Shown piece by piece: positions 1 through 37,486 of a stretch of DNA of 37,486 nucleotides. Below the pieces are notes generated by a model that had not been told where the DNA came from, ran no database searches, and saw only the letters and a program-made list of their open reading frames with translations. The position numbers were made by a program, and so were the translations under genes. The stretch comes from a bacterium (GTDB lineage: Bacteria; Bacillota; Clostridia; Lachnospirales; Lachnospiraceae): positions 1-37,486 of the forward strand of contig JAQYAI010000164.1 of NCBI GenBank assembly GCA_029227655.1, given 5' to 3'. Position 1 is the stretch's first letter. Each line of letters opens with the position of its first letter.

Positions 1-86
1 GAAATCAGGGTGGAGCTTTCAAAATCAATCGTGGCATCTGTAAATCTATGCCAATTAATCAATTTCACTCGAATCAATTTCTTCAT
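1..86 (-). CDS. jetC: JetC-like SMC-family ATPase of a Wadjet system, N-terminal 28 codons only (runs off window)
   Basis: Minus-strand ATG at 84-86 reads MKKLIRVKLINWHRFTDATIDFESSTLI with no stop to the window edge; overlaps the jetB 3' end by 32 bp; resembles the start of SMC/RecN-like ATPases just before Walker A; position downstream of JetA-JetB. Confidence 0.75.
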   Translation of the reverse strand, partial: MKKLIRVKLINWHRFTDATIDFESSTLI

Positions 87-669
87 TTGTTCTTCCACCC
101 TTTCTGTAATGGTCCAGTTTTTCATATACGGATCTGATATCTTCTACCCTAACCGCCATCAAAATCGAATCATAGATAATGAGCCTTGCGTCTTCATTTG
201 ACAAATCCCTGTCTAATGGTTCCACCAACTGAAATCTTCTCATGGTACTGATTGCATTCCTTAATGTCGTCTTATCGATCATCTTATCTCTGATCTTAAG
301 ACTCATAAATTTTTCATGAATATCACCCATATTGATAATCACTTCATCACTGATCGACAGTTCCCGTTTCTTTTCATCGTATAATATTCTGAGAATCAAC
401 AGAATAATGGATTCAAACAGCTTCATATTATAACGGTTGTAATTCTGCGTATTCACAAGTTGTACCACACCATATTCTTCATTGATATCCAGACGATAGC
501 CCAGCACCGACAGATATTCCAAAAACTTTTCTTTATATTTCATAATAAAATAGTAATCCGCACGGGTTGTCTCATTCTTTTTACACACAAAACACTGGCT
601 TAATAAACGATTGCAAATTCGTGTAAATTCATCTTTATCACGCTGTAACATTCCTTCAAATATTTCCAT
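55..669 (-). CDS. jetB: Wadjet JetB-like protein (DUF4194-like, kleisin/accessory role)
   Basis: 204 aa ORF directly after the JetA-like ORF (adjacent, 0-nt gap) and overlapping the JetC-like start. Confidence 0.75.
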   Translation of the reverse strand: MEIFEGMLQRDKDEFTRICNRLLSQCFVCKKNETTRADYYFIMKYKEKFLEYLSVLGYRLDINEEYGVVQLVNTQNYNRYNMKLFESIILLILRILYDEKKRELSISDEVIINMGDIHEKFMSLKIRDKMIDKTTLRNAISTMRRFQLVEPLDRDLSNEDARLIIYDSILMAVRVEDIRSVYEKLDHYRKGGRTNEEIDSSEID

Positions 670-2052
670 TTATCTCTCCTTTTTCCGGATCGTATAATCC
701 CTAAAACGATATCCGTTGACCATAATTTCTTCCCCTGTCTTCACTTCATAACTCATGTTCTTACGCTGGCCATACAACCGGACATAAATCATATGTACAA
801 AGTCTTCGGTTGTATTTAACGGCAATTCGGAAGCATGAATTTCTTTCTTGTCCCGCATAAAGTCCAGAACATAGCTATTGATCTTTTGCGGATTCAGCAC
901 ACGCTCCATTCTTTCCATCATTTTTTTGATTTTTTTCTGACGCAGCTCGTAATCCGGTACCTCATTCTCTATTTCTTTCGGATGGAATTCTTTTTTTCCT
1001 TCTATCGGAACATATAACGATTTTTCATCTATAAAGGAAGAAGCATAAATCCGAATCAAATCATCCAGGAAAGAAATTCTGTAAATTCCTCCAAGATCCA
1101 TATTTTCAGAATTCATCTTCTCATTCAGCTCTGACAGGATTTCCTTGATCTGTCCACGTACATCCTCACTGCCTATCAGAAAAAACTTTGCTCTATTGAC
1201 TGCTGCCCTCTGATACTGCGTATTTTTCTGGTTGATTTCAGCCAGAATATCATCCAGATTTTTAAATGCATCTATGATCGTGTGTATATATTGATATACC
1301 CGTTCTTCCGCCTGCTCCAGCGGAATTTCCTGAATACTTGCAATTTCTGCACTTGTCTTCTCGATATAAGCCTTGCTCCGGCTTTTACTTTCTAATCGTT
1401 CTACGATCTCTGGTCTGAATTTGGCTACATTATCTGATGTGAGTAGCCTGTGATATGCCTTGTCCACAATATTTTCTATATAGTCATTAAATAAGACATC
1501 CATAATTTCAGAAGGAGTCTTGTACCTTGTCAACTCATCAATATATCGCTTGATTCCAGAATTCAGATTCTTCAGTCCAGTGATCAGCATATCTGTATTT
1601 TCCATAATAGACAGCAATACCGTTCCCGGCTTATCCGTGTTACTGCGGACCAGGCTGTAAATGACATAAATATATCCCTGATATTCAATCTGCTTCCCTT
1701 CTTCAATTTCCAAAAGAGTCTTGATGATCTTGACCGCATAATCTTTAAAATTGACACGCTGCACATAACTTTTGTCCGTTTCAATTTCAATCCAGTCGTA
1801 AAATTCCAATCTCCGAAGCATCCAGTTCGCCTTATCACGGCTGCTTTTTCCGATAACCTCTTCTGCTTCTATCTCAATCGCATGCCCCAGCTCGAAATAA
1901 TATTGCAATTCTTCTACCAGAACATCACGTTCAATTCCAAAAGAAAGCTGATGATTCATGATGCTGAACAACTTACTGATACATTCCCAATAAATCTGTT
2001 TATTGGGAGAAGCCAGCGGCACAAAAAACTTATCTGAGACAACATGAAACAT
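670..2052 (-). CDS. jetA: Wadjet JetA-like protein (DUF5716-type); ORF extends to 2124 but start at 2052 preferred
   Basis: MFHVVSDKFFVPLASPNKQIYWECISKL N-terminus typical of the family; GAGG-type RBS precedes the ATG at 2052; promoter hexamers lie inside the longer ORF. Confidence 0.8.
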   Translation of the reverse strand: MFHVVSDKFFVPLASPNKQIYWECISKLFSIMNHQLSFGIERDVLVEELQYYFELGHAIEIEAEEVIGKSSRDKANWMLRRLEFYDWIEIETDKSYVQRVNFKDYAVKIIKTLLEIEEGKQIEYQGYIYVIYSLVRSNTDKPGTVLLSIMENTDMLITGLKNLNSGIKRYIDELTRYKTPSEIMDVLFNDYIENIVDKAYHRLLTSDNVAKFRPEIVERLESKSRSKAYIEKTSAEIASIQEIPLEQAEERVYQYIHTIIDAFKNLDDILAEINQKNTQYQRAAVNRAKFFLIGSEDVRGQIKEILSELNEKMNSENMDLGGIYRISFLDDLIRIYASSFIDEKSLYVPIEGKKEFHPKEIENEVPDYELRQKKIKKMMERMERVLNPQKINSYVLDFMRDKKEIHASELPLNTTEDFVHMIYVRLYGQRKNMSYEVKTGEEIMVNGYRFRDYTIRKKER

Positions 2053-2107
2053 ATTTTTATCCTCACTTTTCAATAACTTTTTTCCGTTCGGATTATTTTC
2101 CCTTTTT

Positions 2108-2137
2108 ATCATATTCTTAGCCATACACTAGTGTCAA
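2108..2137 (-). promoter_or_regulatory. Predicted sigma-A promoter of the jet operon
   Basis: TTGACA (2132-2137), 18-nt spacer, TATGAT (2108-2113) on the minus strand; 10-bp palindrome ACACTAGTGT (2125-2134) overlaps the -35. Confidence 0.6.
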
Positions 2138-2236
2138 CGAATAAAAAAAATTTTATTTTTTTCTTCTCTTTCTGCGTCAGTTTTTCTCCCCTGAATTGTT
2201 AACTATATAGAACACCAATGCAAAGGATAAATTATT

Positions 2237-2683
2237 ATGAACACTTTAAAAGATCTTCTTAGCAACAAAAGACTAAAAAACACGCTTGAAGGGTTCTTAT
2301 CTTTCCACGGTCTTTCCGGGTTTGAAGAAGCTTTGAAGATCTACGATGATTTTCAGCAGACTTATATCTGTAGAGCCCAGACTACCGTATACAAAATAAA
2401 AATTTCCGATATAAACTATATAACCATCCACGGGCACCATATGGAAATTCACACTTCAAACGCCACTTACCAAAAATATGGTTCCTTAAACCAAGAATTA
2501 ACTATTTTATCTTCTTATGGTTTTACTAAATGCAATCAGAGTTGTATCGTTTCCCTGCATAAAATACAAAGCATTTCAGAAAACAATATTTTCTTAACAG
2601 ACGGTACTTGCTTACATATGAGTCGCAAATGTTCTACTAGAGTTATTTCTGATATCAGCCGCAAAAGATTTTCACAAAAATAA
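2237..2683 (+). CDS. LytTR DNA-binding domain transcriptional regulator
   Basis: C-terminal LytTR signature (KISDINYITIHGHHMEIHTSNATYQKYGSLNQEL...FTKCNQSCIVSLHKIQSI); divergent from jetA. Confidence 0.85.
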   Translation: MNTLKDLLSNKRLKNTLEGFLSFHGLSGFEEALKIYDDFQQTYICRAQTTVYKIKISDINYITIHGHHMEIHTSNATYQKYGSLNQELTILSSYGFTKCNQSCIVSLHKIQSISENNIFLTDGTCLHMSRKCSTRVISDISRKRFSQK

Positions 2684-2705
2684 GCATCCCCTCGGATGCT
2701 TATTT
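2678..2705. terminator. Hairpin AAATAAGCATCC-CCTC-GGATGCTTATTT
   Basis: 12-bp perfect stem overlapping the end of the LytTR gene, in a convergent intergenic region. Confidence 0.8.
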
Positions 2706-2740
2706 CGTGTACTACTTATTCTATTTTTCCTTATATAATT

Positions 2741-3019
2741 CTAAACTCCATAAAATCCATTATCACTTTTTTCTGCCCACTTCATATACATTTCTTTATA
2801 GTTATCTTTTATAAAATCTCGAATAATCCTTATTTCTCTGTCTGATAATTGTCCTGCGTTTTCAATCGTTGTCTCACCATTTTTCTTGACAAAAAATTTG
2901 GCCGAACCAGCTTCTGTGAGTCTACGATCACTAGCATGAACATGCATAGCTTCAATTACACAATGTGAGGTATAATATAGATAATACCCACATACTTTAT
3001 ACTCATAGTACTTAGGCAT
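2741..3019 (-). CDS. DUF4160-like small protein
   Basis: MPKYYEYKVCGYYLYYTSHCVIEAMHVHAS...FFVKKNGETTIENAGQLSDREIRIIRDFIKDNYKEMYMKW resembles the DUF4160 fold pattern. Confidence 0.6.
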   Translation of the reverse strand: MPKYYEYKVCGYYLYYTSHCVIEAMHVHASDRRLTEAGSAKFFVKKNGETTIENAGQLSDREIRIIRDFIKDNYKEMYMKWAEKSDNGFYGV

Positions 3020-3022
3020 ATC

Positions 3023-3250
3023 CTACTCCTCCATATACTTACGATTTCGCTTATAATAATCTACCACAATATCTAATTCCACATCATCCATACTTGTTTC
3101 CAATACTTCTCCGTCTTTGCTTAAAACGGCAGCCTTATCCGGTCTGTTTAAATTAAGTACTTTCACATTTGTCCCATCTTTAGTAAACGCATACCCATTC
3201 ACAATTACTTCTGCTGCATCCGCAACCTCTAAAATGTTACACATATTCAA
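3023..3250 (-). CDS. Hypothetical small protein
   Basis: 75 aa ORF in tight array with both neighbours (overlaps upstream ORF by 14 bp). Confidence 0.7.
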   Translation of the reverse strand: MNMCNILEVADAAEVIVNGYAFTKDGTNVKVLNLNRPDKAAVLSKDGEVLETSMDDVELDIVVDYYKRNRKYMEE

Positions 3251-3506
3251 TCCTCACTTTCTGTATTGGTTTCAAGAATTCATCCACGTCAAAATATAAA
3301 TTCTCGAGAATTGGCACCAAATCAATATATTCTTCTTCCTCTTCATGCCCTTCATACTTAGCCATAACAACAATGTACCCATTATCCCATTCTATAATCC
3401 TAGTATATCGCTCAAGTCTCGAAGACGTTCTAAAACGAATATTATGCCCATTAAACATAAATGACGTAAACACCTTATCACTGCTCAATATTGCTTCATT
3501 ACTCAT
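3237..3506 (-). CDS. Hypothetical small protein
   Basis: 89 aa acidic ORF, start of the three-gene small-ORF set. Confidence 0.7.
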   Translation of the reverse strand: MSNEAILSSDKVFTSFMFNGHNIRFRTSSRLERYTRIIEWDNGYIVVMAKYEGHEEEEEYIDLVPILENLYFDVDEFLKPIQKVRIEYV

Positions 3507-3507
3507 T

Positions 3508-4734
3508 CTATTTTCTTTCCTTATATAATAATTTAAATCTTTTTCTATCCATTCCTCGATAAACCGCCAAAAGTATCAACAGACCTGCACCTATCACACT
3601 CACCGCGATCCATCCTTCTTTAAAGGTATACAGAACCACAATTTTTCCTATGACTGTGTTCCCTACAGAGGAAGTTGCTGTTGTGAGGATGTTATTGATT
3701 GCGATAAACCGTCCACGGTGTGATGATGGAATTCGTTTGGAAATATACGGTTTATTTCCCAGTGTCTCCAGAATTTCTCCCAGCGTGAACACTATCATCG
3801 ATATGATATACGGCGGCAGCTTATTTTGATAGAAGAAAAACGAACAGAGTCCGATTACTTCTAACAGTACTCCTAAACTAATTCGCTCCAAATCACTCCA
3901 TTTCAGAGTAATCTGTGTCAGAATCGGTGTAAAGCAAATGACCACTGCACCATTGATGCTCGTCAGCATTCCGAAGAACACTGCACCTCGTTCCAGAAAA
4001 ACTTCATCCATCTGAATCGGCAGCAAATAATTGAACTGTCCATAAATAAGATAGCAAACACAAGTAATTACTATATATATAAGTAATATTTTTCGTGTTT
4101 TTATAACGTCTCTCAGTGTTCCTTCCACCTGTTCTTCATAGGTGTTATCATTTTCTGCCTTCTCTGATTCTCTTGGCACAAAATGGTAAATAAGAATGGT
4201 CGACGACAAAACAGCCATTCCTGCAATCAAAAATGACAACCATAAGTAATGATTGAACAAAAGACCGCCCAGCGTTGGTGCAAATACAACGCCTAAATTA
4301 TTCGCCAGATATTGTAAGGAATATGCTTTTTCGCGCTCATGACTGTTGGTAAGTTCCGCGATCAGCGCATCATACGCAGACCACTCTACATGTTGAAATA
4401 GTGAACCTAAAAAATAAATACAAAGACTTCCTGTACTTAATGGCAATATTGCTGTAATAACATAAAGCACCACAGATATCAAATCAAATACTACAATCAG
4501 ATCTCGTTTATTGTATTTATCGGTCAGCCTGCCTCCGGCCAGAGCAAATGGTAATTGCAACACTCCAAACATCAGGAACCAAAGCGCTACCTGTTCTGCA
4601 TTAAATCCCAGCTTACTCTTTAAGATCAATGTTAACATCGGCCAGATGAGTCCGCCCATCGCGGTAACAAAACGTCCAAAACACAGAATATAAACTTCTC
4701 TTTTCAGACCTTGATACATTCGAAATATCTTCAT
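3508..4734 (-). CDS. MFS transporter
   Basis: 408 aa, about 12 TM segments, GGRLTDKYNKRDLI motif between TM2 and TM3. Confidence 0.9.
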   Translation of the reverse strand: MKIFRMYQGLKREVYILCFGRFVTAMGGLIWPMLTLILKSKLGFNAEQVALWFLMFGVLQLPFALAGGRLTDKYNKRDLIVVFDLISVVLYVITAILPLSTGSLCIYFLGSLFQHVEWSAYDALIAELTNSHEREKAYSLQYLANNLGVVFAPTLGGLLFNHYLWLSFLIAGMAVLSSTILIYHFVPRESEKAENDNTYEEQVEGTLRDVIKTRKILLIYIVITCVCYLIYGQFNYLLPIQMDEVFLERGAVFFGMLTSINGAVVICFTPILTQITLKWSDLERISLGVLLEVIGLCSFFFYQNKLPPYIISMIVFTLGEILETLGNKPYISKRIPSSHRGRFIAINNILTTATSSVGNTVIGKIVVLYTFKEGWIAVSVIGAGLLILLAVYRGMDRKRFKLLYKERK

Positions 4735-4749
4735 CTTAAGATTCCCGTT

Positions 4750-5340
4750 CTATTCTTCGTATGTTTCCATAAATGCGGCAATCTCTGCTTCACAGCTCCG
4801 CATTGCCTCTATTGTCTTCTCAAACAAATCGTCCAGTTCCCATCCGAGTCTCTCTGCCCCTGTACGAATCACATCGCGGGAGCATCCTGCTGCGAACTTT
4901 TTATCCTTAAACTTCTTTTTTAAGCTCTTCACTTCCATGTCCATGACACTCTTCGACGGTCTCATCAGCGCTGCTGACCAGATCAGCCCTGTCAGCTCAT
5001 CCACTGCAAAAAGCACGTTTTCCATCTCATGCTTCGGCTCCAGATCACAGCAGATTCCGTATCCATGGCAGCAGATAGAATAAATCATATCATCACCCAC
5101 GCCGCCTTCTTTCAAAAGTTCCGGGGCCTTCTTGCAGTGCTCTTCTGGATACAGTTCGAAGTCAATATCATGGAGAAGTCCTGTGATTCCCCAGTATTCT
5201 TCCTCCTCTGTGTATCCTAATTCTTTCGCATACCAGCGGAGAACTCCTTCTACAGTAAGAGCATGCTGAATGTGAAATGCTTCTTTGTTATATTTGTGAA
5301 GTAATTCATAAGCTTCTTCTCGTGTAATGTTACTTTTCAT
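4750..5340 (-). CDS. HD/HDIG domain-containing hydrolase
   Basis: LLHDIDFELYPEEH HD motif; ORF open to 5391 but MKSNITREEAY at 5340 is the likely start. Confidence 0.85.
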   Translation of the reverse strand: MKSNITREEAYELLHKYNKEAFHIQHALTVEGVLRWYAKELGYTEEEEYWGITGLLHDIDFELYPEEHCKKAPELLKEGGVGDDMIYSICCHGYGICCDLEPKHEMENVLFAVDELTGLIWSAALMRPSKSVMDMEVKSLKKKFKDKKFAAGCSRDVIRTGAERLGWELDDLFEKTIEAMRSCEAEIAAFMETYEE

Positions 5341-5458
5341 TTTTCCATACCTCATTGATATTTTTTCAGCTGCATGGGCATCCTCCAACATCCCTGACAG
5401 ACCGAGTTTATCACCTCATGACTATGGACATTATAACATTAAACACCTGAATCTTCTA

Positions 5459-6844
5459 TCATTTTTCATTTACTTTTTCTAACATCATATTTTTAGTTGC
5501 TATTGTTTTCATTGATTTAATTGAAAATACACATACCAGAATTGTCAAAATATCAGCAGCCGGCTGTGAAAAATAAATACCAGTTACTCCAAATATTTTA
5601 GGCAAAACCAAAATAAAAGGAATATAAAACAATCCTTGTCGTATTACAGAAAGAAACAATCCATATTTAGATGCCCCGATTGTCTGAAAAGTAATGGTCA
5701 GCATATAGCACAAGCCAAATGCAGGGTATAAAGCCACCTGTGAAATGAGCAGCCATCTTCCATAATCCACAATAACAGGATTGTGATTAAAAAGAAAAAT
5801 CAACGGTTTCGCTAAAAGAATATATGCAGCCGCAACTAATACAGTCAAAAGTATTGATCCTTTCAGTGCAAAACGTACCGATTGATGAAACCGATCTTCG
5901 TCTTTGGCTCCAAATGCATAAGAAGCTACCGGCTGATATCCCTGCATAAATCCCATGATCACGTAACAACCAATTAAAACAAGACGCTGAACCACACCAT
6001 AGGCTGCAATAATCTGATCAGAATGTGGCAGAGCTGCCGCCGCAATATTAGTCAGCGAAGCTGCTACGGAAAGACAGATTTGTATGACCGCTGTTGGAAT
6101 CCCAATCAAGGCAACCGTTTTGATCAGCTCCCAATTTGGCTGAAAAGCACTTATCTTAATCTTGATGACAGAACGTCCACTCAAATAGAACCATGCTAAA
6201 ATAAAAAATGTGATAAATTGAGATACAGTTGTAGCAAGTGAAGCACCGGATACCCCCATGTTCAGTCCCCAGTCGAACATAAAAATCGGGTCTAAAATAA
6301 CATTAAGCACAGCTCCTGTAATAACAGCAATAGAGGAAATCTTTACAGAGGATTCTGCTCTTGCAGCACAATTCATGCTCTGAGCCGGAAGATTGGCCAG
6401 CGCTGCAATAAACATCCAGAATGCGTAATCCTTTGCCAACGGCAGTGAGGCATCAGACGCACCAAAGGCCCGCATTAGAGGGTTCATAAAAACAAGCCCT
6501 CCCACACATAATAATATGCCCATTACTACTGACACCCCTATGATGGTTGTGACAGTACGGCTGGCACCTTCGTTGTCTTTGGCGCCTAACTGTCGTCCTG
6601 CTAAAACAGCGGCCCCGGCAGCAAATATATTTTCGATTGATACCATAATAAGAAGCAGCGGAACGGTAACCCCAACTGCGGTAAGTACGATATCATAATT
6701 TAACATCCCGATATAAGCAGTGTCTACTAAGTTGTAAATAGCCTTAGCCAGCAACGCAAGGGTGGCTGGAACCGCCAGCTGTATGATTGCTCTGGATGGA
6801 ACTACATTTCCCAAAACAGAGCTTGATTTTTGCATATCAGACAT
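5459..6844 (-). CDS. MATE family efflux transporter
   Basis: 461 aa polytopic protein, LAVPATLALLAKAIYNLVDTAYIG N-terminus. Confidence 0.92.
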   Translation of the reverse strand: MSDMQKSSSVLGNVVPSRAIIQLAVPATLALLAKAIYNLVDTAYIGMLNYDIVLTAVGVTVPLLLIMVSIENIFAAGAAVLAGRQLGAKDNEGASRTVTTIIGVSVVMGILLCVGGLVFMNPLMRAFGASDASLPLAKDYAFWMFIAALANLPAQSMNCAARAESSVKISSIAVITGAVLNVILDPIFMFDWGLNMGVSGASLATTVSQFITFFILAWFYLSGRSVIKIKISAFQPNWELIKTVALIGIPTAVIQICLSVAASLTNIAAAALPHSDQIIAAYGVVQRLVLIGCYVIMGFMQGYQPVASYAFGAKDEDRFHQSVRFALKGSILLTVLVAAAYILLAKPLIFLFNHNPVIVDYGRWLLISQVALYPAFGLCYMLTITFQTIGASKYGLFLSVIRQGLFYIPFILVLPKIFGVTGIYFSQPAADILTILVCVFSIKSMKTIATKNMMLEKVNEK

Positions 6845-7464
6845 TATCTCTTCTCCTCTCTGTTAATAACTCCGTACAGCAAAATATTTAATGCTCTTCG
6901 GCAGCCTTGTTCATGTGCTTCAAACTCACGCATCGTTAATTCTGAAACCTGATAGTTTGCATTGATAAAATCCTGAAATTGCCGAAAAGTTTCAATTATC
7001 TCAGACTTTGTAATTTGAGGCCTTAAAGGGAGTGGTTCCAACAGCTGTTCTAAAATCTGAGCATTCAACGCATCAAAAGTTCTTTTCCTTTCCTGTATTT
7101 CTGCCCGAAGATGCGCAGGTGGCGCAATAACAGCTTCACAGAAAATTCGTTGATAAATAGGATGCTCTGAAAAAAAGGACATTCTGGCTGTAAAATATCC
7201 TTCTAACTGTTCTTCTGCCTCTCCTTTTATATCTTGCATCTTCTCAGTTAAATATTCTGTAAGCAGACGAAAGCACTCCTCTACGCAAGCCAAAAACAGA
7301 TCATCTTTTGTGCTGAAATAATGATAGATAATGCCTTTGGAAACTCCCTGCACAGAACAGATTGTATTCACAGAGCTTGCACCATAACCTTGCTCAGAAA
7401 ATTCCTTCAACGCACTATCCATGATACGCCGCTTGGTTTGCTGATTTTTTTCTTCTCTATTCAT
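6844..7464 (-). CDS. TetR/AcrR family transcriptional regulator
   Basis: N-terminal HTH (RRIMDSALKEFSEQGYGASSVNTICSVQGVSKGIIYHYFSTKDDLF); overlaps the MATE start. Confidence 0.95.
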   Translation of the reverse strand: MNREEKNQQTKRRIMDSALKEFSEQGYGASSVNTICSVQGVSKGIIYHYFSTKDDLFLACVEECFRLLTEYLTEKMQDIKGEAEEQLEGYFTARMSFFSEHPIYQRIFCEAVIAPPAHLRAEIQERKRTFDALNAQILEQLLEPLPLRPQITKSEIIETFRQFQDFINANYQVSELTMREFEAHEQGCRRALNILLYGVINREEKR

Positions 7465-7481
7465 AACCCCTCCAAATAATT

Positions 7482-7532
7482 GACCTTCTGGTCTTTTTTT
7501 AGCATTATATCAAATATAGACCATGCGGTTAA
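7482..7532 (-). promoter_or_regulatory. Predicted tetR-MATE promoter with two operator-like inverted repeats
   Basis: Minus strand TTAACC (7527-7532), 17-nt spacer, TATAAT (7504-7509); GACC-N4-GGTC at 7482-7493 and ACC-N4-GGT at 7520-7529. Confidence 0.6.
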
Positions 7533-7607
7533 TATTATTTTTTCTCAATAATGTATGATAGATACCAATAATACGCTTGAAAAAACTTTGTAGATTTTCC
7601 TAAAAAA

Positions 7608-7631
7608 AGAGCCTGCACTCTGGCAGACTCT
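7608..7631 (-). terminator. Intrinsic terminator of the PNPOx-like gene
   Basis: Minus strand AGAGtCTGC-CAGAGT-GCAGgCTCT followed by TTTTTT, adjacent to the stop codon. Confidence 0.8.
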
Positions 7632-8024
7632 CTAAAATTTGATTACTTTTGGTGCTTCCGTAAATGATGAGAATGTTGCTGTCGCATCTTTTAAATAAAG
7701 GACTTCTGTGTTGTCATCTTCCGGATCATACATTACTTTTAAATTTGGATAATTATCTAACATATGTACTTTTGGTTCTACACGATCATCTCTTACCATT
7801 GTTGCAGCAATTCTCAGCCAGCGCTTTCCATCAAACGCACAGATTTCCGCTTTTGGATTTGCCTGTATCTGTTTCGAAACGTCTTTCACTTTTCCTGTCT
7901 GAATATAAAGTTTATCTTCAAACAAATCTACCGTTCCAAAAGGACGTACTCTTGGCTGATTCCCTTCTACAGTTGCCAGATAATAAGTTCCACACTGCTT
8001 TAAAAAATCATATACTTCGTTCAT
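7632..8024 (-). CDS. Pyridoxamine 5'-phosphate oxidase family protein
   Basis: YLATVEGNQPRVRPFGTVDLFEDKLYIQTGKVKDVSKQIQANPKAEICAF. Confidence 0.9.
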   Translation of the reverse strand: MNEVYDFLKQCGTYYLATVEGNQPRVRPFGTVDLFEDKLYIQTGKVKDVSKQIQANPKAEICAFDGKRWLRIAATMVRDDRVEPKVHMLDNYPNLKVMYDPEDDNTEVLYLKDATATFSSFTEAPKVIKF

Positions 8025-8069
8025 GTTGTATTCTCCTTTTCTTATCGCCGGTCCAACGGCGTTATTTCA

Positions 8070-8435
8070 CTATTCCATCGGCGTACCAACTTCAATGAGA
8101 TTCCCATCTGGATCATAGAAACGGATGACCTTCTGTCCCCATGTATGTGTCATCAGTTTATTCACGTACTTCACAGATGGCTTATATTTCTCAAGCCTGT
8201 CTATAAAAACTTCCAGATTTTTCTCCTCAAAATATAGCTCACAGGAATTATTTTCAGGAATCACTTCTTTCCCAGTAAATTTCTTCCAGATTGCCTCATC
8301 TTGGAGCACCAGTCCCTCTGTTAATATCATATTCCCATCATTATCAACAATCGTTTCAAGTCCGAACAAATCATGATAAAATTTTTTCGACCGTTCAATA
8401 TCTTTCACAACTATAAGGACATTTTTTAGTTTCAT
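8070..8435 (-). CDS. VOC (glyoxalase/bleomycin-resistance-like) family protein
   Basis: KNVLIVVKDIERSKKFYHDLFGLETIVDNDG ... RFYDPDGNLIEVGTPME. Confidence 0.92.
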   Translation of the reverse strand: MKLKNVLIVVKDIERSKKFYHDLFGLETIVDNDGNMILTEGLVLQDEAIWKKFTGKEVIPENNSCELYFEEKNLEVFIDRLEKYKPSVKYVNKLMTHTWGQKVIRFYDPDGNLIEVGTPME

Positions 8436-8612
8436 GATTTTTCCTCCAAAACATATCTGATATAAATGATTTTATCTCATTCTCTGTGATAAAACAACTC
8501 ATGAATAAAATTTTTCATAGTCTTCATTTTCATACTCACAGACATATTTCAATTCACGAAAAAAGAAAAAAGCACATACAATGTATCAAAAATATATAAC
8601 TAAGGGTTCGGT

Positions 8613-9038
8613 ATGATTCCTTATAATTGTGACACGAAAAATACGCTTACTCCCAGACCATATATAACGAACATCGAACAAAAATCGATGCAAAATGCAA
8701 ATTTCCGTACCGCCATCTGGACTGGCCGTCATGCACAAATGACCCTGATGTGCATTCCTATGTGTTCGGATATCGGATTGGAGATGCATCCAGAAACAGA
8801 CCAGATTATTCGAATCGAGCAGGGGATGGCTCTTGTGAAAATGGGACAGAGCAAAAATGAATTGCACTTCCAATTTGAAGTTTACAAAGATGATGCCATT
8901 TTTGTTCCTGCCGGAACATGGCACAATGTGATAAATATTGGAAGGACACCATTAAAAGTTTCTTCTGTTTATGCACCGCCTCACCACCCGGCAGGGACGG
9001 TTCATCGCACGAAGGAAGAAGCTGAGGAGGACTATTAA
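8613..9038 (+). CDS. Cupin domain-containing protein
   Basis: LEMHPETDQIIRIEQGMALVKMG ... DDAIFVPAGTWHNVINIG cupin motifs. Confidence 0.9.
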   Translation: MIPYNCDTKNTLTPRPYITNIEQKSMQNANFRTAIWTGRHAQMTLMCIPMCSDIGLEMHPETDQIIRIEQGMALVKMGQSKNELHFQFEVYKDDAIFVPAGTWHNVINIGRTPLKVSSVYAPPHHPAGTVHRTKEEAEEDY

Positions 9039-9042
9039 AAAG

Positions 9043-9070
9043 GCGATGACGAGTTCACACTCGTCACCGC
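9043..9070 (+). terminator. Terminator-like hairpin after the cupin gene
   Basis: GCGATGACGAG-N6-CTCGTCACCGC, one mismatch. Confidence 0.6.
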
Positions 9071-9108
9071 TCTTCATGAAATGCTCGATGGAAGAGTAAT
9101 TTTCTTTA

Positions 9109-9423
9109 TCAATATTTCAAATACGCTCCGATTTTTTCTACTAATCCTTGATCCGCTGGCAACCACTCCACGCTATTCAGTGTCTCATTCGTCAACCACT
9201 TCGCAGCTTCATACGTATATTTCTGGTATAAAACCAAATCTGTATTCTGATAACGTCTACTATAGTTTTCTTTATAACGAGAAATTCCAAAATCAATTAG
9301 TTCTTCTAAAATGGAATAAAAATCTGGGTTCCTGAGCATTTCTTCAAATGATTTAGAGATACAATAGTCACCTTCTTCTTTTTCCAAGAAAACACACTGT
9401 GCATAAGTCTTCTTTGCGCCGAC
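9109..9423 (-). pseudogene. Chimeric remnant: DUF3427-type helicase fragment fused to a Nudix pyrophosphohydrolase C-terminus
   Basis: VGAKKTYAQCVFLEKEEGDYC...SRRYQNTDLVLYQKYTYE (DUF3427-like) runs in frame into EAAKWLTNETLNSVEWLPADQGLVEKIGAYLKY (MutT-type C-terminus); no intact start. Confidence 0.55.
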
Positions 9424-9467
9424 CTAATATTAACCGTTATTAAAATATAATTTTGTTGTAAAGACCC

Positions 9468-10140
9468 CTATAAAATCCTTATTATCTGTTCATACAAGAG
9501 TATCTCGTCTGCATTGACATTTCTATTATCATGATAATGTCCAAAGAACCACTTTTTAAACTTCACCGTTTGTCTTATCTCTTCAAAATAAGAATTCAAA
9601 ATGTCTGGTTTATAAGTTCCACAACTAATTAAGGCCAATGTACTGGCGGCACAACAATGCGAAACAATAAAATCTACTGTATTATAATGCTCCAATAAAT
9701 TTCTACGCCCTTCATTCATTTCCTCTTCTGAGGGCAATTCCTGTTTCCACCAACTCAGATGATTGATACGATAAGGTTTCCATCCCTTTTCTCTGAACTT
9801 TCCCACCATGCCATTTTTCTACTGGATATTCTGATAATCTATCAAAATTCTCATGGTTTCCTAAAACAAATAGTGCCGTAAAAGATTTACAGTCGAACCA
9901 ATCCAAGATCATAGTTTCTTGTCTGCTTTCTTCATACTTACTCCACACACCGCCAAAATCACCACAAATAATTACATAGTCATCCTTGGTCATTTCTTTT
10001 TGCTCAGAGAAAATGCTAACATTAAAGCGTTCGAAATTCCCATGACAATCACCAGTTATATAAATCATTGACCATTCATGATTACTAGTCATGTGCGCTA
10101 CCATCTGCGCCACCTCGGAGTTTGGCATCCCAATTTTCAA
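9468..10140 (-). pseudogene. Metallophosphoesterase, internally deleted and frameshifted
   Basis: ORF 9712-10140 has MIYITGDCHGNFERF...VIICGDFGGVW...LFVLGNHENFDRL; ORF 9468-9809, in another frame, has YRINHLSWWKQELPSEEEM...VDFIVSHCCA...KWFFGHYHDN; the segment expected between them is missing. Confidence 0.75.
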
Positions 10141-10158
10141 GAATTGGTATGTTTTTCT

Positions 10159-10181
10159 TGTAACGTAACCCTGTTACAGGG
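10159..10181. promoter_or_regulatory. Overlapping palindromes (operator-like)
   Basis: TGTAAC-N8-GTTACA (10159-10178) and CCCTGT-T-ACAGGG (10169-10181), both perfect. Confidence 0.45.
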
Positions 10182-10222
10182 AAGCTGAGTTTAAGGTTTT
10201 CATAATGCAGACACGCCTGTGC

Positions 10223-10244
10223 CAAGACTCGCGAACGAGTCTTG
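10223..10244. terminator. Hairpin CAAGACTCG-CGAA-CGAGTCTTG
   Basis: 9-bp perfect stem just past the remnant gene at 10247-10478. Confidence 0.5.
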
Positions 10245-10246
10245 AT

Positions 10247-10478
10247 TTATGCTATTTCAATAAAAGTGGTTGCATTAGACACTTTAATCTGTGTATCCAA
10301 TTCAGTGAGAAGAATATTCCGTTTTTCTTCCAATACTTCCAGCTTCTTTTTCACATCCAACGGGTCTAACACTTCCTAAACCAAGATACTGCTGAACATC
10401 TTTCACCGTAAGACCTCGTTTGTCCATGATTCTTCTTAAATTAGTTCCGGTTTTTCTCTTATCAATTGTTGGAAACAT
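10247..10478 (-). pseudogene. Chimeric remnant: XRE-type HTH N-terminus plus out-of-frame MerR-like coiled-coil C-terminus
   Basis: AGGAGG RBS then MFPTIDKRKTGTNLRRIMDKRGLTVKDVQQYLGLGSV; the alternate frame continues DPLDVKKKLEVLEEKRNILLTELDTQIKVSNATTFIEIA*. Confidence 0.5.
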
Positions 10479-10488
10479 CGTTATCCTC

Positions 10489-10830
10489 CTAACTCCATCC
10501 CTTCCACACCTCAGGCTGATACCCAACGGTAGCCTGTTTTCCATTGCGTACGATCGGTGTCTTTATAATTCTCTGATTCTCCAGAATTTTCTCTTCACGG
10601 TCTTCTTCTGCGATATAAGTAATGAGTGCCAGCAGATTTTTATCTTTGCACTGCTGGTCAATCAACTTTTCATAACCGCCTACCGCCTGACATACGGAGC
10701 GGAATTCCCCCTTGCTGAGTCCTTTTTCTTTCATATCAATAAACTGATATTTGATGCCACGCTCTTTAAAATAGCGCTCTGCCTTTTTGCTGTCAAAGCT
10801 TTTCTTTGTTCCAAAAATTTGTATATTCAT
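10489..10830 (-). CDS. ArsC/Spx-family (arsenate reductase-like) protein
   Basis: MNIQIFGTKKSFDSKKAERYFKERGIKYQFIDM...ENQRIIKTPIVRNGKQATVGYQPEVWKGW; ORF is longer (to 10917) but ATG at 10830 fits. Confidence 0.88.
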   Translation of the reverse strand: MNIQIFGTKKSFDSKKAERYFKERGIKYQFIDMKEKGLSKGEFRSVCQAVGGYEKLIDQQCKDKNLLALITYIAEEDREEKILENQRIIKTPIVRNGKQATVGYQPEVWKGWS

Positions 10831-11240
10831 TAAATGATCTTTCCTTCCAAATGGTCTATTTCGTGCTGACAGATTTGTGCTGTCCACCCCGTCAGTTTCT
10901 GTTTTTGTTTCTTCCATGCAAAATCATAGTACTCTACTTCTATGTTCTGGTACCTTGTCGTCTTACGGACACCATCCAAAGACAGGCAGCCTTCTTCTGC
11001 TTCATATGGCGTGTCCTTTTTTATGATCACCGGATTAAACATCACTACATCCATGAATCCCATATTTACAATAATGACATTTTTCTTTACTCCAATCATA
11101 TTTGCGGCCATTCCAACACAATGCTCTCTATTTGCCCGTAATGTGTCCTGCAGATCTCTTCCAATTTGTATATCTTCCTTTGTTGCTGGTTCCGATTTCT
11201 GTCCCAGAAAAAAAATGTCTCTCATAATAGGTTTAATCAT
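10830..11240 (-). CDS. def: Peptide deformylase
   Basis: GMAANMIGV, EEGCLSLDG, CQHEIDHLEG motifs. Confidence 0.9.
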   Translation of the reverse strand: MIKPIMRDIFFLGQKSEPATKEDIQIGRDLQDTLRANREHCVGMAANMIGVKKNVIIVNMGFMDVVMFNPVIIKKDTPYEAEEGCLSLDGVRKTTRYQNIEVEYYDFAWKKQKQKLTGWTAQICQHEIDHLEGKII

Positions 11241-11368
11241 ACAATTACTCTCCCATTCAAATTTTCTTTTAAGTATACAAGAATCCTCCTATCATTCAAC
11301 TTGTCTGATAAGAGGATTTTTCTTTTCATTTATTTTATTATACTTGCAATCCATAATTGACGCAAACA

Positions 11369-12231
11369 TTACTTCCTATTATGTATGTTGCCATGCCTAT
11401 TCTTCCCTTTGTGTTCCTGCGGGGGAACGGATGGCACTTCCGTATCATTGCTTTTCACTTCGCCCTCCACAACTGCGGACTCAAGTGCATCATTGACGGC
11501 ATGAATGATTCCAACGGACGAATAGGTTGCCCCAGATACCGCATCTACCTCCAGAGATTGCTGATTTACAATATCCTCAATAATTCCTTTCGCGCGTTCA
11601 AAATAATTAGGGGTATCGTTCGCCTCTAAAATCTCGATATCTGTAACTGCACTATTTTCTACTGTAACAGCCACTTTGATCGTACTCTGATATCCGTTAG
11701 CAGAGCCTTCGTAAGTTCCATTTTTAACTGTGCCCCTGAAAAGGTAGCAGAAACATTTTCCTGGACTTCCTCCAGCTCATCCGTTCCTTTATCCTGAATA
11801 TCCGTGGAGTCCTTCCCCAGAGTCAGTATGCGGGATGGCAACTGAATCCCCACATCTACAATATGAACGATAACAAGTATCAACATACAGACCGTTAGAA
11901 TCCGATGAATCTGCATCCAGTTTTTCTTGCATATTTTGCGGCATAAATAGGAAATTCCCAGTAAAATGGATACAGCAAAACAGGCGGTACCCCAGTTCAG
12001 CGTGAAGATTACCGTCCCTAACTTTGCATTTGATAATGTTGTATCCATAAAATTACCTGCTAACAAGCCATGTATCAATCCAGTAATTATTAACACAACT
12101 CCCATAGGAATATGGATCTTATGGAACATCCGGTTGAGTTTCACCGATTTACTGATCCGGGCAATGTATTTCCATGCCGTCCCTATCACACACACCACGG
12201 CAATCCATGCCAAAACCATGCTTAATGTCAT
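11369..12231 (-). pseudogene. DUF4405/cytochrome b-like membrane domain plus FMN-binding domain, split by a 1-nt frameshift
   Basis: Membrane part 11659-12231 ends ...FSGAQLKMELT...; restoring one A in an A5 run gives ...FSGAQLKNGTYEGSANGYQSTIKVAVTVENSAVTDIEIL, joining the FMN-binding ORF 11369-11674 (DAVSGATYSS motif). Confidence 0.75.
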
Positions 12232-12392
12232 CGAATACCTCCAATAAATTTATCTTTTGCGTTTTTCATACTACGCCCTTCCAATTGAATATTTTATTGT
12301 ATCACGAAAATCAAAAAAGTACACGGATGTTTTTTCACGAATTAAAAAAATGTTTTTCTTTTAACGTATTTCCAAAATGTGGAACCTCATCC

Positions 12393-13166
12393 TTAATTTC
12401 CACACTCAATACTGATTTCATTGAACACTTTGAGAATCTCATCCGTAGAAATCTTCTGTTTCTCTTCTCCGGTCTTATCCATCACACATTCGCCTTGATG
12501 CATCATAATCAGGCGGTTTCCATAATCTACCGCATAACGTAAGTTATGTGTTACCATGATAGTGGTCAAATGTTTTTCTTTTACAATCTTATCCGTAAGT
12601 TCCATAATCAGGTCCGCAGTCTTTGGATCCAGCGCTGCTGTGTGTTCGTCTAAAATCAGAAATTCGATTGGTGTCATTGTTGACATCAGAAGTGCCATTG
12701 CCTGACGCTGGCCTCCTGAAAGAGAACCGACCTTCACATGCAATTTATCTTCTAATCCAAGGCCCAATTGTGCCAGGTTTTCTCTGTAGAAATCAATTCT
12801 GGCTTTGTTGGTTCCACGGCTCAGTCCGTAGAGCTTTCCTTTGTTATCTGCAAGGGACATATTTTCCAGAATCGTCATAGACGGGCAGGTCCCCATTGCA
12901 GGATTCTGGTATACGCGGCCAATTTTGCGATTGCGCTTAAATTCTTTTTCTCTGGTAATCTCTTTCCCATCAATGAGAATCTGTCCTGCTTCGATGGGAA
13001 TACTTCCACAGATAATATTCAGCATGGAAGTCTTTCCAGAACCATTGCTTCCTACAACGGAAACGAATTCCCCTTTTTGAATCGTAAGGCTAAAATCCTG
13101 GAACAGACACATTTCATTTACCGTACCCGGATTATAATATTTATGAATGTTTTTAAGCTCCAGCAT
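12393..13166 (-). CDS. ABC transporter ATP-binding protein (TrpZ-like)
   Basis: Walker A GSNGSGKTS, signature LSGGQRQ, Walker B LILDEHTAALDP. Confidence 0.92.
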   Translation of the reverse strand: MLELKNIHKYYNPGTVNEMCLFQDFSLTIQKGEFVSVVGSNGSGKTSMLNIICGSIPIEAGQILIDGKEITREKEFKRNRKIGRVYQNPAMGTCPSMTILENMSLADNKGKLYGLSRGTNKARIDFYRENLAQLGLGLEDKLHVKVGSLSGGQRQAMALLMSTMTPIEFLILDEHTAALDPKTADLIMELTDKIVKEKHLTTIMVTHNLRYAVDYGNRLIMMHQGECVMDKTGEEKQKISTDEILKVFNEISIECGN

Positions 13167-14040
13167 TTGTCTTCACCTTCTTCTTTCTATCCATATTGAT
13201 CACAAGAATGATCAGGAATAAGACTGCTGTGATCAATTTCATGTCCTGTGGTTCAAAATTGCGAAGTGCAATTGCAACACAGGCTTTGTAAATAATGGAA
13301 CCGATCAGCACTGCTGTCGTCGTTTTCAGCACGGTAAGCTTTTTAAAAATGCTGGTTCCAATGATCACACTTGCCAGCCCGATGACCATAGCACCGGTTC
13401 CGCTGGATATTTCAAACACGCGCTCTTCCTGACAGAAGATTCCGCCTGCAAACGCCACCAGACCATTTGCAATTGCAAGTCCGATAATCTTTACATTTCC
13501 CTGATCTTTTGCAAGCGATGTGACCAGTGTCGCATTATCTCCCACCGCTCTCAAGAGATACCCTGCCTTTGTTCCCAGAAAGATATCCAATAGAACCTTA
13601 CTGATCAGTGCCAGAATCAATATAACGATCAAGGTCTTCCATTTACTCAAAGCATCCGGGAAGACCGAATCGATCACATCATTTTTAAATATGGTCTGCT
13701 GTGAAAATAATGGAACATTGGATGTTCCCGCAATACGAAGATTTACGGTCCACAGGGCAGTCATCATAATGATCCCGGAAAGTAGATCCCGCACCTGACA
13801 TTTCACATGAATCAGTCCTGTTAAGGTTCCTGCAAATGCTCCGACCAAAAACGCAATTGGAAGCGTCAGATATGGATTTACCCCTTTCGTGATCAGAAGG
13901 GCAGTGACTGCTGCCCCCAGTGGAAAGCTTCCATCCACTGTCAGATCTGGAAAATCTAAAATTTTATATGTGATATAAATTCCTAAGGCTAATATTCCAT
14001 AAATAAGCCCTTGTTCAACAATTGATATTGCAAAGTTCAT
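13153..14040 (-). CDS. ABC transporter permease (TrpY-like)
   Basis: Polytopic; LAIANGLVAFAGGIFCQ permease motif; overlaps the ATPase gene. Confidence 0.9.
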   Translation of the reverse strand: MNFAISIVEQGLIYGILALGIYITYKILDFPDLTVDGSFPLGAAVTALLITKGVNPYLTLPIAFLVGAFAGTLTGLIHVKCQVRDLLSGIIMMTALWTVNLRIAGTSNVPLFSQQTIFKNDVIDSVFPDALSKWKTLIVILILALISKVLLDIFLGTKAGYLLRAVGDNATLVTSLAKDQGNVKIIGLAIANGLVAFAGGIFCQEERVFEISSGTGAMVIGLASVIIGTSIFKKLTVLKTTTAVLIGSIIYKACVAIALRNFEPQDMKLITAVLFLIILVINMDRKKKVKTNAGA

Positions 14041-14072
14041 GCAATGTTCCTCTCTTTTCTGCTTTCCAGCTT

Positions 14073-15092
14073 CTATTCCTCTACGATAGTATCATATGTT
14101 TCTACCGCGCTGTTTACCAAATCTTGTTTTATCGTAATATTGAGATTTTCTGCAACCTTTGTATTGATGTAAAGTCCTGCTTCTGTAATCAGTTCAAACG
14201 ATAATTCAGATGCTTTTGCTTCCCCTTTTAATACTTTCGCTGCCATCTCACCTGTTTTTCTTCCGAGTGCCACATAGTCCAGACCTTCTGCTGCAAGACA
14301 GCCAATCTTTACCTGTTCGATTTCACTTCCGAATACCGGAATATTTGCTGCATTTGCTTTGTCGAGAACGGTTGCAAGTGCACTTACCACCGTATTGTCT
14401 GTCAGGTTTGTAATACAATCTACTTTTGTCAAAAGATCTTCTGCCGCAAGACCAACTTCGGAAACGGCTGTGACACCTTTTGTCACTAATTCAAATCCAT
14501 AATCGCCAACCTTTTCTTCATATTCGGCGATGGCTGACACACTGTTGGCTTCACTTGTCGTGTAAATAATACCGATTGTCTTGGCATCCGGAAGGATTTC
14601 CCGAATCATCTCAAGCTGTGCTTCTACTGGTAGTTTATCACTTGTTCCTGTCACTTCTCCGACTGGTGTTCCGTCTTTCGCTGCAAGTTCTGCGGCTACC
14701 GGATCTGTGACTGCGGTAAATATTACCGGAATCTCTTCATCCATTGCTGCATTATATGCTGCCTGCGCACTTGGTGTTGCAATCGCACAGATCATATCCA
14801 TCTTATCTGATACAAAGCTGCTGGAAATCTGAGATGCGGTTCCCATGTCAGCCGCTGCATTTTTATATTCTACTGTTAAATTTTCACCTTCCACGATTCC
14901 CGCTTCTGCCAGCCCATTAAGGAACCCTTCCCGGCAGTTGTCTAAAGAACCATGCTCTGCAAACTGGGAAATACCAATCGTATATGTGTCCGCTTCTTCT
15001 TTTGCATTGCTTCCTTCTTTTGCACCACATCCAGCCATGAGGGATACTGTCATTACCATTCCTAAAACTACTGCTAACATTCTTTTCTTCAT
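14073..15092 (-). CDS. ABC transporter substrate-binding lipoprotein (ABC_sub_bind/TrpX-like)
   Basis: Lipobox LMAGC; YTIGISQFAEHGSLDNCREGFLNGL; ORF open to 15113. Confidence 0.9.
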   Translation of the reverse strand: MKKRMLAVVLGMVMTVSLMAGCGAKEGSNAKEEADTYTIGISQFAEHGSLDNCREGFLNGLAEAGIVEGENLTVEYKNAAADMGTASQISSSFVSDKMDMICAIATPSAQAAYNAAMDEEIPVIFTAVTDPVAAELAAKDGTPVGEVTGTSDKLPVEAQLEMIREILPDAKTIGIIYTTSEANSVSAIAEYEEKVGDYGFELVTKGVTAVSEVGLAAEDLLTKVDCITNLTDNTVVSALATVLDKANAANIPVFGSEIEQVKIGCLAAEGLDYVALGRKTGEMAAKVLKGEAKASELSFELITEAGLYINTKVAENLNITIKQDLVNSAVETYDTIVEE

Positions 15093-15200
15093 AATCGTCT
15101 TCTCCTTTTTCATAAATAAGATTTTTACCTCGCTAGTCTGAAAGAAGTCCGTTTATTGAAGCCGGGTTCGTGGTACAATCGGAATTGTTTTAATAAAAAA

Positions 15201-15470
15201 CGCCCCAATCCCATTCGGGATTGAGGCGATAATATCATCTACTATCACGGTACCACTCAACTTCAACAGTTATACTGTCCTCTTACATGTACTAACATAC
15301 ACTCCGATTGATAACGGGTCCGGTTCCCGACAAGCCATACTCTCTTACGATTTCAAGCTGCCCTCGAAAGTCCATTCAACTATCAGCTCCATACGACAAT
15401 CCCACCACCTGTCGCTCTCTGTGATCTTGCTTAATAATCTACTCCTCTTTCTCATCGGTTTTACTTTATG
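15201..15470 (-). ncRNA. T-box leader, probable tryptophan specifier (TGG)
   Basis: T-box core GAGTGGTACCG (TGGTACCG at 15248-15255); terminator GCCTCAATCCC-GAAT-GGGATTGGGGCG-TTTTTT (15201-15228); GAA-TGG-A specifier context at 15372-15374; precedes a TrpXYZ-like ABC operon. Confidence 0.88.
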
Positions 15471-15475
15471 GCACG

Positions 15476-15504
15476 ATCCTAATACTTTTATTTTTATTTG
15501 TCAA
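15476..15504 (-). promoter_or_regulatory. Predicted sigma-A promoter of the T-box leader
   Basis: TTGACA (15499-15504), 17-nt spacer, TAGGAT (15476-15481) on the minus strand. Confidence 0.65.
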
Positions 15505-15513
15505 GGATATATT

Positions 15514-16143
15514 TTATTTTTCTGACATTTTATCAAAAAACCATTTTTTATCAATTTTTTCAATCTCTTTTTGTTCTGTGCTGCAAACTGACAAAATACA
15601 GTCTCCTTTTACCTCGCACTGATGAAAGAAGAACTTCGGATCAGAAGAACGGACTTTAAAGGTTTGCTCATTTGATTCCAAGGCAAAAGAAATCTCCTGT
15701 GGAGAACGAAAGAAGCCGCTTCCATCCTGTTTCAGCCAGCTTTCTTTCAGCGTCCAGAATCGGAAAAACAGCTCGTTATACTCTTCTTTCTCTTTGTAAA
15801 GTGCCAGGAACTCCTGCTCTTCCTTCGTCAAAACCTTTCTGACAATGGAATCTTTAAATTCTGCAATCCGTTCCACATCCACTCCAACCGGAGCATCCGA
15901 AAATGCACATACCACCAGCCCTTCACAATGGCTGATATTAAAATGAATGTACGGATGATTTTTCAAAAAAGGTTTGCCATGCTGCTCTTTTTGGATTTCT
16001 TCTGCCAGCATTTCTTCCGTCAGCGAAAGGGCGAATAGCTCCCTCAGACCTTGTGCGAGCAGTTGTAAGCCTTTCCGGTGCTCTTTCTGATATTTCTTTT
16101 CTCCTTCTTGCAATTCATAAGTGGTAAGATATAGGGTCAGCAA
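15514..16143 (-). CDS. 4'-phosphopantetheinyl transferase (Sfp type)
   Basis: HFNISHCEGLVVCAFSDAPVGVDVERI and FFRFWTLKESWLKQDGSG motifs. Confidence 0.92.
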   Translation of the reverse strand: MLTLYLTTYELQEGEKKYQKEHRKGLQLLAQGLRELFALSLTEEMLAEEIQKEQHGKPFLKNHPYIHFNISHCEGLVVCAFSDAPVGVDVERIAEFKDSIVRKVLTKEEQEFLALYKEKEEYNELFFRFWTLKESWLKQDGSGFFRSPQEISFALESNEQTFKVRSSDPKFFFHQCEVKGDCILSVCSTEQKEIEKIDKKWFFDKMSEK

Positions 16144-16146
16144 AAC

Positions 16147-16821
16147 TTAGGATTCTCCTTCACTGATAATCATAATTTTTTCTAATGGTTTTCGGATTCT
16201 CTTTGTAAAAAACTTGATTACAAAGCCTGTGAGCAGTGCTGCAATGATAGTTCCTTCTCTTGTTCCTACAATCTTGAAATCAAAAAAGATCAAAGAAAGA
16301 AAGATTGCAAGAACTACGCAGGTAATATCAAATCCCACCTTCAGATTCCCGAATTCTATGTGTGTGGTATCTGACAATGCTTTTACAAATGCTTCTCCTG
16401 AATTGAGGATAAGATTGGCGATGACTGAGATTGATATTCCAAATCCCAGAATGACTGTCCCCAGAAGTACCATGCCAAGCCGCATGATATAAGTATCCAC
16501 CTCTATCGATGAAATAATCCACATCCCAAAATCAGTAAAGTACCCGAATAGGAACGACATTGGAATCTGAAGAAGCTGAAAAATCTGGAATTTCTTTCTC
16601 AGAACAACAATCTGACCCAAAATCAAAACGCAGTTCCAGATAATCAGCCAATTGCCAAGTGACAAATCCGTATACTTCAAACTAAGTACATTCGCCACCG
16701 ACGAAATCGGCGAAACCCCCAGTTCTCCTTTCTTTGTTACGGCCACGCCGATTCCGGCAATGAATAGTCCCAATATACAAAAAAATGTTCTTTTTATTAT
16801 CTCTTGTTTTTTTCTTTCCAT
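16147..16821 (-). CDS. YczE/YitT-like membrane protein
   Basis: 224 aa polytopic; GIGVAVTKKGELGVSPISSVANVLS N-terminal pattern; next to the PPTase gene. Confidence 0.75.
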   Translation of the reverse strand: MERKKQEIIKRTFFCILGLFIAGIGVAVTKKGELGVSPISSVANVLSLKYTDLSLGNWLIIWNCVLILGQIVVLRKKFQIFQLLQIPMSFLFGYFTDFGMWIISSIEVDTYIMRLGMVLLGTVILGFGISISVIANLILNSGEAFVKALSDTTHIEFGNLKVGFDITCVVLAIFLSLIFFDFKIVGTREGTIIAALLTGFVIKFFTKRIRKPLEKIMIISEGES

Positions 16822-16842
16822 GTTGGTAATTCTTCCTCCAAA

Positions 16843-17616
16843 TTAATCCATTTCCGCCACAATCAGTCCTACTGCCTCTTCTTCTACAGAGTCCAGATAA
16901 AAATATCCTTCCGCATAGGGCGGCTGCGGATAACGGTATGCATAATGCTTTTTTCCATAACTGTGTTCGATGCATTTCATCATTCTGTCTATCAAAGCTT
17001 TGGGGAAGCATTTATCGTGATGAGAGGTCAGGTAATAATCGAAATCCATCTGCTGTACACACTGTAATGTTTTCATCTGCACTTCTTTTGTTAAATGATT
17101 CTGAAAATTCAGGCACATAATCGGTGTCAATGCGTCTCCTGACAGAAGCAGGCGCAGGGCAGGAATGAAAATTCCCACCGAGCCTTCTGTATGTCCAGGA
17201 AGCGGAACAATCTGGCACTGCATTTCACCCAGATCAAAGGAGGGAATGTCCAGTTTGCAAATGTTATGCCATCCATCCGCTCCGAACGGAATCATTTCTT
17301 CCTGTTCCGGAATCATTTCTTTTATCCATTTATTTAATAGTATATCATCATATTCTTGTAAAATGGACATATCTTTTTCAGAAAGATATATTTTTTCAAA
17401 TTGCCGACTCCCGCCAATATGATCAAAATGACCATGACTTGCTATGACGAGAAGTGGCAGATCTGTAATCTCTTTTACTGCTCCTGCAATGGAATCCGCC
17501 CCGCATCCCACATCGAAAAGCAGGGCTTTTTCTTTTCCAAGAACAAGGTTACTGCAGCAGCCCGCCCTGTCATTTAAAATATATACTTGCTTCCCAATTT
17601 GTGTCACAGTAATCAT
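16843..17616 (-). CDS. MBL-fold metallo-hydrolase
   Basis: ASHGHFDHIGG (HxHxDH), LPGHTEGSVGIF, LLLSGDAL motifs. Confidence 0.93.
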   Translation of the reverse strand: MITVTQIGKQVYILNDRAGCCSNLVLGKEKALLFDVGCGADSIAGAVKEITDLPLLVIASHGHFDHIGGSRQFEKIYLSEKDMSILQEYDDILLNKWIKEMIPEQEEMIPFGADGWHNICKLDIPSFDLGEMQCQIVPLPGHTEGSVGIFIPALRLLLSGDALTPIMCLNFQNHLTKEVQMKTLQCVQQMDFDYYLTSHHDKCFPKALIDRMMKCIEHSYGKKHYAYRYPQPPYAEGYFYLDSVEEEAVGLIVAEMD

Positions 17617-17620
17617 AAGC

Positions 17621-18139
17621 TTACATTTTCTTTGTCAATTTATTTACCAGAAATTTCTGGAACGCATCTACACCAATTCCAACATAGACCACTCCGGCAA
17701 TCATAGCCACCCCGATTTGTATCGGCAGCATTCCAATTTCATTCAAAGACATAGGACCCATAATTGTCAGACCAATGGCCCATCCACAAAGCCATGAAGG
17801 AGTAAAAATATATTTTCCGAAACTCTCTCCAATGATAACTGCAAGACCGCCCATTACAAAAAGTGTAAGGTATAATTCGACATTCGGATTCCATGTAAGT
17901 TTTTCCATAACAGCTACGGCAATTACTGCCCACAAATCTCCTAAAAGAAAACCTGCGCTGATTTTAAATGCATCTTCTCTTTTATTGCCATTGGTCACAT
18001 ACAGACCAGCGCAGATCAGTGCGACCGCTCCTGTGCTGACCCCAATGACTGGTGCAAGGACTGCCCAGATAGGAGGGAGAAGAGCAATCCCGAACGCCAG
18101 TGTCAGCATATTGATTTTTCTTATCTTCTTCTCTGTCAT
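17621..18139 (-). CDS. DUF1097-like membrane protein
   Basis: 172 aa polytopic; CGWAIGLTIMGPMSLNEIGMLPIQIGVAMIAGVVYVGIGVD. Confidence 0.65.
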   Translation of the reverse strand: MTEKKIRKINMLTLAFGIALLPPIWAVLAPVIGVSTGAVALICAGLYVTNGNKREDAFKISAGFLLGDLWAVIAVAVMEKLTWNPNVELYLTLFVMGGLAVIIGESFGKYIFTPSWLCGWAIGLTIMGPMSLNEIGMLPIQIGVAMIAGVVYVGIGVDAFQKFLVNKLTKKM

Positions 18140-18157
18140 TTCTGTATCTCCACCAAA

Positions 18158-19273
18158 CTAGATTTCCCACGCAAATCCGTTCCAGTTCCGTTTTCCTGTA
18201 TACTCTTTTAATTCTTCTTCTCCATTCAACACACGAATTGCTCCTGCCGCCATTGCTTCCATCTCAAATTCGCCCGGATAAGCCGTAACTGGTGCAATGA
18301 AAGAACAGGTTTCTGTAATCTGCTGAACAAGATCTTTACTGTGTACCATTCCCCCGCCAAGCAGGATGCCGTCTACTTCTCCATGGAGCACTGCTGCCAT
18401 AGCCCCAATGCATTTTTCAATCTGGTAAATCATAGTGTTCCATACCATTTTTGCATAATTATCCCCTTGCTCTGCCCGCTTTGTCAGCTCAATCGCATCG
18501 GAAATTCCCACATGGCTTACGAAACCGCCTGATTTTGTGCAGAGTCCTCTTACTTCGTCTACACCAAGATTATGTTCCTTCATGTAAGCAAGAAGATCAT
18601 TTACAGACACACTTCCACATCTTGTTGGTGCCATAGGGCCTTCTCCACCCACGATATCATATCCGTCTACCATCTTTCCTCTTCTGTGTGCAGATACAGA
18701 GATTCCGCCGCCGATATGGCAGACAACATAATTGGCTTCTTCATATTTCTTATGTAACACATTTTTGCTGTGTCTGATTGCTGTTTCTTTTAAGTTCAGT
18801 GCATGTAAATGAATAATTCGATTGACACCTTTGATTCCTGTCATTCGTGCAAGATCCTGAAGTTCATCTACATCCGGTGGATTTACCACCATCGCCTGGG
18901 CACCATATTTGTTTGCAAATTCAGCTGCAAGCTGAGAGCCAAGGGCCGCCGGATGAACAACTCCATTGGCACAGTTCTTCGCATGATCCAGCATCAGTTC
19001 TGTCACTTTGTAGGTTCCACCTTCCATTGCAAGAAGGCCTCCACCCCTTCCTACAAAAACATCTATATCATTTAAGGAAATATTGGCCTGTTCCAGCAGC
19101 TCCAAAATCATGTTTCTACGGTATGGAAGCTGATCGGAAATGGTATCGAATTTCGCCAGTTCACTTGCGTCATGTGCTACATTTTTAGAATACAGGCATT
19201 CTTCGCCTTCAAACAAAGCAATTTTTGTAGAAGTCGAACCTGGATTGATCGTCAAAACTTTGTATTGTCTCAT
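18158..19273 (-). CDS. buk: Butyrate kinase family
   Basis: KVLTINPGSTSTKIALFEGE, HIGGGISVSAHRRGKMVD, GILLGGGMVHS; ORF open to 19336. Confidence 0.92.
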   Translation of the reverse strand: MRQYKVLTINPGSTSTKIALFEGEECLYSKNVAHDASELAKFDTISDQLPYRRNMILELLEQANISLNDIDVFVGRGGGLLAMEGGTYKVTELMLDHAKNCANGVVHPAALGSQLAAEFANKYGAQAMVVNPPDVDELQDLARMTGIKGVNRIIHLHALNLKETAIRHSKNVLHKKYEEANYVVCHIGGGISVSAHRRGKMVDGYDIVGGEGPMAPTRCGSVSVNDLLAYMKEHNLGVDEVRGLCTKSGGFVSHVGISDAIELTKRAEQGDNYAKMVWNTMIYQIEKCIGAMAAVLHGEVDGILLGGGMVHSKDLVQQITETCSFIAPVTAYPGEFEMEAMAAGAIRVLNGEEELKEYTGKRNWNGFAWEI

Positions 19274-19343
19274 TTTTTCTCCTTTATATGGCAAAATCCT
19301 CAAAATAGTCGATATTCTATTCTGAGGATTCTGCAATTCGTTT

Positions 19344-20345
19344 TTATTTTCCTGCTGCTGCTCTTACGGCACTGATCACAATATTTCCTTTGAGTTCAGT
19401 AACCGGAGCACTTCTTGAGCAATCGCATACAACTTTATTAAAGCCCTGAAGCATTGGACCATATGCGTCTGCATGTCCGAACTGCTGGATTAATTTTACT
19501 CCTACATTTCCAACATTTAAGTCTGGCCAGATTACGATATTGGCTTTTCCTGCAACCTTGCTTTCACGATTTACTTTTTTCTTCGCAATCGCTGGTGAAA
19601 TCGCTGCATCAAACTGGAACTCCCCATCGATTGCCAGATCCGGGCGCTGTTCGTTCGCAATTTTGACAGCCTCAACTACTTTATCGATGAGTTCTCCCTG
19701 ACCACTTCCCAGTGTAGAATAACATACCATTGCGCAGCGTGGTTCCCACGAAAGCAATGACTGCACTGTATCACATGCTGAGATTGCAATACTTGCAAGC
19801 TGTTCGGCATTTGGGTTGGTACAAACAGCACTATCTCCTACTGCAAGAAGGCTTCCTTCGCTTCCTTCAAATCCTGGGATATCGCATAATCCAATGCTTG
19901 AAATCGTACTGATTCCCGGTTTCAGTCCAATGATCATCTGACCTGCAAGAAGTACATCTCCAGTTGTATTGTCGATTCCCGCAAAGGTTACGTCTACTTC
20001 ATCAACAGCCTGCATGACCATAGCGTAGTATAATGGATTTGCCATACGACGGTTCAGTGCTTTTTCTTTTAAAATGGTATGCGGTAAAGCTACATACTTT
20101 TTAATCACTTTATTTTTGTATTCCGGTTCTTCAATATCAACAATTTCAAAAACCTGTTCTTCGTAGCCTCTTTTGGCAATTGCTTTTTTGATTTCTTCTG
20201 CACATCCCACAAGTACCGGAATAATATAACCGTCTTTTCCAGTCTCATACGCGGCCTGCATCATTTTCTCATTTAATGCTTCCGGAAAAGCCACTTTCTG
20301 AGGATGCAATTTTGCTTTCTCATAAATCTGTTCAAGTAATTCCAT
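19344..20345 (-). CDS. Phosphate acyltransferase (Pta/Ptb family)
   Basis: KVAFPEALNEKMMQAAYE, NIVIWPDLNVGNVGVKLIQQFGHADAYGPMLQGFNKVVCDCSRSAPV. Confidence 0.9.
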   Translation of the reverse strand: MELLEQIYEKAKLHPQKVAFPEALNEKMMQAAYETGKDGYIIPVLVGCAEEIKKAIAKRGYEEQVFEIVDIEEPEYKNKVIKKYVALPHTILKEKALNRRMANPLYYAMVMQAVDEVDVTFAGIDNTTGDVLLAGQMIIGLKPGISTISSIGLCDIPGFEGSEGSLLAVGDSAVCTNPNAEQLASIAISACDTVQSLLSWEPRCAMVCYSTLGSGQGELIDKVVEAVKIANEQRPDLAIDGEFQFDAAISPAIAKKKVNRESKVAGKANIVIWPDLNVGNVGVKLIQQFGHADAYGPMLQGFNKVVCDCSRSAPVTELKGNIVISAVRAAAGK

Positions 20346-20369
20346 TGTATTTTCCTCCCGGACGGACTC

Positions 20370-20609
20370 TTACATTTCTTCTTCGATAAGATTGATCAAA
20401 TCTCCAACGGTTGCACATGCACTTGCATCAGCGAGCATAAGTGCTACATCTAATTCATTTTCAATTTCAGATACAAGAGCTACCATCTGAACAGATGCTC
20501 CGCTTAAGTCTTCTTTGAAGGATGTGGCAATTGTCAGTTCATTTACATCTTTCTTGTAAGACATAGCCACCATGTTAAGTACCTGTGTTTCTAATTCTTT
20601 TCTATCCAT
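20370..20609 (-). CDS. Acyl carrier protein, atypical attachment motif
   Basis: 79 aa; FKEDLSGASVQMVALVSEIENELDVAL aligns with the ACP helix II region; Ser39 present with ASV in place of DSL. Confidence 0.8.
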   Translation of the reverse strand: MDRKELETQVLNMVAMSYKKDVNELTIATSFKEDLSGASVQMVALVSEIENELDVALMLADASACATVGDLINLIEEEM

Positions 20610-20628
20610 TTTTATATCTCCTCTTCTT

Positions 20629-20835
20629 TTACTGATTTTTTTCCATTTTTTTCATGAAAATGACTAATGTAATAACAGAAGTCAGTGCTGCACTAAGCGC
20701 TCCGTCAATTCCGGATGCCATTGCGTTAGCAACTGCATTCGTTGGAAGCGGCAGGATAAAATATCCTAAAAGTGCCGGGACAATAAAGCTCAGAATAATT
20801 CCCGGAAGGGATTCTTTCAATGCACGAATAACCAT
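20629..20835 (-). CDS. Small two-TM membrane protein
   Basis: 68 aa ORF between the ACP and DUF35 genes with tight spacing; two hydrophobic segments. Confidence 0.7.
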   Translation of the reverse strand: MVIRALKESLPGIILSFIVPALLGYFILPLPTNAVANAMASGIDGALSAALTSVITLVIFMKKMEKNQ

Positions 20836-20861
20836 AATTCTTTCTCCTCTTTTGCAGATAT

Positions 20862-21275
20862 TTATTCTTCATCCAAATCGAATACAACGGTTTTGAATCC
20901 GCCTTCTCTCTGGAAAATAGATGCATGGCAATTCAGTGGCAGTTTTTCGGTCAGCTCTGCTCTGTTTTTCTTACTGATTCCGCGTACGACTGCATTTAAG
21001 CGTGTGCCTTCTTCCAATTCTACTTCACCATAAGCAAATTTCCCCAAATTCTTATATTCTGGTTTTGAAGAAAGAGCTGCCGGAAGTACGATGGAATGTA
21101 ATTTTGCCTTACCGCTGATTTCATACCATTCTGTCTCGTAATTTCCACATTCATTGCACGCATATACAGGTGGAAATTCTACGTTCCCGCATTCTGGACA
21201 TTTACGTCCTAATATTTTTCCTTCTTCCAGACCTTCATAAAATCTCTCTACTACTTTTTCTAATTTGATAGCCAT
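20862..21275 (-). CDS. Zn-ribbon OB-fold protein (DUF35 family)
   Basis: GRKCPECGNVEFPPVYACNECGNYETEW CxxC-CxxC rubredoxin-like knuckle then OB-fold. Confidence 0.92.
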   Translation of the reverse strand: MAIKLEKVVERFYEGLEEGKILGRKCPECGNVEFPPVYACNECGNYETEWYEISGKAKLHSIVLPAALSSKPEYKNLGKFAYGEVELEEGTRLNAVVRGISKKNRAELTEKLPLNCHASIFQREGGFKTVVFDLDEE

Positions 21276-21289
21276 CGTTTATGATCCTC

Positions 21290-22603
21290 CTATTCTTCAT
21301 CCAATGTACGAACAATAATCGCTGCAACATTCTGTGCCCCGCCATAACCTCTGAGCATTGTTGTTTTTGGTGTGAATTTGACCTGATGTTCTCCGCATTC
21401 TCCCCACATCTGTTTGCAGGCTTCATACATATCAGCAAGTCCTGAAGCAGCATGCGCATGTCCGAAAGAGGTTCTTCCTCCGTTTGTATTGATTGGCTTA
21501 TCTCCATCCCACGCAGTACGTCCGTCACAGATATATTTCCATCCTTCTCCATATGGAAGGTATCCTGCGATTTCTGCTGACACAAGATGAGAGGTAATAA
21601 TAAAGTCATTTGAATAAAATAAGTCAAGATCCTCTCCTGACAATCCAGTTAATTCATATACCTGGCGAACCGCTTCTTCTGTTGCACGAACTTCAAAATG
21701 AGGAGTTGTTGCTTCACAGGCTGCACTTCCGATTCCAAGCACTTCGATTGGTTTGTGCTTCAGGTTCTTTGCAATTTCCGGAATCTTTTCCGTTGCACAT
21801 ACGATGACTGCTGCTGCACCGTCACATTTTAATTCCAGACCGCCTGCGCGGAGGAAATCTCCCATTTTCGGATTGTATGGAGAATTCATGTATTCCTCCA
21901 GTGTCATTCCAGCTTCTTCTGCAAGAGATTCATAAGTTCTTCTTTCGATAGCAAGTGGATTTACCGATGCATTCTTTCTGTTGTTAATACACATCCAGTT
22001 CAATGTATTGTTCATATCTTCTGCTGAGATATGGCGTGTGCGAACGTACCATTCTGCTGCATCATCGTAAATCAGTTCCTGTCCTGCCATCAGACTTCTT
22101 GTATATGTACGATCGTACAACCATGCTGTAGTCTTTAAGAATTTTTCCATGGTCATCTTATCGCGTTTGTACGGATGCTTCGGCGATTCTACATTGTCTG
22201 CCGGAGCCGGTGTGCTGTCACCAAATTCAACTGCACCTGTAAGTACACAGTCATATTTTCCTGATGCTACCGCATTTACTGCCTGTTCAATTGCAAGATA
22301 TCCGGTACAACATGCTTCTGAATGGTGAATAGAACCTTTTCCTTTCATACCAAACCAGTTTGCGATCTGTACATTTGGTGTTAAATAATTTGATCCATTT
22401 AACGGGCTTGCACATCCATGGAAATAAAAATCAACATCTTTCGGATTTACTCCTGCATCTTCCATCGCTTTTAATGCTGCATATCCGAACATTTCACCTT
22501 CTGTCAGTCCGTTTGTCTCCGGATTGTCTACCGTGTACATAAATGGTGTACATCCAACACCAATAATGGATACGCTTCTGCTGTACTTTCCTAAACTATT
22601 CAT
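21290..22603 (-). CDS. Thiolase family protein (SCP2/SCP-x-like)
   Basis: 437 aa; HHSEACCTGYLAIEQAV (catalytic Cys region), NTNGGRTSFGHAHAASGLADMYEA (C-terminal His motif); pairs with DUF35. Confidence 0.9.
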   Translation of the reverse strand: MNSLGKYSRSVSIIGVGCTPFMYTVDNPETNGLTEGEMFGYAALKAMEDAGVNPKDVDFYFHGCASPLNGSNYLTPNVQIANWFGMKGKGSIHHSEACCTGYLAIEQAVNAVASGKYDCVLTGAVEFGDSTPAPADNVESPKHPYKRDKMTMEKFLKTTAWLYDRTYTRSLMAGQELIYDDAAEWYVRTRHISAEDMNNTLNWMCINNRKNASVNPLAIERRTYESLAEEAGMTLEEYMNSPYNPKMGDFLRAGGLELKCDGAAAVIVCATEKIPEIAKNLKHKPIEVLGIGSAACEATTPHFEVRATEEAVRQVYELTGLSGEDLDLFYSNDFIITSHLVSAEIAGYLPYGEGWKYICDGRTAWDGDKPINTNGGRTSFGHAHAASGLADMYEACKQMWGECGEHQVKFTPKTTMLRGYGGAQNVAAIIVRTLDEE

Positions 22604-22699
22604 CTTTTACATCCTTTCTTGTTTTATTCTTGGTTTGCCTTTACGTTTCTGCACTTAGTATATATAATGAAATCACCAGAATCATCGTGTGTGAGACTG

Positions 22700-22743
22700 A
22701 TTATAGCGCTATATTTTCCCTGTTTTTTGTGCGATCGCACAAA
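22700..22743 (-). promoter_or_regulatory. Candidate regulatory region of the thiolase operon: palindrome plus -10
   Basis: Perfect palindrome TTTGTGCGATCGCACAAA (22726-22743); minus-strand TATAAT at 22700-22705; second palindrome TATAGCGCTATA (22702-22713). Confidence 0.6.
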
Positions 22744-22773
22744 GGGGTTTCTGTACCGATTGGAGGATATTTT

Positions 22774-24321
22774 ATGGAATACCAACTACTGTTGGAGAAG
22801 ATAAAAAGAAAGGCTCCTTTTTATGAGCTTCATGGAAATCAAAATTTGAATTGTAATCTAGTAGACATTCGGATCACTACCCAGCAGCAGGTCCGCTTCA
22901 AAGAATCTACTTTATATTTAAGTACCACAAGCCAGCTTCCTGACTGTACCATCACAGATTCCTTTACGGTATTCTGTTATGGAGAAGCTGTGGACTTCTC
23001 ATGTTATGATGATGCCACATTTTGCATCACTTACTTTGGTTCTGAAATTTCACAGGCAGATTTATTTAATATGGTAATTGAGAATCTCAGGGAAACCCCT
23101 CAAGTCTCCATTGGAATGCACCTTCTTATGAACGCTTTATTTTCTGGAAAAGGACTTCAGCATCTGGTAGATACCGCTGCAGATGTATTTGACAATCCCG
23201 TATATGTCATCGATCTGCAGCATAAATACCTGGCTATTTCGTCCGGCATATTCCCGGATAACGCCTTTTTCAAAAAGGAACAAGAATCTCCTTATATCCG
23301 CGAAGAAGGTGTTTTATACATACGGAAGAACCGCATTGATGAAAAGGTCCGGAAAAGTGTGCTTCCTATCTATTTTTTCAATGAAATTGCCGGGCATGGC
23401 ACGTTGATCAGTTCCATTACAATTGATGGAATTGAAGTCGGTCATATCATGATACAGGAATCAGAGCACAAATTTAAAGAGACGGATGCGGAACTGCTTT
23501 TTAATTTTTCAAGGCTCGTATCCATGGAGCTCCAAAAAAGTCCTGTATTTCATGATAATAAGGGAATTATGTATTCTTACTTTCTGGCAGATCTTTTGAA
23601 GAACCCGGATTCCAATACAGCTACCATAAAAAAGAGGATGGAGACTCTCGGATTCAAGTTAAAATCCAATCTTTATATTATGGCCATTCCATCCTCCAGT
23701 TATCATACTTCTCCCCTTCGTCTGGAAGTAATTTTACAGAGTATCAAATATATCCTTCCGGAGAGTCTCTATGTGATTTATGAAAACTCGATCGTTTTTC
23801 TTATCGCAAAGGATGAATATCAGACATTTTCACAGTACGAACAGGAACGGTTGACAAGCTTTTTAGAATCGAATGGACTGAAGGCCGGAATCAGCAACTT
23901 CTTCAAAGAACTGAAGGAAGCACCTCGTTTTTATAAACAAGCATTAGACGCAGTAAAATTGGGTGTACACATGAAAGAAGATCTTCCGATTTATTTCTAT
24001 AAGGATTATTATATCTATCATATGCTAAGCACGCTGGAAAAGGATGGAAATGAACTCCGTTACCTTATCCATCCAGGCCTCATGCAGCTCTATCTGTATG
24101 ATCAGGAAAAAGAAACCGAGCTGATCCACACATTGCAGGAATACCTGAAATGTCCGGGCTATTCTTCCATGGTTGCCGAGAACCTGCATATTCACAAAAA
24201 TACATTTCTCTATCGTATGAAGAAGATTAAAGAGATTACCTCCTGTGAATTTGTCACAGGTGAAGATTATATGGCTTTTAATTTTTCTTTTAAGATCATG
24301 TCCTATCTTCATATGATGTGA
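22774..24321 (+). CDS. PucR-type transcriptional regulator (C-terminal HTH)
   Basis: GGAGG RBS before ATG 22774; C-terminal LIHTLQEYLKCPGYSSMVAENLHIHKNTFLYRMKKIKEI PucR HTH; longer ORF to 22630 rejected because it spans the palindrome and lacks an RBS. Confidence 0.9.
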   Translation: MEYQLLLEKIKRKAPFYELHGNQNLNCNLVDIRITTQQQVRFKESTLYLSTTSQLPDCTITDSFTVFCYGEAVDFSCYDDATFCITYFGSEISQADLFNMVIENLRETPQVSIGMHLLMNALFSGKGLQHLVDTAADVFDNPVYVIDLQHKYLAISSGIFPDNAFFKKEQESPYIREEGVLYIRKNRIDEKVRKSVLPIYFFNEIAGHGTLISSITIDGIEVGHIMIQESEHKFKETDAELLFNFSRLVSMELQKSPVFHDNKGIMYSYFLADLLKNPDSNTATIKKRMETLGFKLKSNLYIMAIPSSSYHTSPLRLEVILQSIKYILPESLYVIYENSIVFLIAKDEYQTFSQYEQERLTSFLESNGLKAGISNFFKELKEAPRFYKQALDAVKLGVHMKEDLPIYFYKDYYIYHMLSTLEKDGNELRYLIHPGLMQLYLYDQEKETELIHTLQEYLKCPGYSSMVAENLHIHKNTFLYRMKKIKEITSCEFVTGEDYMAFNFSFKIMSYLHMM

Positions 24322-24341
24322 GGTTTTCACCTATAGAAAAC

Positions 24342-24386
24342 GGGGCTGTTGCAAAAGTAGATGAATCTACCGTGAGCAACAGTTCC
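24342..24386 (+). terminator. Compound hairpin downstream of pucR
   Basis: GGGGCTGTTGC (24342-24352) pairs with GCAACAGTTCC (24376-24386, two G-U); inner GTAGAT-GA-ATCTAC. Confidence 0.6.
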
Positions 24387-24720
24387 TTCTTTGTACTTGG
24401 TGGGAAGCCGAGTGTCTATGCGGGATATTCTTGTCACCAGCGACCTTTGATTTCGGCTAGAGTATCTATGGCAGAAAAGTATCTTGTCAGCCACCCTATT
24501 TTTCCTCAAAAGTCTCTATGTAGAAAAATCACTTCCCAAGCTACTCGCTTTTTTTATCCAAGTGTCTATATTAAAAAAAATAAGTATCATGTACTCAGAT
24601 TCATTCTCTTGGGTTCCTATAGAGAAAAAAGTTTGTTCCAGATACTGGAATCCAGGCAGACAGAACAAAAATCATAAAAAGCGGGTACCTAGAGAAAAAA
24701 TTATTCTGTATGGGTACTCT
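24361..24720. repeat. Degenerate ~50-bp-register repeat array
   Basis: AGTnTCTATG-type box begins at 24411, 24461, 24511, 24561 (exact 50 bp); related boxes at 24361, 24611 and 24681; second box (GnnAC[CT]C-like) about 30 bp into each unit. Confidence 0.6.
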
Positions 24721-24761
24721 TGGGAATAAATTTTCACTTAAAGTGCTAAAAAGAGCCGTAC

Positions 24762-24825
24762 AAAATAAAGCGAGGGCATCGCTCCATCATCTAATTTGAT
24801 GATTTTGCGACACCCTCGTTATTTT
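24762..24825. terminator. Bidirectional terminator-like hairpin between convergent genes
   Basis: AAAATAA..CGAGGG..TCGC pairs with GCGA..CCCTCG..TTATTTT; inner ATCATC/GATGAT. Confidence 0.7.
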
Positions 24826-24849
24826 CATTACTATCACGCTGCTTCCATA

Positions 24850-25515
24850 TTATAATCTTTGGAAAATTTTCATCCGCCCTGTTATGTAATAGCAGATTTC
24901 TGCCAGCAGAACACCACCGATCACATCCACAATGACATGCTGTTTGGTCGTTAGTGTAGAAATAAACACTGCAATCGCCATCACACAGGATGCTGCCTGA
25001 TACCATACTGGTATATTCTCCTTCTTCCTTACCCCAATAAAGCAGAACCAGCTTACCAGACAATGAATCGAAGGGAACAGATTGCTGGCTGAATCGATGT
25101 GATACACCAACCGCATGATTTCCTCCCAAATGGTATGCCCTGAGATCTCCGGACGTACGTTAGTCGTCGGAATCACCAGAAAGCAGACCAGACACACCGC
25201 TTTTGCCAGAATGTCTGCAAATAAAAAGCGATACGCAGAGCTCTTGTCCTGTCTTGCACAAAGAATATAATTTACAATCCAGAACAGATAACATAGCAAA
25301 TAAATACTCACTGTCCATGGAACAAATGGAATCTTTTGATCAATACCTAATTCAAAATTATAATGTGTCCAATTCTTTGTAAGGAACATTGCCCCACTAT
25401 AGACCAGCTGATTCCATACCACCACCAAAATCAATGGAAATACAGAATACTCTGGAATAAATCGAAATTTTTTCTTTTCTATCATATCTCTCCTAACTTT
25501 TCTTTTTCTCACCAA
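24850..25515 (-). CDS. PAP2-family phosphatase
   Basis: SNLFPSIHCLVSWFCFIG and TTKQHVIVDVIGGVLLAE motifs. Confidence 0.9.
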   Translation of the reverse strand: MVRKRKVRRDMIEKKKFRFIPEYSVFPLILVVVWNQLVYSGAMFLTKNWTHYNFELGIDQKIPFVPWTVSIYLLCYLFWIVNYILCARQDKSSAYRFLFADILAKAVCLVCFLVIPTTNVRPEISGHTIWEEIMRLVYHIDSASNLFPSIHCLVSWFCFIGVRKKENIPVWYQAASCVMAIAVFISTLTTKQHVIVDVIGGVLLAEICYYITGRMKIFQRL

Positions 25516-26317
25516 TCCACATTCCCTGCTTCACCCGGAACTCCTTGCCCTCTGCCAGCCTCTTTCTGATCTGAGAACGCAGACAGATACAGTCCTTCTG
25601 AAACAATAGAACGATGGTAGAGCCAGCCAATTCGAAATGTCCCTTTTCCATGCCTCGAAAAAAACGTCCGTTTTCATTTTCGTTGACAATACCACCTACA
25701 ACAAACGCGCCTACTTCTGTTTGAATCACTGGTCCAAAATGTTCTGTTTGAAGTAACGTCCATACACGGCGGTTCAGCGTGTAGACCGGATATGTATCAC
25801 AGGCGATCGGCTGAACACTGTGAAGCATTCCCGGAATATAATGGTCGACTCCCTGATAACCGTCGTCAATATAAGAATAATGATGATAATCCGAAGCGCA
25901 AAGACGGAAGATCAGGCAGTCTCCATCGTAAAACTGCTTTGCCAGTTCCTTGTCCTGTATCAAATCTTCTAACTTATAATGCGACCCTTTTATACGAAAA
26001 CTACTGTCCTCTTCAATCGGGAACGCACTTAACCAGCCATCGCAGGGACTAATCAAATGCCCCGGATTCAAATCCATTTCTACCGGCTCCCGCTCTCTCA
26101 CAAAGAACTCTCGAAAGGTCCGATATTTCTGCCCCTGAAAATCTTTCATAGAAATCTTATTCATTTTAATATACAAAGGAATCACCGGTTTTGATAATGG
26201 AGACCACAGAAATTTTACAATCAGTCCATCTATTTTACTCTTAAGCATCAATTCCAAAAGGGCACGTCCTGCTCTCGTTCCATACAAAAACCGGACTGCA
26301 AAATTATTTTTCTTCAT
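25493..26317 (-). CDS. psd: Phosphatidylserine decarboxylase
   Basis: FREFFVRERE, LISPCDGWLSAFP, HFELAGSTIVLLFQ (GST cleavage-site region). Confidence 0.93.
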   Translation of the reverse strand: MKKNNFAVRFLYGTRAGRALLELMLKSKIDGLIVKFLWSPLSKPVIPLYIKMNKISMKDFQGQKYRTFREFFVREREPVEMDLNPGHLISPCDGWLSAFPIEEDSSFRIKGSHYKLEDLIQDKELAKQFYDGDCLIFRLCASDYHHYSYIDDGYQGVDHYIPGMLHSVQPIACDTYPVYTLNRRVWTLLQTEHFGPVIQTEVGAFVVGGIVNENENGRFFRGMEKGHFELAGSTIVLLFQKDCICLRSQIRKRLAEGKEFRVKQGMWIGEKKKS

Positions 26318-26321
26318 CTTG

Positions 26322-26936
26322 CTACCTCACGACCAAAACCAGAAACTGTGCCACTCCTACAATCAACATAATCACTTTTCCCACATTTCCAGGCTTCTTT
26401 ATTTGAAATGGTGTGATAAAAGCAATGGCAATCGCCAGAAGCATGACTGGTCCGACTATTTGCATCGGCCATACAAAAACACTTGCAAGAGTGATCACCA
26501 TCGGAATGATCAAAGCCACCGTCGTAACCGGAAGCCCAAGGTAAACGGTTCTTCTCTCTGTCGTCTGATTCTGACGTTCTTCCTCATCCACATTGAAATA
26601 GGCAAGGCGAATCAGCGCACACAGAACATACAATGACGCCCCAAAAAGACTGTATGTACTTTTATCAGCAATACAATAAATAAGAAGCGCCGGAAGCACT
26701 CCAAAAGAAATCAAATCACTTAAAGAATCAATCTGAATTCCAAACCTTTTTTCCTTTGCAGTTCTGTCTTTCTTTGTCGATGCGACCTTTCCATCAAACA
26801 TGTCGCAAAGTCCCGAAATCATCAGACATAGTAGTGCCGCATGAGTATTCCCATTCAACACCATCGCTGCCCCAACAAACGAAATCAACATTCCTGCATA
26901 TGTAAGAACTACTGTGTAATTATAAAAACCAAGCAT
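26322..26936 (-). CDS. pssA: CDP-alcohol phosphatidyltransferase, probable CDP-diacylglycerol-serine O-phosphatidyltransferase
   Basis: SGLCDMFDGKVASTKKDRTAKEKRFGIQIDSLSDLISFGVLPA (CDP-OH-P motif). Confidence 0.9.
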   Translation of the reverse strand: MLGFYNYTVVLTYAGMLISFVGAAMVLNGNTHAALLCLMISGLCDMFDGKVASTKKDRTAKEKRFGIQIDSLSDLISFGVLPALLIYCIADKSTYSLFGASLYVLCALIRLAYFNVDEEERQNQTTERRTVYLGLPVTTVALIIPMVITLASVFVWPMQIVGPVMLLAIAIAFITPFQIKKPGNVGKVIMLIVGVAQFLVLVVR

Positions 26937-26966
26937 TTTTTACTCTCCCTCTAATCAGACTCTCTA

Positions 26967-27545
26967 CTATATAAAGTAGCCAAACACAATGCTGTAGAAC
27001 AAAATGCACCATGGCTTGGCCAGAAGGATAATCCAGACAAATTTTCTGGTAGACATTCCCGCAACACCTGAAAAATAACATAAGAAATCATCCGGTGCCA
27101 GTGGCAGAAGAATTGACAGGAACAGAAGCAATGGAAAACACTTCTTTTTATTGATCCATTCCACACAAGACGCATATTTTTCTGCAGGGACCATAACGTC
27201 AACAATCTTATGTCCAAGCCACTTTGCCAGCAAGAATGCAATGATTGACCCCACACTGATTCCAATATAATTACACCAAAAGCCAACCGCCGCCCCAAAC
27301 ATTCCGGCACCCACAGCACATCCTACCATACCCGGCAAGACAGGAAGAATCACCTGCAGCGCCTGAATCAAAACCAGAACGAGTGGGGCAAAAATGCCAA
27401 AAGTATTCATATATGCCCGCATAGAGTCCACAGAACGAAAATGTCCTTCAAAATATCCTTTTATAACAAACACTCCTGTAATCAGAAGCAATACGATCAA
27501 TATAGCCATAAGAACTTTTTTTATCTTTATTTCTCTTGAATTCAT
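26967..27545 (-). CDS. TVP38/TMEM64 (DedA-like) membrane protein
   Basis: LPVLPGMVGCAVGAGMFGAAVGFWCNYIGISVGSIIAFLLAKWLG. Confidence 0.88.
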   Translation of the reverse strand: MNSREIKIKKVLMAILIVLLLITGVFVIKGYFEGHFRSVDSMRAYMNTFGIFAPLVLVLIQALQVILPVLPGMVGCAVGAGMFGAAVGFWCNYIGISVGSIIAFLLAKWLGHKIVDVMVPAEKYASCVEWINKKKCFPLLLFLSILLPLAPDDFLCYFSGVAGMSTRKFVWIILLAKPWCILFYSIVFGYFI

Positions 27546-27752
27546 ACTCCACTTCCTCCTCTGTTTAATTTCAGTATAGAGAAAGTTTCTAAATAATTAT
27601 CCAAGGATTTTCTTAAGAAACCTTTAAGAATGATTGCTTTTATTACAGATGTCTTTGCATAATAGAGCTATTATAGCACAGTTTTCCAAAAAACAATATC
27701 AAAACTCTATTTGCTTTTTAAATAATTCGGACATTCGTTCCACTTTTTAATG

Positions 27753-27851
27753 TTATTCCAAATATTCTCTGTAATCATCTTCGCTTGCAAATAATAAATA
27801 TTCGCCATCTACATATCCCATATAACCATTTGAAACTACATAACCTTTCAT
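27753..27851 (-). CDS. 32-aa microprotein, not in the ORF track
   Basis: GGAGG RBS upstream of ATG at 27849-27851; reads MKGYVVSNGYMGYVDGEYLLFASEDDYREYLE*. Confidence 0.7.
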   Translation of the reverse strand: MKGYVVSNGYMGYVDGEYLLFASEDDYREYLE

Positions 27852-27906
27852 ATACTGAACCTCCTTATTATTAACGCTCACTTTGCTTTGTTAAGTTCAG
27901 TATACA

Positions 27907-27940
27907 AAAATAGCTGTCCGCTAATACGGACAGCTATTTT
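27907..27940. terminator. Hairpin AAAATAGCTGTCCG-CTAATA-CGGACAGCTATTTT
   Basis: 14-bp perfect stem with flanking T-run. Confidence 0.85.
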
Positions 27941-28061
27941 CCTTTTTTGTTCTGTAACAAACAGATCCGAATTATTGATTCTTGTTTCCAAAATAAAAAT
28001 TCTATATAATTAGATCAAACACTTTGTTCGTTATCAAATATTTTGTTTGGAGATGCTACTT

Positions 28062-28922
28062 ATGGAAACTAATACAAAACACGGCATTGGGCTTGCGTTA
28101 TTAGCTACTGCTCTTTATGCCATCAGTACACCTTTTTCAAAACTTCTACTTGAATATATGCCCTCTACGCTTATGGCTGGATTTCTCTATATTGGTGCAG
28201 GACTCGGTATGATAATACTTGCTCTTTTCAGAAAAAATAAGCAAGAACAGCACCTCACAAAATCAGAAGTACCCTTCACTGTGGGGATGATTGTTCTTGA
28301 TATCGCAGCACCCATTTTTCTTTTGATTGGTTTGTCAAATACAACAGCCGCAAATGCATCACTGTTAAATAATTTTGAAATTGTTGCTACCGCTACAATT
28401 GCATTCATAGTATTCAAAGAAAATATATCTCTACGCCTGGGGCTTGGTATTCTCTCTATAACTATATCATGTATATTACTTTCCTTTGAGGATATTAGCA
28501 GTCTCCAGTTTTCTTATGGCAGTCTATTCGTCCTGCTTGCCGCCTGTTGTTGGGGCCTTGAAAACAACTGTACCAGAAAAATCTCCTCAAAGGACCCTCT
28601 GCAGATTGTTCTGCTCAAAGGATTTTTTTCTGGAACCGGCTCTCTCATCATCGGCTTATGCATTGGTGAACGAATTACTGCTATTTGGAGCATTCTACTT
28701 GTACTTTTTCTAGGCTTTATATCATATGGTCTTAGTATATATTTTTATGTATATGCCCAACGGCTTCTCGGTGCATCAAGGACAAGTGCCTACTATGCGA
28801 TAACACCATTTATTGGTACATTTTTATCTCTGCTTATATTCAGGACAGTACCAAAAATCATATATTTCGTTGCCCTCGGATTTATGTTAATTGGTGCCTG
28901 GCTTTCATCGAAGGATAATTAA
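28062..28922 (+). CDS. EamA/DMT family transporter
   Basis: 10 TM, two EamA repeats; ORF extends to 28047 from a TTG, ATG 28062 with upstream GGAG preferred. Confidence 0.9.
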   Translation: METNTKHGIGLALLATALYAISTPFSKLLLEYMPSTLMAGFLYIGAGLGMIILALFRKNKQEQHLTKSEVPFTVGMIVLDIAAPIFLLIGLSNTTAANASLLNNFEIVATATIAFIVFKENISLRLGLGILSITISCILLSFEDISSLQFSYGSLFVLLAACCWGLENNCTRKISSKDPLQIVLLKGFFSGTGSLIIGLCIGERITAIWSILLVLFLGFISYGLSIYFYVYAQRLLGASRTSAYYAITPFIGTFLSLLIFRTVPKIIYFVALGFMLIGAWLSSKDN

Positions 28923-28939
28923 TATTAGTTTTTAAAGCA

Positions 28940-28967
28940 ACGGCATGAACCTTGTTATTCATGCCGT
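28940..28967 (+). terminator. Intrinsic terminator of the EamA gene
   Basis: ACGGCATGAA-N8-TTCATGCCGT followed by TTTTTTT. Confidence 0.85.
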
Positions 28968-29003
28968 AATTTTTTTACTATTAATTTTATATTGTTCAGG
29001 CAT

Positions 29004-29213
29004 TTATACTTGCCTGATCTTTGGTTCCACAGCCTCCGAACGGACATTATGCGTCTGATTCTGATTTTCTGGTCTTGTCTTCTGTGTCACGCTGTTATAT
29101 TTGTTATGATTCCGTTGTTCTTCCTGCTTCTGTTGTTCTTTTTTATTCATCAAATCACCCCAGAAGTAGTATGTGCAAATTTGTCTCTTTTTATTCAAAA
29201 GAAAATCTTTCAT
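29004..29213 (-). CDS. Hypothetical small Gln/Asn/Lys-rich protein
   Basis: 69 aa ORF only; may start at the internal Met (MNKKEQQKQ). Confidence 0.4.
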   Translation of the reverse strand: MKDFLLNKKRQICTYYFWGDLMNKKEQQKQEEQRNHNKYNSVTQKTRPENQNQTHNVRSEAVEPKIRQV

Positions 29214-29225
29214 TATTGGTCATTA

Positions 29226-29897
29226 TCATAATATGACACGCTCTTGCTCTTTCAAAAAATAGCATTCGCCTTGAAATTCTCCTACGTCATACAATGTCAT
29301 TACAATTTCCCGCATACGAATATCCAGTTTATGGTAAACTTTCTGTTTCGGCCACGGTAACCCTGAAATATAATCTTTTTGCTGTTCATCTAAAACATCC
29401 GGTAATCGATTCGTTTTCATTCCAAAATTGCAGGAAACATAAGATGCTTCCTCTCCATTTGCTATAATCTTTTTCGAAAGGTAATCTGCCAGTTTTCCAT
29501 TGATCTGTCTGCTGAAAATAACTTCTTTCCAGTGAATCTGCTTTACCTTATCTGCTTTTATTACGACCTTCCTGAAACTCCGCCTGCCAAAGCTGTCCTT
29601 CTCCATGACATACTCTGCCCTTTCCTGTCCCACGCCGCTTCCCGGCTCCTCCAGTAACAGACAGCCGTTATTCAGCAATTGTTTCCAGACTGCCTCCTGA
29701 ACCTTTTCATACGGAGCCGGAAAATCCAGTTTTTCTATAATCTGCTTTACGGTATACCCCTGATTTGCCAAATGAAGGATTGCCCCGCCACTTGCCATGT
29801 CGAATACAAAATTGGATAAAGCCTGTTTAAAATAATCATTCTCTGCCATGGTTCCCAAAATCTTTCCTTTACGTGATATAACGATATAATAACACAA
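29226..29897 (-). CDS. Hypothetical protein
   Basis: 223 aa ORF; plausible start MAENDYFKQ at 29849; no family recognised. Confidence 0.7.
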   Translation of the reverse strand: MCYYIVISRKGKILGTMAENDYFKQALSNFVFDMASGGAILHLANQGYTVKQIIEKLDFPAPYEKVQEAVWKQLLNNGCLLLEEPGSGVGQERAEYVMEKDSFGRRSFRKVVIKADKVKQIHWKEVIFSRQINGKLADYLSKKIIANGEEASYVSCNFGMKTNRLPDVLDEQQKDYISGLPWPKQKVYHKLDIRMREIVMTLYDVGEFQGECYFLKEQERVIL

Positions 29898-29920
29898 AAC
29901 TTCTTTTTTAACGCAAAAAA

Positions 29921-30069
29921 TAACAGTTCAGCCATACAGCTCGAATCCGCTGCATAGCAGCTTCTTCTCGCTTCGGCAGAGCGGCATATGCTTCAAAGAG
30001 AAAGAAAAAACTTTGCGAGCAAGCTCTCAGTTATTTTCTTTCTCTTTGAAGCGCATGGCTGAACTGTTA
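29921..30069. repeat. 149-bp imperfect inverted-repeat element (MITE-like or structured RNA)
   Basis: Outer arms TAACAGTTCAGCCAT (29921-29935) / ATGGCTGAACTGTTA (30055-30069), perfect 15 bp; inner arms GCTTCAAAGAGAAAGAAAA (29990-30008) / TTTTCTTTCTCTTTGAAGC (30034-30052), perfect 19 bp. Confidence 0.85.
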
Positions 30070-30079
30070 ACAAAAAAAT

Positions 30080-30117
30080 AGAGCTATTTGATTTTTCTTT
30101 ACAAATCAAATAGCTCT
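30080..30117. terminator. Hairpin AGAGCTATTTGATTT-N8-AAATCAAATAGCTCT
   Basis: 15-bp perfect stem followed by TTTT. Confidence 0.85.
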
Positions 30118-30185
30118 TTTAATGATATTCTAGAAGTTTCACTGTATAACCCCTCTTTCTTTTGATTTTCGATTCTTTTTGTTAT

Positions 30186-30310
30186 TAATACTTTTGTACT
30201 TTTATTTTATATACTTTTTTATTTTCGTATCTCTGTACTTTTTACTTTTTGTATATTTTTATTTTGTACTTTTTAGTACCTTTTTGTATCTTTCTACTTT
30301 AGTACTATTT
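30186..30310. repeat. AT-rich phased GTACTTTT-like tract
   Basis: TAC/TAT cores followed by T-runs at 30189, 30197, 30212, 30228, 30236, 30243, 30252, 30267, 30277, 30287, 30295, 30303; many spacings near 8 or 16. Confidence 0.55.
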
Positions 30311-30444
30311 ATTTTGAATCGAATGTTTTTTGTTGTATTTAATATAACATGAGTGGTTTCATATGTCAACATATTTTTCAGAATATTTTAAATTAATTTT
30401 TATTTTTTCTGTTTTTTATTGATAATTTGTATAATTATCTGTCT

Positions 30445-30633
30445 TTAGAACCCTGTCAAATCGGCCAGGATTCCAAATACGCCTGCAAACACACCCCAGA
30501 ATACAATGATGACCTTCGCCGGCACTTCTGCCACATTAATTCCAAATAAATTAAAAATAATTGCCTGTAATAATAGCCCTGCAATAATCGCTAAAATTGC
30601 TCCGTCAAATGAAATACCTTTATGCCTTGTCAT
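30445..30633 (-). CDS. Small membrane protein
   Basis: 62 aa with two hydrophobic segments. Confidence 0.6.
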   Translation of the reverse strand: MTRHKGISFDGAILAIIAGLLLQAIIFNLFGINVAEVPAKVIIVFWGVFAGVFGILADLTGF

Positions 30634-30697
30634 AGTAAACGCCCCTTTTCTTTCTCATTATTATTTTCTGCTCTCTTTATGCGTTTACTATACCAAA

Positions 30698-30725
30698 ATA
30701 GCTGTCCATTAATACGGACAGCTAT
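30698..30725. terminator. Hairpin ATAGCTGTCC-N8-GGACAGCTAT overlapping the WYL-gene stop
   Basis: 10-bp perfect stem, near-identical to the hairpin at 27907-27940. Confidence 0.7.
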
Positions 30726-31686
30726 AGCTTTTTAAAATATTTTTAAGATAGTTTCTATACTCTTCTACTACATTTTCCGGCCCTGCAATTTCAATCATAT
30801 CTCCAAGTCCTGTAACCCAGCCGAAAAACTGTGGACTCACTGCCACCAGCACCTTCACTTTGAAATGCTCTTCATCTACGGGAATCAGCATGATATCCGT
30901 TCCATAACGATCCAGAAAAACTCCTGCAATCGCATTTTTACAGACAAGAACTACCTCTTCATCCCTTCCACCGTACATCGAAAATGTTTTCTTGGCAAAT
31001 GCCGCAAGATCGAAGTTCTGGAACATTGTTTTTCCAAGCCGGTGTTCTGATAAGAGGGAAACATTCTTCATCTTATCCACACGATAGTAACGGATCGCTT
31101 CTTTTTCCGCATCGTAGGCAATCAGATAATAATTTTCATCACTCCAGGTAAGCGCCCATGGGCTGACCTGATAAAATGCCCCACCTTTCTTGACGCGAAG
31201 CTTTTTCTTCTCCGTCCACTCGGTATACTGGAACTGAATCTGCACATTTTCCAGAATTGCAGTGTGAATATAGTCTACGTTATAGAAAATCGTCTCATTT
31301 CCAGTCTTTGGACGATTGTAAATAAAGACCTGACGCTGAAGCAGCCTGGCCTCATGCTTACTGGTCAGACTTTCCAGCTTTTTGATCAGCTCTTCTGATT
31401 TTCTAGTTGTGATAAATTTCGAAGACTGGACTGCATCTACGAGAAGTTTCAGTTCTGGAAGTTCAAAATCACGGCTTCCTACATAATATCCAGAATGTCT
31501 GCCTTTTACCTGTACGATGTCCATACCCCAATCGCATAGGGCTTCTATATCTGTATAAATACTTTTTCGTTCTGCATATATCCCGTAAGCTTCCAGTGCT
31601 TTACAAATATCTGCGGCCGACATAACATGCGCTTCGTCCGTCGATTCCAACAGAATCTGCATAAGATATAAGAGTTTCTTTTTCAT
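30709..31686 (-). CDS. WYL-domain transcriptional regulator
   Basis: N-terminal HTH; YQVSPWALTWSDENYYLIAYDAEKEAIRYYRVDKMKNV WYL pattern. Confidence 0.92.
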   Translation of the reverse strand: MKKKLLYLMQILLESTDEAHVMSAADICKALEAYGIYAERKSIYTDIEALCDWGMDIVQVKGRHSGYYVGSRDFELPELKLLVDAVQSSKFITTRKSEELIKKLESLTSKHEARLLQRQVFIYNRPKTGNETIFYNVDYIHTAILENVQIQFQYTEWTEKKKLRVKKGGAFYQVSPWALTWSDENYYLIAYDAEKEAIRYYRVDKMKNVSLLSEHRLGKTMFQNFDLAAFAKKTFSMYGGRDEEVVLVCKNAIAGVFLDRYGTDIMLIPVDEEHFKVKVLVAVSPQFFGWVTGLGDMIEIAGPENVVEEYRNYLKNILKSYSCPY

Positions 31687-31693
31687 TTTCCCT

Positions 31694-32527
31694 CTACTTT
31701 TCTATATACTGAATTGCCACACAAAGTGGTCCTCCCTGCGTCACGAATGCAGCTCCAAGTTCCAGCATACGGACTTCCACATTTTCAAAATGCTTTTCCA
31801 TCTGTGCTTTTATATATTCTGCATCCTTTAATGCCCTTGCATGAGATACATAAATAATATGGCGCGCATCAACTTTCTTTGCTTTCATATGGTCGATGAC
31901 TGCCTGCACTGCTGACTTCATTGTACGTTTTACCACAAACTTATCCAGTTTCTTCCCGTCCGGTGTCTGTACCATAACTGGTTTTAATTTTAAAATAGAA
32001 CCCAGCGTTGCTGCCATTGAAGTCAATCTTCCACCTCTTCTTAAGAAGTCGAAATCCTGTGGAATCAGGAACGATTCATGATTTTCAGCCGCATGATTCA
32101 GCCAGTCAATAATTTCTTTTGCAGAATGGCCTGCAAGTTTCATTTGCTGGGCTTTCTCCACCATATAACGGTGTGGTCCACAAAGAGTCTTTGAGTTAAT
32201 GACCGTAATTCTGTCTTTGTTATCTACCATCTCTCTCGCCATACATGCGCTCTCATAGGTACCGGAAAGTCCATCCGCCATCGAGATATTAATGATATCT
32301 GCATCTGCATATTTTTCATATGCTTCTACCACTTCTCCAATCGGTGGCTGAGATGATTTTGGATTGTGTCCAAATTGAATAGCCTCATAATATGCATCCA
32401 TATCGATATGCATATCCCTTCCTTCCACATATCCACAGGATACGCAGAGAGGAATTGCTTCTATCCCCATTTCCTGAGCTTGTTCACATGTATAAAGAAT
32501 TGATGAATCTGAAATAATCTGTACCAT
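31694..32527 (-). CDS. DegV family protein
   Basis: MVQIISDSSILYTCEQAQEMGIEAIPL; SSQPPIGEVVEAYEKY; RRGGRLTSMAATLGSILKLKPVM. Confidence 0.95.
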   Translation of the reverse strand: MVQIISDSSILYTCEQAQEMGIEAIPLCVSCGYVEGRDMHIDMDAYYEAIQFGHNPKSSQPPIGEVVEAYEKYADADIINISMADGLSGTYESACMAREMVDNKDRITVINSKTLCGPHRYMVEKAQQMKLAGHSAKEIIDWLNHAAENHESFLIPQDFDFLRRGGRLTSMAATLGSILKLKPVMVQTPDGKKLDKFVVKRTMKSAVQAVIDHMKAKKVDARHIIYVSHARALKDAEYIKAQMEKHFENVEVRMLELGAAFVTQGGPLCVAIQYIEK

Positions 32528-32658
32528 AATTTTCCCTCACATAGTTTTTAATTCTACTTATTATAGTTTATAATATCTTTCATTTTCCATCAATCTTTTT
32601 CGACAAACATTTCCTTTTTTCTGATTTTTTTTACATGTTCTGTCGTTCCCCAAGTCTG

Positions 32659-33207
32659 CTATTCATCATGTATCAACAATAAAATCATCTGTGCGGTCTC
32701 CACCATATTGGTCTCAGAATCCATGCTGCTCTTCTGAATATAGCGGAATGCCTCCTGCTCCGTCATCTGATTTCGTTCCATCAGCACTTTTTTGGCAGCA
32801 TCAATGATTTTCTGCTCTTTTTCTGATCGTTTTTTTGGTTTTAATTTTTTCTTTTTCAGGCGTCTCTCCTGCTGCAGCAAAAGCATTTCCACCGTACTTA
32901 CCAGTTCACCGGCCCGGATTGGAAATGTAAGCCGCATAACTCCAGGCGGAATATCTTCCAGACCCGAAGCAGAGGAAAGCAGCACCATATCAAAATACTC
33001 TGGTAAATATTCTGCAAGTTTTGTATAATGCATATCATTTACCCTGCGCCCGCAAATAATGACTCCATTTTCCAGAGTACCCAGTCTCGGAAGCAGTTCT
33101 CGCCCGCTCGTACATACCATTGTGGTCTCCAGACCACATCCTCTCATAACATCACTGATGTGTTTTGCATCCTCAAGTTTCGGCAGGGCTACAATTATGC
33201 TGCCCAT
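32659..33207 (-). CDS. ANTAR-domain protein with degenerate receiver-like N-terminus
   Basis: EKEQKIIDAAKKVLMERNQMTEQEAFRYIQKSSMDSETNMVETAQMILL ANTAR; no Asp at the usual phosphoacceptor segment (GVIICGRRV). Confidence 0.85.
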   Translation of the reverse strand: MGSIIVALPKLEDAKHISDVMRGCGLETTMVCTSGRELLPRLGTLENGVIICGRRVNDMHYTKLAEYLPEYFDMVLLSSASGLEDIPPGVMRLTFPIRAGELVSTVEMLLLQQERRLKKKKLKPKKRSEKEQKIIDAAKKVLMERNQMTEQEAFRYIQKSSMDSETNMVETAQMILLLIHDE

Positions 33208-33220
33208 GATCCTCTACCCC

Positions 33221-34528
33221 TTAAATTCTATTCAAATACTCGCTCAGTTCCCATTTCGATACATCAGCCATATATGCATCCCACTCTTTCATTTTGGCTT
33301 CTGTGTACATATCTGCAAATGTTTCTCCCAGCACATTTTTCACAAACTCGCTGCGCCGCATACTAAGTACAGCTTCCCGGAGTGTACCTGGAAGGCTTTC
33401 CACACCTTCTTCTGCTTCATAACACTCTGGTGCCGGAAGCCCTGCATCAATTTTTTCTTCCATTCCTTTTACCCCTGCAGCAATACATACCGCAAGTGCA
33501 AGATATGGATTTGCCGAAGGATCAGGGAATTTCAGACATGCTCTGGTATCTTCTCCCAGTCTGTGCTGAACTTTCACAGCTGCACCTACATTCTTCTGTG
33601 ACCACACGAGATCCTTCGGTGCACCGTATCCGGACATCAATCGTTTATAAGAGTTCACGAGTGGATTCGTCACTGCACACATTTCCGGCGCATATTTCAT
33701 GATTCCACCGATAAAATATTTTAGATCATCTGTAAGGACTACATCCCTGGACTCAGAATTGAATAAATTTTTCCCATCTTTATATGCGGAAATATTCAAA
33801 TGCATTCCTGAGCCTGCCATATCACTTCTCGGTTTCGGCATAAATGTAGCATGCATCCCAAATCGTTTCACAATGGAACGCACTGCAGATTTGAATGTGA
33901 TGATGGAGTCTGCAATTTTCATCGGCTCGTCTGCTTTAAAGTCAATTTCATGCTGTGCAGGTTCTGATTCATGATGAGAAGATTCAATATCAAATCCCAT
34001 TTCTTCCAGATTCATGACCAGTTCACGTCTTGCATTTTCCCCACAGTCCACAGGCCCTACATCCATAAATCCTGCACTTTCGTAGGTGATAGTCGTCGGA
34101 CACCCATTCTCATCCGTATGGAACAGGAAAAATTCACAGTCCGGATCTACCTGAAAGGTATAGCCCTTCACTTTTGTCTTTTCGATTACTTTCTGTAAGA
34201 TATTCCTTGAGCTCCATTCATACAGGCTTCCATCTGCGCGGTAAATATCACACAAAAATCTTGCGACCTTTCCATGCTGTGGCCGCCATGGGAGAATCAG
34301 GAACGTATCCCAGTCCGGATGTAAATATAAATCTTCTTTTTCATAATCATATCCACCAAACATTGCTGCCCCGCGAAACATAAATCCATAATCAAGAACT
34401 TGTCCCAATTGTGCCGGTGTAACTGCAATATTTTTCAGATCACCGAACATATCCGTGAACTGCAAACGGATAAATTCAACATCTTCCTCTTCTATTAAAT
34501 TTAAAATTTCTTCTTTCGTTCTCATCAT
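33221..34528 (-). CDS. glnA: Glutamine synthetase (type I)
   Basis: VDPDCEFFLFHTDENG; SGMHLNISAYKDG; NPLVNSYKRLMSGYGAP. Confidence 0.95.
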   Translation of the reverse strand: MMRTKEEILNLIEEEDVEFIRLQFTDMFGDLKNIAVTPAQLGQVLDYGFMFRGAAMFGGYDYEKEDLYLHPDWDTFLILPWRPQHGKVARFLCDIYRADGSLYEWSSRNILQKVIEKTKVKGYTFQVDPDCEFFLFHTDENGCPTTITYESAGFMDVGPVDCGENARRELVMNLEEMGFDIESSHHESEPAQHEIDFKADEPMKIADSIITFKSAVRSIVKRFGMHATFMPKPRSDMAGSGMHLNISAYKDGKNLFNSESRDVVLTDDLKYFIGGIMKYAPEMCAVTNPLVNSYKRLMSGYGAPKDLVWSQKNVGAAVKVQHRLGEDTRACLKFPDPSANPYLALAVCIAAGVKGMEEKIDAGLPAPECYEAEEGVESLPGTLREAVLSMRRSEFVKNVLGETFADMYTEAKMKEWDAYMADVSKWELSEYLNRI

Positions 34529-34544
34529 CTGGCCTCCTGTCAGC

Positions 34545-35645
34545 TCATCTGCCCATTATTCTTTCTGCCCTTTTCAGATTTTTATCGGAATGTTCTACTT
34601 CTCTTGAGAACCGGTATAACAATTCCACCATTTCTTCTTTTGTGAGTTGGCCCTCATTTTTCAGCCATCTCGCCATCCAGAGTTCCTGAATCAGATGTAC
34701 CATGGAAATAGAAAATCTTACCTTCGCATAGATTTCTCCATCATAAACGGCACCCACAAAATAGGTAAAGATAAAATACACCAGAAGTTGCTCTGTGTGA
34801 ATATCCCAGTCTTCCAAATACTTTTTTCTCCATGCTTCGAACGCAGCTTTCTTTTTCCAGTAACCGGTTTCTCCTTCTTTGTATAAAAGATCTTCCGTCT
34901 CCACAAGAAGGATTCCCCAGTCTTCTTTCAAAAGCTCCAATTGATACAGCTTAGAAAATAGCTGCTGTGAAGTTCTCTTTCTATCTTCCTTTTCTATTAC
35001 ACTTCTGGTAAATTCTGCCGCTTCGTCCGTCTGATATCGTTCAATCACATGGGAACATTCGAAAAGTTCTCTTCTCTGAACACGTCTTTGCATATCGTGC
35101 GCCATCCCAAGAACCAGGCCTTCTCTCACTTCTATCGAAAGCTCTCTGTTCTGAAGAATTTGCAGCATTACCTCTCTGGCGTCCAGTAATACAGAAAAGA
35201 GGAATGGATCAAAATCCTCGTATTCCTCTTCTCCGGCTTTTTCATATGTTCTAAATTTCACTGGCGTCCTGCGTTCCAGAAGGATTCTTGCCACCTCCGG
35301 ACAGGATGCAGAAAGAGAGATTTCGCGCACTCCCTCAAATTCTTCTATATGCCTTGGATAAAGCCTGCAAGTCCTGCACAGGCTTTTTTCGCCAAGATTT
35401 GCATAGAGATCACACAGATTTTCCTCGTTAAGAAATGCACATCTTCGTTCCCTGTCCTGGCGGAAAGCTCTCTCTTTCCAATCAACACTTTTACGGACTC
35501 TTTTTCCAAACTTTCCCTTTACCTGTCGATATCTGGAAAGGGATTTCCTGTCAACGACAATCTGCCAGCCGGCACAGCAGGTATCTTCACATTTGTCTGC
35601 CGTGCATTTAAATTCTTTATAATAATCAGGTATCGTATATAACAT
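34545..35645 (-). CDS. fliB: Flagellin lysine-N-methylase-like protein
   Basis: KCTADKCEDTCCAGWQIVVDRKSLSRYRQ...CAFLNEENLCDLYANLGEKSLCRTCRLYPRHIEEF cysteine cluster. Confidence 0.88.
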   Translation of the reverse strand: MLYTIPDYYKEFKCTADKCEDTCCAGWQIVVDRKSLSRYRQVKGKFGKRVRKSVDWKERAFRQDRERRCAFLNEENLCDLYANLGEKSLCRTCRLYPRHIEEFEGVREISLSASCPEVARILLERRTPVKFRTYEKAGEEEYEDFDPFLFSVLLDAREVMLQILQNRELSIEVREGLVLGMAHDMQRRVQRRELFECSHVIERYQTDEAAEFTRSVIEKEDRKRTSQQLFSKLYQLELLKEDWGILLVETEDLLYKEGETGYWKKKAAFEAWRKKYLEDWDIHTEQLLVYFIFTYFVGAVYDGEIYAKVRFSISMVHLIQELWMARWLKNEGQLTKEEMVELLYRFSREVEHSDKNLKRAERIMGR

Positions 35646-35660
35646 AAATATGCCTCGGTC

Positions 35661-36242
35661 TTAGGATTCGCGGAAAACAATTTCTCCTGTCTTTTCATCC
35701 ATACTTTCTACGATTGCCAATGATTCCACACGCACTCCTCTTGAACGGATCAATTCTCCGCCTACCTGGAAACCTTTCTCAATCACAATTCCTGCTCCAA
35801 CCAACGTTGCTCCTGATTCATTGATCAGTTCAATCAGACCCTCAAGAGCTTTTCCATTTGCAAGGAAATCATCGATAATTAAAACTTTATCCTCTTTGTT
35901 CAGGAACTGTTTTGCAACACGAATATCATAAACACGTCCATGTGTGAAGGATTCTACTTTCGATGTGTAGACCTCTCCTGCAATATTCTTTGTCTGTGTC
36001 TTCTTTGCAAATACAACTGGTACTTTAAATACTTCTGCCGCTACACACGCGATTCCAATTCCTGACGCTTCAATTGTAAGGATCTTATTGATTTCTTCTC
36101 CTTCGTAACGACGTTTGAACTCTAATCCGATTTCATGAAATAATTCCACATCCATCTGATGATTCAGGAAACTGTCTACTTTTAATACATTTCCTTCCTT
36201 GATCACACCATCTTTACGAATTCTGTCCTTTAATAATTTCAT
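35661..36242 (-). CDS. xpt: Xanthine phosphoribosyltransferase
   Basis: MKLLKDRIRKDGVIKEGNVLKVDSFLNHQMDV; VLIIDDFLANGKALEGL PRPP motif. Confidence 0.95.
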   Translation of the reverse strand: MKLLKDRIRKDGVIKEGNVLKVDSFLNHQMDVELFHEIGLEFKRRYEGEEINKILTIEASGIGIACVAAEVFKVPVVFAKKTQTKNIAGEVYTSKVESFTHGRVYDIRVAKQFLNKEDKVLIIDDFLANGKALEGLIELINESGATLVGAGIVIEKGFQVGGELIRSRGVRVESLAIVESMDEKTGEIVFRES

Positions 36243-36271
36243 CTTAATTTCCTCCGCTTTTCTCTATGCTT

Positions 36272-37486
36272 TTAATTCTTCCCCTCTTTTGGAAGTACGA
36301 TATTCAACAAAATTGCAACAAGCGCTGCCGGTACAATTCCTGAACCGCCGAAAATCAGCTGAATGGTCTGTGGCAGATGACTTAATACACCTGTATTAGA
36401 ACCGATACCATATCCAAGCCCAAGAGCCACTGACACGATTGTAATTCCTCTTGCAGTAAGAGGTTCTTTTGTAATCAGCTGAATACCACTGACTACAATC
36501 GATGAAAACATCATAACTGCTGCCCCTCCAAGGACGCTCTGTGGCATAATTGAAATGAGGGCTGCAAGTTTTGGAAACAGTCCACAAAGAATCAGGAACA
36601 CAGCCCCCATTGCCAGTGCAGAACGGTTCACGATCTTTGTCATGGTCACAAGCCCTACATTCTGGCTGAAGGATGTATTCGGAAGCACACCAAAGAGAGC
36701 AGCGATACTTGAACCAACGCCATCACAAATGACTCCACCTGAGAGTTCTTCATCGGTAGCTTCTCTTCCCATACCACCTTCCATAACCCCTGAAATGTCT
36801 CCAACTGTTTCTACTGCTGTTACGACAAACATAATCAATACCGGAATGATGGCACGCACATCAAACACCAATTTTACAGGGACAATCTTTGGAATTGCGA
36901 ACCAGCTCGCCTGCGCTACCTTGTCCCAATTAAGTACCCATGCTTTTGTATATTCAACACCTTCTGCATTCACCGCTGTTGTCGGAAGCACAACTGCCAT
37001 GATGGCTGCAACGATATAACCCACAACAATACCGATTAAAATAGAAGATGCACTTGTCATTCCTTTTGTTCCATGCTTAAATGCAATAATTACAAGCAAC
37101 ACAATCGTACCAAGCATCAGGTTCTCAACAGAGCCAAAATCATTTGCCGCATTTCCACCCCCAAAGGAATTTACTCCTACTGCAATCAATGAAAGTCCAA
37201 TCGAAAGAACTACTGTTCCCGTGACAACCGCAGGGAAAAATTTTCGAAGTGGCTTTAACATAAACCCAAGTACTGCTTCGAAAAGTCCACCGATCACAGA
37301 TGCACCCATGATTGCTCCATAGGCAAGCACACCGCCGCCCATGACCTGAACAACACTGTTAAATACCCCGATAAATCCTGAACTTGTTCCCATGATGATC
37401 GGAACCTTTCCCCCTACTGGTCCAATTGAAAATAACTGGATCAATGTAACAATGCCGGCAACCAGCATTGCATTCTGAAGTAAATC
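36272..37486 (-). CDS. pbuX: Uracil-xanthine permease family (NCS2), 5' end beyond window
   Basis: Open to the window edge (codons DLLQNAMLVAG precede the ORF-track Met); SFSQNVGLVTMTKIVNRSALAMGAVFLI NCS2 signature. Confidence 0.9.
   Translation of the reverse strand, partial: DLLQNAMLVAGIVTLIQLFSIGPVGGKVPIIMGTSSGFIGVFNSVVQVMGGGVLAYGAIMGASVIGGLFEAVLGFMLKPLRKFFPAVVTGTVVLSIGLSLIAVGVNSFGGGNAANDFGSVENLMLGTIVLLVIIAFKHGTKGMTSASSILIGIVVGYIVAAIMAVVLPTTAVNAEGVEYTKAWVLNWDKVAQASWFAIPKIVPVKLVFDVRAIIPVLIMFVVTAVETVGDISGVMEGGMGREATDEELSGGVICDGVGSSIAALFGVLPNTSFSQNVGLVTMTKIVNRSALAMGAVFLILCGLFPKLAALISIMPQSVLGGAAVMMFSSIVVSGIQLITKEPLTARGITIVSVALGLGYGIGSNTGVLSHLPQTIQLIFGGSGIVPAALVAILLNIVLPKEGKN

Follow-up and report, generated by a model that had tools for sequence, protein, structure and literature searches.

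The window, which is the whole stretch of 37,486 nt analysed, contains an array of ten genes on the minus strand (22603 to 15514 by ORF calls), with a divergent PucR gene alongside. Intergenic gaps are 14, 26, 19, 24, 70, 18, 4, 21 and 3 nt. The ORF calls reproduce exactly every gap given in the original prediction, which had described ten co-directional genes; the divergent regulator is recovered as well (likely ATG 22774, end 24321), and HMM searches agree with the proposed family assignments. The features are as follows.

21290..22603, minus strand: SCP2-type thiolase-like acyltransferase, 437 aa (HMM and motif comparison with PMC12329534)
20862..21275, minus strand: DUF35 partner of the thiolase, with zinc ribbon C-x2-C-x10-C-x2-C and OB fold (HMM)
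20629..20835, minus strand: 68-aa two-TM protein, no family match, local to this genome
20370..20609, minus strand: dedicated acyl carrier protein (ACP), 79 aa (HMM and alignment)
19344..20345, minus strand: variant phosphotransacylase (PTA; alignment to Ptas)
18158..19273, minus strand: butyrate-kinase family acyl kinase (BUK), 371 aa, ATG 19273 (NF002834 and TIGR02707, both above cut-off)
17621..18139, minus strand: DUF1097 membrane protein (HMM)
16843..17616, minus strand: metallo-beta-lactamase (MBL) fold hydrolase (HMM; sequence)
16147..16821, minus strand: YczE/DUF6198 membrane protein (HMM)
15514..16143, minus strand: Sfp-type phosphopantetheinyl transferase (PPTase), TTG start (HMM)
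22774..24321, plus strand: divergent PucR-type regulator, 515 aa from ATG 22774 (ORF calls)
22727..22742, strand-less: palindrome TTGTGCGATCGCACAA, putative PucR operator

The array is directly followed by a promoter-like site (15504–15476) and a T-box leader reading UGG (15464–15219), so that the Trp-type ABC importer encoded next probably forms a unit of its own. No clear intrinsic terminator was detected by the terminator scan between the PPTase end of the array and the importer unit. At the other end, the palindrome at 22727–22742 is likely the PucR operator. Its motif also lies between PucR and thiolase in loci L046, L062, L070, L073 and L076 and occurs only once in this genome. PucR would turn the operon on through this site (putative target sequence, TTGTGCGNNCGCACAA).

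Conservation was counted in 44 related loci whose flanks extend 6 kb or more on each side of the thiolase gene; the hosts are Lachnospiraceae and Oscillospiraceae. Thiolase, DUF35, ACP and PTA occur together in 44/44 loci, with the order kept in 43/44, and butyrate kinase accompanies the thiolase in 42/44. The array is therefore far from a chance assembly. Optional genes among the 44 loci are DUF1097 (29), PucR (27), MBL (12) and Sfp-type PPTase (11); when AcpS-type enzymes are counted along with the Sfp-type, 17/43 loci have a PPTase no more than 8 kb away. No copy of YczE is found near any relative's cluster, and relatives have no 68-aa gene in the DUF35–ACP interval. Ten genes as one conserved unit are rejected, YczE and the 68-aa gene being local. 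The conserved core is only thiolase, DUF35, ACP, PTA and BUK; the other genes are optional or local. The neighbourhood check proposed with the original prediction thus returns a conserved gene set in the form of this five-gene core, not of all ten genes. The set is present in about 80 species records and is widespread in gut and rumen bacteria. Phylum-wide sampling at E ≤ 1e-60 gave no further genome, which fits the narrow family spread.

The thiolase has Cys98 as nucleophile (codon from 22312), His382 (codon from 21460) and His62, the last of which may correspond, by spacing only, to His56 of PhlC. The 87 orthologues and 14 paralogues compared all have Cys98, which aligns with the active Cys of PDB relatives. 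With the HDCF and CxG motifs as defined in PMC12329534, the second catalytic Cys is missing: NDF(I/V/F/Y), here Asn332-Asp333-Phe334, replaces HDCF of SCP-2 thiolases, and LRG(Y/F)GG replaces the C-terminal CxG motif. Asn332 occupies the position of the catalytic Tyr of Ltp2/Sal and is Asn in 87/87 orthologues. On these active-site motifs a canonical thiolase identity (no second catalytic Cys) and a steroid-type aldolase identity (Asn332 for Tyr, Cys98 invariant) are both rejected. The AlphaFold model from 8 close sequences is too poor for use (mean pLDDT 55).

It is accordingly on motifs that an Ltp2/Sal-kind retro-aldolase, cleaving an ACP-bound beta-hydroxy acyl substrate with exit of the acid via PTA and BUK, appears highly improbable. 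The thiolase fold with a DUF35 domain and C–C cleavage are shared with the steroid side-chain aldolases Ltp2/ChsH2 and Sal/Shy, and the aldolase complexes known so far consist of two components and serve catabolism, but Ltp2 and Sal require the Tyr of YDHF/YDCY, and Sal has Gly in place of the nucleophilic Cys (PMC12329534). No ACP is known to belong to these systems.

The ACP has its attachment Ser39 (codon 20495–20493) within GASVQM, and this Ser is kept in 72/72 sequences. The site context is AS(V/I) or TS, not the DSL of fatty-acid ACPs. The acidic recognition residues D38, E41 and E48 of AcpP are replaced in all 72 ACPs compared, and D35 is changed to A/T. Lacking these residues, the protein looks as expected for a carrier held apart from fatty acid synthesis. 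The Sfp-type PPTase of the operon is the sole PPTase found in this incomplete genome. In the paralogous clusters L034, L035, L036 and L040, DUF35 carries one or two ACP domains in the same polypeptide, which indicates that ACP works with the thiolase/DUF35 pair; L036 also encodes an acyl-ACP thioesterase (PF01643, Pfam) and L034 a similar protein. The MBL protein has a full HxHxDH metal motif and is possibly a thioesterase or substrate hydrolase.

The operon PTA has Pro88, Leu133 and Gln288 in place of Arg87, Arg133 and Arg287 of CoA-using Ptas (M. thermophila numbering) and retains catalytic Ser310 and Arg311 (Ser309 and Arg310 of MtPta). R87, R133 and R287 are each replaced in 71/71 operon PTAs, with S309 and R310 kept in 71/71; R87 and R133 are retained in 31/31 canonical family Ptas. 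ACP-linked PTAs that lack these arginines fall mainly in one clade, so the change was essentially one event that was then kept. In known Ptas, R87 and R133 grip the ADP part or phosphates of CoA (PMC6461089). Such substitutions would be expected if the substrate were acyl-ACP and not acyl-CoA. In P. gingivalis Pta, activity fell by only 58% and 21% when the two CoA-gripping arginines were mutated, and their site is argued to be other than the catalytic site (PMC6461089); arginine loss therefore weakens, and does not disprove, CoA use. The basic patch lost from PTA is the reverse of usual ACP docking, although the ACP of the operon has likewise lost acidic residues. BUK scores 377.5 bits with TIGR02707 (cut-off 289.1) and 416.8 with NF002834 (cut-off 222).

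An ordinary CoA-dependent thiolase/PTA/BUK fermentation branch, with ACP structural, regulatory or active in a separate reaction, is judged quite unlikely. Both the PTA and BUK families normally act on CoA thioesters and acyl phosphates, and thiolase/DUF35 complexes of known function (BbsAB, Ltp2/ChsH2, archaeal thiolase) take CoA thioesters. However, ACP is placed between DUF35 and PTA in 43/44 loci and fused to DUF35 elsewhere, every operon PTA is without the CoA-contact arginines, and this genome encodes both Pta types, the second being a canonical Pta that keeps them. Of the ACP- or CoA-bound substrate in the original prediction, the ACP-bound acyl group is the supported form; the PTA substitutions sharpen this, and the DUF35-ACP fusions link ACP directly with the thiolase complex.

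The operon is read, with a probability of roughly 55%, as a CoA-independent, ACP-based acyl-cleavage and energy-conserving module. The Sfp-type PPTase would arm the ACP. The thiolase/DUF35 complex would attack a C-acyl (beta-dicarbonyl-type) substrate through Cys98 and free the other half, after which the acyl group would move from the thiolase Cys to the 4'-phosphopantetheine thiol of the private ACP. The variant PTA, with acyl-ACP as its presumed substrate, would exchange the acyl-ACP for phosphate, producing acyl-phosphate and freeing ACP for a further round, and the butyrate-kinase family enzyme would convert acyl-phosphate to carboxylate and ATP. The MBL protein may act as a thioesterase on a side route or as a hydrolase further upstream. 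This order of steps, the catabolic direction and the activating role of PucR are inferred.

Acyl kinases and phosphotransacylases are both reversible, so the direction of the pathway is not fixed by BUK and PTA. In reverse, these two enzymes would spend ATP to load a short-chain acid on ACP, and thiolase/DUF35 would C-acylate an acceptor to a small ketone or polyketide-like metabolite. This is unlikely. YczE-like and Sfp-like genes are the final two of the array and echo the yczE-sfp pair of Bacillus secondary metabolism, but YczE is confined to this genome. PhlC/PhlB forms C–C bonds, in 2,4-diacetylphloroglucinol synthesis, reversibly and without CoA (PMC6392133); however, the surroundings of related clusters show no recurring ketoreductase, dehydratase or second condensing subunit. 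The recurrent neighbours are instead flavoprotein and Fe-S reductase genes (22–28 of 43 loci), OFA-type MFS transporters (15/43) and sometimes an acyl-ACP thioesterase. Neither the reductase module nor the transporter is in this window, unlike in many relatives, and a search of this genome, itself 82% complete, with the 695-aa reductase subunit gave no orthologue. Many relatives carry flavin reductase genes and OFA-type transporters, which speaks for catabolism; of the degradative and synthetic roles originally predicted as alternatives, the synthetic one is the less likely.

PhlC/PhlB of the PhlACB Friedel-Crafts acylase resembles the operon pair in its thiolase-fold acyltransferase with nucleophilic Cys and conserved His, in its DUF35 subunit and in CoA-free acyl transfer, as proposed for the operon. 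It differs in distant sequence and in the catabolic neighbourhood of the operon, which adds private ACP, PTA, BUK and PPTase. The third, HMG-CoA-synthase-like subunit (PhlA) is missing from the array and does not recur in relatives; the corresponding subunit of the archaeal thiolase complex is likewise absent from the operon. BbsA/BbsB benzoylsuccinyl-CoA thiolase is catabolic, two-component (thiolase and DUF35) and detectably similar, but uses CoA substrates, and its unit is not known to include ACP, PTA, BUK or PPTase. Pta-AckA and Ptb-Buk also obtain ATP from an acyl thioester by phosphotransacylase and acyl kinase; the operon PTA differs in lacking arginines for the ADP half of CoA and in being genetically tied to ACP. 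In citrate lyase and malonate decarboxylase a dedicated ACP bears the acyl group in degradation, but its prosthetic group is phosphoribosyl-dephospho-CoA, attached by CitG/CitX or MdcG-type enzymes, and no thiolase/PTA/BUK branch is known in these systems.

The substrate may be a C-acyl compound from plants or the diet, or a cyclic 1,3-diketone. The phloroglucinol degradation cluster of Clostridium scatologenes, from a gut/soil anaerobe route, leads, as proposed for the operon, by C–C cleavage in a 1,3-diketone-like compound to acyl phosphate and an acid kinase; in the accessible part of that report it employs a cyclohydrolase, a beta-keto acid cleavage enzyme and CoA steps, with no DUF35 or ACP reported (PMC10470551). 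A phloroglucinol-type pathway is rejected for the operon, as the C–C cleavage enzymes differ from those in the accessible part (PMC10470551).

No description of the gene combination or of acyl-ACP phosphotransacylases was found in searchable, openly licensed literature, in line with the original prediction, which recognised no described pathway in the pairing of a private ACP and PPTase with a phosphotransacylase/kinase branch. Chances are even that ACP wholly replaces CoA between C–C cleavage and substrate-level phosphorylation, leaving the CoA pool untouched, in a catabolic class not described before. If so, a private ACP would underlie a degradative route in common bacteria of gut and rumen, phosphotransacylase specificity would have shifted from CoA to a thiol borne on a protein, and the gene set of these many species would gain a function. 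PTA with P/E87, L133 and Q287 adjoining DUF35 and ACP would then be a clear handle for the substrate search.

The array under study comprises ten genes on the minus strand (22603 to 15514) in the order thiolase, DUF35, 68-aa protein, acyl carrier protein (ACP), phosphotransacylase (PTA), butyrate-kinase family protein (BUK), DUF1097, MBL, YczE and Sfp-type PPTase. The ten genes and the gaps between them, as described in the original prediction, match the ORF coordinates exactly, and the labels were upheld by family searches. The 'DUF35' label now corresponds to a ChsH2-type zinc ribbon/OB fold; the 'YczE' product matches DUF6198. For the divergent PucR-type regulator, ATG 22774 is the most likely start codon. 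The end of the unit is probably at 15514, since a promoter-like site, followed by a T-box leader and a tryptophan-type importer, lies downstream of the PPTase gene:

15504-15476, promoter-like TTGACA-17-TAGGAT
15219-15464, minus strand, T-box leader with specifier UGG, preceding the importer
12393-15113, TrpX/Y/Z-like (tryptophan-type) ABC importer, with the T-box leader upstream

The adjoining T-box UGG and Trp-like ABC importer are a clean example of a tryptophan-controlled transport unit.

The thiolase-DUF35-ACP-PTA-BUK set is a real, conserved module, undescribed in the openly licensed literature searched. A match was found in 11 of 299 genomes of a family-level sample, with orthologues at 74-82% identity and paralogues mostly at 42-54%. 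A scan of GTDB species genomes retained 80 loci at 77-94% identity, hosted by Butyrivibrio, Pseudobutyrivibrio, Mediterraneibacter, [Clostridium] citroniae, Eubacterium plexicaudatum and many Lachnospiraceae and Oscillospiraceae. No further genome with a match at E ≤ 1e-60 was found in a phylum-wide sample of 399 genomes. Gene content was counted in the 44 loci whose flanks both reach 6 kb or more. The predicted conservation of the gene set holds there for the core (DUF35, ACP and PTA 44/44 each, BUK 42/44) but not for MBL (12/44) or the Sfp-type PPTase (11/44); DUF1097 and PucR lie near the thiolase in 29/44 and 27/44 loci. Gene order thiolase-DUF35-ACP-PTA is kept in 43/44. Strong comparative evidence allows a mechanism to be inferred, in which cleavage by thiolase/DUF35 would yield an acyl-ACP, and PTA and BUK would convert it to acid and ATP independently of CoA.

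All 87 orthologues of the thiolase share Cys98, His62, Asn332-Asp333-Phe334 and His382, and in 14 paralogues these residues hardly vary. In alignments, Cys98 and His382 correspond to the active Cys and His of PDB thiolases. At neither of the two known positions does the operon thiolase have the second catalytic Cys. Where thiolases have the motif HDCF and aldolases YDHF or YDCY (PMC12329534), the operon thiolase has NDF. PhlC transfers acyl groups via its Cys, without CoA (PMC6392133). The operon thiolase, with the acyl-accepting Cys kept and the second Cys gone, resembles PhlC as described in the text of that paper.

If ACP stands in place of CoA, PTA is expected to lose the residues that touch CoA's ADP half. 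The 3'-phosphate and beta-phosphate of CoA are bound in P. gingivalis Pta by R89 and R135, which correspond to R87 and R133 in M. thermophila Pta, whose numbering is used here (PMC6461089). Residue 87 is P in 59 of 71 operon PTAs, E in 11 and D in 1; position 133 is L in 70 and A in 1; position 287 is Q in 68, T in 2 and I in 1. Ser309 and Arg310 are retained in 71/71. Canonical Lachnospiraceae Ptas possess R87 and R133 in 31/31 and R287 in 30/31, the remaining one being an alignment gap; the second Pta of the host genome (contig C144) is of the canonical type. R87 and R133 are also gone from PTAs adjoining DUF35-ACP fusions in L034, L035 and L040, three of the paralogous thiolase/DUF35 clusters. 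In cluster L033, a Ptb-like protein retains R133, and no ACP was found there. The ACP-linked PTAs group together in a single supported clade, next to the L037 pair. Loss of the arginines is good evidence that ACP would replace CoA at PTA, short of proof because mutation of these arginines in P. gingivalis Pta had moderate effects (PMC6461089).

The paralogous clusters indicate that ACP and thiolase function jointly. C-terminal ACP domains are carried by the DUF35 protein, two in L034 and L036 and one in L035 and L040; the domain content was checked by Pfam for L034 and L036. A gene for an acyl-ACP thioesterase (PF01643, PF20791) lies in the L036 cluster too, and L034 has one for a similar protein. 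The four fusion clusters are probably sister pathways for other substrates. Genes observed there code for URO-D-family and LarB/C/E-like proteins, a FatA-like thioesterase and MFS transporters in L034, for URO-D-family proteins and an Fe-S hydrogenase-like protein in L035, and for a FatA-like thioesterase and MFS transporters in L036. In L037 (G227:C51), two adjoining thiolase paralogues flank one DUF35; the locus further encodes two PTAs, both without Arg133, and an ACP-like protein in which the usual DSL motif is present. Thiolase/DUF35 paralogues of L030 (G036:C82) and L038 (G067:C12) lie amid Gfo/Idh-type oxidoreductase, TIM-barrel epimerase-like and aldo/keto reductase genes, settings that resemble C-glycoside (Dgp) clusters.

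The attachment Ser is present in all 72 operon ACPs compared. AcpP residues D35, D38, E41 and E48, part of the surface read by fatty-acid enzymes, are substituted in these sequences. Two more ACPs are encoded elsewhere in the host genome, both with the usual DSL motif. An ACP insulated from fatty acid synthesis would require its own PPTase. A PPTase of Sfp- or AcpS-type is located within 8 kb in 17/43 loci, and in some other loci the AcpS-type adjoins PTA; the drawing of two PPTase types into the same operon argues that the ACP must be armed. The operon Sfp-type PPTase was the only one found by PF01648 search of the 82% complete host assembly, and may thus serve fatty acid synthesis too.

Reductase neighbours occur in 22-28 of 43 loci: FMN reductase-like flavoprotein, fumarate-reductase/ketosteroid-dehydrogenase-like flavoprotein, NuoG/GltD-like 695-aa protein and NuoF-type ferredoxin. 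In 15/43 loci there is an OFA-type MFS transporter. Judged by gene content, this setting looks like a route in which a compound is taken up, reduced and cleaved and ATP is recovered. Candidate substrates fitting the chemistry would be a beta-diketone, cyclic 1,3-diketone or C-acyl phenol.

The palindrome TTGTGCGNNCGCACAA is located at 22727-22742, between the PucR and thiolase genes, and in the same place in five other named loci. As it occurs once in the host genome and its position is kept in relatives, PucR probably controls this unit only.
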